Assembly (NCBI GenBank): GCA_021582655.1 | Contig: CP091135.1 | Span: forward strand, 578,549-642,548 | DNA length: 64,000 nt | Direction: 5' to 3' | Source of the DNA: Nitrosomonas sp. | Lineage (GTDB): Bacteria; Pseudomonadota; Gammaproteobacteria; Burkholderiales; Nitrosomonadaceae | Part shown: piece by piece, positions 1 to 64,000 of the stretch | How positions within the stretch are numbered: position 1 is the first letter of the stretch | Layout of the letters: each line of letters opens with the position of its first letter | Made by a program: the position numbers and the translations under genes | Notes under the pieces: generated by a model | Seen by the model: the letters and a program-made list of their open reading frames with translations, nothing else | What the model was told of the DNA's origin: nothing | Database searches by the model: none

Positions 1-23
1 TCGATCTACTCAGGAGGCGTACC

Positions 24-353
24 ATGAACACCAACAAAACACTGATCCTTGTCGCCGTCATCAGCATGTTTCTGCTTGCCGGATGTATAGCCACCCCCTA
101 TTACGGCAGTATCGGATATTATCGCGGCACCGCTTACGGCTACGGCCACCAACCATCAGTATATTATGGCAGCAGCCACGGTTATCTCAGCAATCAGCGG
201 CATATCCATGTCGGGCCAAGACACTTTATCGGTAGCCGCATCCACCTTCACGGCGGCCACAAACACAGCATCGGCGGACACCGGCATTGGGGCGGCGGGC
301 ATAAACACTTCGGTGGCGGTCACCACGGCAGAGGGCACCGGGGACATCGCTGA
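24..353 (+). CDS. Small His/Gly-rich lipoprotein, function unknown
   Basis: A 109-residue protein. It starts at an ATG placed 6 nt after a strong AGGAGG ribosome-binding site. Residues 1-21 form a signal peptide with lipobox LLAGC, so it should be lipid-anchored in the envelope. Residues 22-55 are Tyr/Gly-rich. From about residue 58 the chain becomes His/Gly/Arg-rich, with repeated units such as HGGHKHSIGGHRHWGGGHKH. Such composition can bind divalent metals (Ni, Zn, Cu), but no recognised enzyme domain is visible, so metal binding is inferred from composition only. The gene runs in the same direction as kup, with a repeat fragment in between. Confidence 0.7.
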   Translation: MNTNKTLILVAVISMFLLAGCIATPYYGSIGYYRGTAYGYGHQPSVYYGSSHGYLSNQRHIHVGPRHFIGSRIHLHGGHKHSIGGHRHWGGGHKHFGGGHHGRGHRGHR

Positions 354-368
354 AAGAAATAATCGGAT

Positions 369-430
369 TAAGGAAGCGCCAATTAATTGGCTACATAAGC
401 TAAGCAAATCGCTTCGTTGCGAAAATACCA
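369..430 (+). repeat. Partial copy A of the MITE-like repeat (left end only)
   Basis: The segment begins AGGAAGCGCCAATTAATTGG and continues with a CGCTTCGTTGCGA core. It matches the left 60 bases of the full copies at 5986-6131, 18892-19019 and 37889-38024. The right half is absent. It lies between the His-rich lipoprotein gene and kup. Confidence 0.55.
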
Positions 431-480
431 AACAACATCGAGTCGATAAAAGAGTAGGCATATAATGCTGATCTTTATGC

Positions 481-2388
481 GTGGCGGCTATGATCAATCC
501 AAGCGGAAAGCAAAAAAATAAGGCTGAAAACACATCATTAGGTGTTTTGAGTTTGGCAGCATTGGGGGTTGTCTACGGCGACATCGGCACAAGTCCGCTG
601 TATGTCATGAAAACCGTTTTCGACCCCAATCACGGCCTTACTGTCACAGAAAGCAATATCATCGGTATTGTATCGTTGATTTTCTGGACAATTATGATTG
701 TCGTCACATTGAAATATATCACGCTGATTCTTCGTGCCGACAATCACGGCGAAGGCGGCATCATGGCACTGTTGTCGCTTTCCAGTTCATCAATCGGCGA
801 TCGCCCAAAATTGCGCAATGCATTGTTTATACTCGGTGCATTTGGCGCCGCACTATTCTATGGTGATGGCGTCATTACACCCGCAATCTCGGTTTTGAGT
901 GCAGTGGAAGGTCTAGAAGTCGCAACGCCTTTGTTCCGGCCTTATGTATTACCGATAACCCTGGTCATTTTGATTTCACTGTTCTTGATTCAGCGACATG
1001 GAACCGGCCGGGTTGGTGCGGTGTTTGGACCCATAACTTTACTATGGTTTATTACACTGGGAGTGACCGGAGCGATCAATACGGCTATCGCTCCAGAAAT
1101 TCTTCAAGCATTCAATCCATTACACGCTATTAATTTTTGCTTGAATAATGGATTGCTTGCTTTCATTGCTTTCGGTGCCATCATCCTGGCGGTAACAGGG
1201 GGTGAGGCTCTCTACGCCGATATGGGGCATTTTGGCACAAAACCGATTCGGTTTGCCTGGTATGGATGCGTTCTACCGGCACTGATATTGAACTATCTGG
1301 GGCAAGGCGCGTTACTGCTTACCGATCCGTCCGCTATCGCCAATCCGTTTTTTTTGTTGTTTCCATCCTGGGCGCTTTATCCAGCGGTTGCATTAGCAAC
1401 CGCAGCGACGGTAATTGCATCTCAAGCGGTTGTTTCCGGAGTGTTCTCAGTAACCCGCCAAGCGATTCAGCTCGGCTTTTTGCCACGAATGCGGATTTTA
1501 CATACGTCGAGTCAGCGAATTGGTCAGATTTATATCCCGTTTGTTAACCGGATACTCCTGGTCGCCGTGATTCTGGCGGTAGTGGGATTCGAGTCTTCGT
1601 CAAATCTTGCTTCGGCGTATGGCGTAGCGGTCACGATGACCATGGTGATTGAAACCATTCTAACTTTCTTTGTGCTGCGTTTTACCTGGAACTATCCATT
1701 AATCGCCAGCTTGGCGGCAACCGTTTTTTTTCTTACGGTGGATGCCACATTTTTTGCAGCCACGATACTGAAAATCTTTCAGGGCGGTTGGTTTCCCTTG
1801 GCAATTGGTGTTGCCATCTTTTCTATCATGATGACATGGAATAGCGGGCACAAAATTATGCTTGAGCAATTGCGTGCAGATGATCTGCCACTCGAACCGT
1901 TCCTGCAGTCGCTCCTGGCGCACCCGCCTGTTCGTGTGAGCGGAACAGCGGTTTTTTTGACTTCCAATCATATTGGAGTACCGCATGCGCTGTTGCATAA
2001 TCTTGCGCATAACCAAGTGTTGCATGAAAGTGTCGTCTTCTTGACAGTAAGCTACCAGGAAATTCCAAGAGTCTCGGATAACGAACGTGTGACAATAAAA
2101 GCTTTAGCGGGAAATTGCTATCGGGTCACCGTTCGTTATGGCTATAAAGAAGAACCCGACTTACCCGCCGCGCTGCAGCTATGCAAGCAACCGGGACTGG
2201 AACTCGAGCCACTTAAAACTTCATATTTCATCAGTCGTGAAATTATCGTGCCCACCCCTGGTGGTGGCATGGCACTGTGGCAAGAACGTCTTTTCGCCGC
2301 TATGGCGAGAAATGCCGGTAACGCAGCCGAATACTTCAAACTACCCGCCAACCGAGTACTTGAATTGGGTACACGAATAGAAATTTGA
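481..2388 (+). CDS. kup: Kup-family low-affinity potassium uptake transporter
   Basis: A 635-residue inner-membrane K+ transporter of the KUP/HAK/KT family (K+/H+ symport). The family signature GVVYGDIGTSPLY lies at about residues 29-41, and FYGDGVITPAIS follows near residue 130. About twelve hydrophobic segments fill the first 460 residues, and a soluble C-terminal domain runs from about 470 to 635, the normal length for the family. The first possible start is GTG at 481; ATG at 490 is equally plausible, and neither has a clear Shine-Dalgarno. A TATAAT at 461-466 could be a -10 box very close to the start, but no good -35 is seen. No potassium-sensing kdp genes are nearby. Confidence 0.95.
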   Translation: MAAMINPSGKQKNKAENTSLGVLSLAALGVVYGDIGTSPLYVMKTVFDPNHGLTVTESNIIGIVSLIFWTIMIVVTLKYITLILRADNHGEGGIMALLSLSSSSIGDRPKLRNALFILGAFGAALFYGDGVITPAISVLSAVEGLEVATPLFRPYVLPITLVILISLFLIQRHGTGRVGAVFGPITLLWFITLGVTGAINTAIAPEILQAFNPLHAINFCLNNGLLAFIAFGAIILAVTGGEALYADMGHFGTKPIRFAWYGCVLPALILNYLGQGALLLTDPSAIANPFFLLFPSWALYPAVALATAATVIASQAVVSGVFSVTRQAIQLGFLPRMRILHTSSQRIGQIYIPFVNRILLVAVILAVVGFESSSNLASAYGVAVTMTMVIETILTFFVLRFTWNYPLIASLAATVFFLTVDATFFAATILKIFQGGWFPLAIGVAIFSIMMTWNSGHKIMLEQLRADDLPLEPFLQSLLAHPPVRVSGTAVFLTSNHIGVPHALLHNLAHNQVLHESVVFLTVSYQEIPRVSDNERVTIKALAGNCYRVTVRYGYKEEPDLPAALQLCKQPGLELEPLKTSYFISREIIVPTPGGGMALWQERLFAAMARNAGNAAEYFKLPANRVLELGTRIEI

Positions 2389-2565
2389 ATTCACCGTGCA
2401 AAAATTATCATTTACCTTATTGCTCTTGCTATAAATTAACAAGAATCCGTACTTGAATAATTTTTACGAGATACTACGACGATTCTTATGCATTCAAATA
2501 TAATATTCGTTACCTGACTACGGCTTTCGATTTGCTTCTATAGTGCTTCCTGACCGACACCGAAA

Positions 2566-5500
2566 TCATCGCTCTGCCAACACCACCTCAACCACCCGCT
2601 CTTCCTCATCTCTCCTAAACCGCAATTCCACCTTCTCTTCTGCTTTCAACATGCGCAAAATATTCGCATACGATGCCAAGTCGCTGATCGGTTGCCCGGC
2701 CAGTTGAATCAATATATCGCCCGCCCGAAGCCCCGCTTGTTGTGCCGGAGAACCGGGAAGAACATTATCGATGCGCACGCCGTCACCTTGGTGCGAAAAA
2801 TCCGGGACGGTGCCGAGGCTGGTTTTGCGTTTTGCTTTAGACGCACCGACAACGGGCGCAGGAACTGCTGATAGTGTAACCGTCAGTGGCTCGATGCGAT
2901 TGGCAAGGTATTCTGCAGCCTCTTTGAGAATTGCGGTGACTTTAACCAATCCGGCGGAATCAATTTTATCGGCGGTATCACCGGGAGCATGGTAATCCTC
3001 GTGTGCGCTGGCGAACAATTGCACCGCGGGCACACCGGCCTGAATAAATGCGGCTTGGTCGCTGGAGCCGAAATCGTCTTGGACGGCATTGACCGGAATA
3101 CCGGTGACAAAACTTGCGCCGCGCAAAATGTGCACCAACTCGCGGGCGGTACCGGTACCGAATACCGTCACCGGGTTATTTTCCAGCCGCCCGACGGTAT
3201 CCACATTCAGCATTGCGATGATTTTATCGACGGGATACTTATCGCTGACACCGATGTAATGCTTGGAGCCTAACAAATTCGCCTCTTCACCGGTAAACGC
3301 GACGAAAATGACGGTACGTTCGGGCTGCCATTTCGGCACGATCTGGCGGGCGAGTTCTAATATCACCGCGATACCGCTGGCATTATCGTCCGCGCCATGG
3401 TGAATTTTGCCTTGATGCGCAACACGCACATCCGGCCAACCGATTCCGAGATGATCGTAATGCGCACCGATCACCAGGCTTTGCCCGGCCAGTTGCGGAT
3501 TGGTACCCGGCAAGATTCCTACGACGTTACGCAATGTGATATTGCCTTTCGGCAGACCGACATCCTGCTGCCAAATCTGAAAAAAACTGCTGTTGTCACC
3601 ACCAGGCAACAGCCCTATTTGCTGGAATTGCTTGGCGATGTAGGTGGCCGCTTCGTCCAGTTCGGACGTGCCAAGTTCACGTCCTCTGTATGATTCATGC
3701 GATAAATGCGCAACGTCTTCCATCATGCGACGCTCGGAGAAAACCGGCGGCAATTCCGCCAAGGCGCGGCGCGGCTTGGTGATACCGGCATGCTTGGTAT
3801 GCACAACATGAGGAACGTAACCGTCTTTTTGCTCGATCCATTGCGTCATCGGCGATTGCAGAATCGACCATTGTCCTTTGTCAATATTGATCAAGTCGTC
3901 ACCTTTGAATACCAGGTAACTGTATTTGCGATAATGCGGCAGTTTATTAGCAAGCTCGGCGATGGCTTTGGGATTATCGGCAGCGATCCACAGCAGCGTT
4001 TTATCCGGATCAGCGGGTTGCCGGGCGGTCAACACCACAGCATGGCCGGCCTGCGGATAGCTTTTATACTCCAATTGCAATTGCTCGCGTTGGTAAGCAA
4101 CACCACGATCCGCCAAGGCTTTCGGCACGATACCGGCAAAGCGGTTTTGCCAACCTAGGATCCAAACGGTACGATCTTTGGGCAAAACCTTTAATTGCTC
4201 GTCGGTAACGATTTCCAGCGGACTCTCTTGGGTTTTCTGCCAGCTCGCAGCCAGCGCGCGATACGCGTCCAGTACGGTTTTTTGCTCCCGTACCGGCAAA
4301 ACCAGCAGCGGTTTCTCCGCACCGAAACCCTGCGATAACGCCGCAGGAATCTCGTGACTGTCCAAGTGGCGGAAAATATCGAAATGCGGATCAAGATCGA
4401 TACGCACCGGACGACCGGCAAACTCCATGGCAACGGTTTGTTTCCGTTGCTCGACGGTGATATGCGATTCAATCGCCATATCCTCACCCTCCAGCGTGAC
4501 AGCAACCGGGATTTTCAAGCGATACGGCTCACCCGTTTGGGTTTGTTCAATCGCCAATGTCAGTTTAAATCCTTGGTCGGAAGGTTCGGCTTTCGCGGCA
4601 TGCAATACCAGATCCGGCGCACCGGCGCGGTGTACCCATTGCTCAAATTGCCAAGACAGATCTTTGCCGGTAGTAGCGTTAAAGGTTGCCAATAAATCGG
4701 CGAATGTCGCTGGCTGAAATTTAAATTGCTGATAAAACCGCCGCAACACACGCACAAACTCGCCATCGCCGAGTTCGTAGCGCAGCATATGAAAGAACAT
4801 CATCGTCTTACCGTATCCGACAGCCTCCGAACTGGCGCTATGGCGCGATACAAAACGAATAATCGGAAAATCCTTTTCCTTGTTAACAAAGTCCGCGTAT
4901 TTTTGCAGTACATCGCGACGGTATTCTTCACCTTTGCCGCGTTGTTCATTAATCAAATGATCGGCAAGATAAGCAGTCAAACCTTCGGCCCAGTTCCCTT
5001 TGGCGTAATCGACGAACACACCGTTGCCCCAATAGTTATGCAGGATTTCGTGCGGATACGACGAGTGCAAGATGAACGGCAAACGAATTACCTTGGTACC
5101 GAGTAATGTAAACGACGGCATACCGTAACCAGTTTCCCAGAAATTCTCCACCAACGCGAACTTACTGTACGGATATGGGCCGATCAGCTTGCTATACATA
5201 GCGATGTATTGTGCTGTCGCATCGAGATATTTCTGCGCCAGCATTGGATTAGGACTGCGTAAATACACCATTGCATCGACTGCACCGGTAGATTGCGTGT
5301 AACGCTGATAACGCCCCGCAACCAGATAAATATCATCTTGCGGTTGCTTTTCCTCCCAAACAATATTTTGCAGTGCATCCGTTCGCTGCTCACGCAACAA
5401 ATTACCCTGACTCACCACATCCCATCCGGATGGCACTTGAATATCCAGATGAAACGACACCAACGCACCGCTAAATTGCGGGTACCACGCGCTGGCGTTA

Positions 5501-5958
5501 GCCAGAAACACGCCTTCTGTCGAAACCACTCCCGGGGTCGAGCCAAAGCTGCGTGAGTACGCCTGCCCCGACTCTTGTACTGGATGATAGATCTTACCGC
5601 TGAACTGCAGCGTGAACTCCTGCTGGCCCGGCAGCAACGTCACGCTGTAATGCCGGATCGAAATGGGACGGGACTTCAGCGCAATCTCATCACCTTCGGT
5701 TTCAAGGACTGCACCGCGCACATTGGTGACCGTCAATCCGCCGTGTAAAAAGAACCGCAATAAGACGGGCTCCTGCGCATTTCGCATCCGATCGGGAATC
5801 TGAATTCGATCGACAACTCGAATTTCCGATGTATCCGGCGACAACTGGATTTGCATGTGATGATGAAAGCTTGAGTTGTTTGCAAAGACAACCAGACTGT
5901 TGAACAAGAAAATGACAAAAAATAAAAAGCTCAAGGCAATTCTTTTTGGTATTTGCAT
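2566..5958 (-). CDS. Exported peptidase fusing M1-like, M28 and PDZ domains
   Basis: An unusually large 1130-residue protein. Residues 1-27 look like a signal peptide. The first part is an M1 (aminopeptidase N-like) module with zinc motif HEILH at 303-307 and the third ligand Glu in NWAEGLTAY at about 325. Around 800-1000 comes an M28 zinc peptidase module, with [14 protein letters not shown] and [10 protein letters not shown] as metal-site motifs. The last 90 residues are a PDZ domain ([18 protein letters not shown]). All catalytic motifs look intact, so it may hold two aminopeptidase activities in the periplasm or on the surface. Peptide scavenging is the likely role by inference. It stands alone between kup and a long intergenic region. 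Confidence 0.88.
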
Positions 5959-6546
5959 GTTATTTTGCGATTGGTTAAGTAACTCAGGAAGTACCGATTA
6001 ATTGGCTGTGCGAGCGAATCACTTCGCTGCGAGGATAACTCGCTTCCTCGCTTATCTTGTTGATAGGTCTCGGTGCTGTGTTCCGTACACCTCGCGTTTC
6101 ATCTCGCTTGCCGAATTCATCACCGTTTCCCCAAAATTATTAAATTAAAATTCTATCTCTAAATATGCCACACCACAGCGTTAGAATCCGATCAAAATTT
6201 CTTTATTGATTATTAAGAAAGCATCATATCGCTTGTCTCTACTGATTTTGCAGCACTGTTTCAACCTTATGCGGCGATACCAATTTCCACCTTATATGAA
6301 AATTTCATAACATGTGCGAACTATTCCCGAGTAAAAAAGTCAGATATTTTGTTGGCATTCTTAAGTGAATATGATAGACTGCTATTTACATACAAAAAGC
6401 TATTATTTTTCATAACCTTGTATGTAATGTGGTTAATGATTGCCACAAGGCGGGATCCTATTTTGAGAAATGAAAACAGAATGTATTGATTCTTTTTTCA
6501 AGATAAGGATTTCTCTAAATTAAACCTAAGTGAATGGAGTATTAAT
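5959..6546. other. Intergenic region with one full repeat copy
   Basis: A 588-base stretch without a normal-sized gene. Bases 5986-6131 are a MITE-like repeat. The remainder is AT-rich and holds the upstream sequences of the peptidase (minus) and of the lipoprotein unit (plus). No recognisable RNA gene or terminator was seen. Confidence 0.6.
5986..6131 (+). repeat. Full copy B of the MITE-like repeat
   Basis: About 146 bp. The left end is AGGAAGTACCGATTAATTGG and the right end CATCACCGTTTCC, which are imperfect inverted repeats of each other. Internal blocks (CGAGCGAATCACTTCGCTGCGAGG, split as needed; GTCTCGGTGCTGTGTTCCGT; CTCGCGTTTCATCTCG) recur in the same order in the reverse complements of 18892-19019 and 37889-38024. 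No ORF inside. It sits just upstream of the large peptidase gene. Confidence 0.75.
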
Positions 6547-6588
6547 ATGGTTGATTCGAAAAAAATTCGACCGAGGAGGTTGCGATGA
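6547..6588 (+). CDS. Possible 13-residue leader peptide 1
   Basis: ATG at 6547 is preceded by GGAG at 6536-6539 and encodes MVDSKKIRPRRLR before TGA. The stop overlaps the ATG of the next mini-ORF as ATGA (6585-6588), and the Shine-Dalgarno of that mini-ORF (GAGGAGG) lies inside this reading frame. The arrangement fits translational coupling into the lipoprotein gene at 6661. It is basic (six of 13 residues Lys/Arg). It is too short to judge by composition, and only the ribosome-site geometry supports it. Confidence 0.35.
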   Translation: MVDSKKIRPRRLR

Positions 6589-6659
6589 CACTAATTGCAA
6601 TGGTTTTACCGACATACACGAAAGTTTTCCCTACATATACTGAACCCTGGAGGAATTGA
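6585..6659 (+). CDS. Possible 24-residue leader peptide 2
   Basis: ATG at 6585 follows a near-perfect GAGGAGG site by 6 nt and encodes 24 residues ending in EPWRN. The ORF overlaps mini-ORF 1 by four bases and stops one base before the ATG of the lipoprotein gene (6661), whose own Shine-Dalgarno (CTGGAGG) lies within its last codons. The contents (MTLIAMVLPTYTKVFPTYTE) suggest nothing known. Coupled translation or a regulatory leader is inferred. Confidence 0.4.
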   Translation: MTLIAMVLPTYTKVFPTYTEPWRN

Positions 6660-6660
6660 C

Positions 6661-7125
6661 ATGGCATCACCAATATACAACCGAAAAGAATTAATCAAGA
6701 AAAACGTAAGGGCATTATCCCTATTTTTAGTAATTTCAATTGTTTCTGCATGCGCACACACAGGCTCTTCTTCTGTTGCAGCGCCGGCTGGAATTTCCAA
6801 CAATGATCACGAAGCATTGGCGCAGTATTATGATGGCCAAGCTCAAGAAGCAAGAGCAAGATTGCGGGAAAACAAGAAAATTCTTAAGGAATACGAGGAT
6901 CATCCTTATTATTTCGGCAGAAAAGGTCTTGAAATTCAATCGCATGCTTCAGCCAACATTCGTGAATACGAGAAAGACCTCCGTGAGAATCAGTCACACG
7001 CTAATTTTCATAGAAAAATGGCGTTGGAGTTGAAAAACAGCAATGTCATCAACAAAGCGAAAGCTAATCAAGATCGTGACTTCACCTCAAAAAGTACAGA
7101 ACACTCTGTAAGCAAAGGACTTTGA
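6661..7125 (+). CDS. Putative lipoprotein with charged helical body
   Basis: A 154-residue protein. Start ATG 6661 is chosen because CTGGAGG stands 6 nt upstream; an in-frame TTG at 6595 lacks this support. An N-terminal basic stretch (NRKELIKKNVR) is followed by a hydrophobic segment ending in SIVSAC, a plausible lipobox at about residue 29. The mature part is rich in Lys, Glu, Arg and His and looks helical (QYYDGQAQEARARLRENKKI). No family is recognised with certainty; its size and composition resemble small Nitrosomonas lipoproteins of unknown function. A strong hairpin follows directly, so it is probably the last gene of its transcript. Confidence 0.65.
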   Translation: MASPIYNRKELIKKNVRALSLFLVISIVSACAHTGSSSVAAPAGISNNDHEALAQYYDGQAQEARARLRENKKILKEYEDHPYYFGRKGLEIQSHASANIREYEKDLRENQSHANFHRKMALELKNSNVINKAKANQDRDFTSKSTEHSVSKGL

Positions 7126-7138
7126 GAAAGTAACGAAC

Positions 7139-7168
7139 AACCACCGAAATTCTTCGGTGGTTGGTCTT
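7139..7168 (+). terminator. Rho-independent terminator after the small lipoprotein
   Basis: A perfect 10-bp stem AACCACCGAA / TTCGGTGGTT with a 4-nt loop is followed by GGTCTTT. It lies 14 bases after the stop codon of the plus-strand gene. It may also protect the converging minus-strand barrel gene. Confidence 0.85.
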
Positions 7169-7208
7169 TAAGTTCTATTCCGAAAAAAACTCTCTGAATC
7201 TCGGCTCC

Positions 7209-8579
7209 TTAAAAAGGAAGCACAAAATCCAACGAAAACAGGATTTGATCCTTGTTCCCAGCAAAAGGCCTATAGGCTGGTGCGCGATACGCGTCGACTC
7301 TATCATACCGAATGTTTGGACGCACCGTTAGTTTCTTCAAGAAATCCCATTTCAATCTCATTGTTTTTGCGACTTTCCAATTCAAACCGACTGTAGCGGC
7401 ATAATAATCCGCCGGTGTAACCGTGACACTATTTAAATTTCCTGCATAGCTCACTACTGTACCGTTGACATTATTCGCTGCTGCTGCAATTCTGAACGGA
7501 GATGGGTTTCGGAAACCCGCTTCATCGCGATACCACTCTCCGCGAAAACCGACCGACACATGATCGGTAAGATCATAGTACAAATGCACTACCGCACTCA
7601 TCCATTCAGCATCCTTTATTACGTTACTGTATTTCAAATTGTTCAGCAAAACACCGCCCGCATGGCCGTAAACATGATGTAACACCAATTGTGTCCTAGG
7701 CGTAATCCTGTGTTGCAATACTATGTTATAGAATGCCCATGCTTCGCTACTGCGAGTCGACGTTTCACCGTAGGTTCCAGAAAAATGAAAAGACGTATTC
7801 CGGTTGTCGCTGTTCCAAGTAAATCCAGCGAGGCCACCCCAATTACCGAGTTGTTTATCCCAACCGCCATCCCAACCACCGTTGGCGCTACCAGTCAGCG
7901 TTCCTGCCAAAATCGACCAGTTTTTACTCGCCTGATAATTTGCCAGCATTCCTGTATGCGTGAAGGGCTCTCCGACATTTAAAGTATAAGCACGTGTATA
8001 GAAAAAATTATCAGGCGCAGGCACTGTTTCATAACCTGTCGGCGTATAAAAATGGCCGATTTTCATATTGAGCCCATTACCGATCGGCAAATAAGTTTCC
8101 AGATAGGTTTGCGGCAGCGCGATACCATAGGTTTTGGTTGAAGCGCAACATAAATCGAGATCCCAATTGCTCCGCTTTATTAATTCCCCGGTATTCACAT
8201 CGAAAGTTGGCACACCGAAAGCTTGCGTATATATGGCATCGGTTCCGAACATAAAGTCGAAGCGCCCTCCCCAATCAAAAGTGTTTCCTTCCATCCTAAC
8301 CGGGCGCTGGATGAACAAATTGAATTGATTCAACTGAAACTGGTTAGCTTGATCCGCAAAAATGACAGGACCATTAAATCCGCTACTTTGGCTTGGATTA
8401 GCCGTCGCACCGCCATGTATCCAGCCGCCGAATTCCAGTCGACCTCTTGTCAGTAAATTTTGAAAAGTATTGGCGCTGAGATTATTTGAATAAGCAATAT
8501 TAGAATGAACAATAAAAATCAGCGTGCTTGCAATGACAAAAAACCGCCACATTGCATTTTTAAGAAAATAGTATCGCAA
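7209..8579 (-). CDS. Outer-membrane beta-barrel protein, BBP2/OmpL-like
   Basis: A 456-residue protein with an N-terminal signal peptide (hydrophobic residues 12-30). The mature protein is rich in aromatic amphipathic strands and ends in FSLDFVLPF, with the terminal Phe typical of BAM-assembled barrels. Segments such as FNLFIQRPV, GRFDFMFGTD and LNMKIGHFYTPTGYETV match the putative beta-barrel porin-2 family. In that family the substrate is generally unknown, so a porin role is inferred. It converges on the small lipoprotein gene and has no operon partner. Confidence 0.8.
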   Translation of the reverse strand: MRYYFLKNAMWRFFVIASTLIFIVHSNIAYSNNLSANTFQNLLTRGRLEFGGWIHGGATANPSQSSGFNGPVIFADQANQFQLNQFNLFIQRPVRMEGNTFDWGGRFDFMFGTDAIYTQAFGVPTFDVNTGELIKRSNWDLDLCCASTKTYGIALPQTYLETYLPIGNGLNMKIGHFYTPTGYETVPAPDNFFYTRAYTLNVGEPFTHTGMLANYQASKNWSILAGTLTGSANGGWDGGWDKQLGNWGGLAGFTWNSDNRNTSFHFSGTYGETSTRSSEAWAFYNIVLQHRITPRTQLVLHHVYGHAGGVLLNNLKYSNVIKDAEWMSAVVHLYYDLTDHVSVGFRGEWYRDEAGFRNPSPFRIAAAANNVNGTVVSYAGNLNSVTVTPADYYAATVGLNWKVAKTMRLKWDFLKKLTVRPNIRYDRVDAYRAPAYRPFAGNKDQILFSLDFVLPF

Positions 8580-8848
8580 TTGGGGAATCGTTCCTTAAAG
8601 AAAGTCGGCTATGATAACAAAATTGTTGTTTATAATTTGTTTTATTGGCGCGCGGAATTATAGCAGCGAAATTTATGCAAACCAGTGTCTCTGGCAACAG
8701 ATTGGATCACCAAGCATTACCGGATACTTGTACAATGCATTTTGAATTAACTGTCGATACCCGGTTACCAATTCATGGCAACGGTCATCCTCAAATCGAC
8801 AGGGAATCGCAACACACTCCATTCATTTATGTAAGGATATAAACTTTA

Positions 8849-9949
8849 ATGCGACTGTTCCTCAATCAAACAATTTCATGTAATTCAACCGGCGCGTATG
8901 CTGCTATTTTTCTTTTTGCAACGTCACTGAACGTTCAAGCGTTAAGTTTCATCACCGACGAACAGCAACTCTCCGTCAAGGAAAAACGCGCCGGGGAAGC
9001 CTATTATCGAGCAGACTCCAAGTGGATGATTTATCAGGCAGAAGTCGGGGACAGTAATCCGTTTTATCAAATATTCTTAAAGAATATCGAATCCGGCGTG
9101 GTACAACAAGTATCACCGGGCACCGGGAAAACCACATGTGCTTGGGTACACCCCTCGCAAGAAAGAGTTTTGTTTTCATCAACGCACGAAGATGCGCAAG
9201 CCATCACCAAAATGACCGAGGAAATCGAGCGCCGCAAAACAGGCGAACAAAAATCTTATGCGTGGGATTATGACGAGCATTACGATATCTATGAAACCAA
9301 CTTCACCGGCAGCGACATCAAGAATCTGACCAATACGCTGGGCTACGATGCCGAAGCCTCATGGTCACCGGACGGCAAACTGATTGCATTCGCTTCCAAC
9401 CGGCGCGCATATGGCAATGAATTATCCGACGAAGAAGCGGCGCTGTTCAAGGCTAATCCGGCCTCGATGATTGATATTTACATCATGGATGCAAACGGTT
9501 CCAACGTCAAACGTTTGACACAAACCAAAAGCTACGACGGCGGTCCGTTCTTCAGTCCCGACGGCAAGCGCATCGTATGGCGTAGATTCTCGGAAAATGG
9601 CCGTGAAGCGGAAATCTTCACCATGAACATCGACGGCACTGATCAAAAGCAAATCACACGCCTACAAGCAATGTCGTGGGCACCTTTCTATCACCCCTCC
9701 GGCAAATACATTATCTTTGCGACCAATCTGCACGGACACCGCAATTTTGAGCTGTACATCGTCGATATCGATGGACAAAAAGAACCGGTGCGCGTCACCG
9801 ATAAAGACGGCTTCGATGGTCTGCCGGTATTTACCCCTGATGGTGATTACATTACCTGGACCAGCGATCGCACACCGGGCAAAAAAGGATTGTTATTTCA
9901 CGGCAAATGGAATCATCAAAAAGCACTGGAGAGTCTGTTGCTGCAATGA
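8849..9949 (+). CDS. Secreted TolB-like beta-propeller protein
   Basis: A 366-residue protein with a signal peptide (about residues 1-30, ending near LNVQA). At least four PD40/WD40-like blades are visible, each carrying a motif of the type SWSPDGKLIAFASNRR, FFSPDGKRIVWRR, YHPSGKYIIFATN or FTPDGDYITWTSDR. The domain resembles the C-terminal propeller of TolB and DPP-IV-like proteins, but the TolB N-terminal domain and any peptidase domain are absent. A periplasmic binding role is inferred. Start ATG 8849 follows AAGGATAT. Confidence 0.85.
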   Translation: MRLFLNQTISCNSTGAYAAIFLFATSLNVQALSFITDEQQLSVKEKRAGEAYYRADSKWMIYQAEVGDSNPFYQIFLKNIESGVVQQVSPGTGKTTCAWVHPSQERVLFSSTHEDAQAITKMTEEIERRKTGEQKSYAWDYDEHYDIYETNFTGSDIKNLTNTLGYDAEASWSPDGKLIAFASNRRAYGNELSDEEAALFKANPASMIDIYIMDANGSNVKRLTQTKSYDGGPFFSPDGKRIVWRRFSENGREAEIFTMNIDGTDQKQITRLQAMSWAPFYHPSGKYIIFATNLHGHRNFELYIVDIDGQKEPVRVTDKDGFDGLPVFTPDGDYITWTSDRTPGKKGLLFHGKWNHQKALESLLLQ

Positions 9950-10273
9950 GTAACCATCCAAAATTACGCTTGAGCTTGAAACAGTCCAGTGAATCGCTGA
10001 AAAACACTTTCAATGTAACCGGAGCAAGATAAAAAGCGCAAAAGCACAGTCTATATAGGATAAATAAGCACTTAACCTGTTATTCACTCCACAATGCGAA
10101 TCGTTTCTCGATGGTCAGTTACATATTCAATCATGGAATTCGATAGTGGATGAAATTTTGTGAATTCCTCGTGAATATTTTGTGAACTTTTTGTGAATCC
10201 CATGAACTAATGATGGTAAGCTGTAGCAGTGAAATTTCTAAATCAGCTTCAATCTCTCAAAAGGAATAGCAAA
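9950..10273. other. Intergenic region with phased direct repeats
   Basis: About 320 bases between the propeller gene and the small membrane protein gene. The only clear content is the GTGAA array at 10158-10199, roughly 75 bases before the next start codon. Confidence 0.6.
10158..10199 (+). promoter_or_regulatory. Four direct repeats of (T)TGTGAA spaced exactly 11 bp
   Basis: GTGAA begins at 10160, 10171, 10182 and 10193, that is, every 11 bases. Three of the four copies are extended to TTGTGAA. Eleven-base phasing of direct half-sites is the hallmark of OmpR/PhoB-family response-regulator binding. The half-site differs from the usual PhoB CTGTCAT, so the regulator is unknown. The array lies upstream of the gene at 10274. 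Confidence 0.5.
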
Positions 10274-10468
10274 ATGACTACCAATCAAGTTTTTTTAATC
10301 GTTGCATTATTAATCGCAGGTGTCTTTTTTGGCGGGTTAAGCATGGTCGGATTACCACAAAGTTTGATGGAATGGGTAATTACTGACGGTGTGTTTGCGG
10401 TGTCACTCTATATCAGCTATTTGGTTGTCGCAGCTATCAAAGGCCCATCCAAACCTAAGTTCCACTGA
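10274..10468 (+). CDS. Small two-helix membrane protein, unknown
   Basis: A 64-residue protein. ATG 10274 is preferred over an in-frame GTG at 10229 because AAAGGA lies just upstream of the ATG. Two hydrophobic segments, about residues 5-25 and 38-56, make a hairpin in the inner membrane, and the short C-terminus is basic (KGPSKPKFH). No family is recognised. It is a single-gene unit bounded by the 11-bp repeat array upstream and a strong terminator downstream, so it probably has its own regulation. Confidence 0.65.
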   Translation: MTTNQVFLIVALLIAGVFFGGLSMVGLPQSLMEWVITDGVFAVSLYISYLVVAAIKGPSKPKFH

Positions 10469-10487
10469 TTTTCCTGCCATAAAACAA

Positions 10488-10525
10488 ACAGACTGCCCCG
10501 AAATACTCGGAGCAGTCTGTTTTTC
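10488..10525 (+). terminator. Rho-independent terminator
   Basis: The stem ACAGACTGC...CCGA / TCGG...GCAGTCTGT (one bulge per arm) has a short AAATAC-type loop and a run of five T. It follows the 64-residue membrane protein gene by 20 bases. Confidence 0.9.
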
Positions 10526-10624
10526 TCCAATCTACCGTACTGAATCAGATTAATCCGCCAACCTCCTGGTTTCTTAAGACAAAAAGCATTAGAATAAAAA
10601 ATTTTAGCGACTAATGCGGTAACA

Positions 10625-11344
10625 ATGTTAAATTCCACTGAAAGTAATACTCAATCGAAAAAAATCGGCTTCGATGAAATACAGCTCAAGGTAGGGCAAA
10701 AAATGCAGCTCATGTTGGCCAAATTACCCAAAGAAGTCGAAGTTAACAAAAATAGTTTTCCGGTTTCTCTGATCGGTTACGTAAAAGCTGTTACGCTCAT
10801 TGTCTCCATGCCCGCCTCGTCGGATCATTACGCAGGTGACCCGATTCTTGAAGGGGATCAGTTGCTCATACGATTATTCAGCGGACAATCCGCTTATAGC
10901 TTTATCGCCTATGTCGACAAGATCATTAAATTACCTTTCAAATACGTGCACTTATCCTATCCCAATGCCATATCAATGCAAAGTGTACGGAAATCCCGTC
11001 GCATCCGATGCTGTATTCCGGGAAATATTCAAGGGAACTCGGAAATGACAGACATCGGTTTACTCATTGTGGATATCAGCACAAGCGGCGCAGGGATTGA
11101 ATCAAAAATACCCATAGGCAGCTTAGGTACAGAAGTTATTCTCGTTTTCACTGCAATCGTGTTTGATGAAGAAATATCGCTCACACTTAAAGCAATTATC
11201 AAATCAGCCAAGCGAACCTTTAATCACCCCGAAAGGATCATTCTTTCCGGTATCGAATTTATCAATTTAGGGAAAAAGGAACTTACGGTATTACGTCACT
11301 TGATTTATCAAGAAATTGTAGAACGGCCGGAGCATTCGCTCTGA
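10625..11344 (+). CDS. YcgR-like PilZ domain protein (c-di-GMP receptor)
   Basis: A 239-residue cytoplasmic protein. The N-terminal 110 residues resemble the YcgR/PilZN domain. The C-terminal PilZ domain shows the c-di-GMP binding signatures RKSRRIR (about 121-127) and DISTSGAG (about 150-157). YcgR proteins act as flagellar brakes, and others control secretion or polysaccharide. No flagellar gene is nearby, so the target is unknown. The HD-GYP protein encoded at 27287-28330 could affect the same second messenger. Confidence 0.85.
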   Translation: MLNSTESNTQSKKIGFDEIQLKVGQKMQLMLAKLPKEVEVNKNSFPVSLIGYVKAVTLIVSMPASSDHYAGDPILEGDQLLIRLFSGQSAYSFIAYVDKIIKLPFKYVHLSYPNAISMQSVRKSRRIRCCIPGNIQGNSEMTDIGLLIVDISTSGAGIESKIPIGSLGTEVILVFTAIVFDEEISLTLKAIIKSAKRTFNHPERIILSGIEFINLGKKELTVLRHLIYQEIVERPEHSL

Positions 11345-11390
11345 TCCTGCTCTTCCATCGCATCTTTGCACGGCCCAATGTCGGCGGCTA

Positions 11391-11912
11391 TCAGTCGGGC
11401 ATCACCCAAGCTGTCCACCCCGCCAAGCATAGCAGCGTGAAAAAAGCTGCCAGAATGTCATCGAACATCACACCAAAGCCACCTTTAAGGCGATTGTCAA
11501 AATAACGAATCGGTTGCGGTTTGATGATGTCGAAAAAACGAAACAATACGAATGCGATCAATTGCCACATCCAATGATTGGGTGTGAAGTACAACACCAG
11601 CAGAAAAGCAACGGTTTCATCCCAAACCATGCCGCCGTGGTCAGGCTCTCCAAGCGCTTTGCCACTGAGGCCGCATGCCCAAATACCGACGATGAACAAG
11701 ATATCAATCAGCAACAAGAACTCAAGTGACGTCAAGTAATTATCCAGAACCCAGAACAACGGGAATGCAACCAGCGTCCCAACTGTACCCGGTGCTTTCG
11801 GACTGAGTCCGACACCACCTGAAAAAGCGATGAAATACGCGGGATGACTGCAGATTAAATTGATGCCAAGCTTGAGTGGCGGCTTATCGGCTTCTGGCGC
11901 TGAAATGGTCAT
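11391..11912 (-). CDS. pgpA: Phosphatidylglycerophosphatase A
   Basis: About 173 residues from ATG 11912; an upstream in-frame start at 11939 also exists. The protein is membrane-embedded and dephosphorylates phosphatidylglycerol phosphate. Family motifs include GVGLSPKAPGTVGTLVA near the N-terminus, FFDIIKPQPIRYFDN, and DDILAAF near the C-terminus. It overlaps the end of thiL by 29 bases, the usual thiL-pgpA coupling in proteobacteria, and is the last gene of the rib-nusB-thiL-pgpA operon. Confidence 0.93.
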   Translation of the reverse strand: MTISAPEADKPPLKLGINLICSHPAYFIAFSGGVGLSPKAPGTVGTLVAFPLFWVLDNYLTSLEFLLLIDILFIVGIWACGLSGKALGEPDHGGMVWDETVAFLLVLYFTPNHWMWQLIAFVLFRFFDIIKPQPIRYFDNRLKGGFGVMFDDILAAFFTLLCLAGWTAWVMPD

Positions 11913-12867
11913 AACCTGTATGCTCCAGTGTAAGTACAACGTCGTGTGCGTCTTTCACGATCAGCCCTTCCTCGCCGATCAAAATCTTGCCGATGCGGGT
12001 CAGCGGGATTTTCAATTCGATTGCAAGCTTGTTGATTTGCTCACGATGCACCCGCGGTGCCGTGAAACAAAGTTCGTAATCATCCCCTCCTGCCAGCAAG
12101 CAATGAACTGCCAAGGGTTGCGTCAACCGGATTTTCAACTGTGGCAAACACGGTATATCGGCCAAATGAATGACACCGGAAACGTGCGAGCTCTCCAGAA
12201 TATGTCCTAAATCCGCCACCAATCCATCGGAAATATCAATCGCACTATGTGCCAAACCGATCAACCGGCGGCCCAAATCAATCCGGGGCACTGGTGTCAG
12301 CAACGCAGACATGCAGTTGTCAATTTCCGCATCCGCCAACGCAATGTTGCCCAGCTCGTGCTGCAACGCCAATGCCGCACTCCCCAACACACCGGATACC
12401 CATATATCATCATCTGGCCTTGCGCCGCTGCGACGCAGCGCTTGACCTGCGTCCACCGTTCCGATGATTTGGATATTAATATTGAGCGGCCCGGCGGTTG
12501 TATCACCGCCGATCAGCTCAATGCAATGCCGATCGGCAAGTGCAAAAAAACCTGCACTGAATTGTTGCAACCAAGTTTGTTGCGGCTGCACTAGCGCTTC
12601 GGGCAGCGTCAAAGCCAGCAAAGCCCAACGCGGCTCGGCCCCCATTGCCGCCATATCGGATAAATTAACCGCTAATGATTTATGGCCAAGCTTATTGGGA
12701 TCCGCATCGGCAAAAAAATGCCTGCCGCAAACCAATGTATCAGTTGAAATGGCAAGTTCAGCGCCGGGTGCGATATTGATCAGCGCTGCATCATCACCGA
12801 TCCCGAGTATCGCCCGCGAATCGATTCGCTTGAAATAACGGTGAATAATATCGAATTCGGAATTCAC
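11884..12867 (-). CDS. thiL: Thiamine-monophosphate kinase
   Basis: A 327-residue enzyme of the PurM-like superfamily that phosphorylates thiamine monophosphate to thiamine pyrophosphate. Characteristic motifs are GIGDDAALI near the N-terminus, STDTLVCGRHFF, the Mg/ATP site IGGDTTAG, and DISDGLVADLGH. The length is normal. It lies 23 bases after nusB and overlaps pgpA in the same transcription unit. Confidence 0.95.
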   Translation of the reverse strand: MNSEFDIIHRYFKRIDSRAILGIGDDAALINIAPGAELAISTDTLVCGRHFFADADPNKLGHKSLAVNLSDMAAMGAEPRWALLALTLPEALVQPQQTWLQQFSAGFFALADRHCIELIGGDTTAGPLNINIQIIGTVDAGQALRRSGARPDDDIWVSGVLGSAALALQHELGNIALADAEIDNCMSALLTPVPRIDLGRRLIGLAHSAIDISDGLVADLGHILESSHVSGVIHLADIPCLPQLKIRLTQPLAVHCLLAGGDDYELCFTAPRVHREQINKLAIELKIPLTRIGKILIGEEGLIVKDAHDVVLTLEHTGYDHFSARSR

Positions 12868-12890
12868 GCAGATACCGATCGTTCGGAAGC

Positions 12891-13373
12891 TTACTTTTTC
12901 GCTCCGATTTCTATGCTACGCAATTGAGCCGCCAGTTTATCCAATACCCCATTGACGTATTTATGCCCGTCAATGCCGCCGTATGTCCGGGCAAGCTCGA
13001 TACCTTCGTTAATAATCGCCCGGTATGGAATTTCGAGGTGATGCATCAATTCGAACGTACTTAGCAACAAAATCGAAGCTTCGACCGGGCTCAATTCGCT
13101 CAAAGACCGATCTAAATAGCATTGAATGTTATTTTCCAACGTTTCATGGTGCTGTAATACACCATGCAATATCTGCATGAAATGCTTGGCATCGACATAT
13201 TTGAATTCATCAGATTCACGCAATTGCTCCTCGATGAAACTCGCACTGCCGCCCGCAATCCGCCATTGGTAAATACCTTGCAGCGCGAATTCACGCGCCG
13301 CGCGGCGGCGGCTTTTGCGCTTCCCGGCAACTTGGTCGGGTTTGGGGGTTGATTCCATCAAGACATTACTCAT
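12891..13373 (-). CDS. nusB: Transcription antitermination factor NusB
   Basis: 160 residues, all-helical RNA-binding NusB fold. The N-terminal [19 protein letters not shown] and C-terminal [26 protein letters not shown] are the conserved parts. It acts with NusE at boxA for rRNA antitermination. The start codon overlaps the ribH stop by four bases (ATGA), showing tight coupling. Confidence 0.95.
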
Positions 13374-13852
13374 AAATCCGATTCATCGATACTGATATGA
13401 AGATTCGCCATTTCCAGCGCAACCCGGGCAGCTTCCGCACCTTTTTGCGACATACGTGCTATGGCTTGATCGTCATTGTCGGTCGTCAAAATGCCGTTCG
13501 CAATCGGCACCCCGGTTTCCAGTTGCACCGAAGTAACACCGTGCGCCGATTCGTTGGCAACCACTTCGAAGTGATAGGTGTCTCCACGAACCACCGCACC
13601 CAGGGCGATCAGCGTGTCAAATTGATCGGATAACGCAAGCTTCTTCAAGGTCAATGGAATCTCCAAAGCACCCGGTACGGTAACCAGCAGTAAATTGGCA
13701 TCTTGTACACCGTTTTTTCTCAACTCCGCCATGCAGGCACTGAGCAATCCTTCTCCAATATCAAGATTGAATCGGCTCATGACGATGCCGACGCGCAATT
13801 CGGTTCCATTAAGTGATGGCTCAAATTCAGGGACATCGTTATCGTACGCCAT
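13370..13852 (-). CDS. ribH: 6,7-dimethyl-8-ribityllumazine synthase
   Basis: 160 residues. It condenses 5-amino-6-ribitylaminouracil with dihydroxybutanone phosphate in riboflavin synthesis. Seen motifs are VMSRFN near the N-terminus, [15 protein letters not shown], and [20 protein letters not shown] with the catalytic His. ATG 13852 is chosen because it forms a TGATG overlap with the ribBA stop; a TTG one codon earlier is less likely. Confidence 0.95.
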
Positions 13853-14985
13853 CAAAACTCCTTTATCGCTTGGTTTAAATTAGTCGCTTCAGGTTCCGCC
13901 GCCACATAACTGATCACCTCCAAACCGAACCCGGCTACACTCGGCATTTTTCTCGGTGTTGCCATCAAACGCATTTTACCCACATTGAGATCTTTTAGAA
14001 TCTGAGCACCGATACCGTGATCGCGCAAATCCGCCTTCACTGAATGCGTCACATGCAATCCCCGTAATTGTACCCGTTCCACCAATTTTGCCGGATCTTC
14101 TTTACGATGCAACAGCACAATCACGCCACACCCGGTCCCGGCAATCAACTTCATGGCGTCGTGTATACTCCATGAATGCGTGTCGTCGTCAATGTCGAGC
14201 AAATCGATGGCGGATAAGGGTTCATGCACACGCACTAAGGTTTCGACAGTCGGATCGATATCCCCCTTGACCAATGCCAAATGTGTAGTGCTCGCAATTT
14301 CGTCGTGATAAGCGAGCAGCAAAAATTCTCCGTAAGTAGTTTGGATAAGCCGCTGCGCGGCACGTGTCACCAAGCTTTCGGTTTGGCTGCGGTATTGAAT
14401 CAAATCCGCAATCGCCCCGATCTTAAGTCGATGCTTACGTGCGAACTCAATCAAATCGGGCAATCGCGCCATGCTGCCATCCGTATTCAAAATTTCACAA
14501 ATCACCGAAGCAGGTGTCAATTCCGCCAACCGAGTCAGATCACAGCCGGCTTCGGTATGTCCGGCACGTACCAGCACTCCGCCTTGCTGCGCCATCAGCG
14601 GAAAAATGTGCCCGGGTTGCACAATATCGTCCGGCTTGGCGTTCGCCTTGACGGCAACCTGGATGGTGCGCGCACGATCCGCCGCGGAAATGCCGGTAGT
14701 AACGCCGTTTGCCGCTTCAATCGAAAGAGTGAAGTTAGTGCCGAGCGGAGCTCGGTTGGCCGATACCATCAATGGCAAATCAAGCTGGCGACAACGTTCC
14801 TCGGTTAACGTTAAACAAATCAGCCCTCGTCCGTGCGTAGCCATGAAATTAATTGCTTCGGGAGTGACAAAATCGGCAGCCAACACCAAGTCACCTTCGT
14901 TTTCGCGTTCTTCCTCGTCGACCAGGATCACCATTTTGCCCTGCTTTAGATCGGCGACGATATCCTGGATAGCGCTGATACTCAT
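13852..14985 (-). CDS. ribBA: DHBP synthase with a degenerate GTP cyclohydrolase II domain
   Basis: 377 residues. The N-terminal half is a 3,4-dihydroxy-2-butanone-4-phosphate synthase with intact motifs [20 protein letters not shown] and [10 protein letters not shown]. The C-terminal half aligns with GTP cyclohydrolase II in layout, but the zinc-binding Cys cluster expected soon after VRVH is missing: the sequence there reads [18 protein letters not shown]. The second activity is therefore probably lost and must come from another gene. Such RibB proteins with an inactive RibA-like tail (RibBX) are known in proteobacteria. It lies 13 bases after ribE. Confidence 0.9.
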
Positions 14986-14998
14986 ACGTAATCCCCAG

Positions 14999-15598
14999 TT
15001 AAATATTCAGCAACCGCGCAACGTAGCGTGCCAGCATGTCGGTTTCCAAATTTACCGCCCTACCGGGAGACAGTTCTTGCAAATTGGTCACCGCCAAAGT
15101 ATGCGGAATCAGATTGACCGAAAATTGATCGCCGTCAACCCGGTTGACCGTCAAGCTAACACCGTTGACAGCGATTGAACCCTTGCGAGCAATATAGCGT
15201 AACAGCGATTGCGGTGCTTGAATGATCAACTCGAAGCATTCTCCTACGGCATCGAACTTAACCACAACACCGATCGCATCGACATGACCGCTGACCAGAT
15301 GACCGCCCAGCCGGTCCGATAACCGCATAGCTTTTTCCAGATTGACATGGGTACCGAAACGATCCAAACCTTGCGTGCAAGCAAGCGTCTCCTGCGACAC
15401 CGTAACACTGAATCGGTGCTTATCCAATTCGGTAACCGTCAGACATACGCCATTGACCGCGATGCTATCGCCGGGCTTTACATCGGCAAGATCCAGATTG
15501 CCGGCAGAAATCGCCAGAGTCAATCCGTTGACAACACCGCCATCCAACATCTTTACCTGGCTTATTAGACCCACTGCTTCGATGATTCCGGTAAACAC
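14999..15598 (-). CDS. ribE: Riboflavin synthase alpha chain
   Basis: 199 residues with the duplicated lumazine-binding fold. The family N-terminus MFTGIIEAVG is present, and the two barrels carry GDSIAVNGVCLTV and GSIAVNGVSLTVN in turn. It makes riboflavin from two lumazine molecules. It is the first gene of the minus-strand operon. The upstream region shows no FMN riboswitch. Confidence 0.95.
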   Translation of the reverse strand: MFTGIIEAVGLISQVKMLDGGVVNGLTLAISAGNLDLADVKPGDSIAVNGVCLTVTELDKHRFSVTVSQETLACTQGLDRFGTHVNLEKAMRLSDRLGGHLVSGHVDAIGVVVKFDAVGECFELIIQAPQSLLRYIARKGSIAVNGVSLTVNRVDGDQFSVNLIPHTLAVTNLQELSPGRAVNLETDMLARYVARLLNI

Positions 15599-15925
15599 TT
15601 CGCTAACTTTGGCTAAAAAGAGTCATAAGTATACCTCGTCACACAAGTAGTCGCTCAGCCTCGTTGCTTGAATATGCCTATTCGATTGAAATTTTGGTCG
15701 GTCGATTAGATCAATCGCTCTAACCGAGGTATGCGCTCGTACATTTCAGCACAGCAGGAAACAATCAATCCATTAAGCACCCAAAATTTAATAGCATGCC
15801 AATATAAAATGTATTAACATAAAACCGTGTGTGCACGCATATAAACAAATTGAATTACAAGCATAAAAACACACACAAATTGGCTTTTTATTTAATTCTT
15901 ATATAAAGAAAAAAGGGGAAATAAA
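15599..15925. other. Divergent intergenic region between ribE and a secreted protease
   Basis: About 330 AT-rich bases that must hold the ribE promoter (minus) and the protease promoter (plus). I looked for an FMN (RFN) element before ribE and found none. No hairpin or repeat of note. Confidence 0.5.
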
Positions 15926-17098
15926 ATGAGAAAAACTCATATACTAGCCTTTGTTCCGTTGCTAATGTTTTTGATGATTGTTAGCAGCCAAGCAATAGCT
16001 AATGTACAGACAGGCATTGATGTAACTATTTTAAAAGTACCGGCCCAGGATTTGCAATCACAAATGCAGTCTATTGATTTTGAAAATGCTGTGCCAATGC
16101 CGTTACCGCAACCTCCGGCATCACTGCCGGATGTAGCAGCATCTGCCGAGAATATTTCTTCTTCAAATGCTTTAGCAGGAGTATCAAAAGGAAAGGATGG
16201 AAGCGGAAAACTTAATCCGATGTCAATACCTAAATCTAAATTTGCACCAAGTGAAGAGTCTGACGATATCTCAAGTCAAGAATACGGAACATACAAACAT
16301 CCTTTTACTACATCCCGGGCTGATGCGAGAAACAACCAAACCTCTAGACAATACCCCTTTAGAGCATCGGGAAAATTATATTTCAATATAGGAGCGGCGA
16401 CTTATGTCTGCTCAGCTTCACTAATCAAAAATGGCATCATTGTGACCGCTGCCCATTGTGTAGCACCTTATGGCGGGCAAAGTTTTTACAGTAACTGGGT
16501 TTATGTACCCGCCAAAGATGACAATTTCGTCAATAATGCGCCTTATGGTGTTTATTCGGCATCGAGTGCGGTAGTGATGACATCCTGGTACAACGGTTCA
16601 TCTGGATGTAGCGTAGTTTGCCCAGAAGACGTAGCTTTACTGCGTGCAAACGTGGATCCTGTTACTCTTAAATATCCAGGTCAACTAACAGGTTATTTAG
16701 GTTATGGTTGGGATAATTGGGGCGTTACAAGTTTTGCGGGCTTAAATGCAATACAGCTAACCCAACTGGGCTATCCGGTCGGATTAGATTATGGCGGGGT
16801 TATGCAACGTACGGATTCTCTTGGATACACGCTCACTGCAAGCGGTTGGTTTAATAACACCACCATTGGCTCTCGTCAAAGAGGCGGCTCCAGTGGCGGT
16901 CCTTGGATTGCAAACTTTGGTATTGATCCTGTTGCCACTCCTGATACTCCGGGGTCTGCTGCCAATAAAAACATTATTGTCGGTGTAACGAGCTGGGGCT
17001 ATGTCAGTACAGGCCCCAAAGTACAGGGCGCCTCTCCATTTACCAGCAGTAATATCACAGTATTGGTCAATACATTTTGTCCTGGTCCAGGTTGCTAG
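15926..17098 (+). CDS. Secreted trypsin-like serine protease
   Basis: 390 residues. A signal peptide covers residues 1-25 (ending SQAIA). A Pro/Ser-rich, probably disordered or propeptide region spans about 26-140. The S1 chymotrypsin-fold domain follows with the triad His177 (VTAAHCV), Asp235 (PEDVALLR) and Ser323 (GGSSGGPW). The length and domain resemble extracellular bacterial trypsin-like peptidases. The start follows AAAAGGGGAAATAAA, a leader also seen before the genes at 17656 and 31520. A perfect terminator closes the gene. Confidence 0.88.
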   Translation: MRKTHILAFVPLLMFLMIVSSQAIANVQTGIDVTILKVPAQDLQSQMQSIDFENAVPMPLPQPPASLPDVAASAENISSSNALAGVSKGKDGSGKLNPMSIPKSKFAPSEESDDISSQEYGTYKHPFTTSRADARNNQTSRQYPFRASGKLYFNIGAATYVCSASLIKNGIIVTAAHCVAPYGGQSFYSNWVYVPAKDDNFVNNAPYGVYSASSAVVMTSWYNGSSGCSVVCPEDVALLRANVDPVTLKYPGQLTGYLGYGWDNWGVTSFAGLNAIQLTQLGYPVGLDYGGVMQRTDSLGYTLTASGWFNNTTIGSRQRGGSSGGPWIANFGIDPVATPDTPGSAANKNIIVGVTSWGYVSTGPKVQGASPFTSSNITVLVNTFCPGPGC

Positions 17099-17132
17099 CA
17101 TTTAATTAGATACTGATACTTAGAATCTAATT

Positions 17133-17173
17133 GAGCCTTAGGCTAACAGATTTCTTCTGTTAGCCTAAGGCTC
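17133..17173 (+). terminator. Strong hairpin terminator after the protease gene
   Basis: Perfect 18-bp stem GAGCCTTAGGCTAACAGA with its complement and a 5-nt loop, followed by TAATATTTAATATTTT. It lies 34 bases after the stop codon. Confidence 0.85.
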
Positions 17174-17655
17174 TAATATTTAATATTTTATTGACCAACA
17201 CAGCAAACAACGCAGACTCAAGCGGATCAGGTTAAAAATACCGCGTATAAGGCATACAAGCAAAGCAATCCCGCAGTGGCAAGCATACTTACAAAATGCG
17301 ACGCAAACCGATCCTTACTCTGCCGCCAGCACTGCTCTTCATGAAACCTGGCCGCTTCGGTTCTAGCGCCGCCTCATTTACACACGACTGTATACTCACT
17401 TCACCACTGTCCTGGGATCAGTGTCATAACACCGGCAAGTCATAAACCGGGACCAAGCATCGTAAGTTCGCAATGGCGGCTAAAAAGCCTCCAGAACAAT
17501 CCCATAATTTGATTGTTGACATAATATTGGGTCCGTTATTAGAATGAGTCGTTCGTATTTTTACTTGCTTTAAATTGCAAGCTAAATTCGAATAAAAGTC
17601 AAAATCATATTTGACGCATACTTACAACAATATTTAACTAAAAAAGGGGAATTAT
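17174..17655. other. Intergenic region, no recognised content
   Basis: About 480 bases between two exported-protein genes. No ORF with a start and ribosome site, RNA gene or repeat was recognised. The last 100 bases are AT-rich and probably contain the promoter of the next gene. Confidence 0.5.
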
Positions 17656-18075
17656 ATGAAAGCGAAATTGTTATTAACCGGAGTAGCGGCAATGACCTTT
17701 GCTTCTGTTGCAATGGCGGGTCCGCTTGTTTCAAATAAAACTGTCGATATTATTTTACAATCTCAAGATGGGTCATTTGATTATTGTGATGGCATGCAGC
17801 TTGTGATTAATCAAAACACACAAATCGTTGGCGGGCAGCGAACTGGCTGCGTGACTGATGCAGCCAACGGGATTGTCGGTTCTTTTAGTAAAAATGGTAT
17901 GGGTGTTGCAATGATGACAACAGATGGATATGCAGCTTATCTTTTCGTCATTGACGACAATCCCAGAAAATGGGAGATCTATCTGAGTGACGGCACTCTA
18001 CTGAATTCTGGGATTTATAAAGTTGGTATTGCCCCTTCTGTCGGTGGGGATGGTTCGACTACAGCAAAGAAATAA
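17656..18075 (+). CDS. Small secreted protein, unknown
   Basis: 139 residues. A clear signal peptide (residues 1-21, MKAKLLLTGVAAMTFASVAM then AG) is followed by a mature beta-rich domain with two Cys (SFDYCDG and RTGCVTD), which could form one disulfide. AAAAGGGG precedes the ATG. No family is recognised. It is probably monocistronic: an inverted repeat lies about 95 bases after the stop. Confidence 0.65.
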   Translation: MKAKLLLTGVAAMTFASVAMAGPLVSNKTVDIILQSQDGSFDYCDGMQLVINQNTQIVGGQRTGCVTDAANGIVGSFSKNGMGVAMMTTDGYAAYLFVIDDNPRKWEIYLSDGTLLNSGIYKVGIAPSVGGDGSTTAKK

Positions 18076-18168
18076 CCTGTTATTACCAGGATCGTCGAAA
18101 AAACTCCGTACGTAAGTACGAGTAATCAGTACTTCAAGTTTCAGAAAATATGCAGTTAATCCGCCTAG

Positions 18169-18205
18169 CCTGACAGTTATCCAATTTGACAAAATAACTG
18201 TCAGG
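18169..18205. repeat. Inverted repeat (12-bp arms)
   Basis: CCTGACAGTTAT and ATAACTGTCAGG are separated by 13 bases. No T-run follows on either strand, so it may be an operator or a weak terminator for the small secreted protein gene. Confidence 0.5.
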
Positions 18206-18561
18206 CCAGATGGTTATTAAAATAATAAAAATGCAACTTAATCCGATGATTAAGGGAAATACTGGACAGTATTCGATTTTATGACGTGCTATCCGGCAAT
18301 ATGATTCATCCCGGCACTTAAACACACTTCCCTTGGATTGCAACTAACACCACTTTAACCATCAAATTTGATGGAATAGTTTACGTTTCATACGCATGAT
18401 TATTAAGATTCTTTTCTGTTTTGTCGGAGCTTAACAACTTACCCGGTTTCTTGGGCACTGCTTCAATAAAGTGATCACTTGGACTGAGCGAGGAGCCCAT
18501 CGCAAGCGTCGTAGTTTTCGTAAAAATACCGGTTATTCCTTTAGTTAACACAAGGTTTTTT

Positions 18562-18765
18562 GTTATCCACAAAATCTGTGGATAACTTTGTGAATAACAA
18601 AGCAATGAGATCGTTAAGTTAAAAATTTTTAAGTGATTTTATCGTCTTGTTCAATTATTCATCACAATATTTACATCATTAATTTCAATTGGTTATATAT
18701 TGCTTATGATGTCGTTGCAGAGATTGTTCGCTAGATCATGAAACCCATTCAGAATCTGTGAATAA
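18562..18765. promoter_or_regulatory. Cluster of DnaA-box-like 9-mers beside an AT-rich core
   Basis: TTATCCACA at 18563-18571 and TGTGGATAA at 18577-18585 are two perfect consensus DnaA boxes in inverted orientation, 5 bases apart. TGTGAATAA (one change) occurs at 18589-18597 and again at 18757-18765. The bases between are strongly AT-rich (for example GTTAAGTTAAAAATTTTTAA). This fits an origin-like or DnaA-titration site. No dnaA, dnaN or gidA is nearby in the window. Confidence 0.45.
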
Positions 18766-18891
18766 TTAAAATGTCAAGCATCAAAGTCGAAAATCTTCTG
18801 ATGCCCTCTGTTCAGAAACAACAAAACGCCTTCCGGTATCCGGAAAACCGCGATAGATCCAGAGCTTTAATCGTTAGCTGGATGTTCCTTT

Positions 18892-19019
18892 GGGAAACGT
18901 TGATTAATTCGGGGCGAATGAAATGAAACGTGAGGCGCGCGAAACACAGCAACCGAGACTTATCAATAAGATGAGCAAGGAAACGATTCGCTCGTGTAGT
19001 CAATAATCAGAGCGTTCCC
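18892..19019 (-). repeat. Near-full copy C of the MITE-like repeat
   Basis: 128 bp with ends GGGAAACGTTGATTAATT and (reverse complement) GGGAACGCTCTGATTATTG, an imperfect inverted repeat. On the minus strand its internal blocks run in the same order as copy B, with one internal deletion of about 20 bases. Confidence 0.75.
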
Positions 19020-19094
19020 TTGGCTCCCTTACTTACCAAACTGAAACAAAATCACGCGAGCAATGCTTCTTTCAGATGCAGGGAAAGATCGATG

Positions 19095-19700
19095 CTATAA
19101 ATCAATGCCTTGCTGCGCCTTGATACCGGCACGGAAAGCATGCTTGGCATCGACCATCTCGGTGACGGTGTCGGCCGCGTCGCACAATGTGCCGGGTGCA
19201 CCACGACCGGTAATGACGACATGCTGCATCGACGGACGGTTTTTCAGATCACCGAGCACTTGATCGAGATCAAGCCAGCCGAATTTAAGCGGATAAGTCA
19301 GTTCGTCGAGTACGATCAGATCGAACGATGGATCCTGCAACATGGTTTGTGCCAACAACCATCCGCGGCGAGCGATCTCCATATCACGCTCGAGATTTTG
19401 CGTATCCCAAGTGAAGCCTTCGCCGAGTACATGCCATACCACATTGTCGTGCTTGCGGAAAAAGGCCTCTTCGCCAGTATCGGAACGCCCTTTGATGAAC
19501 TGCGCGACCCCGATACGCATGCCGTGACCCAGCGCCCGTGCGATCATACCAAACGCCGAGCTGGATTTGCCTTTGCCGTTACCAGTCAATACCAGCAACA
19601 AACCTTTTACACGATCGGCACGTGCGATCGCCGTATCGACAACGGTTTTTTGGCGCTGCATGCGCTGGCGATAGCGTTGTGCGAGATCCGCTTCACTCAT
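19095..19700 (-). CDS. cobO: Cob(I)yrinic acid a,c-diamide adenosyltransferase
   Basis: 201 residues of the CobA/CobO/BtuR family, which transfers the adenosyl group of ATP to cob(I)alamin or its precursors. The P-loop-like GNGKGKSSSAFGM lies at about residues 40-52, with VVWHVLGEGFTW, DLIVLDELTYPLKFGW and VITGRGAP downstream, all family features. It lies 12 bases after btuM and is the last gene of the riboswitch-controlled B12 unit, where it would activate the imported corrinoid. Confidence 0.93.
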   Translation of the reverse strand: MSEADLAQRYRQRMQRQKTVVDTAIARADRVKGLLLVLTGNGKGKSSSAFGMIARALGHGMRIGVAQFIKGRSDTGEEAFFRKHDNVVWHVLGEGFTWDTQNLERDMEIARRGWLLAQTMLQDPSFDLIVLDELTYPLKFGWLDLDQVLGDLKNRPSMQHVVITGRGAPGTLCDAADTVTEMVDAKHAFRAGIKAQQGIDL

Positions 19701-19712
19701 AGCGGCACCCGG

Positions 19713-20294
19713 TTAGCGAATACCCGGCGAATGCGGTCTCAACAGCGATGCCAGATACGACAGCAGGACATGCAAAGCAACGGCTGTTCCGAGGTAAAAC
19801 GCAAATGTTTCGGCGTAGAAAGGAAAATAAGTCATCAATCGCTCGCCGAACTCAGTAATTGTCGGTTGTACGAATCGTCCGGAAAAGAAATAAAAACCAC
19901 CGCTGGAAAATAGCTCACATAACACCAGCCCGGTCAATCCACTGACAAAAAACGGTATGGCGGCATACCTCGAAAATTGGTAATGCGTGACAAACCAGCG
20001 TCCGGCGAACCATAGTGATGCGTAAGCCGGCAATAGAAAACCATAGGCCGGTGTCAGGCAGAAGTCGCTGACGCCTCCCCAAGTATACGCGGCAAAATCC
20101 AGATACCAGCTCAACGCGAAAAATGCGAGCAACAGCCAAACGGGTCGCAGATAAATACCCACCAGGAAGAAAATCGCCCACGATGCATCCGCCAGATGGT
20201 GTGCGGAGGCGAAGTGATGGCCGCGGGTCAGGATCATCAGCAAAACCAATAGCATTGCGATAGTGATTTGATTACGTGTCGATAAAGTCAGCAT
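19713..20294 (-). CDS. btuM: BtuM-like solitary ECF-type cobalamin transporter
   Basis: 193 residues with about six hydrophobic segments, the size and shape of an ECF S-component. No ECF ATPase or T-component gene is beside it. Known proteobacterial BtuM proteins are solitary B12 transporters with a conserved Cys near residue 80 that binds cobalt and removes cyanide. Here Cys79 stands in TWGGVSDFCLTPAYG. Context is strong: it lies between btuB and cobO behind a cobalamin riboswitch. The assignment rests on topology, Cys position and context; I could not run an alignment. Confidence 0.72.
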   Translation of the reverse strand: MLTLSTRNQITIAMLLVLLMILTRGHHFASAHHLADASWAIFFLVGIYLRPVWLLLAFFALSWYLDFAAYTWGGVSDFCLTPAYGFLLPAYASLWFAGRWFVTHYQFSRYAAIPFFVSGLTGLVLCELFSSGGFYFFSGRFVQPTITEFGERLMTYFPFYAETFAFYLGTAVALHVLLSYLASLLRPHSPGIR

Positions 20295-20306
20295 GATTGC
20301 TCCCGA

Positions 20307-22160
20307 TCAAGGTTGATAACGTACCATGGCAAAGAAACTTCGCCCCGCTTGATTATAGAACGCTATGGTTTCGTAGTGTTCATCGGATACATTGTCAATG
20401 CGTCCTTGCAACCGCCATTTAGGTGCGAAATGGTATTCCGCACGCAAATCCAATTTGGCGTAGCTGTCCAGTTTGCGCGTATTGGCCAAATCGTCATAGC
20501 GCCCGCCTTCCACCAAAAGCATTGCGCCGACCGCATATTTGCCGAAGTGCCGGTCGAGATCCAAGCGGAACGACTGCTCGGCGCGGCGCGGCAAAATATT
20601 ACCGCGACTGAACCCGGAACCGCGATTGACCGGCTCCATCAGCGTCAGATTAGTGCTGATTTGCCACTCATTGATTCGCATGGTCAGGATACCTTCAATG
20701 CCCCGGATACGAGCTTGATCGATATTGTTCGGCGCGGCAATGCTGGCATCGTACGCGATCAAGTTGTCGATACGCGTTTCATATGCATTGATAGACCAAT
20801 TGCTCCACCCAATCTGGCCACGAGCACCGAATTCAAATCCCCGGGAATCCTCCGGTTTCAGATGGGGATTGCTGAACATCGGAAAATAAAGCTCGTTGAA
20901 CGTCGGTGCCTTGAAAGCGCTGCCGAAGTTGGCAGTCAGCAAGAATTTATCCGAGAGCGGATAACTCCAACCCGCACCGCCGGTCACGCGGCTACCGAAT
21001 TGCTGATTGTCGTCGTGCCGGATCGAAAATTGCAAATGATGCGCGGCGAGATTGACCTGATGCTGCGCAAACACCCCCCAATTGGCACGCGACATCACCG
21101 TATACGCTGTGGAACTTTTGACATGGTCGCGTTGATAATCCATCCCCAGGGTGAGCTGCTGATCTTTGGTAACCGCGAAGGTATTCAGCACCGAAACGGT
21201 ATCGCGTGTGGTGTTGAACCGGCTTTCAAAAGCACTCCCGAGAAAATTGTCCGAATCTTCCCGGCTACTGCCCGCGGTCAAATTAAAATTCCAGAATGCC
21301 GTCGGCGCATAGCGGATGGTGCCACCGACGACTTGCTGCATCAATACGGTCTTATTGGCAAAAGTACCGTCGAATTGCGATTTCCCGGAGGATTGCATGA
21401 AATTGGTTTCGAGTTCCAGTCCGTTCTGAAACCGATAGCCGCCACGCATGCTGCCTGCGACATTGCGGTAACCGTCGCGGTCGTATAACGCGAAATCGGA
21501 AGTATCAACAAAACACCCGGCACTGGCGGTGCCGTTGCATGCGTTGAAGCCCTGCGTACCGATGCCGCTTGCATTTAGATTCAACCAGCCTTGCGTGCCG
21601 CCATACGATAAGCCGGTAGCTCCTTCGAGAGTACCGAAGCTGCCGCCGCCGAAATTCAAATGCTGCCGGAATCCGCTACCACCGCCTTTACGGGTGATGA
21701 TATGAATCACACCACCGATAGCCTCGGAACCGTATAAGCTGGAGCGCGGTCCGCGTACAATTTCGATACGTTCGATCTGATCGATGGGAATGTTTTCAAA
21801 CGCCGTAGTACCGGAAGTCGCCGAACCGACTTTGATATTGTCGATCATGACCAGCACGTGATCGGATTCGGTACCGCGCATGAACACGAACGATGCTTTA
21901 CCCATCCCGCCGCTGTTCGCGATACTGATCCCCGGCACACCCCGCAGTGCATCCTGAACCGAGCGCACTTGCTGCCGCTCGATATCCTGGCGCGAAATCA
22001 CGGTAACCGATGCCAGCGTTGAATCAACGGTTTGCACCGTGCGTGTCGCGGTAACGATGACCGGTTTTTCTTCTTGTGCGGCAAACGCGACAGCGCACAT
22101 CGTCATGCCAAGCCACGGCAAAACTCGCGCCAAAAGAGGAGGATTTCTTTGCATATACAC
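20307..22160 (-). CDS. btuB: TonB-dependent vitamin B12 outer-membrane receptor
   Basis: 617 residues. A signal peptide (about 1-28) is followed by a TonB-box-like PVIVTATR, a plug domain (VQDALRGVPGISIANSGG, FVFMRGTESDHVLVMIDN), then a 22-strand-type barrel ending in FFAMVRYQP. BtuB identity follows from the size, the cobalamin riboswitch upstream and btuM/cobO downstream. GTG 22160 or ATG 22154 may start it; GAGG lies upstream of both. Translation or transcription is probably repressed by B12 through the riboswitch. Confidence 0.92.
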   Translation of the reverse strand: MYMQRNPPLLARVLPWLGMTMCAVAFAAQEEKPVIVTATRTVQTVDSTLASVTVISRQDIERQQVRSVQDALRGVPGISIANSGGMGKASFVFMRGTESDHVLVMIDNIKVGSATSGTTAFENIPIDQIERIEIVRGPRSSLYGSEAIGGVIHIITRKGGGSGFRQHLNFGGGSFGTLEGATGLSYGGTQGWLNLNASGIGTQGFNACNGTASAGCFVDTSDFALYDRDGYRNVAGSMRGGYRFQNGLELETNFMQSSGKSQFDGTFANKTVLMQQVVGGTIRYAPTAFWNFNLTAGSSREDSDNFLGSAFESRFNTTRDTVSVLNTFAVTKDQQLTLGMDYQRDHVKSSTAYTVMSRANWGVFAQHQVNLAAHHLQFSIRHDDNQQFGSRVTGGAGWSYPLSDKFLLTANFGSAFKAPTFNELYFPMFSNPHLKPEDSRGFEFGARGQIGWSNWSINAYETRIDNLIAYDASIAAPNNIDQARIRGIEGILTMRINEWQISTNLTLMEPVNRGSGFSRGNILPRRAEQSFRLDLDRHFGKYAVGAMLLVEGGRYDDLANTRKLDSYAKLDLRAEYHFAPKWRLQGRIDNVSDEHYETIAFYNQAGRSFFAMVRYQP

Positions 22161-22297
22161 TCATTTTCCTCGTGCACACCCGCACGTTGTCAGTTGAAAA
22201 TCGAGGATCGCAAAGAGAAGCAATACGGTGGATCACCGATAACCGGTATCGGTGACAAAACGCCGCATATTGCCCTCCGCAATACCTCAGTTAGCTG

Positions 22298-22488
22298 ACT
22301 TCAGGCCGGTCTCCGGGCTCATGAGCGGAAAAATCTTCCTCATCCGCACCTTCCCATGCAATTGCACAGTGGCGTATCGCGGATGTTGACTCATCTACCG
22401 TTGCGGGGGCAGCGCCGGCATGGCAAGAAATCGATTCTAGCGCACCGGCTTCCCGTTTAACCTCCGGAAAAAACTCCGGAGGCACCTG
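22298..22488 (-). promoter_or_regulatory. Cobalamin (AdoCbl) riboswitch of the btuB operon
   Basis: On the minus strand the conserved blocks occur in order: AGGTGCC, a GC-rich hairpin, ACGGGAAGCCGGTGC, GCTGCCCCCGCAACGG, GCCACTG, GGGAAGGTGCGGA, and the B12 box GAGCCCGGAGACCGGCCTGA. It ends about 140 bases before btuB. A 9-bp hairpin (TCACCGATA / TATCGGTGA, 22233-22255) lies between it and the start and may belong to the expression platform; no T-run follows, which favours translational control. Confidence 0.93.
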
Positions 22489-22732
22489 AAGCAAGGTGCG
22501 CAACCATACCGGGTTGAATTGGGGGTGTCAAGAAGGATGAATGGGAGTGTAGAGAACAAATAAACTGCCCGGGCTTGCAGCAACCGAATCGCCCGGGGAT
22601 GTCCTATATTTTGTGTCAACAGTGATCAATCGTGAATGCTAGCTCACGCTGAATGGTAAGCCTATATAAGGTAAGTTCCAATCTTTCAGCGATATGAATC
22701 ATTTTTTGGCGCTATATGATGACCCTGGCACT

Positions 22733-22784
22733 GCATTCCGGGTGTTTCGCGTTTCGTCTCGTTCGTCGGACAAGCAGCGTTTCC
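22733..22784 (+). repeat. Partial copy F of the MITE-like repeat (right end)
   Basis: GCATTCCGGGTGTTTCGCGT, TTCGTCTCGTTCGTCGGAC and AGCAGCGTTTCCC match the right third of copies B and D in the same order. The left two thirds are missing. Confidence 0.6.
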
Positions 22785-22812
22785 CTAAGCCTATTACCGG
22801 CTTAGGGAAACG
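22778..22812. repeat. Perfect hairpin built on a repeat end
   Basis: CGTTTCCCTAAGCC and GGCTTAGGGAAACG form a 14-bp stem with a 7-nt loop. One arm is the terminal inverted repeat of partial copy F. It lies 20 bases after the stop codon of the minus-strand Cys-rich protein gene and may serve as its terminator, although no clear T-run follows. Confidence 0.6.
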
Positions 22813-22832
22813 GCAATCGTGTATTTTAAAGA

Positions 22833-23111
22833 CTAACTACACATTCCTGTTTCGGAACCATCTTCGTTGGTTTCCTTACCATCTTCTTTTACACACGAAT
22901 TCTGACAAACACCGGATTTTTTACATGCCTTTCCAGCCGGGAGGCTTTTTTTATCAATACAGGCTCCTTCAACCAAATAACAAACTTGGTCAGCTCCGCA
23001 GGCGCTTTTTCCATCTTTCTCGGTTTCCAAGCTACAAGCCGCGAAAACATGACTTGAAGCGAAAACCATTGCCATAACTAATACGAGTGCACTTATTGAT
23101 TTTTTAAACAT
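22833..23111 (-). CDS. Small cysteine-rich secreted protein
   Basis: 92 residues. ATG 23111 is preceded by AAGGAGAG, which decides the start over upstream in-frame codons. The signal peptide ends SHVFA-AC. The mature part of about 68 residues has eight or nine Cys (ACSLE, SACGADQVCYLV, GACIDKK, KACKKSGVCQNSCV, MCS), so several disulfides are likely. Lys, Glu and Asp are frequent. No family is recognised; it could be a small metal-binding or inhibitor-like protein. It is divergent from the TonB receptor gene at 23.5 kb. Confidence 0.75.
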   Translation of the reverse strand: MFKKSISALVLVMAMVFASSHVFAACSLETEKDGKSACGADQVCYLVEGACIDKKSLPAGKACKKSGVCQNSCVKEDGKETNEDGSETGMCS

Positions 23112-23463
23112 ATTTCTCTCCTTTTCTTTTCGATTAACAGGCAAAAAATTCTTTTTTTGCCTATTTAGAATAACAGAAAAAATTTTTACTGGGGAGCTAT
23201 GCGTATTTTTGGTGTATAAAAGCAGAAGTGTAGGAATAAATGCACTACATTGGTGAGTATTTCTGCATATTGATGCTCGACAAAAGGAATGCGCTGTCAA
23301 GCGTCTTGAGAAGACACTCACAAGATGTTCGCTGCTATTGCCGCAGAAGTGATGGTCTCTCGTTACGCAACATGCCGCGAAACTAAGGAAACGCTTATCC
23401 TCTTAATGAAATAGAGTTTCCGGCAAATTAGAAGCAATTCAATTTGACTGACAGCAACATGTT
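23112..23463. other. Divergent intergenic region
   Basis: About 350 bases between the Cys-rich protein gene (minus) and the TonB receptor gene (plus). No clear Fur box or other operator was recognised. A short GGAAAC...GTTTCC inverted pair near 23388-23420 recalls the repeat ends, but nothing else of the repeat is present. Confidence 0.4.
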
Positions 23464-23547
23464 ATGTTTTTTATAACAAAAACTTATTTACTCTACCATT
23501 TATTAAACCGGCAACTTCGGCATCAGCAAATGATTTATCCATTTTCC

Positions 23548-25569
23548 ATGCATAAATCCGACGAAACTACGGTTATTGCGACGAGCAAGAACTGGAAGCT
23601 GCCCCTGATTCTGGTTGGAATCTTAATGCCTCTGTACGCCGCCCATGCCGATAAGGGACTAAGCTTGGAACAATTGATGCGTTTCAACCTGGAACAGTTG
23701 CGTAACATCAAGGTGATGGGAGCATCAAAATACGAGCAGAAACAGCACAAAGTCCCGGCTGCAGTCAGCGTTATCACGCGCAGCGATATCAGGGCTTACG
23801 GTTGGCGCACGGTCAGCGAGGCGCTTGCCAGTCTTCCCGGGGTCTATTCCGCCTATGATTACCGATATGACTATGCCGGCACACGCGGCTTTAGCTTGCT
23901 GGATGATTTTAATACGCGCGTGTTGGTGTTGATCAACGGTATCCGCATCAATGATGCGACCTACGACCATGGGCAGATCGGGCGAGAGCTTCCGCTGGAT
24001 ATCGATTTGATCGAACGGATTGAATTCATACCGGGGCCGGGTAGTGCAGTGTATGGACAGAATGCCATGCTGGCGGTGGTCAACATCATTACCCGCAAGG
24101 GCTCCGGCATCCGGGGCGGTGAATTGTCTTCCTCATATCAGACAGCGGAAGGTATGGTGCAAGAACGACTGAGCCTCGGGAAAAAATTTGATAGCGGTGT
24201 CGATGCACTGGTGTCTTTTTCGGGTTTACAGTCCCGCGGAGCCGACCGTTTCTTTGATTTCGGCGCCAGCGGGGTTTCAGCGCTCACACAGCGCATGGAT
24301 GGCGAAGACCTTAAGCAGGGATTCGCGCATATTACTTACAAGTCGTTCTCATTCGATTTCATCTATGGTAACCGACACAAGGGCGATCCAACCAGTTCGT
24401 TTTTTTCAGACCCATTGACGCGTTCGGTACTCAATACGCGGCATTTGCAAGCACAACTGCAATACAACGACAGTTTTATTAACAACACGCTCGATGTCTT
24501 GGCTCGCGTATATGTGGGGCGCAATCATTTACAACAAGCTTTTGTCGCCCAAGGCGTCAATCAGATCGCAACCGGCCCCAGTTCCTGGCATGGCGCGGAG
24601 CTGCGACTTTTATCCACCGCCATTAATAATCACTCGCTCATGCTGGGTATTGAATACCAGAACAATACCAGCATTCGGCAAACTTTCGAAAATATCACCC
24701 CGCCCGAGGTACTTGTCGTAACTAACAGCCCGGTCGTCCGGGTAGGCGTATACGGACAAGATGAGTGGCGTATTACCGATACGCTGACCGCGACTGTGGG
24801 GTTGCGTTACGACTATAATGGCTGGATTGGTAGTCGCTTAAGTCCACGTGCCGGATTGGTTTGGCAGGCAAGCGATAAGACCGTACTTAAGGCACTTTAT
24901 GGTCGCGCACATCGTGCACCGAATTCGTATGAGCGTGATTTTTCCACGATCACCACCCTCGGTGCTCCCAATAGCGGATTGCGCGGTGAAACCATCGATA
25001 CGGCTGAAATCGTTGCGGATCACCAGCCGCAGCCCAACATGAATGTGCGTGCCTCCGCCTATTTCATCGATATGTTCAATGTCATTGCATTGGACATCAA
25101 TCCAATAGATCCATTTTTATCCATTTACGGTCAAGCGCCCCATCGGATGATCTCCAAAGGCGTTGAATTATCGCTGGACAAAACATGGGACTGGGGGGGA
25201 AGATTCCGCAGTAGTTTCGGGTTTCAGGATGCGGAACAGCATGGCGCGCATCTTAAAAATTCACCTTACCATCTCGGCAAGATCAATTTTATCATTCCGA
25301 TTCCCCTGATGAAAAATCTGCATGCCGGTTATGAGTTGCAATATTATGGTGCGCGCGAAACGAAAGACGGCGCACAAACCGATTCGTATGTTCTGTCGAA
25401 CTTGAATTTGGTTACTGATGTCCGTTGGATGAAAAGCTTGGAAGCTTCGCTGAGCGTGTACAACATGTTCAATGAAAATTATCAACATCCTGCAGGAGGT
25501 TCCAATTGGCAGGATATCTTTTGGCAGCCCGGGCGCACGGTCCGGTTCAGGCTGGATTATCGATTTTGA
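23548..25569 (+). CDS. TonB-dependent outer-membrane receptor
   Basis: About 673 residues from ATG 23548; in-frame starts at 23464 and 23530 are possible and none has a good ribosome site. 23548 gives the best signal peptide (LPLILVGILMPLYAAHA). The segment LSLEQLMRFNLEQLRNIKV is typical of a group of receptors with this N-terminus. The plug has VPAAVSVITRSDIRAYGWRT and FNTRVLVLINGIRIN, and the barrel ends in VRFRLDYRF. The substrate is unknown, perhaps a siderophore or another metal chelate. No transport partner follows: the next region is a decayed gene pair on the other strand. Confidence 0.88.
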   Translation: MHKSDETTVIATSKNWKLPLILVGILMPLYAAHADKGLSLEQLMRFNLEQLRNIKVMGASKYEQKQHKVPAAVSVITRSDIRAYGWRTVSEALASLPGVYSAYDYRYDYAGTRGFSLLDDFNTRVLVLINGIRINDATYDHGQIGRELPLDIDLIERIEFIPGPGSAVYGQNAMLAVVNIITRKGSGIRGGELSSSYQTAEGMVQERLSLGKKFDSGVDALVSFSGLQSRGADRFFDFGASGVSALTQRMDGEDLKQGFAHITYKSFSFDFIYGNRHKGDPTSSFFSDPLTRSVLNTRHLQAQLQYNDSFINNTLDVLARVYVGRNHLQQAFVAQGVNQIATGPSSWHGAELRLLSTAINNHSLMLGIEYQNNTSIRQTFENITPPEVLVVTNSPVVRVGVYGQDEWRITDTLTATVGLRYDYNGWIGSRLSPRAGLVWQASDKTVLKALYGRAHRAPNSYERDFSTITTLGAPNSGLRGETIDTAEIVADHQPQPNMNVRASAYFIDMFNVIALDINPIDPFLSIYGQAPHRMISKGVELSLDKTWDWGGRFRSSFGFQDAEQHGAHLKNSPYHLGKINFIIPIPLMKNLHAGYELQYYGARETKDGAQTDSYVLSNLNLVTDVRWMKSLEASLSVYNMFNENYQHPAGGSNWQDIFWQPGRTVRFRLDYRF

Positions 25570-25593
25570 GATACAATCCTCGCGTCCCCACCG

Positions 25594-26363
25594 TCACGCG
25601 ATGTTTGCCCCCATGCCAAAGAAGGCGCGCAAGCAGCCATCGCGCGCCGGAGCAAGAACAGCGCCTTGGCCAATTCGTGGCGGGTAATCCGTTCGCCGGG
25701 TTGCAACAAAGATTCGACGTCCGTCACTGTCCTCCCCGCCCAGGGCTTCCAGCCGCTGTAGCCAAGCGTTGAAATGCGGACAGGCCGCACGCACCGCCGC
25801 GATGCCGATCTTCTCCAGTAGCGTGTGGCCATCTGAAGTTTCCTTATAAGCACCCACCAGACTCTATAATCGGGCCTTCGGGTGTGTGGTTGATCAGTTC
25901 GGGGGCCTGCCTCCTGCACGGCATTGTGCAATTTATCGGCAAGATGTGCCTTTCCGAAATGCACTTCGACATCATCCGGAGCACTGAACAGCCATACTTC
26001 AAATTCATGCAACGCCAGAAAAGGAATAAACCACTGATGGTTTATCTCTGCAGCAAAGCGTTCTTGCAATGCGATGACCTTTTCCTGCGCATCGCCAATC
26101 CCCAATACCTCTGGCAATCCGTAGAAATCCATCAGCGTGGTAACCCACGCATCGCCATCTCGCGTCAATGGTAACAGATCTCGTCGAATCTGGTTCCAGT
26201 TCGACACGCCGCCACGAAATCCACCGCCATCAGGCAAGCGCTCCGTTCACAGCACGATGGGCGATTGCACATACACGCCATGTTGTGCGAGATACGGGGT
26301 GATTGTGCGCTTGACGAAGATTTCTTCGCTCTGGCCTTCTACCAGCATCAACAGCCGCATCAT
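25594..26363 (-). pseudogene. Broken DUF4276 (TOPRIM-like) gene
   Basis: ATG 26363 opens with LLMLVEGQSEEIFVK, a TOPRIM-like start, but after about 38 codons an in-frame TGA follows SPIVL. The frame then goes on with TERLPDGGGFRGGVSNW, WVTTLMDFYGLPEVLG and WFIPFLALHEFEVWLFS, typical of DUF4276. Near 25890 the frame shifts: INHTPEGPIIESL leads into GAYKETSDGHTLLEKIG and CPHFNAWLQRLEALGGE in another frame. At least one nonsense and one frameshift are therefore present. Its start overlaps the end of the ATPase remnant (ATGA), as in intact two-gene ATPase/DUF4276 pairs, some of which are considered defence systems. Confidence 0.78.
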
Positions 26364-27082
26364 GGACGGCCTCCGAGCACATTCTTTTCCCACAATTCGC
26401 CGGGACTGAATTCATCCAGCCAGCTCCTGAGTTCTTTTCGTCCAGGCAATTGAATGATGTCTTTTGTCCATCGTTTTCCGCGACGATCACATCCTGCGGC
26501 GCGAAATGGTTGAGCAGCGCCACCGATTGGGTGGCTAACACCACCTGCACGCGCTTCGACACCGCTTCCAGCATCTCGACTAGGATGCAGATGGCAAAGG
26601 GATGCAAACCCAGCTCCGGTTCATCCAGCAGAATCAGCGCAGGCGGATTCGGTTGCAATAACAGCGTGGCAAGACAAATGAAATGCAAGGTGCCGTCGGA
26701 AAGAGAGTAGGTGTCGAAGTACGACTCGGAACCCTTCTACCGCCATTCCAACTTGGTCTTGGACCGCATCGGGGTGGAAAAAAACGGTTGTCGTCCACGT
26801 CCACGGTCTGCTTGGCGGGTGAGGTGTCCGACGTGTCGTGAAAGTGATAGACCACCAGATTGCGCACCTTGGGGAAGACATGCTTCGGAATCTTGTTGCG
26901 ATACGACTGCGCTGCCTCCTCCAGTTTGCTTTCCTTGTGCCCCACGGCAATGGATTCGCCGTAGTTCCAGTAACCGCTGTATTCCAACGCTCGTACTCTC
27001 AGATCAGCGTGTCCTGTACCACCTTGAGCTTGAAGCCATAGGAGTTAGACCTACCCCAGGCGTTCGGATGCTGGAATTCCAT
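26360..27082 (-). pseudogene. Broken AAA ATPase gene (AAA_21-like, 5' truncated)
   Basis: Pieces of one ATPase are spread over several frames. FQHPNAWGRSNSYGFKLKV ends at a stop near 27000. YGESIAVGHKESKLEEA to VDVDDNRFF is in a second frame. A third frame carries the Walker B/signature part PPALILLDEPELGLHP and LATQSVALLNHF. The terminal SWLDEFSPGELWEKNVLGG lies in yet another frame. The N-terminal Walker A (GxNGSGKS) is missing, so the 5' end is deleted too. It is a dead partner of the DUF4276 gene. Confidence 0.78.
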
Positions 27083-27286
27083 CTACAAAAGATTCAATAC
27101 ATGATCATTAAGCAACAAGTGGCTAAGAATTTTTAAGGCGTTGGTTGTATAGCTATTAGCTATGATTGCCGATTGCGTTTGAAGTCACCGGCAGAGAAGC
27201 CAATGTGGAATTGAAGCGCCCCTTTGAACGGACACGTCATGTTCTGAATTACTATATTTATGCGAGTAAATTGTGCTATGCACTCA

Positions 27287-28330
27287 TCATTCCTGATATT
27301 TCCGGTGTATCTGTTGGAACTCATCATGATGCTTGGTAAAAATCTCCACCAGTTTGGGGTTGAAGTGCCTGCCGCTCTGCGCGACCAGATAAGCCACAAC
27401 GTCTTCCGGTGTCCAGCCTTTCTTGTAACAACGCTCGGATATCAGAGCATCGAACACATCGGCACAGGCGACGATACATCCTCCTATACTGATTTCTTCA
27501 CCGCGCAATCCTCTCGGATATCCGGAACCATCCCATTTTTCATGATGATCACGCGCAATTTGGGCGGCCGTAGTAATCAATGGACGATGACTCGATGAGC
27601 TCAGTATTTTGTAACCGATCTCGGCATGCGTTTTCATTATTTCCCACTCATCATCACCCAGCTTTCCCTCCTTCAGCAAGATCCGGTCCGGAATCGCCAC
27701 CTTGCCAATATCATGCAGAGGCGCAGCAAGCCGGATCAATTCAGCTTCTTCATCGCTACAACCGATGTATTTCGCCAACAGGAAGGAATATTCGGAAACC
27801 CTTTTGACATGCTTGCCAGTTTCTTGCGAGCGCGATTCGCAGATTTCACTGATCGTCACCAACAACTCGCTTTGGGTATCGATGATTTCCTGGTTGAGTG
27901 CGTTAATTTTCAACAATGCCTGCGCCACCATATCCTCCATCTTGTCCTGATAGCGCTTGATCTTAAGATGCGTCGAAACTCTGGCTTTAACTTCCTCGCA
28001 ACTGAATGGCTTGATAATGTAATCGCTACCGCCACTGGAAAATGCTTTAACCTTATCGTTCGTTTCGTTCAATGCACTGATGAAAATAATCGGAATGGAT
28101 TTACATTGTTCGTTTTTACGAAGAATCTCGCAAACTTCATAACCGTTCATGCCCGGCATTTTTACATCCAGAATAATCAAATCCGGCAAAGATTGCTTGA
28201 TTGCTTCCAGAGCAATCGCGCCATTGATCGCAGGGCGAACTTTATAATTTTCCTTCTTTAGGATCTCAGTCAAAACCTTCAAATTCTCAAAGGTATCATC
28301 CACAATAAGAATATCTGCTTGAGTATCCAC
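27287..28330 (-). CDS. Response regulator with HD-GYP c-di-GMP phosphodiesterase domain
   Basis: 347 residues. The receiver domain (1-125) has the phosphoacceptor Asp55 (LIILDVKMPGMNGYEV) and the acidic pair at 11-12. A linker helix leads to an HD-GYP domain (about 155-325) with LHDIGKVAIPDRIL and HHEKWDGSGYPRGLRGEEI, where the metal ligands and GYP are intact. It should degrade c-di-GMP when phosphorylated. It starts with GTG and lies 213 bases after the hybrid kinase gene on the same strand, its probable partner. Confidence 0.92.
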   Translation of the reverse strand: MDTQADILIVDDTFENLKVLTEILKKENYKVRPAINGAIALEAIKQSLPDLIILDVKMPGMNGYEVCEILRKNEQCKSIPIIFISALNETNDKVKAFSSGGSDYIIKPFSCEEVKARVSTHLKIKRYQDKMEDMVAQALLKINALNQEIIDTQSELLVTISEICESRSQETGKHVKRVSEYSFLLAKYIGCSDEEAELIRLAAPLHDIGKVAIPDRILLKEGKLGDDEWEIMKTHAEIGYKILSSSSHRPLITTAAQIARDHHEKWDGSGYPRGLRGEEISIGGCIVACADVFDALISERCYKKGWTPEDVVAYLVAQSGRHFNPKLVEIFTKHHDEFQQIHRKYQE

Positions 28331-28543
28331 CCCAGTTACCTTAAATTTCTGAACAAAATAGCCGCCACTGAAAGTTTAGTACCGCCCCCTCAGAACCAAT
28401 CTGCTTTTAATATTGTACTCCTTATCGATTGAATTTCTATTTTTCTTACACCCGACAACTCAAGTTCATGGATTTATAAAAATCTTTCCCCAACCAAGCC
28501 GGCCGGCACGTCCCCCTCAAACACAACCCCGAAAACATTCTAT

Positions 28544-31111
28544 TTATTGACTATCAACGAGACTTCCAACAACTTCCTGCAGATGCACAAAATCATACAT
28601 CTCAACCAGTTTTGTCATGCTGACGGCCAATCCAGGATATACATCCTCAAAGCTCGCGATAATTTGCAACGTTTCTTCCAGTTCAAGAGCCATGATCGCT
28701 TTCCTTAATCGAACCTTGGTTTCTGTCGGCAGCTTCTGTAAATCTTCAATATGTTGAATAACCGTCTCGCTAAGCTGCTTTTGCTGCGCCTCATGAACAT
28801 GATATACAAATTCAAGCTGCATGTGCTTTACCAGAGAATCGCGGATTTCATTGATCAAATAAGGTTTTCTAATAAAATCATCGAAGCCGTGCTGCATGAT
28901 TTTTTGCTGATCTTCCTTAAAAACCGAAGCAGTTACAGCGATTATCTTCACTGCATTGCCACCGGGTGATTGCCGGATGATCTGCGTCGCCTCTATTCCA
29001 TCCATTACGGGCATTCTTCTATCCATAAAGATAATATCGGGCTGCCAACTATTAAATAGTTTAACGGCATCTTTACCATTGGTTGCAGACAGAATCACAC
29101 AGTTCGACTCTTCAAGAATTTTTCTAAGATACAGCTCATTATCGGAAAGATCCTCAACGATCAGCGCCTTAATGATTCTTTGTCCCGGTTTGACCCGAAC
29201 GGAAACTTTCTCCGCTTCCGCTTTATGTGCTGCTTGTTCTTCGTGAGAACGCCGGATAGCTACATCAAATTTAAAAATTGATCCCACTCCCAGTGTACTT
29301 TCAACACTGATCGAGCCATGCATTGATTCTATCAACTGCTTACAGATACTCAATCCCAATCCGGTGCCCTGATTGAGCAAATCGGAATTGCCACCGGGAT
29401 CGCGAACCTGCTCGAAAGGTTGAAAAATTTTCTGCAAATCGTCGGCATGAATACCGATACCGGAGTCCTCAACCTCGCAATACATTCGAAACTGATTCGA
29501 CTCATCGAGTGGCCCGCAGCGAATTCGCACCGCGACCCCGCCGCTACGCGTGTATTTGATGGCGTTGTTGATCAGATTGATAAAGATTTGCCGCAACTTG
29601 GCGGCATCGGTATAAACATATCCGATGCAAGTGGACGAAAAGTCCATAATGATATTTAGGCCCTTTTTCTCCGCAGCGATGCGCGACATATTCTCCACAT
29701 CACGGATCAAAGCAAAGAAATCCACATCTTCATTGTAAAATTCGATTTTTCCCGACTCTATCTTGGCGATTTCGAGTACATCGTTGATAAGTGCCAGCAA
29801 GTAATTGCCAGAACGCGCAATGATGCGCGACTGCTCCAGAATTTCAGCGGGAGTATTCGCATTTTCGTTAATTAATTGAGCAAAACCGATGATCGAATTG
29901 AGCGGGCTGCGCAGTTCGTGGCTCATATTGGATAAAAACATGCTTTTGGCCAGCGTATGTTGCTCGGCAATTTTCTTGGCTTCATTCAATTCGATGGCAT
30001 TCTGCTTTAACTGCTCATTCGCCAGTTTCTTATTGCGATACCCGCGAAAAGTGCCCACGAGCAAGAGAATTGCCAATATTCCGACCAGCGTCACCAGCAG
30101 CATCAGATTTTTCTGGTAATCAATGATGGCTCCTTGTTTCTCTAGCAGCTCGGAAGCCAAAGCGATCTCATGATTTTTTTGCGTCAGAATACCGGTTTTT
30201 TGTGCAATATTTTTTTCCAGAACCATTAGCTGCTGATCCGCGCTTACAATAATCGCGTTTTTATTCGCGATATCGTTTTGTATTTTTTCAATCTCAGATT
30301 TGAGTTGGTTGACTTCCGTTTTTTTTTGCTCGAGCGTTCGCTGTTCCGCGGCGATTTGCTGGTTTTGCCGATTGATCATTTCTTCCGCCTGAAAGAGCTT
30401 TCTGGCAAGCTGCGCTTCTTCTTGCCTGGCCTGGCTTAAATCGGTCTGCAATTGTTGGCTTTGCGATTTCAGAGAGGCCATACTTTGCTGTACCTCGACC
30501 ATTTTTTGGTCCTGCTCCTGAAGGTTTCTCAAACCTTCCTTGTATAATCGCGCCACATCAATTTCCGCACCACCCAGTAAAATAATGTCCGGATTCAGTC
30601 CCAAATTCCGATTCAGGATATTGGCCCGATTGATACGGAAAGAAATTTCATGATTCGCGTTTTCCTTTAGATCAATCAGCGTGATACGATCATTCATCAA
30701 GTTATCCGAGATCAGCAGAATGTTTTTGCCGGCAGTTTGCTCAAACACCTTGGGATACAAAGCACTTTTACCTTTTGCAATGAACACCACCTCGGCATTA
30801 TCAGGAATGTTTCCGATCGCATCGTGCGTAACGGTAAAAGACTTGTCGTGCAATTTACTGGTTTGTGCGATATTTCTCAGTTGCGACACAACGTCAACAT
30901 CATCATCAATAATATGAAACTGATAGTGTTTTTTCCTGGATGCATTCTGCCACTGAACGTGTTCGGCCAACCGGAAAATATAAACCGCGATTACTTTATC
31001 CCGGGCGGTACCAGCATGACTACTTGGAATTGCAGTAATAAACAACATCGCCGCAATCGGTAGTATATAAGCAAGGCTTCTTAAGCTTTTAGCTGTTATC
31101 AAGCTCGTCAT
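28544..31111 (-). CDS. Hybrid sensor histidine kinase with N-terminal YfiR-like domain
   Basis: 855 residues. A signal/anchor segment (10-33) precedes a periplasmic YfiR-like domain (DUF4154, about 34-185; RINRANILNRNLGLNPDIILLGG is typical when read in parts). A long coiled coil runs to about 330, followed by a membrane segment (335-358). HisKA carries NMSHELRSPLNSIIGF with the phosphoacceptor His near 395. HATPase has NAIKYT, DSGIGI and GTGLGLSICKQL. A receiver has IIFMDRRMPVMDG near 694. An 85-residue helical tail closes the chain. It probably senses a periplasmic redox or envelope cue and signals to the HD-GYP regulator. Confidence 0.9.
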   Translation of the reverse strand: MTSLITAKSLRSLAYILPIAAMLFITAIPSSHAGTARDKVIAVYIFRLAEHVQWQNASRKKHYQFHIIDDDVDVVSQLRNIAQTSKLHDKSFTVTHDAIGNIPDNAEVVFIAKGKSALYPKVFEQTAGKNILLISDNLMNDRITLIDLKENANHEISFRINRANILNRNLGLNPDIILLGGAEIDVARLYKEGLRNLQEQDQKMVEVQQSMASLKSQSQQLQTDLSQARQEEAQLARKLFQAEEMINRQNQQIAAEQRTLEQKKTEVNQLKSEIEKIQNDIANKNAIIVSADQQLMVLEKNIAQKTGILTQKNHEIALASELLEKQGAIIDYQKNLMLLVTLVGILAILLLVGTFRGYRNKKLANEQLKQNAIELNEAKKIAEQHTLAKSMFLSNMSHELRSPLNSIIGFAQLINENANTPAEILEQSRIIARSGNYLLALINDVLEIAKIESGKIEFYNEDVDFFALIRDVENMSRIAAEKKGLNIIMDFSSTCIGYVYTDAAKLRQIFINLINNAIKYTRSGGVAVRIRCGPLDESNQFRMYCEVEDSGIGIHADDLQKIFQPFEQVRDPGGNSDLLNQGTGLGLSICKQLIESMHGSISVESTLGVGSIFKFDVAIRRSHEEQAAHKAEAEKVSVRVKPGQRIIKALIVEDLSDNELYLRKILEESNCVILSATNGKDAVKLFNSWQPDIIFMDRRMPVMDGIEATQIIRQSPGGNAVKIIAVTASVFKEDQQKIMQHGFDDFIRKPYLINEIRDSLVKHMQLEFVYHVHEAQQKQLSETVIQHIEDLQKLPTETKVRLRKAIMALELEETLQIIASFEDVYPGLAVSMTKLVEMYDFVHLQEVVGSLVDSQ

Positions 31112-31519
31112 AAGATTCCGAATATTTGATCATAATGATTAATTTATCATTTTATCGACACACGTACTCACCAAAACCATGTTAAGGAAACGCCTTTCCG
31201 GTCGGCTGTTGTCACATCATGCAGCGCCTTACTGCCGTTTGTATAGCCCTTCCTTCGCGCACTTCATCAAACCTCATCCTCCCAATGTTCTGTGGTCACA
31301 CCAATCGTTTCAATCTGAAATCCCCCTCGGATTCCATATAAAATAAAAGCGGATAGATCAGTCGTTATACGTCTGGATTATTCTGAATTGTTTATTCGCC
31401 CCCTAAGCAGAGTACATTTCATTCTTTCAAATCTTGACAAATTCCTATATGATTGACAGGCAGATGCCAAACATCTGTGTTTTTCTATTTCTCATAATTC
31501 AAAGTGAAAGGGGGAATTT
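31112..31519. other. Divergent intergenic region
   Basis: About 400 bases between the histidine kinase (minus) and the RTX-type gene (plus). A TTGACA at about 31435 could be part of the RTX gene promoter, without a well-spaced -10. CAGATG...CATCTG makes a short inverted pair near 31461-31477. No repeat or RNA gene recognised. Confidence 0.4.
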
Positions 31520-32542
31520 ATGGCGGCAGAATCTTTACTTGGAGGAATTGCTGATTCGATAAGCGATGACACTAAGGCTCTGCTAGATCAGTATTTATTT
31601 GATACAGTAGAGGACAGTGTTGAGTTAACAGAATTGGGCGATGGCTCCGCATTGATAGTGGGTACGGGCAGTGATGGCGAAGTACAAGGCGCAGTTGTCG
31701 TCGGCAATGTCGCGATCGCCACAGAGGTTACTGCAGGTGTAATGAAACTGGCGATTCAACTACCGCCAGGTGTTAACTTAGCATTCGAGGGATTAAGCAC
31801 TTTATCCACAAGTGAAGAAATCGAAACCTTTATTACCGGGCAAATCGACGATCAATTGCCGTTGGATAGTACAGATCCCGCCGTGCAGGCACTGAATAGC
31901 AATTTGAAGAGTGCGTTGAGTAACATCATAAATGCACTCAATGCTCAGGGCATCAGCGAAAGTGTGCTGACCGTTGTGGATTTTATAGGCGATTCAGACT
32001 CTCCGGGTATTGGAAAGCGAATTCTGGATTCCGCTTCCGCAGAAACAGTCGTGTTTGATGCAACAGATGCCGCAAGCAATGAAGTTTTTGCACTCCTTCT
32101 GAGCGATCTTGGGGAAGAAAAAATACTTGAGCTTAAAGGTGTTGAGAATGCACTTCTCGTGGGTACCGGAACAGTCCAAGTTGGTGACGATACCGATGTG
32201 AATTTACAAGGTGACAGCCGAGATCAACATGTAACCGGCGGTAGCGGAAACGACACCTTGGTAGGCGGCGGCGGTAATGATACGCTGATCGGCGGCGAAG
32301 GTGACGATGTCGTTGGAATAAATGCATTAGGAAACTACACCATTGAAATCGACGGAGCGGACAAACTCGCCTTCCAATTCGACGGTGTCAGTACATTGAA
32401 CGATCTACTGCCTTTTGTAACAAATGTATCCGAGGCAGATGGCAATGTTACCTATGAGTTCCTTGATGGCGCAGCAACAATTACACTGGTCGGTATAACT
32501 GCTGATGAAGTAACGGCAGACATGGTTATTTTTACGCTGTAA
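31520..32542 (+). CDS. RTX-type calcium-binding protein, probable type I secretion substrate
   Basis: 340 acidic residues, no Cys and no N-terminal signal peptide. About residues 233-260 carry RTX nonapeptides (GGSGNDTLVGGGGNDTLIGG, then EGDDV), which form a calcium-binding parallel beta roll. The last 80 residues (YTIEIDGADKLAFQF to VIFTL) resemble C-terminal domains that follow RTX repeats and carry the type I export signal. Residues 1-230 are unrecognised. AAAGGGGGAATTT precedes the ATG. No ABC exporter gene is in the window. The neighbours are glycosyltransferases. Confidence 0.82.
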   Translation: MAAESLLGGIADSISDDTKALLDQYLFDTVEDSVELTELGDGSALIVGTGSDGEVQGAVVVGNVAIATEVTAGVMKLAIQLPPGVNLAFEGLSTLSTSEEIETFITGQIDDQLPLDSTDPAVQALNSNLKSALSNIINALNAQGISESVLTVVDFIGDSDSPGIGKRILDSASAETVVFDATDAASNEVFALLLSDLGEEKILELKGVENALLVGTGTVQVGDDTDVNLQGDSRDQHVTGGSGNDTLVGGGGNDTLIGGEGDDVVGINALGNYTIEIDGADKLAFQFDGVSTLNDLLPFVTNVSEADGNVTYEFLDGAATITLVGITADEVTADMVIFTL

Positions 32543-32557
32543 CATACCACTAGCACG

Positions 32558-32586
32558 GAAAGCCCACATATTATGTGGGCTTTTTT
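32558..32586 (+). terminator. Terminator hairpin abutting the next start codon
   Basis: AAGCCCACAT / ATGTGGGCTT with a 2-nt loop and a run of six T. The ATG of the glycosyltransferase gene begins at 32587, directly after the T-run, so termination or hairpin melting would control entry into that gene. Confidence 0.85.
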
Positions 32587-35232
32587 ATGGCACACTCTCT
32601 GAAAAGCCAAAAAAAGCCATATCTTTCTCCTGTTATTGTCCATAATGGACTACTTAGGGGTTATGCCTTTATCCCGGGTATCGAATCACCTCAAGTTGCC
32701 ATTCTCATCAATGGCAAACCGCTAACCAAGGTTTCCTGCAAACTCCCCATACTCCGGTCGGATTCGACCGATAAACTTGAAGACCTGGCAAAAGGGTTTC
32801 TGATACCGCTACCGATTCAGGTATTTGATGGCGCCCCCCACGAATTGATCATCAGGCTTTACCTTCCCGGACAATCCACTGACAAATCCGTAATCGACAA
32901 CCAAAAACAAAGCTGGCTCATCGAAAACAAATCGACACTCCAGTTAGGTGATCGTTACGGTCAAATTAACTATGTCGATCACCATTTCCAAGGCTGGGTC
33001 GCCTTCAACCAGCGCCCGATTCCCCTACCCCGGTTGACTCTCAGCGATCAACAAGGAAACTGCATCAAGGAAATCCCGCTGATTCCGTTGCCCGCCGCGG
33101 CCGGGCAATCCGATAACTATCGGGCCAATTTTCGCATACCCGGTAAAAATCTGCCGATCCCCTTGCGAGTCTTTTGTGGCAAAATCGAATTGAAAGGATC
33201 GCCCTGCGAACCCGCAAAGAAACTGGTCGGTTTGCTCGAAAAGTTCGATCACAAAGCCATCCGCGGCTGGGCTTTCGACATGAATAAACCGGCTGAGCCG
33301 ATTGAACTGACACTGAAGATCGATAACAAGATTTTTTCTTTCTTTCGCCCCAATATCCGTCGCTTTGATATCGCAAGGCATTTAAAGTTATCAGACGAAG
33401 AACTGGGAATTGTCGGATTCCAAATCGGGCCGCCCGAGGTTCTGTTTGACGGCAAACCGCATCGCATCAGCATCGAATTCACCGATTCAAATCATCCGCT
33501 GCGCGGCAGTAACCAATTGGTACAAATCCCCAGAAACTATCTGACATTGGATGAAATCACCCTTCCTGCCAGGTCGATTCGACGATCCGGAAAAATTGCA
33601 CGACCCAAGGCACCACTCGTTTCAGTCATCATTCTGAATCGCAATGGAGAAACACCCCTCACCGCTTTACTCGAAAGCTGGAAAGCAAAGAACCGTCAGA
33701 CCAATATCGAATTAATCGTGGTAGATCACGCATCCGAGGATCAAAGCCTTAAATTACTCAATCAATGGCAGCATCAGCTTCCTCTGCACCTCATCCCGCT
33801 TTCATTCAATGATTCTTTCTCCGCATCGTGCAATCGCGCTGCCGCAGAAGCCCGTGGCCGGTTTCTGTTGTTCCTGAACAATGACATCGTATGGTTGCAA
33901 GATGCTCTGCCACCCATGATCGATATGCTGGAACAAGATCGGAAAATCGGAATACTTGGCCTGAAACTGCTCAAATCAACCGATGACCATGAACAAGCAT
34001 TCATGCAGGCACCCGTACAACATCTGGGTGTGCGTTTCAAGCTCGCCCACGCCGCTTACTGGCCGTATGAAGCCACCAACGACGACAAAAACGAGGCCGA
34101 GTATTCCGCCCAAACCGTTCCGGCCGTCACCGCCGCCGCCATGCTCTGCCGCAAAGAGGATTTTTTTGCTGCCGGTCAGTTCGACACCAGTTATTTTTAC
34201 GGCTTTGAAGATGTCGAATTCTGCTTGCGACTCAGTCACAAGCTCAACCGGAAAATCGTCTGCCGGAATGATTTGGTAGCATTACATTACCATGGACATA
34301 CGCGTTTATCGGGCCGGGCCGTCGACATCTTCGACCGCCTGGTCAATAACGCGGATATCCTGCAGCAACAGGCCGGCTTATGGTTAAAGCGAAATTACTG
34401 GATCAGCCTGCTTAGCAGCGATAAGTGCATCACCACCGAGCAATTGACCATCGGTTTTGTTATCGACGAAATTCCGACAAACGGTGAAACCACCCCATTA
34501 TCCGCCGATGCAAACAAACTGGCCAAACAAGTGCTGCGAAACTATCCACGAGCTCAAATCGTTTTTCTTCCGCCAAGCCGCGGATGGTACAACGCGCGCA
34601 ACCTCCACGCCCTTATTGTCGGCTATCCGGAATACGATATCGATAGCCTCACGGAGCGACGGGAAGACCTGATCGTACTTGCCTGGATCAGGGATAATCC
34701 TGAGCTATGGTGTCAATTGCCCTGGTGGCCGCATTTTGACGGCTATCTTGCAGCCAGTTCGACAATAATCAAACGGCTTGTATCTACCGTCAGCAATCCG
34801 ATTGTAAAAACAAACACAACTTCCCCGCTCGGCCCTTTATTCAATCCGCGATTACCACCATTGCGCATCGCTTTGCTGCCACCTCCAAAAATGACACCCC
34901 GGTATCAGGGCTATGCTGATAAGCTGCAACGATCTTTAAAGGCGCATGGCGCGATAGTCTGGCAAAATCCATCCGCTGCCGAAGATAACCCCGGAAGTAG
35001 TGTCAACCGGGTAACCGATGGGCAAATCGCCATCCACCTCGGCAAAGTTTTGCCCAAAACCTTACCCACTCCCCAGTTGCATGCGCTTAATGTTCTCTGG
35101 GCACCGCACAGCGGCAACATATCGCATTCCGACGATACCAAGGAATGGCTGATCGTTAATCAAATGCCCCAAGCTGACTGGCTATATATCGAAATCGAGA
35201 AAGCACTTGGAAATACTTTTCATCCATCCTAA
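32587..35232 (+). CDS. Large multidomain family 2 glycosyltransferase
   Basis: 881 residues from ATG 32587; GTG 32575 lies inside the hairpin. The first 330 residues are beta-rich repeats of a module with GLLRGYAFIPG, FQGWVAFNQR and AIRGWAFDMNK, probably carbohydrate- or partner-binding. A GT-A family 2 domain covers about 345-600 (VSVIILNRNGETPL, IVVDHASEDQS, FLLFLNNDIVWL with the DxD-like NND, FYGFEDVEFCLRL). Residues 625-881 are a second domain with GT-B flavour. No membrane anchor was seen. The last 26 bases overlap the next glycosyltransferase gene. It may glycosylate the RTX protein or make a surface glycan; that link is inferred. Confidence 0.82.
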   Translation: MAHSLKSQKKPYLSPVIVHNGLLRGYAFIPGIESPQVAILINGKPLTKVSCKLPILRSDSTDKLEDLAKGFLIPLPIQVFDGAPHELIIRLYLPGQSTDKSVIDNQKQSWLIENKSTLQLGDRYGQINYVDHHFQGWVAFNQRPIPLPRLTLSDQQGNCIKEIPLIPLPAAAGQSDNYRANFRIPGKNLPIPLRVFCGKIELKGSPCEPAKKLVGLLEKFDHKAIRGWAFDMNKPAEPIELTLKIDNKIFSFFRPNIRRFDIARHLKLSDEELGIVGFQIGPPEVLFDGKPHRISIEFTDSNHPLRGSNQLVQIPRNYLTLDEITLPARSIRRSGKIARPKAPLVSVIILNRNGETPLTALLESWKAKNRQTNIELIVVDHASEDQSLKLLNQWQHQLPLHLIPLSFNDSFSASCNRAAAEARGRFLLFLNNDIVWLQDALPPMIDMLEQDRKIGILGLKLLKSTDDHEQAFMQAPVQHLGVRFKLAHAAYWPYEATNDDKNEAEYSAQTVPAVTAAAMLCRKEDFFAAGQFDTSYFYGFEDVEFCLRLSHKLNRKIVCRNDLVALHYHGHTRLSGRAVDIFDRLVNNADILQQQAGLWLKRNYWISLLSSDKCITTEQLTIGFVIDEIPTNGETTPLSADANKLAKQVLRNYPRAQIVFLPPSRGWYNARNLHALIVGYPEYDIDSLTERREDLIVLAWIRDNPELWCQLPWWPHFDGYLAASSTIIKRLVSTVSNPIVKTNTTSPLGPLFNPRLPPLRIALLPPPKMTPRYQGYADKLQRSLKAHGAIVWQNPSAAEDNPGSSVNRVTDGQIAIHLGKVLPKTLPTPQLHALNVLWAPHSGNISHSDDTKEWLIVNQMPQADWLYIEIEKALGNTFHPS

Positions 35233-36436
35233 TTTTCCTGGGCAGTTTCGCCGTTTTGCCGCCGCATTGGCACATGAACCAGGTATGCACGTATACGGTG
35301 TCGGTGATGCCGGATGGATGGCGGAAACCGTGCCGCTGCCGGATATTCCCGTCATCGCCTACCCCACGCCGGAGGTAGTCGACAAAAACACTCACCCGTA
35401 TGCTCGCAGCTTCGATGCCGCCGTCCGCCGTGGACAGCAAATCGTTCAAACATTGCTCACCCATAAAAGGCAGGGACTGGAGCCGGATATCATCATTGCA
35501 CACCCCGGCTGGGGCGATGCCTTTTATCTGAAAGACATCTTTCCCGGTGCCGCGATCATCGGTCTATTTGAATACTACTACCGCGTCAGAGGCGCCGATG
35601 TAGGCTTCGACCCGGAATTCCCGATGAATTTCGATGATATCTTCCGCGTCCGCAGCCTCAATACCACCCAATTACTGGCACTGGAATCTTGCGATACCGG
35701 CTATTGCCCGACAGCCTGGCAGCGCAGTTGCTTTCCTTCCCATTACCAACAACGATTGCATGTCATCCACGATGGCATCGACACCCGCGCGGTAGCACCC
35801 GATACCGGTGCTGTCATCACACTTCCCGATGGATCAACCCATCGTGCCGGAGAAGAAATACTGACCTTCGTCAGCCGCAATCTTGAACCCTATCGCGGAT
35901 TCCACATTTTCATGCGGGCTTTGCCGCGTATTCTGGAAGCACGCCCTGATTGCCAAGTCATCATTGTCGGTGGCGATGGCGTCAGCTATGGCAAACAACC
36001 GCCCCCAGGCCAAACTTATCGCCAACGCTATCTCAATGAAATAACAGGAAGAATTGACCAATCGCGCCTTCATTTCACCGATCGCCTGCCCTACCAGGAT
36101 TATCTCAAGGTGCTCCAAGTATCCAGAGCGCATGCCTACCTGACTTACCCGTTCATTCTTTCCTGGTCGATGCTTGAAGCCATGTCGACCGGCTGTCTCC
36201 TGATAGCTTCAGCCACCGCATCCGTACAGGAAGTTATCACCGACGGTGGAAATGGTTTATTATTTCCGTTCCACGAACCGGCCGCGCTGGCCGATCATGC
36301 CATTGCCGCGCTGGCTCAACCCGATCGTTATTTGGATATGCGCAACACCGCTCGTCAAACCATTATTTCTCGCTACGATTTTGAAACCATCTGCTATCCG
36401 GCATTCATTCAGCTCTTGAATCAATACAACCCATAG
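35207..36436 (+). CDS. Family 4 glycosyltransferase
   Basis: 409 residues, starting at TTG inside the previous gene. The N-terminal MEILFIHPNFPGQFRRFA and PDIIIAHPGWGDAFYLKD fit the glycosyl transferase group-4-like N-terminal domain. The C-terminal Rossmann fold has FVSRNLEPYRGFHIFMRALP, VIIVGGDGVSYG and SWSMLEAMSTGCLLIAS, where the conserved E(x7)E is relaxed. It is a GT-B enzyme acting on an activated sugar in the cytoplasm. Translation is probably coupled to the gene before. Confidence 0.88.
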   Translation: MEILFIHPNFPGQFRRFAAALAHEPGMHVYGVGDAGWMAETVPLPDIPVIAYPTPEVVDKNTHPYARSFDAAVRRGQQIVQTLLTHKRQGLEPDIIIAHPGWGDAFYLKDIFPGAAIIGLFEYYYRVRGADVGFDPEFPMNFDDIFRVRSLNTTQLLALESCDTGYCPTAWQRSCFPSHYQQRLHVIHDGIDTRAVAPDTGAVITLPDGSTHRAGEEILTFVSRNLEPYRGFHIFMRALPRILEARPDCQVIIVGGDGVSYGKQPPPGQTYRQRYLNEITGRIDQSRLHFTDRLPYQDYLKVLQVSRAHAYLTYPFILSWSMLEAMSTGCLLIASATASVQEVITDGGNGLLFPFHEPAALADHAIAALAQPDRYLDMRNTARQTIISRYDFETICYPAFIQLLNQYNP

Positions 36437-36446
36437 GAATCGATGA

Positions 36447-37487
36447 ATGATCAAAACAACACTCACCGCCATACTCAAAGAAGCCGGCACCCTGCTTGAA
36501 AAAAGAGAATATACCGATGCAGCGTCCCTCTATCGCAAAGCGATGCAACTGCAACCCGGCAATGCGGCGGCGGCCATGGGGATTGCCATGATCCACAACC
36601 GTACGGGACAACCTGAAGAGGCGCTCAAAATTCTGCAGAATGTATGGAAAGCGATGTCCGGCAACAAAACCAAGAAAACCACAACCCCAAAAGCAGCCGT
36701 TCTTGCCCAGATCGGCCTGGCTCAACAGCAAACCGGACGAATCATCGAGGCACTGCAGAGCTTCAGGGAAGCCAATGTATTACGACCATCGGCCGAACTC
36801 TCCAAGCTCATTCAAAATCTGGAGAGCGCCGTTGAGAATCCCAATACCATTGCGCAATTGATTGCAAAAGCAAGCCAACTGCAACGCAGTGGCAAACTTG
36901 AAGAAGCCGCCAAGTTCTACTACACCGCTTTGCAACTCAATCCCGATCATCCGGAAGCACTCCATGGCCTCGGATTAGTACTTCGCGCCCAAAACGACCT
37001 GGATGGCGCGCTTCCCCTGATCCAGCAAGCCATTATATTGGCGCCGGACCGGCCTGATTACTACAACGATCTGGGGATCCTCTTTCAGGAACGCGGTGAA
37101 TTGGAAAAAGCCATCAGCTTTCACAAGCGCGCCATAAAAGTCAAAGCGGATTTCACTGCCGCATTCATCAACCTCGGCGTCGCCTACAAGCGCATCGGCA
37201 AGCTCGATGAAGCCATCGCCGCCTACCGCCAGGCCATACTGCTACAACCCAACTCTCCCGCCGCACACAACAACCTCGGCAATCTGCTGCGTATCCAAGG
37301 GGATCTGATCGGCGCACGCAAAGAACTCAAGCAGGCCATCAAGCTCCACCCTGGTTATCGGGATGCCATTGAGAATCTGGTCACTGTCGAACAAGAGCTT
37401 AAACAAAAAACGATCGCCGCACCCAAACCCGAGAAACCCAAAACTCCCGGCAAGCAGGGCAAAAAAAAACCAGGATCGGGTAATTAA
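36447..37487 (+). CDS. TPR-repeat protein
   Basis: 346 residues, 10 bases after the GT4 gene. Tetratricopeptide repeats cover about 15-60 and 130-320, with clear units such as PEALHGLGLVLRAQNDLDGA and AAFINLGVAYKRIGKLDEAI. The tail is Lys/Pro-rich and basic (PKPEKPKTPGKQGKKK). There is no signal peptide, so it is probably cytoplasmic, scaffolding or substrate-recognising for the two glycosyltransferases, as TPR proteins often are near protein glycosylation enzymes (inference). Confidence 0.85.
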   Translation: MIKTTLTAILKEAGTLLEKREYTDAASLYRKAMQLQPGNAAAAMGIAMIHNRTGQPEEALKILQNVWKAMSGNKTKKTTTPKAAVLAQIGLAQQQTGRIIEALQSFREANVLRPSAELSKLIQNLESAVENPNTIAQLIAKASQLQRSGKLEEAAKFYYTALQLNPDHPEALHGLGLVLRAQNDLDGALPLIQQAIILAPDRPDYYNDLGILFQERGELEKAISFHKRAIKVKADFTAAFINLGVAYKRIGKLDEAIAAYRQAILLQPNSPAAHNNLGNLLRIQGDLIGARKELKQAIKLHPGYRDAIENLVTVEQELKQKTIAAPKPEKPKTPGKQGKKKPGSGN

Positions 37488-38175
37488 CCACACCAGCAAA
37501 ATTCACCCGGCTGTGCCAGGGATGCTTGCACCGGGACCGCTACGACCTGGCCAGTCATCGGATGTTCATGGAGGGTATAACTTCACAGGGATTGCCGTGA
37601 AAGGTTTCCGGCTGGCCATTAGTCCCTGTTGGATGATCCCACAGATTGCTGGAGAGCATTTCCGAAGCGGGGACGCAAGGAAAGAACGGGCAAAAGAGTG
37701 TATTATGCATAATAAATAAGCACTTTTAGTCTATGCTTAACACATCGCATCAGCAACGCAGATAACCTCTTAACGGCCTGCCAGTATATGCAAGGTTCAT
37801 ATATGTGCAGGAACAATTAAAGAATCCTGACAACCGTTGTTCTCGATCAAATCTGCGCCAGTCTCTCGGCACAGCCGGGAATTGCTCAGGGAAACACGGA
37901 TTAATTCGACGAACGAGATGAAGCACGAGGCGGACGGAACACGACGACCGAGATGACAGGTGAGGGAGCGAGTTACCCTCGTAACGAAGCGATTCCCTCG
38001 TGCAGTCAACTAATCAGCATTTCCTTATTTCATTTCCAAATCAAACATGACGCAAAAGCACGCCGCAAACCGTATCAATAATACGGCAAGAAGAAACCGA
38101 CAAAGTCAGGGTTGATTTAGAAATGGAATCAGTTCATTCAAAGACACTTTTTATCCAACAAAGGTACGGTTTTCT
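37488..38175. other. Intergenic region with full repeat copy D
   Basis: About 690 bases. The first 200 are GC-richer than the rest and have no supported ORF or known motif. Bases 37889-38024 are a full MITE-like repeat. The last 150 bases lead to the CHASE2 gene and should hold the promoter of the five-gene operon. Confidence 0.55.
37889..38024 (-). repeat. Full copy D of the MITE-like repeat
   Basis: 136 bp. Ends GGGAAACACGGATTAATTCG and (reverse complement) GGAAATGCTGATTAGTTG form an imperfect terminal inverted repeat. The interior on the minus strand matches copy B block for block. It lies upstream of the CHASE2 gene. Confidence 0.78.
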
Positions 38176-39825
38176 GTGAAAAGGAATGAAGATTACAGTC
38201 AAAAGTGGTGGGGAAAAGCAATTCTCACTTCACTGACGGCCGGAATGTTCGCATGCACGATTGCGCTATTGATGGTTGGGTTGTACTTTATGGATTATGG
38301 CCCAATAAAATTGCTTGAGCAATTTGGCATTGACCGAAGTATGCAACTGTATTCGGAAGCTGCGGCAGCTCCGAAGTCATATAGATTTGCCTTTGTTGAT
38401 GTAGATAAAGCAGCATGTAAGCTTTTTCTCGATGAAAAAATCGATTCCGATCCGGAATGCCGAACAAGTAAACCCATCCCAACCAGCTTAATCATTGATT
38501 TTGTTCGAGCAGCCACTGAGTCACAGGCAGCATTGGTAATTATCGATGTCACTCTACCCGAGAAAAATGAGGTGCAGGATCGTGAAGCGCTCCAACAGGC
38601 GCTTGAAACCGGATCGAATTCATCAAATACCTGGATCATAGCACCGGTTTACGATAGGCCCAGTGACTCAGAAAATGGACTGACCATTGAAGGGGATCCG
38701 CGCTTCGACATTATTCCGACTCATACGAAAGGTCGCATATTACTCGCTTCGGCTGCAACATATACTGAGCATGGCGTTATTCGCACGTACCCAGCCGCCT
38801 CTTGCTATGCCATGACCGAGGGGCAGCGTTGGATACCGACCATTCCCTATCTTGCTGCTTTATTAATCGCCAACCCAATGGTTGCGCAATCTTATTATCG
38901 TCAGAACGATCAATCCGGGTTTGTAGCGGTCAATGCAAAAAATAACTGCAGCCAACTTAAAATCCCACCTGATTTTTTTAAGAACCAAAGTAATACTATA
39001 TTTTCAGCATTCGATCCGCTTGACACGACCCGAATCCCTCCCATTATCAGGTTTTTTTATTCGCTGCCAAGTTTAGGCATGCTGATGGACGAATCCGAGC
39101 GCGATCAAATAGCCATGAAGCATATCTATAACTATCAATATTATGAGGCAAGCAAACTGATTGATGCTGCTTCAGGCTGCATGCACAAACATGTCGATGG
39201 TATTTCGCATAGCCCTGGGTGCTTTAGATCCATCGGGGATTATTATCAAGGGAAAATTATTATCCTGGGATCCAGCCGCGCTCAAGCCATGGATCATGTA
39301 CAAACACCGATAGGAACGATGTCCGGCAGCGAGCTGATATTAAATGCTACGCGCGCTTTTCTGGAATTTGAGCCGCTGAAACAATCCCCGCCCCTTGCCA
39401 TGCTAATAGAGAAATTTAAAGGAATAGGCGTCGCGATGATACCGATGTTTTTTGCTTGGTGCCTGATTTTTTTGAGCGGACCCGCGACACGGGTCATTCG
39501 ACTGAAACTTGTTACGCAATGCAGAAGAACAAAATCGGGGATATTCAGACGGTATCGCTGGCGCATGCTGGATTGGATGCGTACTTTATTTGTCATTATC
39601 ATTTTCGTTCTCGGCATATACACAGCTTATATATTTGAAGTAATATATCTGTGGGAGCAGTTGGAACAAGGTGTTGCAACGGACTTGCTACTACCGGCAT
39701 TGGCACTCGGCCTACAAGGTTTTGCCGTCGGTGCGAAAATAATATCCAATACTTTTTATCAAATTGTCCTGGTTATTTTTACGTTCATACTGCATAGAAT
39801 AATCCGCTTTAAAAATATACGCTGA
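38176..39825 (+). CDS. CHASE2-domain membrane protein
   Basis: 549 residues starting with GTG. A first membrane segment (about 16-42) is followed by a large extracytoplasmic CHASE2-like domain (about 45-410) with SYRFAFVDVDKAACKLF, AALVIIDVTLPEKN and GKIIILGSSRAQAMDHVQTP. Three or four further membrane segments follow (about 415-440, 470-490, 500-545). Unlike most CHASE2 proteins it has no kinase or cyclase domain behind it, so it may act as a sensor or scaffold. It opens a five-gene operon with TPS and CHAT genes. Confidence 0.78.
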   Translation: MKRNEDYSQKWWGKAILTSLTAGMFACTIALLMVGLYFMDYGPIKLLEQFGIDRSMQLYSEAAAAPKSYRFAFVDVDKAACKLFLDEKIDSDPECRTSKPIPTSLIIDFVRAATESQAALVIIDVTLPEKNEVQDREALQQALETGSNSSNTWIIAPVYDRPSDSENGLTIEGDPRFDIIPTHTKGRILLASAATYTEHGVIRTYPAASCYAMTEGQRWIPTIPYLAALLIANPMVAQSYYRQNDQSGFVAVNAKNNCSQLKIPPDFFKNQSNTIFSAFDPLDTTRIPPIIRFFYSLPSLGMLMDESERDQIAMKHIYNYQYYEASKLIDAASGCMHKHVDGISHSPGCFRSIGDYYQGKIIILGSSRAQAMDHVQTPIGTMSGSELILNATRAFLEFEPLKQSPPLAMLIEKFKGIGVAMIPMFFAWCLIFLSGPATRVIRLKLVTQCRRTKSGIFRRYRWRMLDWMRTLFVIIIFVLGIYTAYIFEVIYLWEQLEQGVATDLLLPALALGLQGFAVGAKIISNTFYQIVLVIFTFILHRIIRFKNIR

Positions 39826-39838
39826 TAAGGTTGGCCAA

Positions 39839-40741
39839 ATGAAATTCAATCAATGGATTTGGGGAGTAATTACATTATTCTTTTCATCTATGGCAGCGGC
39901 GAACAATTGCGGTGTGATAGGAAAGATTAATGAAATAATCAATAAAAACAGTGATGACTCAGTATATGTCGTGAGCTCGGGGTGTGTGGCGCAACAACGA
40001 ATCTCCGCCTATGCATATCAATGGATTTATGATGGAGACCGATTTGAAATCACAGGCGATACCGAGGTCCATATTGCATTGGCTAAAGGAGAGAGGCGGG
40101 TTCTGACACAACATCACAGTGGACAAATACTGCACACACAGACAGCCGATGATCTTTACGATGACCAGAATAGCCTTTCCGGAAAATTCACACTTGCCAT
40201 AGATGTATGGAAGAAACTGGAACGGCAAAGAAAATCCATTCCCTTTTTTAATAAAGTCCGCGGCTCAGAACAGAATTTGACGATTCGAGAAGATCCGCTA
40301 TCACCATCCGGCGTACAACTCCTTCCCGCTAATTATGCGCAAATCGCATTGCTTTGGAGAGGCGGTCCCGCAACGGCAGTTTTGACAAACGCCGGACAGA
40401 CAGCAGAATTTCAGAGCGGCAATTGGGCTTATTTATTGATACCGGTATCTGAAATTCAAATGGAAATTTCCATTCGCTTGCAAGAACAGCGTATCCATTG
40501 GCAAATTAAAACAGCAATGAAAGCCCCTACTCCGGAAGGAATCGAGGAAAGTGATTTATCGAAACCACTTTTACAGCTGAATCGGGCAATCTGGATTCTT
40601 GGACAACAAGATCTAATGAATTGGCGGTTATTCGCACTCTCAGAGCTTGCAAGGCTCTCCCATAGAGGTATTTTTGCTGCTGAAGAACTATGGAAAGCCG
40701 CTCTTTCCGGAGAATTGGCAGCGGCATTGCAAGAAATATAA
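39839..40741 (+). CDS. Exported protein of unknown function in the TPS/CHAT operon
   Basis: 300 residues, 13 bases after the CHASE2 gene. The signal peptide ends SSMAAANNC. Residues 25-115 are beta-rich (WIYDGDRFEITGDTEVHIAL, GERRVLTQHHSGQ) and faintly recall FecR-type domains, though I cannot be sure. From 120 on are a Trp-containing mixed region and a helical C-terminus (LMNWRLFALSELARLS). Two Cys early in the mature chain. The position between CHASE2 and TpsB implies a periplasmic role in the same system. Confidence 0.65.
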   Translation: MKFNQWIWGVITLFFSSMAAANNCGVIGKINEIINKNSDDSVYVVSSGCVAQQRISAYAYQWIYDGDRFEITGDTEVHIALAKGERRVLTQHHSGQILHTQTADDLYDDQNSLSGKFTLAIDVWKKLERQRKSIPFFNKVRGSEQNLTIREDPLSPSGVQLLPANYAQIALLWRGGPATAVLTNAGQTAEFQSGNWAYLLIPVSEIQMEISIRLQEQRIHWQIKTAMKAPTPEGIEESDLSKPLLQLNRAIWILGQQDLMNWRLFALSELARLSHRGIFAAEELWKAALSGELAAALQEI

Positions 40742-40780
40742 ACCCTCTGATTACACAATACAAAACACAATACCGACAGC

Positions 40781-42493
40781 ATGAAAAGCTCGCGCGCTTA
40801 TACTGCGGTGATTTTGATGCTCGTTGCCACGACGGTCTACGGTCAGAGCGCCATCAATTCACCCTTCAATCTTCGCCCCAGTGAAACACCCTTGCAATTA
40901 ACCCCGCTACCCGCTGCACCCGATCTTTCCATCCCGGCGCAACCGGAGGAAACATCATCCCCGCCGTCCCCCCCCTTCCGGAAATCCGCTCAAGCGACTT
41001 TGGATGCAATTTTATTTGAGGGTAACACGGTCGTTACCACCGAAGAACTCGACGCATTAGCACAATCCTATCTGCATAAGCCTGTCGGTATCGATGAAAT
41101 AGAAGAGTTACGCCGCACGATAACCTATTATTACATCAATAAGGGTTACATCACTTCAGGTGCCATTTTCCCTCCCAACCCCATCGACGGAAAAACATTG
41201 CGAATCAATATCGTGGAAGGAAAAATCGAGGAAACGCGTATTGCGGGCCAGGGATGGTTGCGGCACAGTTATATCGAAAATCGCCTGATTCCGGAAAAAA
41301 ATACGCCTCTGAATATGAAGATACTGCAAGACCGGTTTCGCGTGCTACTGACAGACCCTTTGTTCGAGCGGTTGAATGGTCGCTTGATTCCCGGCTCTGA
41401 TCGAGGCGCCAGTATTCTGGATTTGGAAGTCACTCGTGCACGGCCTTACCAATTGGCGGCAATTTCGGATAACTACCGCGCACCTTCGGTCGGCGGTATC
41501 GCACTGGGCGCTAACGCATGGATCCGCAACTTGACCAGGCAAGGCGATCTTATCGATTTCACTTTTTTAACGAGCGCGCCGGCCGGTGGAAATGCCTACC
41601 AGTATTCGGGAACTTGGTTAATGCCGATCAATGATTACGGAACAAGGGCATATTTTTCCGCGAATAATACCAATGTATCGATCATTGAAGAACCATTAGC
41701 AAATATCAATATTCACAGCGATTCGTTTACTGTCGAAGGTGGAGTGAATCAACTGCTGGCCGACAGTCTGCAAAGACGCGTGTCTGTCGGTTCCGGAATC
41801 AGTTTTAAAGACAACGAAACCCGTTTGCTGGATCAATCTTTTTCTTTTATCCCGGGATTACTGCAGGGGAAGAGTCAAATTTCAACAGTACGTATCCACC
41901 AAGAGTATATAGAACGCTGGGAAAAATTTGCCCTGGCATTCCGTTCCTCTTTCAGTGTTGGCGTTGATGCATTTGGCTCAACGATACAAAAGAATCACTT
42001 GAATCCTGACAGTGAATATTTTGCCTGGCTTGGACAAAGCCGTGGAATCTGGAATTTACCGCAAATTAAGAGCGATTTCGTATTTAAAGGTACCGTACAA
42101 GTAAGCAATGATCCACTACTGCCTCTAGAGCGCATGGCGGTTGGTGGACGGCATACAGTACGCGGATATCGTGAGAATCAATTGGTTAGAGACAACGGCT
42201 ATGCTGCCAGCACGGAATTACATATCCATCTGGTTGGTGATAATCAAGCCAAGTATCGATTTGATTTGGTACCATTTTTTGATTTTGGTGCGGCCTGGAA
42301 CAATGACGACTCGACCCTTATCAAGCAAACCACGCAACACATATATTCTGCCGGAATCGGATTTCAATTTCGGATGAATCGCTTCAGCAGCGAATTTTTC
42401 TGGGCGCACCGCCTTGAAGGCAAGTCACCGCAACAGCATGGTAATTTGCAAGATCAGGGTATTCATTTTCAAGCACGGCTTGATGCTTTCTAA
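40781..42493 (+). CDS. TpsB two-partner secretion transporter (ShlB/FhaC/HecB family)
   Basis: 570 residues. Signal peptide (about 1-22), then a Pro-rich linker, a POTRA_2 domain (about 70-150; FEGNTVVTTEELDALAQSYL, YYINKGYITSGAIFP) and a 16-strand ShlB-type barrel with the conserved GGRHTVRGYRENQL (VRGY/F motif of lid loop L6) and a terminal Phe (ARLDAF). It should export the TpsA protein encoded at 44820 across the outer membrane. It lies 8 bases before the CHAT gene. Confidence 0.92.
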   Translation: MKSSRAYTAVILMLVATTVYGQSAINSPFNLRPSETPLQLTPLPAAPDLSIPAQPEETSSPPSPPFRKSAQATLDAILFEGNTVVTTEELDALAQSYLHKPVGIDEIEELRRTITYYYINKGYITSGAIFPPNPIDGKTLRINIVEGKIEETRIAGQGWLRHSYIENRLIPEKNTPLNMKILQDRFRVLLTDPLFERLNGRLIPGSDRGASILDLEVTRARPYQLAAISDNYRAPSVGGIALGANAWIRNLTRQGDLIDFTFLTSAPAGGNAYQYSGTWLMPINDYGTRAYFSANNTNVSIIEEPLANINIHSDSFTVEGGVNQLLADSLQRRVSVGSGISFKDNETRLLDQSFSFIPGLLQGKSQISTVRIHQEYIERWEKFALAFRSSFSVGVDAFGSTIQKNHLNPDSEYFAWLGQSRGIWNLPQIKSDFVFKGTVQVSNDPLLPLERMAVGGRHTVRGYRENQLVRDNGYAASTELHIHLVGDNQAKYRFDLVPFFDFGAAWNNDDSTLIKQTTQHIYSAGIGFQFRMNRFSSEFFWAHRLEGKSPQQHGNLQDQGIHFQARLDAF

Positions 42494-42501
42494 ACTGGGT
42501 G

Positions 42502-44823
42502 ATGACAATGCATTTGCTGATCAAAGTTGTTTTGCTGGCAACATTGTTGATAGCGAGCTTCGTTAAACACGGTTTCCCGGCAACGCCGGATGATTTGCTG
42601 CGAAGCGCCAATGATTACCTAAACCGGGAACAATATTACCTTGCGCTGCAAGAAGCTGATAACGCACTCAAAAGCGCGTCAAATTCAACGCAACTGTCCA
42701 TGGCTTACGGCATTAAAGGCCATATTCTGCTGATTATGCAGCGCCACCAAGAGGCCAAGGAGTTTTTGCTCAAAGCACTGGAATTAGCCCATGAAAAAAA
42801 ACACAAGGCGAATTATGCCAATAGTCTGGGTGTGCTTGAACAAAAAATCCATGATCCAGCAAAAGCACAGCATTTCTTTCAGTTAGCGGCCGAATATGTT
42901 GAGGGCGATCCGCTTCTAGAACTACGAATTAAATTAAATCAGCTACGCACTCAGCAGGAGTACCCTGATACCGAAAAACTTAACGATATGCTGCATGAGA
43001 TTGCCGCGGTTGACGCTGTCGATGAACGTGTTCGGTTTTATTTAAATCTTGCTGCAATCGCACGGATGAACACACCGGGATACATGCCGATCATTCAGCG
43101 TGCTTTGGAAGATGCCTATAACGATAGCGCTGCCGTCAGGGACAAATCATTACGCATCGAAGCACTTGATAGCATTGCGGCATTATATGAATCGCAAGGC
43201 GATAACCTGCAAGCATTGGCATTCAGCGAATTGGCATCCGTACAGGCACAGCAGGCGGATGTTGACGATCTGATGATTCAAATCGAATGGCGTAAAGGAC
43301 GGATTTATCAACAACAGGGCCGCGATCGCGACGCTTTGGCGGCTTTTGGTAAAGCGGTTGATTACATTCAAGCCATCCGCCGAGATATTCCGGTGTACTA
43401 CGAAGATGGCAAATCGTCTTTCCGTAAAACATTGGAACCGATTTATTTAGGTTATACCAGCCAATTACTAAAAAAAGCCCGGCAGCAAAGCGGGCAAGCA
43501 AAGCAGCAAACATTGATGCTGGCACGGCAAACCATCGAATTGATCAAACAATCCGAACTGGAAGATTTTCTTGGCGGGCGTTGTCTGATCGCCGGTTTAC
43601 AGCGCAGCGAGCTGGATGATTTTGATACGCAAGCCGCGATCTTATACCCCATTATTTTAGAGGACCGGCTTGAATTGTTATTGAGTATCGGTCGAACGGT
43701 ACAACAGTTTCCGGTTTTGGTACCTGAACGACAACTTCGTGACGCCATTTCAAGTTTATCCGGTCAGCTGCGCAGATGGACCCTATCCCCGGGGGATGTC
43801 GACGATTCCGATGCATATCGTCAATCCGCGGTGAATTTATATCAGTGGATAATCGCACCGATAGCGCCGGAACTCGAAAACGCAAATATCAAAACCATCA
43901 TTTTTGTACCTGACAGCATACTGCGTTTAGTACCATTCGCAGCCTTATTCGACGGCAGAAAGTATTTAATCGAAAAATATGCGATTTCTATTTCACCGGG
44001 AATGAGTTTGCTGGGTAACCGAGATCATCGCTCACCCGCCAATTTCCAGACACTCTTGGCAGGAGTGAGCGAACCGGGGCCTATGGTTGAGAAATTATCT
44101 GCGTCAACGCTCAACAATTTGTTATTCGCCGAATCGCAGCATGTGGATCCGCCAATCATGACACGCGGGCTATCCGATTATCGGCTTCGCAGTTCCGATA
44201 GTAGCGGAGAAGCTTTCAGTCAGTCACAACGTTATAAAAATACGGCGATATCGTCACAAACAGCTCAACAACGGCTGAGTCTGCCCGGCGTGGAAACAGA
44301 ACTGCTCAATCTAAAAGAAACGCTGACAAGCACGCTGCTGTTGAATGAACAATTTACCATTGCCAATTTTTCCGAGTACATCAGCAAGCAATCTTTTGAT
44401 ATCGTCCACATCGCATCGCACGGCTTTTTCTCCTCGGATGCGGATAAAAGTTTCGTGATGGCATTCGATGACATTCTGAAATTGGATGACCTGAAGCGTC
44501 TCCTGAAGCCAGGAAACAAGACAAAGAAAAGCATTCAATTATTGACCTTCAGCGCTTGTGAAACAGCTGAGGGCGATGACCGCGCGCCATTGGGGTTTGC
44601 CGGTGCCGCATTGCAAGCGGATGCACAAAGTGCACTAGGCTCACTATGGCCGATTTCCGATGAGGCGGCTTCACAACTGATGATCAGTTTTTATAACCAC
44701 CTAATGCAGCATAAGAGCAAGGCGGAGGCACTCCGGCAAGCGCAATTGGAACTGTTAAAAACTGACTACATGCGCCACCCCTCTTTCTGGTCGCCATTTA
44801 TTTTGATTGGGAATTGGTTATGA
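42502..44823 (+). CDS. TPR-CHAT caspase-like protein
   Basis: 773 residues from ATG 42502; GTG 42499 and ATG 42508 are alternatives. A hydrophobic N-terminus (LLIKVVLLATLLIASFV) looks like a signal peptide, unusual for CHAT proteins, so export is possible. Residues 25-330 are helical TPR-like repeats (SMAYGIKGHILLIMQRHQEA). The C-terminal CHAT domain (about 420-773) has the dyad His640 (IVHIASHGFF) and Cys686 (LTFSACETAEGDD), plus APLGFAGAALQADAQSALGS and HPSFWSPFILIGNW. It probably cleaves a partner protein. Its stop overlaps the tpsA start as ATGA. Confidence 0.88.
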   Translation: MTMHLLIKVVLLATLLIASFVKHGFPATPDDLLRSANDYLNREQYYLALQEADNALKSASNSTQLSMAYGIKGHILLIMQRHQEAKEFLLKALELAHEKKHKANYANSLGVLEQKIHDPAKAQHFFQLAAEYVEGDPLLELRIKLNQLRTQQEYPDTEKLNDMLHEIAAVDAVDERVRFYLNLAAIARMNTPGYMPIIQRALEDAYNDSAAVRDKSLRIEALDSIAALYESQGDNLQALAFSELASVQAQQADVDDLMIQIEWRKGRIYQQQGRDRDALAAFGKAVDYIQAIRRDIPVYYEDGKSSFRKTLEPIYLGYTSQLLKKARQQSGQAKQQTLMLARQTIELIKQSELEDFLGGRCLIAGLQRSELDDFDTQAAILYPIILEDRLELLLSIGRTVQQFPVLVPERQLRDAISSLSGQLRRWTLSPGDVDDSDAYRQSAVNLYQWIIAPIAPELENANIKTIIFVPDSILRLVPFAALFDGRKYLIEKYAISISPGMSLLGNRDHRSPANFQTLLAGVSEPGPMVEKLSASTLNNLLFAESQHVDPPIMTRGLSDYRLRSSDSSGEAFSQSQRYKNTAISSQTAQQRLSLPGVETELLNLKETLTSTLLLNEQFTIANFSEYISKQSFDIVHIASHGFFSSDADKSFVMAFDDILKLDDLKRLLKPGNKTKKSIQLLTFSACETAEGDDRAPLGFAGAALQADAQSALGSLWPISDEAASQLMISFYNHLMQHKSKAEALRQAQLELLKTDYMRHPSFWSPFILIGNWL

Positions 44824-47800
44824 AAAATCGCTGCATCATCATTTCAGCCTGGTTGATTTGCTTGAGTGGCAATGCCATAGCCGTCAACACACACATCCAA
44901 ACCGATAATACTTTGTCGGGAATCAGCGAATTCAATATTAACGCACCGGGCTCTGAACAATGCTACACTTTGTCGGAGATCAACGGCGCAATTGCCGGCG
45001 ACAATCTGTTTTACAGTTTTTCCGATTTTAATATCGGAACGGGCGACACCGCCTGGTTTAGTTTAAACACTCCCAATATCACAAATGTCATCAGCCGCGT
45101 AACGGGCGGTTCTGTATCAATGATCGATGGTCAACTCAAAATGACCCATGGGGATAGCACTCCCAGTTTTTTCTTAATCAACCCGGCAGGAATTACATTT
45201 AGCTCGGGCGCGTCCGTCGATGTACCCGGTTCTTTTTATGTGAGCACCGCCAGTGGATTGAATTTCAGTGATGGGCGTCAATGGGCTGCAAGTAATCCGC
45301 ATACCAGTTCGTTGTCGGTGGCAAATCCTGAGTCGTTTGGATTTTTGGGGGATGAATCAGGAAGTTTGAATTTAGGTGATTTATCGCTAATGCGTACTAA
45401 GCTTACTTTCCATCCAGGCTCAGATATTGAGTTTGTGGGCAATCAAATCCAGATTAATAATGCGTCAATTATGAGTACAGCCATTCCCAATAATAATTTG
45501 ACTCAAGATGGTCTTGATTTGCAGCTTATTGCAACAGGAAATGAAGCTGCAAATATCAAATTCAATACCCCGCCAAGCTATACCACCGCAGGTAATCTGA
45601 CTATTCAAAATACAGTTCTAGATGCTTCAGGTAACGGGTCTGGGAGATTAGCAATTCGATCAAGTGATTTTGTTGCGACAGGAAGTATATTACGTGTTGT
45701 AAACTTTGATATTCCGATGTCATTCGCTCAAGGAATTGATATAAATGTGAAGAATTTATTAGTAGAAAACTCTGTTTTTACTAGTAGAGCTTCAGGTGCT
45801 GGAACAGGTGGAGAAATTAAAGTTGTAGTAGAAGATGCATTAAAAATACAAGGGATCGGGCAGATCTATTCACAAACATTGGGAAAAGGAAAAGCCGGCA
45901 ATATAACGGTTACTGCAAAACAAGCAGAGATCCAGGGGATAAGTCAAACAGAAATTTTTACTGGCATTGCTAGCTGGACTGAGAAAGGCAGCACGAATGA
46001 CGCAGGGAATGTGACCGTGGCAGTTGCGGATGCATTAAAAATGACTGGAGGAGGACAAATTTTCTCAAACACTTTTTCCCAAGGCAAATCTGGTGATGTA
46101 TTTGTATCAGCAGGTCAAATGGAGATAAATGGACTTGGCTTAACAGATGTTATTACCACTATTGCAAGTCAGGCTCGTGAAGGAAGTACTAACGATGCTG
46201 GGAATGTAACTGTGGAGGTTATAGATACACTGAAATTGGTAGCTGGAGGACAAATTTCTGCCGACACGCTCTCTCGAGGGAAAGCAGGCAACATCAATGT
46301 TTCGGCAAGTCAATTGGAGATTGATGGTAAGGGTTTATCAAATGTAGCTACAAGTATTGCAAGTCAAGCGCATAATGGCAGCACTTACGATGCAGGACAG
46401 ATTAAGGTTACGATAACCGACACGTTAAAGTTACTCGGTGGAGGATCCATAAATTCAGGGACTTATTACTCTCCAGGTAAGGCTGGTGAAATAAGAGTTA
46501 CCGCTCGCAATTTAGAAATCGACGGACAAGGTTTCAATTCAAATATTTCAAGCCAGGCGGAGTATGGTACCGGTAATGCGGGGGCGGTATATGTAAATGT
46601 GACGGAGACATTGAAATTGCTGGGAAGTGGACAAATTTCTTCAAGCACCTTCTCGCAAGGAAATGCAGGTGAAGTGAATGTTACTGCCCATCAATTGAAA
46701 ATTGATGGGCAAAGCTCATCGAGTTTCGCTACTGCTATTGCAAGCATTGCTACCGAAAAAAGTACTGGGAGTGCAGGGCAAGTCATTGTAACAGTATCCG
46801 ACACCATAGAATTATTGAGAAATGGCCAGATTCTCGCCGATACTTCTTCTACATCTACTCAAGGACACGCCGGAGAGGTTACTGTATCTGCAAAGCAAAT
46901 CACGATTAATGGTTCTGGTACTTTAGGAGATGGTCTCACAGGTATTTCGAGTTCGTCGCAACCCGGCAGCTTGGGTAACGCTGGGAAAGTATCTGTCACA
47001 GTAGCGGATACTTTAAGAGTAGTGGATGGTGGACAAATTAGTTCAAGTGCATTAAAGCAATCTCAAGGAAATGCTGGAGAGATTACAGTTCTTGCGGGAG
47101 AATTGATCATTGATGGTCATGGCTTGTCAGAAAATAACACTGGTGTGTTTAGCGGGGTTGCCACTGATAGTATTGGCAATGCAGGACCTGTAAGCATAAC
47201 AGTAACTGATCTATTGCAGATGCTTGGTGGTGGAGAAATTGGTTCAAGTAGTTTTTCACTAGGCGGGGCTGGAGAAGTAACAGTTACCGCAGGAAGAATG
47301 GAAATTGATGATTCCACAATTTCAAGTGGTGCGCTTTTTTGGCAAAATCGAGGGGTGGGGAATATCAGAATCAATGTCACCAATGGAGATATTCAACTAA
47401 GTAACCAAGCACTTATTACGACACTAAATTTGGCATTTTCTGGCGTCCCCAAGGAGTTCGGCAATGTTGAAATTAATCTTACTAACGGTTCTTTTTATCT
47501 CGATTCATCACAAATTAATACCGAATCGATTATCGGTCATGGCGGAAAAATTGATATCAATACTAAAGAAGTTATTTCATTATTCAACTCATCTGTTACA
47601 ACCTCTGTTTATGGTCCGACAGGTAATGGCGGTGATATCAATCTTGCCTCAAACTTTCTAACTCTAGATACCGGATTTATTAAAGCAAATACTTTGGCAG
47701 TGGACGGGAGTGGTGGTGATATCAACATTAAGGTACCAACCATCATCCCTAGCGGTAATTCATTATTTGTCGGTGGCAATACACCATTCCAATTTCAACC

Positions 47801-48041
47801 TTTCTCCGGGCTGAATGTCATCCAAGCCGCTGCACCTGATGGCGTGGGTGGCGTCGTTAATGTAACTACGCCGCAGCTTAATTTGAACGCGATGCTAACC
47901 AATCTGACGATCGAATCTTTCGATACCAATGCAATAAACCGTGACATGTGCGCAGTTAGTGAAAACAGCTCCTTACTGCAATCCGGACGCGGGGCGCAGC
48001 CGTTACGGGCCCGCGATTTGTTGCTGTCACCGGCGTTTTAG
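44820..48041 (+). CDS. TpsA-type filamentous haemagglutinin exoprotein
   Basis: 1073 residues. Signal peptide (about 1-24), then the TPS secretion domain (about 25-270) with the motif FFLINPAGITFSSGASVDVP (NPxGI). About 310-840 are tandem units of 70-75 residues on a G.GG.I.S.T.S.GKAG.I.V.A..LEIDG pattern, for a right-handed beta-helix. The C-terminus has a single conserved Cys region (RDMCAVSENSSLLQSGRG) as in TpsA proteins of cyanobacteria and other bacteria. ATG 44820 is preferred over TTG 44814. It should be exported by the TpsB encoded upstream. Confidence 0.9.
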   Translation: MKNRCIIISAWLICLSGNAIAVNTHIQTDNTLSGISEFNINAPGSEQCYTLSEINGAIAGDNLFYSFSDFNIGTGDTAWFSLNTPNITNVISRVTGGSVSMIDGQLKMTHGDSTPSFFLINPAGITFSSGASVDVPGSFYVSTASGLNFSDGRQWAASNPHTSSLSVANPESFGFLGDESGSLNLGDLSLMRTKLTFHPGSDIEFVGNQIQINNASIMSTAIPNNNLTQDGLDLQLIATGNEAANIKFNTPPSYTTAGNLTIQNTVLDASGNGSGRLAIRSSDFVATGSILRVVNFDIPMSFAQGIDINVKNLLVENSVFTSRASGAGTGGEIKVVVEDALKIQGIGQIYSQTLGKGKAGNITVTAKQAEIQGISQTEIFTGIASWTEKGSTNDAGNVTVAVADALKMTGGGQIFSNTFSQGKSGDVFVSAGQMEINGLGLTDVITTIASQAREGSTNDAGNVTVEVIDTLKLVAGGQISADTLSRGKAGNINVSASQLEIDGKGLSNVATSIASQAHNGSTYDAGQIKVTITDTLKLLGGGSINSGTYYSPGKAGEIRVTARNLEIDGQGFNSNISSQAEYGTGNAGAVYVNVTETLKLLGSGQISSSTFSQGNAGEVNVTAHQLKIDGQSSSSFATAIASIATEKSTGSAGQVIVTVSDTIELLRNGQILADTSSTSTQGHAGEVTVSAKQITINGSGTLGDGLTGISSSSQPGSLGNAGKVSVTVADTLRVVDGGQISSSALKQSQGNAGEITVLAGELIIDGHGLSENNTGVFSGVATDSIGNAGPVSITVTDLLQMLGGGEIGSSSFSLGGAGEVTVTAGRMEIDDSTISSGALFWQNRGVGNIRINVTNGDIQLSNQALITTLNLAFSGVPKEFGNVEINLTNGSFYLDSSQINTESIIGHGGKIDINTKEVISLFNSSVTTSVYGPTGNGGDINLASNFLTLDTGFIKANTLAVDGSGGDINIKVPTIIPSGNSLFVGGNTPFQFQPFSGLNVIQAAAPDGVGGVVNVTTPQLNLNAMLTNLTIESFDTNAINRDMCAVSENSSLLQSGRGAQPLRARDLLLSPAF

Positions 48042-48235
48042 CAGTCTTCTACAATTGCCCGGACATATTTTTGAGGCAACCCTCAATACGTAGTTTCCCC
48101 CATATTAATTACGCAACCGGATTGTTATCGTAACAACACCGTTTGGTTTCCGGTCAACTTGTTTTTCCTGATAAACCTCAGGATCAATCCCGGAACGAAG
48201 CGTTTGATCAACGATAAACAGGGGGACGGACGATC

Positions 48236-49303
48236 ATGAGAATTTTGCTCTTAGGTTTTGTATTGGTATTAACTGCTTGTGCAACACAAACGCATCAACC
48301 TGAAACCGGGGTTGAGATATCCGAAGCGCAACAAGAAGAATGGGTTGTTGAAACTCAAAAATGGTTGCGTGATGCGGCGCGATTGGAATCGGTTTTTTTC
48401 AAAATTCTAACTAAAGGGATTGATTATTGTGAAAAACAGGACCATACCGCACCTTATTTTGGCATCCAATTTTGGTCAAACCAGAGACTTCACTCATCAT
48501 TGCAGCAAGTAGCACAATCCAAATTCAATCTAGGAAGCGAGCCGCAGATATTGATTGTGGTTCCCACATCTCCGGCGGATTCCGCCGGACTCAGAGTCAA
48601 TGACAAGATTCTGGAAATAAATGGTGTAGGAGTGCAAACCGTATCAGATACCCAAAAGAAGATCAATGAAGCCAAGGCTGCCTTACAACCCGTATCTTTT
48701 ACCATACTGCGTGCCGGCGAGCGGCAAACCCTAGTTGCTTCACCGGTGTCGGGTTGCAAAAGCCAGATAGCGTTGGTGAATAACGACACCATCAGAACCG
48801 CCACGGACGGCGAAACAATTCAAATCACCAGAGGCTTGTTGCATTTTGCCCAATCCGATGAAGAAATTGCCGCGATCATTAGCCATCAGCTTGCGCATAA
48901 TGCCAGAAAACACCATCGAACAAACAAGATTACGGGAGGTGTCGGCGGTATTCTAATTGGCAGTGTTGGTGTCGCAGCAGATACAGCATTAGCGATTGTA
49001 ACCGGCGGTATTTTCCCTATCGGCATATTTGCTGGGATAGGATGGGATGCGGGCCATTCGATGGCAGGCGGCATCTCGGACAGTCAACTTCAACTGGCGG
49101 ATCGTGACAGCCTGCAACTCATGGCGACGGCTGGTTATGAAACAGATAACGTAATACAATTCTGGCAACGCGTACAGGATGATGCATCCAACAATCTCAA
49201 TGACCTACGAAACTCACATCCTTTCTCGCAAGATCGCTTAAAAGCAATGGAGTTGGCACAAGAAGAAAAGGCAAAAGAGAATTTGTACTCAAGATTGAAG
49301 TAA
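48236..49303 (+). CDS. PDZ/M48-like lipoprotein with altered zinc motif
   Basis: 355 residues. Lipobox VLTACAT at about 11-17. A PDZ domain (about 95-175) has VPTSPADSAGLRVNDKILEI. An M48-like domain follows (about 185-340), where HExxH is replaced by HQLAH (217-221) and the third-ligand EAD by LAD (Leu287). A Gly/Ile-rich insert lies between. Without the catalytic Glu and the third ligand it is probably not an active peptidase, yet the reading frame is intact. Regulatory or chaperone function is inferred. It follows tpsA by 194 bases. Confidence 0.82.
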   Translation: MRILLLGFVLVLTACATQTHQPETGVEISEAQQEEWVVETQKWLRDAARLESVFFKILTKGIDYCEKQDHTAPYFGIQFWSNQRLHSSLQQVAQSKFNLGSEPQILIVVPTSPADSAGLRVNDKILEINGVGVQTVSDTQKKINEAKAALQPVSFTILRAGERQTLVASPVSGCKSQIALVNNDTIRTATDGETIQITRGLLHFAQSDEEIAAIISHQLAHNARKHHRTNKITGGVGGILIGSVGVAADTALAIVTGGIFPIGIFAGIGWDAGHSMAGGISDSQLQLADRDSLQLMATAGYETDNVIQFWQRVQDDASNNLNDLRNSHPFSQDRLKAMELAQEEKAKENLYSRLK

Positions 49304-49365
49304 TGTGTTTATAAGCAGGAAGGCGCAGATTTAATAGATCAAATGCAATATCTTAGGGGGATCAG

Positions 49366-49467
49366 ATGGATATAAAAATGCATGCAATCACAATTTATGC
49401 AGTAGTTTTCACTTTGGTTGGCCGTGCAATGACAACTGACTGGACAACAACAAAAATAGCTTGCTGA
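49366..49467 (+). CDS. Possible 33-residue small protein
   Basis: ATG 49366 stands a few bases after TTAGGGGG, a fair ribosome site. It encodes a short chain with a hydrophobic centre (ITIYAVVFTLVG), ending IAC. Only the ribosome site and position support it. Confidence 0.3.
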   Translation: MDIKMHAITIYAVVFTLVGRAMTTDWTTTKIAC

Positions 49468-49541
49468 TGCTGCTTGACTAGCCACATCAAGTTCCTAAAA
49501 ATCATATTAACTCAATCTATTGTAGTTTCTTCAATAATCTT

Positions 49542-51434
49542 ATGTTAAAAAAAATTAAGTTATCTTCGAGATATTTTTTATTTCTTGTATTGATTTTCTT
49601 GTCGCAATTTACTCATGCAGAAAAAGCCGAATCAACGTTTTATAACCCTATTAGTACTAAAAGAGAAAGTAACAATAATGAATTTATTGACAAAAGTGGA
49701 CCTGTTTATGCAGTTACCCTGCCGGACATTGAAGTCAATATTACGCCCTCTGATAAAGGACCGCGTCAAACCGGGATTACTTATCAACTACCGGAACCAG
49801 TATCAAATATACAGCTAGCTTGGAAAGAAGTAACAGAAGGTTACGTCACTCGCATACAGCTTTTCGCCGATCAGGCCAAACATCTGCGTTTTCATCTTCG
49901 TTTTGCGAATCGACTATCGTCTATGGACATTCAGTTGCGAGTACAAGGAAACTTAGACACAGCCCCTCTCGGTCCAGTTAATCAATCCGGCATCTACACA
50001 AGTGAGTTATGGTTGCCCACTACCAAGGGCGATAGCGCAGAATTGGAAATTTTTATTAAAAGTTCAAGCTATCCTGATTCACCTATTTTCGTTTTAGATG
50101 CGATTAACTTTATTGTTGTTGATAACACTGATTCCAGTATTATCCCTTATAGCCAGGGCCTGGCGCGCGAAAAAGAATATGATTTGGCATGTTGGAGCGG
50201 AAACTCTGAGTATAACGCTTTAAAGAAGGCTGCTGATGCAACTGCAAAAATTCATTATATTACAAGCGATGGCTCATATATATGTAGCGGCACACTACTT
50301 AACGACACAAGCAATTCATTTACGCTTTGGTTCGCTACCGCTCATCATTGCCTTCCAGATCAGGCCACGGCGAGCACTGCGGAACTTGAATGGTTTTACC
50401 AGGCGACAAACTGCGACAGTCCCCAGACAGATTCACGCCATGAAAAAACCTCTGGTGGTGCACAACTGCTCTGGACGGATTTCGAAAACGATGTATCGTT
50501 TTTGAAGTTATATAAAAAAACTAGCGGCCCAATGCAGTTCTCGGGTTGGCAGACGGATATCGAAGTTGGTGATCTTATATGGGGAGTACACCATCCCAAA
50601 GGAGATCATACCATGGTGAGTAATGGCAACGTAGCCGCTCTGCTGCAGAACCACAAGAGTGACGAAGGGACTCGCATATTGGATGAAGTCAAATTTGCCA
50701 ATGGCGGCGCTGAAGGCGGGAGTAGTGGCTCAGGGCTATTCTCCATTGAAGGTGATAACTCATACTGGAAAGGCACCTTATACGGAGGGCCACCCGGTGA
50801 CTATCAAAAAAACTCTTATAGTCATTTTGACCGTTATTTCAGTAAAATAAGCGGATGGCTTAAAAATACTGCTCCAACTCCCCCAACCACAGAACAGATA
50901 TCATGCGTATTCGATGAGTATTGGAAAAGTTATCGCTATGAACACGCGTATAACGCCAATTATCAGGAATATATATATCGGTTTAATCAAGCTTACGATT
51001 TTTATTTAGGTGTATCTTACACAAACAATCACCTGTATTACATGTATGGATATGATGGCAGGATTAATGATTTAGGGCCATTCTCAGATTGGCTAAAGAA
51101 GTATGGTTGTGATAGTACAAGCAACACTTTAACTTGGAAAATAAAGGATCTTAGAAAAAATAATCATTATCAAGTTAATTATAAATTCTATGATATAGAC
51201 AACGATCTGGTATGGCCATCAAACCATGAGATATATTATATCGAAAATTACAATGAAGAATATTCCCACGTCTTGCCCTGTAATAAGGGCGCAAAAATTT
51301 GCATTGGAGGGCGTAGCGGCGGCAGTTATTATACTGGCGTTTATTGGGGTGTAGACATCGACAATAGTAATGGCTGCACAGATTGTTGCTCATATTGCGA
51401 TGGAAGTACCAGATATTTCAATTTTGTCGATTAA
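49542..51434 (+). CDS. Secreted trypsin-like serine protease with large C-terminal domain
   Basis: 630 residues. Signal peptide 1-26 (ending FTHA). A beta-sandwich-like region at about 45-195 precedes the S1 domain: His269 (ATAHHCL), an Asp in FENDVSFLKL (about 325), and Ser395 (GSSGSGLF), resembling lysyl endopeptidase-type enzymes. After about 450 a 180-residue C-terminal region is rich in Tyr, Asn and Cys (CNKGAKICIGG, GCTDCCSYCDG) and not recognised. The AT-rich DNA and absence of a ribosome site before ATG 49542 set it apart from its neighbours. Confidence 0.85.
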   Translation: MLKKIKLSSRYFLFLVLIFLSQFTHAEKAESTFYNPISTKRESNNNEFIDKSGPVYAVTLPDIEVNITPSDKGPRQTGITYQLPEPVSNIQLAWKEVTEGYVTRIQLFADQAKHLRFHLRFANRLSSMDIQLRVQGNLDTAPLGPVNQSGIYTSELWLPTTKGDSAELEIFIKSSSYPDSPIFVLDAINFIVVDNTDSSIIPYSQGLAREKEYDLACWSGNSEYNALKKAADATAKIHYITSDGSYICSGTLLNDTSNSFTLWFATAHHCLPDQATASTAELEWFYQATNCDSPQTDSRHEKTSGGAQLLWTDFENDVSFLKLYKKTSGPMQFSGWQTDIEVGDLIWGVHHPKGDHTMVSNGNVAALLQNHKSDEGTRILDEVKFANGGAEGGSSGSGLFSIEGDNSYWKGTLYGGPPGDYQKNSYSHFDRYFSKISGWLKNTAPTPPTTEQISCVFDEYWKSYRYEHAYNANYQEYIYRFNQAYDFYLGVSYTNNHLYYMYGYDGRINDLGPFSDWLKKYGCDSTSNTLTWKIKDLRKNNHYQVNYKFYDIDNDLVWPSNHEIYYIENYNEEYSHVLPCNKGAKICIGGRSGGSYYTGVYWGVDIDNSNGCTDCCSYCDGSTRYFNFVD

Positions 51435-51507
51435 CTCAGGGTTAAGCGGTTCAGGCAGCTTGGTTTTTATGCGTAGTAGCCGAGACCTGATCTGACGGTT
51501 ACTCGAT

Positions 51508-52149
51508 TTAACGATGTACCCACTCAATCAAACGGCTATTCAACGCGGTAATTTCACCTTCCCATACGCCCTTTCCGACAATTAATGTTTGCATCGGGGT
51601 ATGTCCGCAATACATCTTGCCTTGGTGAGTGCGCGTGTTGTTGTAATACACCATCCAATCATCCAGATCGTATTGTAATTCTTCGATAGATTGGTGAATC
51701 TTGCGCCGGAATGCTCAATGTCGTTGAGTGCCCGGTAGAACTGACCATCGTGATTCCTCCGCCTTGCCGCAATATTCGGTACCACGGCCGGTCAAAATGC
51801 CGAGGACTCCTATACCCTGCCCTGCGAAGAACGGCAACACCCGGTCATTCAGCAAATCAATTGCTGTGATCGGCGTCTTGGCGGCATACAGCTTGGCGGC
51901 TACCTGCTTAAAATAGACATCGACGAAAGTTTGCTGGTAAATCCGCTCCGCACTTTTGATGGTGCCGACGTAAAAGGCATCCTGACGGCCGAGATACCCC
52001 GGATGTGCCGTCCCGATTTCACCATGAACAACATCATCCTCTTGTTGTTTCTTCTTCAGCACCTGTGTCAAGTACCCACCGGGTTCGGCAACATGCCTCT
52101 CCAATGCTGATAAACACTTTTTAAACGACTCCAGATTCTGGCGCGCCAC
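51508..52149 (-). pseudogene. IS481-type transposase remnant
   Basis: Two overlapping pieces of an integrase-core (rve) transposase lie on the minus strand. The first reads GEIGTAHPGYLGRQDAFYVG, TPITAIDLLNDRVLPFF and GRGTEYCG; the second, in another frame, has IEELQYDLDDWMVYYNN, RTHQGKMYCGHTPMQT and ends ALNSRLIEWVHR. Between them about 30 residues (the DDE motif region after ALNDIEH) are deleted and the frame shifts. The N-terminal helix-turn-helix part is also missing. No terminal inverted repeats were found. It is a dead fragment. Confidence 0.85.
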
Positions 52150-52263
52150 AATAAGTAATACTACACATTAATACAACCTGATTGGATTGCTATACTTTTC
52201 CTGCAATTTATTTGATAATTTATAAGTAGGAATTAATACCATTAAATGTAGGCAAAATCATTC

Positions 52264-52794
52264 ATGAAAATTATAAGCACTAACGTTTTATTGTTGTTAA
52301 TCACCTTAATTTCGGGCTGCGCAAGTACCGGCGGTTCGTATAAGCCGATCGGCTCCCCATTGACCAATGAGCGGGGAGCGAAATTTTCTGAATTGTTGAT
52401 TAATGTTCAATCCGGCAGCGATGTCAGTCTGAATCAAGAAAGCATCGATAGAATGACAAAACAGATCATCGAAAATATTAAGGCGGATACAAGTAATCGC
52501 TTCAGTAAAATAAATGGAGAATCCCCAAGTACCACAACACTTGAGGCCTCGATAATTATTACAAAATACGAAGAAGGTAATGCTTTTGCCCGCGCGATGC
52601 TGGCAGGTTTGGGACAAATGCATATCGATGCCGATGTCACACTCTATGATCACGCAAGCAAAGATAAGCTGACTCAGTATGAGGTCAATAAAACTTTTGC
52701 CTGGGGGGGTGTTTACGGTGGCATAACAACGATCAAAGATGTTGAAATCGGCTTCAGTAAGGCGATTGCAGATTCGATTCTCGGAAAGGAATAA
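52264..52794 (+). CDS. DUF4410-type lipoprotein
   Basis: 176 residues. Lipobox LISGCAS at about 16-22. The mature domain has a beta-alpha pattern with FSELLINVQSG, LEASIIITKYEEGNAFARAM and VTLYDHASKDKLTQYEVNKT, which matches DUF4410 in layout. The function is unknown. It is followed closely by a partial MITE-like repeat. Confidence 0.75.
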   Translation: MKIISTNVLLLLITLISGCASTGGSYKPIGSPLTNERGAKFSELLINVQSGSDVSLNQESIDRMTKQIIENIKADTSNRFSKINGESPSTTTLEASIIITKYEEGNAFARAMLAGLGQMHIDADVTLYDHASKDKLTQYEVNKTFAWGGVYGGITTIKDVEIGFSKAIADSILGKE

Positions 52795-52797
52795 TCA

Positions 52798-52868
52798 GGA
52801 AAACGCTGATTAATTGGCTGCACGAGTGAATCACTTCGTTGCGAAAGTGATTCGCTTTCTCGCTACTG
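52798..52868 (+). repeat. Partial copy E of the MITE-like repeat (left end)
   Basis: AGGAAAACGCTGATTAATTG, then GCTGCACGAGTGAATCACTT and CGTTGCGAAAGTGATTCGCT, match the left half of copies B and D. The right half is absent. Confidence 0.65.
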
Positions 52869-52937
52869 TGTAATTTTCGGTATACTTCAGCTTTCAATTC
52901 CCTGGCGGTTACGAAAAATCCGTTTGTTTTCCGGAAA

Positions 52938-53306
52938 ATGGTCAAAAAAACGCAAGCCTCTCTGTTATTGATGGTATTGGGGTTGATCTGGGTGAATGTA
53001 TGTTACGCGCAGCAGACCCGGAAATTTCCCGTCGGTAGCCAATTAGGCAACCTTACCGCGGTTGCCTTTCCGGAATTCACCATCAACGACCAGAAAATGA
53101 TCATGGGCGCGGGCGGGCAAATTCGCGGCATTGATAATCTGATTGTGCTGCCGTCGACGGCGAACTATATCGGTCTGATCCGTTATCAAATGGACATCAT
53201 GGGTTATTTGCACCGAGTTTGGTTTTTGACACCGGACGAGGTCAAGGAAGCGGAAAGTGAAGGGCAACAAATACCGAAACCGAAAAGACGTTTTTTATTT
53301 TTTTAA
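52938..53306 (+). CDS. Small exported protein before miaB, unknown
   Basis: 122 residues. Signal peptide about 1-24 (ending VCYA). The mature part is beta-rich (FPVGSQLGNLTAVAFPEFTI, LIVLPSTANYIGLIRYQMD) and ends KPKRRFLFF. No family recognised. It ends 12 bases before miaB on the same strand, so it probably shares the transcript. Confidence 0.65.
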   Translation: MVKKTQASLLLMVLGLIWVNVCYAQQTRKFPVGSQLGNLTAVAFPEFTINDQKMIMGAGGQIRGIDNLIVLPSTANYIGLIRYQMDIMGYLHRVWFLTPDEVKEAESEGQQIPKPKRRFLFF

Positions 53307-53318
53307 GATAGGCAATTC

Positions 53319-54644
53319 GTGAGCAACAAGCTTTATATCAAAACCTTCGGTTGCCAGATGAACGAGTATGACTCGGAGAAAATGGCCGATGTATTGCACG
53401 CGGCATATGGCATGGAACCGACCGACGATCCGGCGCAAGCCGATGTAATCTTGTTCAATACCTGCTCGGTGCGCGAAAAAGCGCAGGAAAAAGTATTTCA
53501 TGATTTGGGGCGGGTACGGCATCTGAAAGAAAGCAACCCCGATTTACTGATCGGCGTCGGCGGCTGTGTGGCAAGCCAGGAAGGTAAGGCGATCGTCAAT
53601 CGCGCACCGTTCGTCGACGTGGTATTCGGGCCGCAGACCTTGCACCGGCTACCGCAATTGATCGAAACGCGCAAAGCCACCGGTCGCTCCCAAGTCGATA
53701 TTTCGTTCCCGGAAATCGAGAAATTCGATCACCTACCGCCCGCTCGTACCGAAGGCGTTACTGCGTTCGTATCAATCATGGAAGGCTGCAGTAAATACTG
53801 CAGTTTCTGCGTGGTACCGTACACCCGCGGCGAAGAGGTGTCGCGCCCGCTGATCGATGTACTGGCCGAAATCGCCGTGCTCGCCGATCAAGGCATCAAG
53901 GAAATCACGTTGCTGGGACAAAACGTCAACGCCTACCTTGGCACCATGGACGATGGCGGGATTGCCGATTTTACGCTATTACTGGAGTATTTACATGAAA
54001 TCCCGGGGATCGAACGTATCCGCTATACCACGTCGCACCCTAAGGAATTCACCACGCGCTTGATTAAAGCATATGCACAATTACCGAAACTCGTCAGTCA
54101 CCTGCACTTGCCGGTACAATCCGGGTCCGATCGGATATTGGCGGCAATGAAGCGCGGTTACAGCGTACTGGAGTACAAATCGATCATCCGCAAGCTGCGC
54201 GCGGTCCGTCCCGAAATTTCACTGTCATCGGATTTCATCGTCGGTTTCCCTGGCGAAACCGAGGTCGATTTCGCCGCCACCATGAAATTGGTGGAAGAGA
54301 TGAATTTCGACGATTCCTTCAGCTTTGTCTATAGCCCGCGCCCCGGCACGCCAGCCGCCGATTTGTCCGACAGCACACCGCAGGAAGAAAAGCTGGGCCG
54401 GCTGCATCGCCTGCAAGCGCAACTCGGATTACAATCACGAAAAATCAGTCAGCAAATGGTCGGTACAATTCAGCGCGTGCTGCTGGAAGGCGCATCGAAA
54501 AAGAATGCCGATGAACTGAGCGGGCGCACGGATAATAATCGCGTCGTCAATTTAGCGGGTGATCCCGCGCTGATCGGCCAGTTCGTCAATGCGCGCATCA
54601 CCGAGGCGCGCTCGCATTCGTTGCGCGGTGAAATCGTTGCATAA
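53319..54644 (+). CDS. miaB: tRNA-2-methylthio-N6-dimethylallyladenosine synthase
   Basis: 441 residues, GTG start after AGATAGG. A radical-SAM methylthiotransferase for A37 of tRNA. The N-terminal MTTase domain has [15 protein letters not shown] with its Cys, and further Cys in [10 protein letters not shown] and GVGGCVASQ. The SAM cluster is CSKYCSFC near 157-164, and a C-terminal TRAM domain follows. It heads the miaB-phoH-ybeY-ybeX order found in many proteobacteria. Confidence 0.95.
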
Positions 54645-54713
54645 ATCCTATGCTACTTGCAAAGTCCTGTTTGCGCTGCGACAATCGCGCTATCGTAATG
54701 ACACTGTTCGACA

Positions 54714-55715
54714 TTGAAACCGATAACGCTCGAAATTTCCTTTACACCAGCCGATAACCAACGCCTCGCCAACTTATGCGGTGCGTTGGATGAAAACCTG
54801 AAGCAAGTGGAAAATGCGCTAGACGTTACTATCTCCCGCCGCGGCGAACACTTCAGTCTATCTGGCAAAGCCGGCCAAACCGAATTGGCGGCGCAGGTAT
54901 TGCGCAATTTTTACAACCAATCCCACCATTATTTGAGTCTGGAGCAGATTCAGCTCGGTTTGATCGAAGCGCTGAATCCGCACCACACATCGAACAATAC
55001 CGACAATCGGAACGACACTGAGCCGGTGGCCAAGCAGCTGGCCGCTCCTGCATTGCTGACGCGCCGCAGCAATTTGTACGGCCGCACGCCGCGTCAGATC
55101 CAATATTTGCAGCAAATTCAAGAGCACGATATTACCTTTGCCATCGGCCCGGCCGGCACCGGCAAAACCTATCTGGCAGTCGCCAGCGCGGTCGATGCAC
55201 TGGAGCGCGGACTGGTATCACGGCTGATTCTGGTGCGTCCGGCGGTGGAAGCCGGTGAGCGTTTGGGTTTTCTGCCCGGCGACATGACTCAGAAAGTCGA
55301 TCCTTATTTGCGACCTCTGTACGACGCGCTGTACGATTTGATGGGTTTCGACAAAACCAGCAAGCAATTCGAGCGTAACGCCATCGAAGTCGCGCCATTA
55401 GCGTTTATGCGCGGCAGAACATTGAATCAGTCGTTCATCATTCTCGATGAAGCGCAAAACACCACACCGGAACAGATGAAAATGTTTCTGACGCGCATGG
55501 GACTAGGCTCCAAAGCGGTGATCACCGGCGATGTGACGCAAATCGATTTACCCAAGCAACAAAAAAGCGGTCTGGTGGAAGCGCAACATATACTGCAGGA
55601 GATCCGCGGCATCGCGTTTACCCGCTTCCTGTCCGAAGACGTCGTCAGGCATCCGCTGGTACAGCGCATCGTTCATGCATACGAGCGGCACGATAAGCAG
55701 CAGCGGGAATCGTAA
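54714..55715 (+). CDS. phoH: PhoH-like ATPase (YbeZ)
   Basis: 333 residues. TTG 54714 is the only good start in frame. The N-terminal KH-like domain (FTPADNQRLANLCGALDENL) is followed by the Walker A GPAGTGKTYLA near residue 145 and Walker B FIILDEAQN. It is a YbeZ-type RNA helicase/ATPase that works with YbeY in rRNA processing. YbeY is encoded directly downstream. Confidence 0.93.
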   Translation: MKPITLEISFTPADNQRLANLCGALDENLKQVENALDVTISRRGEHFSLSGKAGQTELAAQVLRNFYNQSHHYLSLEQIQLGLIEALNPHHTSNNTDNRNDTEPVAKQLAAPALLTRRSNLYGRTPRQIQYLQQIQEHDITFAIGPAGTGKTYLAVASAVDALERGLVSRLILVRPAVEAGERLGFLPGDMTQKVDPYLRPLYDALYDLMGFDKTSKQFERNAIEVAPLAFMRGRTLNQSFIILDEAQNTTPEQMKMFLTRMGLGSKAVITGDVTQIDLPKQQKSGLVEAQHILQEIRGIAFTRFLSEDVVRHPLVQRIVHAYERHDKQQRES

Positions 55716-55721
55716 GCAGCT

Positions 55722-56174
55722 TTGCGCGCCGAACGGACACTCAAACTGGCGGTTCAGTATGCGACGGCAAGCAAAACAGTACCGGCGCGGCCGCAGTTTC
55801 GTCGCTGGGTTAAAGCCGCACTGATGCAATCAGCGGAGATCACGATACGCTTAACCGATGAAACCGAAGGACGCGAACTCAACCACGGTTTCCGCGGCAA
55901 GGACTACGCCACCAACGTTTTGACGTTCGTGTACGACGACATGCAGCCGCTCGGTGGCGATATCGTGCTGTGCGCACCGGTGGTTGAGCGTGAAGCAGAA
56001 CAGCAACACAAAGACTTACTGGCGCATTACGCGCATCTGACCGTTCACGGCATTTTACACTTGCAGGGTTACGATCATCTCGATGATGCTGAAGCGGCGG
56101 AAATGGAGCGATTGGAGGCGCAAATACTGATCGCATTGGGCTATCCCGATCCGTATATCGAAAAATACACTTGA
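55722..56174 (+). CDS. ybeY: rRNA maturation endonuclease YbeY
   Basis: 150 residues, apparently a TTG start 6 bases after phoH. The zinc motif is [15 protein letters not shown] (the HGxLHLxGYDH signature), with [12 protein letters not shown] before it. YbeY matures the 16S rRNA 3' end and is involved in ribosome quality control. Confidence 0.93.
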
Positions 56175-56228
56175 TCAACCCAATGGCACGACAATATCTC
56201 AATATCTCAATATCTACGTCAACACATT

Positions 56229-57077
56229 ATGAACGAACCCCCACCTAAGAGCGGCTGGTTTGAGCGGCTAGGCGCGTTGCTGATCCGTAAACCGGAAGAC
56301 CGCGAACAATTGATCACCCTGTTGCATTCCGCTTTCAAACGCAATCTGCTCGATTCTGACGCGCTCAGCATGATCGAGGGCGTAATGCAAGTTTCCGAAA
56401 TGCAGGCGCGCGATATCATGGTGCCGCGCTCGCAAATGGATGTTGTCGACATCAGCGAAAAACCCGGGCAATTCATTCCGTTTGTAATCAACACCGCGCA
56501 TTCACGCTTTCCCGTGATTGAAGGCAGTGAAGACGAGATTATCGGCATCCTGCTTGCAAAAGACCTGCTGCGCTATTACGCCGATCCGGAAGAATTCAAC
56601 GTCCGGGGCATGTTACGTCCGGCGGTTTTCATCCCGGAATCGAAACGGCTGAACGTGCTGCTGAAAGAATTCCGCAGCAATCGTAACCACATGGCCATTG
56701 TCGTTAACGAATATGGCGGTGTTGCCGGTTTGGTGACAATTGAAGATGTATTGGAGCAAATCGTCGGGGAAATCGAGGACGAATACGATTTCGACGAAGA
56801 AGAAGCCAATATCGTGATGGAAGCCGACGGCATATACCGTGTCAAGGCAATTACCGAAATCAACAGTTTCAACGAAACGCTTGGCGCGAATTTCAGCGAC
56901 GAAGATTACGATACGATCGGCGGTTTGGTGTTAAACAAATTCGGCCGCGTACCGAACCGCGACGAAGCTGTCGTGATCGGCGATTTCAAATTTACCGTAA
57001 TGCGCGCCGACAGCCGACGTTTGCACACGCTCAAAGCAGAGCGGTGCATCGAAACACCACCACTCCGGCAGGAATAA
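56229..57077 (+). CDS. ybeX: CorC/HlyC-family CBS-domain protein
   Basis: 282 residues. Two CBS domains (MQARDIMVPRSQMDVVD, then HMAIVVNEYGGVAGLVTIED) and a C-terminal CorC_HlyC domain (about 200-280). No membrane segment, as is usual for YbeX. It is associated with Mg2+/Co2+ export or ribosome maintenance in other bacteria. It follows ybeY by 54 bases. Confidence 0.92.
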   Translation: MNEPPPKSGWFERLGALLIRKPEDREQLITLLHSAFKRNLLDSDALSMIEGVMQVSEMQARDIMVPRSQMDVVDISEKPGQFIPFVINTAHSRFPVIEGSEDEIIGILLAKDLLRYYADPEEFNVRGMLRPAVFIPESKRLNVLLKEFRSNRNHMAIVVNEYGGVAGLVTIEDVLEQIVGEIEDEYDFDEEEANIVMEADGIYRVKAITEINSFNETLGANFSDEDYDTIGGLVLNKFGRVPNRDEAVVIGDFKFTVMRADSRRLHTLKAERCIETPPLRQE

Positions 57078-57103
57078 TCCCCTTCGCGACAAGCATTCCG
57101 GTC

Positions 57104-58882
57104 ATGCCTAAAATCACCGTCCGCCCCTATGACCCGCAAATCGTTCAAGCATTGAGCAGCAACGGGCTACCGCCGGTGCTGGCACGCATTTTCGCGGCAC
57201 GCGGCATCGAAAACGCCGGCCAGTTGGAAACTGAGCTGACACAACTGGTTCCGTTTCATCATCTGAAAAACATCACCGTAACCGCCGCTTTTCTGGCGGA
57301 TGCCATTACGGCCCGGAAACGCCTGCTGATTATCGCGGATTACGATTCCGACGGTGCTACGGCATGCGCGGTAGGCTTGCGCATTTTGCGCAAATTCGGC
57401 GCCATCGCTGATTACCTGGTGCCCAACCGATTCGAATTCGGTTACGGCCTGACACCCGAAATCGTACAACTGGCGCACGACACCAAACAGCCCGATATCC
57501 TGATCACCGTCGACAACGGCATTGCCAGTGTGGAAGGTGTGGTCGCAGCCAATCGACTGGGCATGCAAGTGGTGATTACCGACCATCATTTACCGGGAGA
57601 TACGCTGCCCGCCGCACAAGCAATCATCAATCCGAACCAGCCCGGCTGCCTGTTTCCCAGCAAAAATATTGCCGGTGTCGGTGTCATTTTTTATCTGATG
57701 CTGGCGCTGCGCGCGGAACTACGTCAGCGCGGCGCATTTTCCGCCACCGCGCCGGAACCCAATTTAGCGGGCTTTCTCGATTTAGTAGCACTTGGCACTG
57801 TCGCCGATGTAGTTAAGTTGGATGACAACAACCGCATCCTGGTACAACAAGGTTTGCAGCGCATTCGCAACGGGCGCGCCTGCGCCGGCATCAATGCGTT
57901 GCTGCACCTATCGGGACGCGATTGCCGGCAGATTTCCACCTACGAACTCGGTTTTATGCTCGGTCCGCGACTCAATGCCGCCGGTCGCCTGGATGATATG
58001 TCGCTGGGTATCGAGTGCTTGACAACCGACGATGAGGCAACAGCGATCGATATCGCCCGGCAATTGGATGAGCTGAACCGCCAACGCCGCGAAATCGAGG
58101 CCGATATGCAGGAAAGTGCAACCGCCAAGCTGGATCGCATGCTCGCCGACCGACAAACGCAAATCCAGACAGCGTACAGCATTTGCCTGTTCGATCCGGA
58201 GTGGCACCAAGGCGTGATCGGCATTCTGGCTTCCCGCATTAAAGACAAATATCACCGCCCGGCGATTATTTTCGCACCCGGCAGTGATGGGGAAATCAAA
58301 GGCTCGGGACGATCGATCCACGGTTTTCATCTGCGCGACGCCCTGGATCTGGTGTCCAAGCGATATCCCGGCCTGATTCTCAAATTCGGCGGTCATGCGG
58401 CGGCAGCGGGATTGACGATCGGCGCTGAAGCGTTTACGGCATTCGGCATCGCCTTTGAACAAACCGCGCAGGACCTATTGTCCCCCGCCGACCTGACACG
58501 TATTATCGAAACCGACGGAGAACTGGCGCAATCCGACATCAATTTGGAGCTGGCGGCATGCATCGACCGGCAGGTATGGGGCCAGGGTTTTCCGCAACCC
58601 ACATTCAACGCACGCTTTTTCGTGGAAAATCAACGCATCGTCGGTGAGAAGCACATGAAACTTACGTTACGTAAACTTAACCATGATCATCCTGATCAGG
58701 CAGCGCAAAAATCGCGCGAAAGTTACGACGGTATCTTGTTTTTTCACAACGATCCGCTGCCCGATGTCATCGACGCGGTTTACCGCTTACAAATCAACGA
58801 ATACAACGGTAAAACCTCGTTGCAATTTCTGCTGGAACATTGGTTCCATGCAGATCGTCCGATAATCGGTGATGCACACTGA
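57104..58882 (+). CDS. recJ: Single-stranded-DNA 5'-3' exonuclease RecJ
   Basis: 592 residues from ATG 57104; an upstream frame from 57044 overlaps ybeX and is unlikely. DHH-superfamily motifs include IADYDSDGATACAVGL, VITDHHLPGDTLP, and the DHHA1 GGHAAAAGLTI near 430. It acts in recombination and repair. The recJ stop overlaps the next gene. Confidence 0.94.
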   Translation: MPKITVRPYDPQIVQALSSNGLPPVLARIFAARGIENAGQLETELTQLVPFHHLKNITVTAAFLADAITARKRLLIIADYDSDGATACAVGLRILRKFGAIADYLVPNRFEFGYGLTPEIVQLAHDTKQPDILITVDNGIASVEGVVAANRLGMQVVITDHHLPGDTLPAAQAIINPNQPGCLFPSKNIAGVGVIFYLMLALRAELRQRGAFSATAPEPNLAGFLDLVALGTVADVVKLDDNNRILVQQGLQRIRNGRACAGINALLHLSGRDCRQISTYELGFMLGPRLNAAGRLDDMSLGIECLTTDDEATAIDIARQLDELNRQRREIEADMQESATAKLDRMLADRQTQIQTAYSICLFDPEWHQGVIGILASRIKDKYHRPAIIFAPGSDGEIKGSGRSIHGFHLRDALDLVSKRYPGLILKFGGHAAAAGLTIGAEAFTAFGIAFEQTAQDLLSPADLTRIIETDGELAQSDINLELAACIDRQVWGQGFPQPTFNARFFVENQRIVGEKHMKLTLRKLNHDHPDQAAQKSRESYDGILFFHNDPLPDVIDAVYRLQINEYNGKTSLQFLLEHWFHADRPIIGDAH

Positions 58883-60131
58883 TTTTACATTCAGTGGAGA
58901 GCTGGCGGCGCTGCCAAGTTTCGTAACCAGCCTGGCAATCGGATTACTGATCGGCTTGGAGCGCGAACGCAGTCCCAACGCACGCGCGGGATTGCGCACT
59001 TTCGCGCTGGTTGCGCTACTGGGTACACTGGCGGCGATGCTTTCGGAAAGAACCGAGACCTGGTTGCTTATCGGCGGTTTTGTGATCATCGGCACGATGA
59101 TGATCTCGACTTATTCCCGCACTAAGGATGACAGCTCGGACCCAGGCACCACGACCATCGTCGCGGTTCTGGTCTGTTACGGTCTGGGCGCGGCGGTATG
59201 GTACGGTCATGATACGCTGGCCATTATGCTGGCGATCATCACCACGGCGTTGCTGTATTTCAAAACCGAATTGCACGGCATCACGCAAAATCTGACCCGG
59301 CGTGATTTGATTTCAGTACTGCAATTCGCCGTACTGACTTTCATCGTCCTACCGGTGCTGCCTGACAACAACTACGGCCCGTACGAAGCGACCAACCCTT
59401 ATCAAATCTGGTTGATGGTGGTGCTGATTTCGGGCGTCAGCCTGGCAGGTTATGTCGCAATCCGATTGATCGGTCAGCGACACTGCGCAGTGCTCGGTTT
59501 ATTCGGCGGATTGGTATCCAGTACCGCCACAACCTTGGTCTATGCACGCCGCAGCACGGAAAACACCGAATTCACACAGCTCGCGGTGGTGGTAATCCTA
59601 ATTGCCAATCTGACGGTGTTGCTCCGCCTCAGCATCATCAGCGCAGTCGCATCACCCGCCATTTTGCCGCAATTACTACCCGTATTGGGCAGCGGTTTTT
59701 TATTCGGTGCCGGGATCACCGCTTTTTGGTGGTACCGACTGACCCATCAACATGAGATTCCCGTTCCGGAAATCAAAAATCCGACCGAAATCCGCACCGC
59801 AGCGACTTTCGGTCTGATTTACGGTATTGTGCTTTTCTGCGCCGCCTGGCTATCGGATATCGCCGGCAGTGGTGGATTATATGCGGTCGCGCTGATATCG
59901 GGATTGACCGATGTCGACGCCATTACCCTATCGAGTTTACGCTTGTATGAATTGGGAAAATTGCATGCCGCCGAAACTATTATTGCGATTTCACTGGGAT
60001 TGCTGTCCAATATCCTCTTCAAACTCGGATTAATTTTCTTTATCGGCAGCCCCTCGCTGGCGAAGCATTGTATTTCGGGAATGCTGGCAACCGCCGCAGG
60101 TATCGGCTTGGCGCTGCTGATTCTAGTTTGA
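58872..60131 (+). CDS. MgtC/SapB-type membrane protein with DUF4010
   Basis: 419 residues from ATG 58872 (GTG 58869 is one codon earlier). The N-terminal MgtC-like part has LAIGLLIGLERERSPNARAG and LRTFALVALLGTLAAMLSE. A larger C-terminal DUF4010 part has about nine further membrane segments (LVSSTATTLVYARRS, ALISGLTDVDAITLSSLRL). Function is not established; Mg2+- or envelope-related roles are suggested for MgtC. It overlaps recJ by 11 bases. Confidence 0.88.
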   Translation: MHTDFTFSGELAALPSFVTSLAIGLLIGLERERSPNARAGLRTFALVALLGTLAAMLSERTETWLLIGGFVIIGTMMISTYSRTKDDSSDPGTTTIVAVLVCYGLGAAVWYGHDTLAIMLAIITTALLYFKTELHGITQNLTRRDLISVLQFAVLTFIVLPVLPDNNYGPYEATNPYQIWLMVVLISGVSLAGYVAIRLIGQRHCAVLGLFGGLVSSTATTLVYARRSTENTEFTQLAVVVILIANLTVLLRLSIISAVASPAILPQLLPVLGSGFLFGAGITAFWWYRLTHQHEIPVPEIKNPTEIRTAATFGLIYGIVLFCAAWLSDIAGSGGLYAVALISGLTDVDAITLSSLRLYELGKLHAAETIIAISLGLLSNILFKLGLIFFIGSPSLAKHCISGMLATAAGIGLALLILV

Positions 60132-60268
60132 ACGAGGCATGCGCAACCACACACCGGAAGTTTCACATTTCAACCGATGCAAATACGGCTGATGCAACAG
60201 CGGAAAAAAACTGAGCCGGTTCATTTGCCAAAGGACAAATCAACCGGCTGTCAAAACATCAAACTGCT

Positions 60269-60302
60269 TATCAAATAATCGGTTTCACCCGATCATTTGA
60301 TA
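60269..60302. repeat. Hairpin at the end of the DUF2490 gene
   Basis: TATCAAATAATCGG / CCGATCATTTGATA, a 14-bp stem with one G:T-type mismatch and a 6-nt loop, sits directly after the stop of the minus-strand gene at 60305. It has no T-run but may end both converging transcripts. Confidence 0.6.
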
Positions 60303-60304
60303 CA

Positions 60305-61066
60305 TTAGAAATTCAAAAACAGATTGGCGATAAAATTGTGCATCATTTGATCAGGACGCGCACTGTGCGGCCTGTTGATGAACTGGTTCATATAACCCAA
60401 TTCAACCGTTGCATATTGGTTAACTTTATAACCTAATCCAACGAAGGCACGATTCTGATCATATCCGCGGGAAATAAAACCGGGATTGCCAACAGTATTC
60501 ATCGCAACGAACAATTCGCTTTGAACGATAAAACTCAGATTCGGATCGATTGCTGGTATTGGAACCGCCAGCTTGACCAATTGACGGAATCGATGAGCCA
60601 CATCATCATCACCATGAATAGGTGCATTATGATCAAAGAACCGTTGCTCAAAACGACTGCGCAATGAGAGTCTGCCGAATGAAAAATTATCAGCCCAGGT
60701 AACTTGCTGCCAGATACGATGCTCATTAAATGGATGTCCTGACTTCAGTGCTAACGGCTCAGCCGTTGGTGCCCATGCGTAACCAACCCAAGCAACCAAT
60801 TTATCGGTAATCGCATACCCCACCCCTGGACGAATCAGCGATTGCGTAAATTGTGTAGCATCATTACCGAAACGGCCTTGTCCTTCCATCCACCATCTGA
60901 ATTTTTTCAAATCCGGATTCTGGGGATTTACGAAACCGAAATTACCTAACGCCGTAACATTTCCCCACACCTGGAAATCGTCGACAGTAAGATCGGCAGT
61001 AGCTGTCTTACTGAAACTTAACCCGATTACAACCGACAAAACAAAATACTTCACTTTCTTCAACAT
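60305..61066 (-). CDS. DUF2490 outer-membrane protein
   Basis: 253 residues. Signal peptide about 1-24. The rest is amphipathic beta strands rich in Trp/Tyr/Phe (WVGYAWAPTAEP, HRIWQQVTW, LSLRSRFEQRFF), with a terminal Phe (NLFLNF), so a small beta barrel. Its layout fits DUF2490, of unknown role. A GGAGG ribosome site precedes the start. Confidence 0.85.
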   Translation of the reverse strand: MLKKVKYFVLSVVIGLSFSKTATADLTVDDFQVWGNVTALGNFGFVNPQNPDLKKFRWWMEGQGRFGNDATQFTQSLIRPGVGYAITDKLVAWVGYAWAPTAEPLALKSGHPFNEHRIWQQVTWADNFSFGRLSLRSRFEQRFFDHNAPIHGDDDVAHRFRQLVKLAVPIPAIDPNLSFIVQSELFVAMNTVGNPGFISRGYDQNRAFVGLGYKVNQYATVELGYMNQFINRPHSARPDQMMHNFIANLFLNF

Positions 61067-61459
61067 GCTTTTCCTCCGTAGCTAATTCAGCTAATTTAAT
61101 TATTAATAACTTTACTTCAGGTTGACGTTTTGAATTACTAAAATGCTCTCAAACCGCATACACTTATTTTTTTGTTTTTTCAGAACAGCACAATATTTGC
61201 TGTCGGCAGGGTAACACAGCAATTGTCAATAAATTGTCAAGAAACAAAGCAGAGTATCCCTATAAAAACAATGGTAATTCCCTCTTAAGAAATACTGGTT
61301 TTGTTAAAAAACCGTCGTTGCGGTAAGCTATCGCGCATTCGTCATGTATTTATTACCGGCGAATTCAACCCGGGAATGCTCCAAAAAATAATCAAAATTT
61401 CTAGGAACCGTCATTTCCATTGATTCAGTAATTAAAAGATTTCAATAGGAGGAAAGTAA
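61067..61459. other. Divergent intergenic region
   Basis: About 390 bases between the DUF2490 gene (minus) and the cytochrome gene (plus). It is AT-rich. No repeat, RNA or clear operator recognised. Confidence 0.45.
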
Positions 61460-61771
61460 ATGAAGCAGTTCAAATTAGCCGTAGCGGCATCCACACTGGT
61501 TATCTTGGTCGGTTGCGGCGGCGGCCGGGATTACACTCCCCCGGCCGATGCATCCGGCGAGCAAATCTTTACCACAGCATGCAGTGAATGCCATAAGCCG
61601 TTGAGCGCCGATAAAGCGATGATTTTGGGTTCCGGTGTAGCCAGCAAGGAAGCAATCATCAAGAAATTTCAATCCGGCAGCATGAGAATGCCCGCCTTCA
61701 AGAACATCCAAGGCGAATCCGCGGACCGCTTGGCCGATTACGTGTTGAAAAACAGCGAAGTCAGAAAATAA
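61460..61771 (+). CDS. Monohaem c-type cytochrome lipoprotein
   Basis: 103 residues. TAGGAGG precedes the ATG. Lipobox ILVGC at about 15-19 suggests an outer- or inner-membrane-anchored mature protein facing the periplasm. One haem-binding CSECH is seen at about 41-45, and a Met in SMRMPAF is a likely sixth ligand. It should carry electrons in the periplasm. The partner is not in the window. Confidence 0.88.
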   Translation: MKQFKLAVAASTLVILVGCGGGRDYTPPADASGEQIFTTACSECHKPLSADKAMILGSGVASKEAIIKKFQSGSMRMPAFKNIQGESADRLADYVLKNSEVRK

Positions 61772-61781
61772 AACCACACCG

Positions 61782-61816
61782 AAGCGGGATCTCGTCAACC
61801 GAGGCCTCGCTTTCCA
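61782..61816 (+). terminator. Probable weak terminator after the cytochrome gene
   Basis: AAGCGGGATCTCG and CGAGGCCTCGCTT form a 13-bp stem with three mismatches or G:T pairs and a 5-nt loop, then TTTCC. Confidence 0.4.
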
Positions 61817-61843
61817 TTTGACATCGTGACAAACCGAGAAAAA

Positions 61844-62341
61844 TCATTTTCGTCCAACTCTATCATCGAGATACTCGACCCTGACCTTTCCGATCCCTCG
61901 TATACCGATTTTTTTCGCCGCACCTTGCGACAAATCGATGATTCTTCCGTGCTTGAAAGGCCCCCGATCGTTAACCAACACATCGACCTGGCGGCCATTT
62001 TGCAAATTCGTCACCCTGACTCTCGACGGCAGCGGAAGCGTTCGGTGCGCGGCGGTGAGCCCATGCGGCAAAAAACGCGTTCCCATGGCGGTCCGGTTAC
62101 CGGATTCGTAACCATACCAAGACGCATGCCCGACTTCGCGATAACCGGATGCCGAGCGCATCGGATAATAAGTAACGCCACCGATACGGTAAGGTTTGTT
62201 ATACGGCGCAACCGCATTGGAGTTACGGTAATCACGAAATTCCGGTGCGCCGGAAAATATCGTGGCGCAACCGCTGATCAACCCGGCGATCAACAGCAAC
62301 ATACCGACGAAAAAGCGACAAACCGTTTGATACATAAGCAT
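61844..62341 (-). CDS. rlpA: RlpA-like septal ring lytic transglycosylase lipoprotein
   Basis: About 165 residues from ATG 62341 (ATG 62335 is possible). Lipobox LISGCAT, then a double-psi beta-barrel with GHASWYGYESGNRTAMG, LTAAHRTLPLPSRVRVTNL and LVNDRGPFKHGRIIDLS. These are the RlpA signatures, including the conserved Asp. No SPOR domain follows, so it is shorter than E. coli RlpA. It may cleave naked glycan at the septum. Confidence 0.85.
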   Translation of the reverse strand: MLMYQTVCRFFVGMLLLIAGLISGCATIFSGAPEFRDYRNSNAVAPYNKPYRIGGVTYYPMRSASGYREVGHASWYGYESGNRTAMGTRFLPHGLTAAHRTLPLPSRVRVTNLQNGRQVDVLVNDRGPFKHGRIIDLSQGAAKKIGIRGIGKVRVEYLDDRVGRK

Positions 62342-62443
62342 TCGAACGTATAAACCGACCAATCCGCATTGTATTACAAAACCGCTGCCAAATAAGCCCG
62401 AACCGGTACGGGATCAACGCTCATCCAATTTCATGATCACCTG

Positions 62444-64000
62444 TCAAGCAGACTGATTGATGTCGCCCGCCAATTGACGGCTCGCAATAACCATATTGCG
62501 CAGCGCCGGCTTGACTTCCTCCCACGCGCGGGTTTTCAGTCCGCAATCGGGATTGACCCACAACCGTTGCGCCGGGATACGTCGTAACGCTTGTTGCATC
62601 GATGCGACAATCGACTCGACTGACGGAATATTGGGCGAGTGGATATCGTAGACACCGGGTCCGATTTCGTTCGGGTACTGGAACTGATCGAAGGCATCGA
62701 GTAGTTCCATGTTCGAACGGGAAGTTTCGATGGTGATCACATCGGCATCCATGCGCGCAATGGCGGACATGATATCGTTGAATTCCGAGTAACACATGTG
62801 AGTGTGGATCTGCGTTGCGTCTTTGACGCCGTTGGCGGCGATACGGAACGCACGGATCGCCCAATCGAGATACGCACCCCATTGCGACTTCCGTAACGGC
62901 AGCCCTTCACGCAACGCCGCCTCGTCAATCTGGATAATACCGATACCTGCTTGTTCGAGCGCCAGCACTTCGTCCCTAATCGCCAATGCCAATTGCAGAC
63001 AGGTTTCCGCGCGTGGCTGATCGTCGCGCACAAACGACCAATTCAGCAGGGTAACCGGACCGGTCAGCATCCCTTTCATCGGCTTTTGTGTCAGCGATTG
63101 CGCATAGCGCATCCACTCAACGGTAATATCGTGCGGATGCGACACGTCGCCATATATGATCGGTGGCTTGACGCAACGCGAGCCGTACGATTGCACCCAA
63201 CCCGATTCGGTAAACGCAAACCCCCCCAATTGTTCGCCAAAATACTCAACCATGTCGTTACGTTCCGGCTCGCCGTGCACCAGCACGTCCAACCCGAGTA
63301 TCTCCTGCTCATGCACGCAGATTTCGATCTCATGCCGCATGGCTTGCCGGTAAGCTGGTTCGGAAATTTTACCGGTACGAAAATCCAGCCGGGTTTTACG
63401 GATTTGCTGTGTTTGCGGAAAAGAACCGATGGTCGTCGCCGGAAACAGCGGCAAACGGAATTTTTGCCGTTGCACCGCCGCTCGTTGCGGATACGGGGAT
63501 TGCCGCACCCCCATCGACTCATCGATAGTCGTAACCCGGGCGGCTACGTCCGCCCGATGCACACGCACCGACCGCTTGCGGCTACTGATCGCTGCGTGAT
63601 TCTCCCGCAACTGCGCCGCCACACTATCCCTTCCCTGATTAAGAGCCATGGCCAGCAGCTTGACCTCATCCAATTTTTGTACCGCAAATGCCAACCAGGC
63701 ACGAATTTCGGTATCCAATTTCTGTTCGCTCAGCAAATCGACCGGTACATGCAACAGCGAACACGACGGCGCGAGCCACAATCGGTGTTGTAAACGTGCC
63801 GCGACCGGCTCCAGCCAATCCAATGTTTGCGACAAATCGGTATTCCAAACATTACGGCCGTTGACGACGCCCAATGACAGGATTTTATGGCTCGGCAACC
63901 AATCAATTATTTTAGCGACCTCGTCCGCAGCCGAGATAGCATCCAGATGCACCCCGGCTACCGGCAATTCGCACGCCAATTGCAGATTATCTTGCAACTG
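62444..64000 (-). CDS. metE: Cobalamin-independent methionine synthase, 3' part
   Basis: The gene runs off the window edge; about 519 codons of a usual 750-760 are seen. The N-terminal domain is only partly present. The C-terminal catalytic barrel has [30 protein letters not shown], the zinc ligands in [10 protein letters not shown] (His, Cys), [10 protein letters not shown] (Glu) and NPDCGLKTR (Cys). It transfers a methyl from methyl-tetrahydrofolate to homocysteine without B12. Any upstream regulation lies outside the window. Confidence 0.93.

Follow-up and report, generated by a model that had tools for sequence, protein, structure and literature searches.

Why should the gene for a caspase-like predicted protease lie between the genes for the two partners of a two-partner secretion (TPS) system? 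The question arises from a locus in Nitrosomonas sp. (CP091135.1), within a stretch of 64,000 nt that we refer to as the window, where the original prediction placed a single unit of five genes: a CHASE2 membrane protein, an exported protein of 300 aa, TpsB, a TPR-CHAT protein and a large TpsA. All five ORFs are open at the predicted positions on the + strand (Table 1), and the tight layout is borne out as well. Between ORF ends on the DNA, 13 bases separate the CHASE2 gene from that of the 300-aa protein and 39 separate the latter from tpsB; tpsB lies 5 bases before the GTG of the chat gene at 42499, or 8 before the ATG at 42502, and chat and tpsA overlap in an ATGA. The locus has the parts of a type Vb system, namely a TpsA with an N-terminal TPS domain and, in the same cluster, a cognate ShlB-type TpsB with POTRA and barrel.

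In the host genome (2.46 Mb, 83% complete, in one contig) there are single matches to CHAT, to TPS and to the TpsA tail described below, and two to CHASE2. An identical five-gene order occurs in a Thiotrichales MAG (L052), and a second locus of that MAG (L050) has the order too, with its CHASE2 and TPS genes cut by or near contig ends. A TPR gene at 36447-37487 of the window bore a false CHAT label, having matched via its TPR repeats, and was ignored.

Table 1. Features of the locus, in window coordinates
Feature	Position	Strand	Basis
CHASE2 membrane protein, 549 aa	38176..39825	+	PF05226 E=1.2e-13, residues 31-405
Exported unknown, 300 aa	39839..40741	+	no family match over cut-off
TpsB outer-membrane transporter	40781..42493	+	ShlB (PF03865) 2.7e-25, POTRA_2 (PF08479) 1.5e-19
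TPR-CHAT caspase-like predicted protease, 774 aa	42499..44823	+	CHAT (PF12770) 1.2e-59, TPR_12
CHAT domain, residues 443-772	43825..44814	+	Pfam
Cys362 codon, non-catalytic, between TPR and CHAT	43582..43584	+	invariant 36/36; codon checked
His641 codon, catalytic (predicted)	44419..44421	+	36/36 clade sequences; codon checked
Cys687 codon, catalytic (predicted)	44557..44559	+	36/36 clade sequences; codon checked
TpsA	44814..48041	+	ORF from TTG 44814, likely start ATG 44820; PF05860 7.2e-25, TIGR01901 4.2e-17
TPS secretion domain, residues 57-279	44982..45650	+	Pfam
Conserved C-terminal tail, residues 1001-1063	47814..48002	+	tail profile; later part modelled with low confidence
Tail Cys1046 codon, invariant	47949..47951	+	56/56 aligned tails; codon checked
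G-R-G-A core of G-x-G-G motif, residues 1058-1061	47985..47996	+	codon check

The TPR-CHAT protein and its clade

The original prediction of an intact catalytic dyad was correct; its His640 and Cys686 are our His641 and Cys687, because we number from the GTG and it numbered from the next ATG. Both residues are kept in every one of the 36 clade sequences aligned (36 of the 96 clade ORFs), as is a second, non-catalytic Cys, which by residue count lies roughly at the place of the activation region in Csx29. Family matches of the window protein comprise CHAT, TPR and one ARM-repeat family at E 0.1. Its structure model has a pLDDT of 88.4, and five of the six best PDB fold matches found by Foldseek are titled TPR-CHAT or Csx29; whole-chain superposition is poor for all six (TM 0.38-0.52, rmsd ~12-14 Å).

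Signal-like N-termini are called in 79 of the 96 clade CHATs by a crude signal-peptide rule, not a trained predictor; among the other 17, eight are cut or lack a start and nine are signal-like by eye. These N-termini support export of the window protein, and the CHAT proteins of the clade in general look exported.

A clade profile separates these proteins from other CHATs, scoring at least 575 bits for the 96 ORFs of the TPS-linked clade and at most 346 bits for the other CHATs compared; the few lower scores within the clade (129-332 bits) belong to cut or split genes. On the CHAT tree (84 clade rows and eight outgroup rows, with L086 dropped as an apparent copy of L032), the nearest relative of the window's CHAT comes from a Methylococcaceae MAG.

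Linkage to two-partner secretion genes

Our scan with the window's CHAT protein gave at least 554 confirmed relatives, of which the best 80 were analysed as loci, so that these are the loci most like the window's CHAT. In 67 of these best 80, the 10 kb on either side of the CHAT gene include a TPS-domain, TpsB or tail gene; the figure is 33 of 37 for those with at least 5 kb on both sides. Four long-flanked loci are without a TPS gene. Among control loci of the same order built around other CHATs, a TPS-domain gene was found in 0 of 26 fetched stretches, some of them short. We therefore reject the view that the operon is an accident of one genome, and equally the view that any CHAT goes with TPS genes: one clade does, the one set apart by profile score. 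The link first drawn from the gene order of a single locus thus extends across phyla, and the objection that CHAT and TPS genes rarely co-occur fails, since their pairing is both widespread and specific to one CHAT clade. Gene order itself varies (TpsB-CHAT-TPS, TPS-TpsB-CHAT and divergent forms) while the pairing persists. Six of the 26 controls (L120, L122, L123, L125, L126 and L130) form a related CHAT group that combines CHAT, CHASE2 and TpsB, with no TPS gene in the fetched stretch; it may represent a second variety of this system. The box profiles are clean of cross-matches except at one ORF (L099:1-600), which holds parts of TpsB and CHAT at a locus that has further copies of both.

The remaining two genes are less constant. 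As predicted, the window's CHASE2 protein has no kinase domain, and the Pfam scan finds no cyclase output domain either. A cyclase domain is present in six of the Pfam-scanned CHASE2-type neighbours, at L035, L051 (Undibacterium pigrum DSM 19792), L084, L093, L113 and the control L123, with the CHASE2 part of the L084 protein falling short of 0.01; two others, at L040 (Methylobacter luteus) and L052, have CHASE2 alone, as in the window. The inclusion of CHASE2 in the set stands insofar as the gene lies within 10 kb of 25 of the 80 clade CHATs; its claim to be a specific member is weakened, because it is also found at 11 of the 26 control loci without TPS and, among the matches listed, in 142 of 200 genomes of the window's order. 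Judged from sequence, CHASE2 is a looser companion of the CHAT-TPS pair. For the 300-aa protein there was no Pfam or NCBIfam match over the cut-off and no relative in the fetched loci, nor in 29 genomes, the latter search having had no positive control and so showing little. In some relatives its slot holds another exported-looking protein, DUF928 or unnamed, by positional comparison only.

Conserved C-terminus of the TpsA partners

A C-terminal TpsA tail that follows the CHAT clade is the new result of this analysis. The partner TpsA proteins end in a conserved tail of ~64 residues, with an invariant Cys followed commonly by Ser-Ser and G-x-G-G-x-P, for which neither Pfam nor NCBIfam gave a shared match. 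The alignment comprises 56 of 64 tails, eight near-copies having been left out, and the C-terminal model 33 of the 64; a first tail profile also caught internal beta-helix repeats; in the final set each protein contributes its best stretch alone. No tail was detectable in three divergent TPS proteins (L097, L098 and L102). At the x of the G-x-G-G motif, 40 of 63 distinct tails have Arg or Lys and 19 have neither, with four outside the pattern used; Arg or Lys there would suit many clan CD peptidases. In the window TpsA, the Pfam scan found no toxin domain of the kind that forms a CdiA-type C-terminus.

The tail comes after a beta-helix, and its low-confidence model is what would be expected of a flexible cut site. 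A tail modelled as flexible, bearing a short motif common to otherwise varied TpsA proteins, matched by one dedicated enzyme clade and carried by many proteins in some genomes, would also fit a sorting enzyme that, like PorU, cleaves the tail and attaches TpsA to an anchor at the surface. We consider such sorting unlikely: many tails end only 7-16 residues past the modelled stretch, which leaves little to remove, the C-termini compared by eye have no membrane helix after the tail, and no anchor-making gene was recognised among the recurrent neighbour clusters.

Cysteines in the window TpsA stand at positions 7, 16, 50 and 1046. A further Cys follows the tail in 32 of the 64 tails, the other half, including the window's, having none, and among 53 proteins with a recognisable N-terminus only the window protein has an N-terminal Cys that might pair with that of the tail. 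One-Cys tails cluster on the CHAT tree (12 changes, shuffled mean 25.5, 0 of 500 shuffles as low). Clustering of two-Cys tails is weaker (18 changes, shuffled mean 22.1, 5 of 500 as low); neither forms a clean clade on what is a quick tree that joins long outgroup branches. TPR repeats bind peptides, and the invariant extra Cys of the CHAT proteins could hold the tail by a disulfide, so the protein might serve TpsA or TpsB as a periplasmic chaperone, tether or stop, with proteolysis beside the point. This is very unlikely, given that a pure tether would not need the dyad that all aligned sequences keep.

Co-occurrence of tail and CHAT clade across genomes

Among 369 genomes of the class, a clade CHAT is present in 17 of the 20 that have the tail and in 4 of the 349 others (Fisher p=8e-23 on raw counts, ignoring kinship). 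The exceptions are three tail genomes without a clade CHAT and four clade-CHAT genomes without a tail. One tail match (G527) is marginal at 8.3e-4 and was not refound by the box profile; L143 and L144 are counted as one genome (G144), with both parts on separate contigs. The cyanobacterial class gives the same picture: among the matches listed, 48 of 96 genomes have both, three the tail only, two a clade CHAT only and 43 neither. A CHAT match of some kind is found in 85 of the 96, including 34 of the 45 tail-less genomes, only two of which have a clade CHAT, so that the association is with the clade and not with CHATs generally. Across 48 cyanobacterial genomes, the numbers of tail and clade-CHAT matches are correlated (rho 0.82), a rough figure because match counts count pieces.

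Physical proximity is more variable. In the window's order, all six genomes with a tail have a CHAT match, and six of seven tail sites lie <6 kb from CHAT among the matches listed, and the genome of the seventh is fragmented, with the site on a short contig. In the search of the class, the fetched stretch included a CHAT at 13 of 37 tail sites (many on short contigs, eight one-sided), and in several genomes tails outnumber CHATs; tail and CHAT are thus often not in one operon. Both have been found in Pseudomonadota, Desulfobacterota and Cyanobacteria.

The distribution is patchy, with no tail in the five other genomes of the genus sampled, and this, together with the Methylococcaceae origin of the nearest CHAT, would suit a mobile cluster whose genes are inherited together without a shared mechanism. 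Shared descent of one gene cluster could explain part of the co-occurrence. A mobile cluster with no shared mechanism is highly improbable, since gene order changes while the pairing persists, and in the cyanobacterial class the tail and the CHAT clade track each other both in presence and in match counts.

Proposed mechanism

Five features read from sequence, namely gene order, an intact dyad, N-termini that resemble signals, the tail and its tight co-occurrence with the CHAT clade, lead us to give about an even chance to a mechanism in which a periplasmic TPR-CHAT protease acts on the TpsA tail, so processing or releasing TpsA. Two-partner secretion would then have, in this operon, a third and dedicated partner. 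TpsA would pass the outer membrane via TpsB with its N-terminus leading and, by analogy with HMW1, HxuA and CdrA, its C-terminal tail may be held back, either in the periplasm or inside the pore of TpsB. TPR-CHAT, exported and acting as a caspase-fold cysteine protease of the periplasm, would recognise the tail and cut at or near it, maturing or freeing TpsA. The inner-membrane CHASE2 protein and the exported 300-aa protein probably report an outside signal that times the action of the protease; CHASE2 may thereby gate it. The original prediction, a surface protein processed or released in response to a sensed signal, is partly supported.

The signal could also run in the opposite direction, with TpsA or its stalled tail as a sensor that switches on CHAT, which would then cut another envelope protein. 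Csx29 behaves in this way, cutting Csx30 once target RNA has switched it on, and this switching is allosteric, via the last TPR repeat (PMC10028731, excerpt); the invariant Cys between TPR and CHAT in the clade and the CHASE2-type neighbours with a cyclase, which suggest signalling, fit as well. We regard this reversal as decidedly unlikely because no other candidate substrate is as constant as the tail, the DUF928-type neighbour cluster being present in 12 of 87 stretches and CHASE2 at 25 of 80 loci.

A bolder reading is doubtful: the tail would be a new C-terminal sorting signal with the CHAT clade as its dedicated enzyme, and the tail Cys and Cys362 would meet as a mixed disulfide or thiol switch, by which protease activity is coupled to the arrival of TpsA.

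CHATs are numerous and, to our knowledge, few have a proven substrate; for one large clade, the tail is now a candidate substrate and CHAT its candidate enzyme. The data suggest a dedicated route, not described before, by which surface proteins are processed or released in several bacterial phyla, and a possible means for cyanobacteria and methanotrophs to control surface display or shedding.

Comparison with known systems

A search of open-licence papers found none in which the CHAT domain appears together with CHASE2, filamentous hemagglutinin or two-partner secretion. In type IX secretion, PorU has a caspase-like fold and processes the C-terminal signal of secreted proteins; it belongs to a gingipain-type family, and the type IX translocon is unrelated to TpsB. 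Similar in sequence architecture is Csx29 of Craspase (type III-E CRISPR), in which TPR is likewise followed by CHAT with a His/Cys dyad (Foldseek E 2e-13 to 3e-12), and which is a proven protease, activated by RNA and bound to Cas7-11 (PMC10028731, excerpt). The clade described here looks exported and lies beside TPS genes; its signal-like N-termini argue against a cytoplasmic, Craspase-type role.

Among TPS systems, HMW1 and HxuA of Haemophilus influenzae have a C-terminal disulfide anchor that locks TpsA in the TpsB pore, and no CHAT gene is mentioned for them in the excerpted text of PMC5422565. The window TpsA, with Cys1046 alone near its end, differs from the HMW1-type Cys pair, though half of its relatives have a further Cys. 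In Pseudomonas aeruginosa, the TpsA protein CdrA is freed by the periplasmic protease LapG, which cuts its C-terminal tail under second-messenger control (excerpts of PMC5422565, PMC4694147 and PMC11898600). The likeness to CdrA-CdrB/LapG lies in the proposed release of TpsA by a tail-cutting periplasmic cysteine protease. LapG, however, is transglutaminase-like, a family without a match in the window's CHAT protein, and the window TpsA tail has one Cys and is not a hook. TpsA protease genes in general appear to be absent from TPS operons according to a 2017 review (PMC5422565, excerpt), whereas here the gene for a caspase-fold TPR-CHAT lies within one. The repeated occurrence of a protease gene of one clade with TPS genes, alongside a candidate substrate tail, contrasts with that picture.

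FhaB of Bordetella is another TpsA that matures by proteolysis, with CtpA taking part. Its maturation also involves DegP (PMC8263021, excerpt) and SphB1, an autotransporter of the subtilisin type whose gene is not in the fhaB-fhaC locus (PMC5422565, excerpt). Proteolytic maturation of TpsA would thus be common to both systems, but SphB1 is unlinked, whereas here the CHAT gene lies in the TPS operon itself.

The five-gene cluster

The original prediction had placed five closely spaced genes in one run in the window, encoding a CHASE2 membrane protein, an exported protein of 300 aa, TpsB, a TPR-CHAT protease and TpsA. The ORF check bears this out: all five are open, follow one another and point in the same direction, with intergenic gaps of 13, 39 and 5 bases (the last becomes 8 with an alternative ATG) and then an ATGA overlap. 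Pfam assigns CHASE2 to the first protein, ShlB and POTRA_2 to TpsB, CHAT with TPR to the protease and the TPS domain to TpsA, and gives no match above its cut-off for the 300-aa protein. Genome-wide, there is one CHAT match, one TPS-domain match and two CHASE2 matches. Downstream of tpsA on the same strand, Pfam also identifies two protease-like genes, one for a PDZ-containing M48 peptidase and one for a trypsin-like protein.

Coordinates of features in the window and in two compared loci
Feature	Stretch	Position	Strand
Five-gene cluster	Window	38176-48041	+
Alternative ATG, third gap	Window	42502	+
M48 peptidase with PDZ domain	Window	48236-49303	+
Trypsin-like protein	Window	49542-51434	+
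Small caspase-like protein	L107	13855-14697	
Joined TpsB-CHAT ORF	L099	1-600	

Recurrence of the CHAT and TPS gene pair

Among 200 genomes of the same order, 55 have a CHAT match, 91 a TPS match and 142 a CHASE2 match, and the three closest BLASTP relatives of the window CHAT among the CHAT loci read there (E of 7e-48 or better) all lie in regions with TPS genes. An alignment of these three with the window protein served as the query for a scan of named genomes, from which we kept the best 80 of at least 554 confirmed relatives; these come from Methylococcales, Burkholderiales, other Proteobacteria, Desulfobacterota, Cyanobacteria and one Muiribacteriota. The predicted pairing of CHAT and TPS-type genes recurs: a TPS, TpsB or tail match (the tail is the conserved C-terminal stretch of TpsA described below) lies within 10 kb of the clade CHAT in 67 of these 80 loci, and in 33 of the 37 flanked on each side by 5 kb or more; L067, L083, L111 and L116 are the four that have none of the three. 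Separately, a TPS-domain gene is found within 10 kb in 55/80, TpsB in 54/80, CHASE2 in 25/80 (CHASE2 counts are lower bounds because the domain is divergent) and the tail in 51/80, a frequency that is partly by construction since our profiles were built from CHAT-found loci. Control CHATs, other CHAT genes of the order, have a TPS gene in 0/26 stretches, TpsB in 6/26 and CHASE2 in 11/26. Counts here and below tally genomes or loci and do not represent independent events.

Gene order varies among loci (TpsB-CHAT-TPS, TPS-TpsB-CHAT and divergent forms). The five-gene order of the window is found again in L052, a locus of an uncultured Thiotrichales, with a cyclase-less CHASE2 and an exported-looking second protein; L050, from the same MAG, has the same order, but its CHASE2 and TPS genes are cut by or near contig ends. 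According to Pfam on the scanned CHASE2-type neighbours, CHASE2 stands alone, as in the window, in L040 and L052, and is accompanied by Guanylate_cyc in L035, L051, L093, L113 and control L123; the L084 neighbour gives a Guanylate_cyc match only. One neighbour cluster occurs in 12/87 stretches, of which L032 and L086 appear to be a single contig; the one member scanned, from L117, identifies it as DUF928 (E=6.5e-58). Among the exported-looking proteins, that of L051 has a weak DUF928 match (9e-4) that falls short of the curated cut-off, and the ones in L040, L052 and L084 have no Pfam match. The window's 300-aa protein had no detectable relative in 29 genomes, searched without a positive control, or in the loci read, so its kinship with these exported-looking neighbours is a guess from position.

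Several other arrangements were seen. Another group of CHAT genes from the order (L120, L122, L123, L125, L126 and L130) is accompanied by CHASE2 and TpsB, with no TPS gene in the stretch, and the listed TPS matches include none from two of its genomes, G136 and G051. By eye, the CHAT cluster adjoins type VI secretion-like genes in several Methylococcales loci (L088, L097, L098, L100, L102 and L103), and a small caspase-like protein with a signal-like N-terminus lies near CHAT-TPS genes in L107, L097, L102 and L105. L099, which has further copies of TpsB and CHAT genes, also carries a single ORF in which the N-terminal part of TpsB is joined in frame to the C-terminal part of CHAT, which is either what a deletion left behind or an error in the assembly of this MAG.

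A conserved tail on the TpsA partners

The C-termini of the TpsA partners have some 64 residues in common, closing with a Cys (Cys1046 in the window), commonly a Ser-Ser pair, and G-x-G-G-x-P. The profile of this tail matches 60 of the 70 TPS ORFs that neighbour clade CHATs; of the ten others, five run past a contig edge, two are fragments and three form a divergent group (L097, L098 and L102). Four further matches fall in ORFs not labelled TPS, two of which begin at the first base of a contig. The Cys is the sole invariant column in an alignment of 56 tails, and Pfam and NCBIfam give no family common to more than one tail. Among 64 proteins, 32, including that of the window, have no Cys downstream of the tail, and in 23 of these the tail Cys is the sole Cys beyond residue 60; the other 32 have one or more, with exactly two beyond residue 60 in 26. 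In the cyanobacterial loci read, L108, L110 and L115 among them, the protein extends about 80-90 residues past the tail and includes a last Cys. The predicted structure of the 185-residue C-terminal part is beta-rich to about residue 127, as would be expected of a beta-helix, and then continues as a low-confidence tail.

Genome-wide tail searches, covering 200 same-order, 369 class and 96 cyanobacterial genomes, are not subject to the by-construction bias. In the same order, the tail occurs in six genomes (seven sites), against 91 with TPS genes, and all six have a CHAT match. TPS, tail and CHAT share one stretch in L032, L033, L034, L035, L142 and the window; in G144, the three are spread over two short contigs. 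Among the matches listed, inspection by eye found no tail-less TPS within 20 kb of a CHAT. In the class sample, the CHAT profile matches 37 genomes, 21 with clade CHATs (best piece at least 259 bits) and 16 with others (at most 126 bits), and the tail occurs in 20. Both tail and clade CHAT are present in 17 (Fisher p = 8e-23, uncorrected for phylogeny), the tail without clade CHAT in G256, G327 and G591, and the reverse in G380, G413, G436 and G459. A CHAT lies in the stretch at 13/37 tail sites of this search (all but the window's), so many tails are separated from the protease gene or sit on short contigs.

Of the 96 cyanobacterial genomes, 51 have the tail and 50 a clade CHAT (E of 1e-80 or better): 48 have both, three the tail only, two the clade CHAT only and 43 neither; for the 67 of at least 3.6 Mb, the figures are 47, 3, 1 and 16. 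CHAT matches of any kind occur in 85/96, including 34/45 tail-less genomes. Some cyanobacterial genomes carry 11 to 19 tail sites each, along with many clade CHAT matches (e.g. G227, G603, G613, G659, G666, G670 and G677). Within the genus sample, only the window's genome among six members has the tail, and the CHAT closest to the window's belongs to a Methylococcaceae MAG (60% over 476 columns), which suggests lateral transfer for the stretch 42499-48041 of the window.

The CHAT protease and known systems

Both predicted catalytic residues are kept in 36/36 aligned clade CHATs, as is a further Cys, Cys362, which lies between TPR and CHAT; a motif search found this Cys in no non-clade control, the single match there, at the catalytic Cys in L138, being spurious. 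Exactly two Cys occur beyond residue 80 in 70/96 clade sequences, at 362 and 687 in the window protein. By a crude rule, 79/96 have signal-like N-termini, in keeping with export; of the 17 failing it, eight are cut or without a start and nine look signal-like by eye. The structure model of the window protein (pLDDT 88.4) was searched against solved structures: five of the six best matches carry TPR-CHAT, Csx29 or Craspase in their titles, and separase appears at ranks 13 to 16, though the best six superpose poorly over the whole chain (TM about 0.40-0.52, rmsd 12-14 Å). The activation region of Csx29 is placed in its last TPR repeat (AR1 313-325, AR2 356-411; PMC10028731), and Cys362 falls roughly at this place by residue count, not superposition.

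Retention through the C-terminus is described for known TpsA proteins: in HMW1 and HxuA a C-terminal anchor with a disulfide locks the end in the TpsB pore (PMC5422565), and CdrA has a periplasmic tail cut by LapG under c-di-GMP control (PMC5422565; PMC4694147), with mention of a Cys hook in PMC11898600. Release, sorting and signalling would fit the sequences alike. The simplest reading is a system that would work like CdrA-LapG, but with a protease of another family, CHAT, encoded together with its putative substrate.
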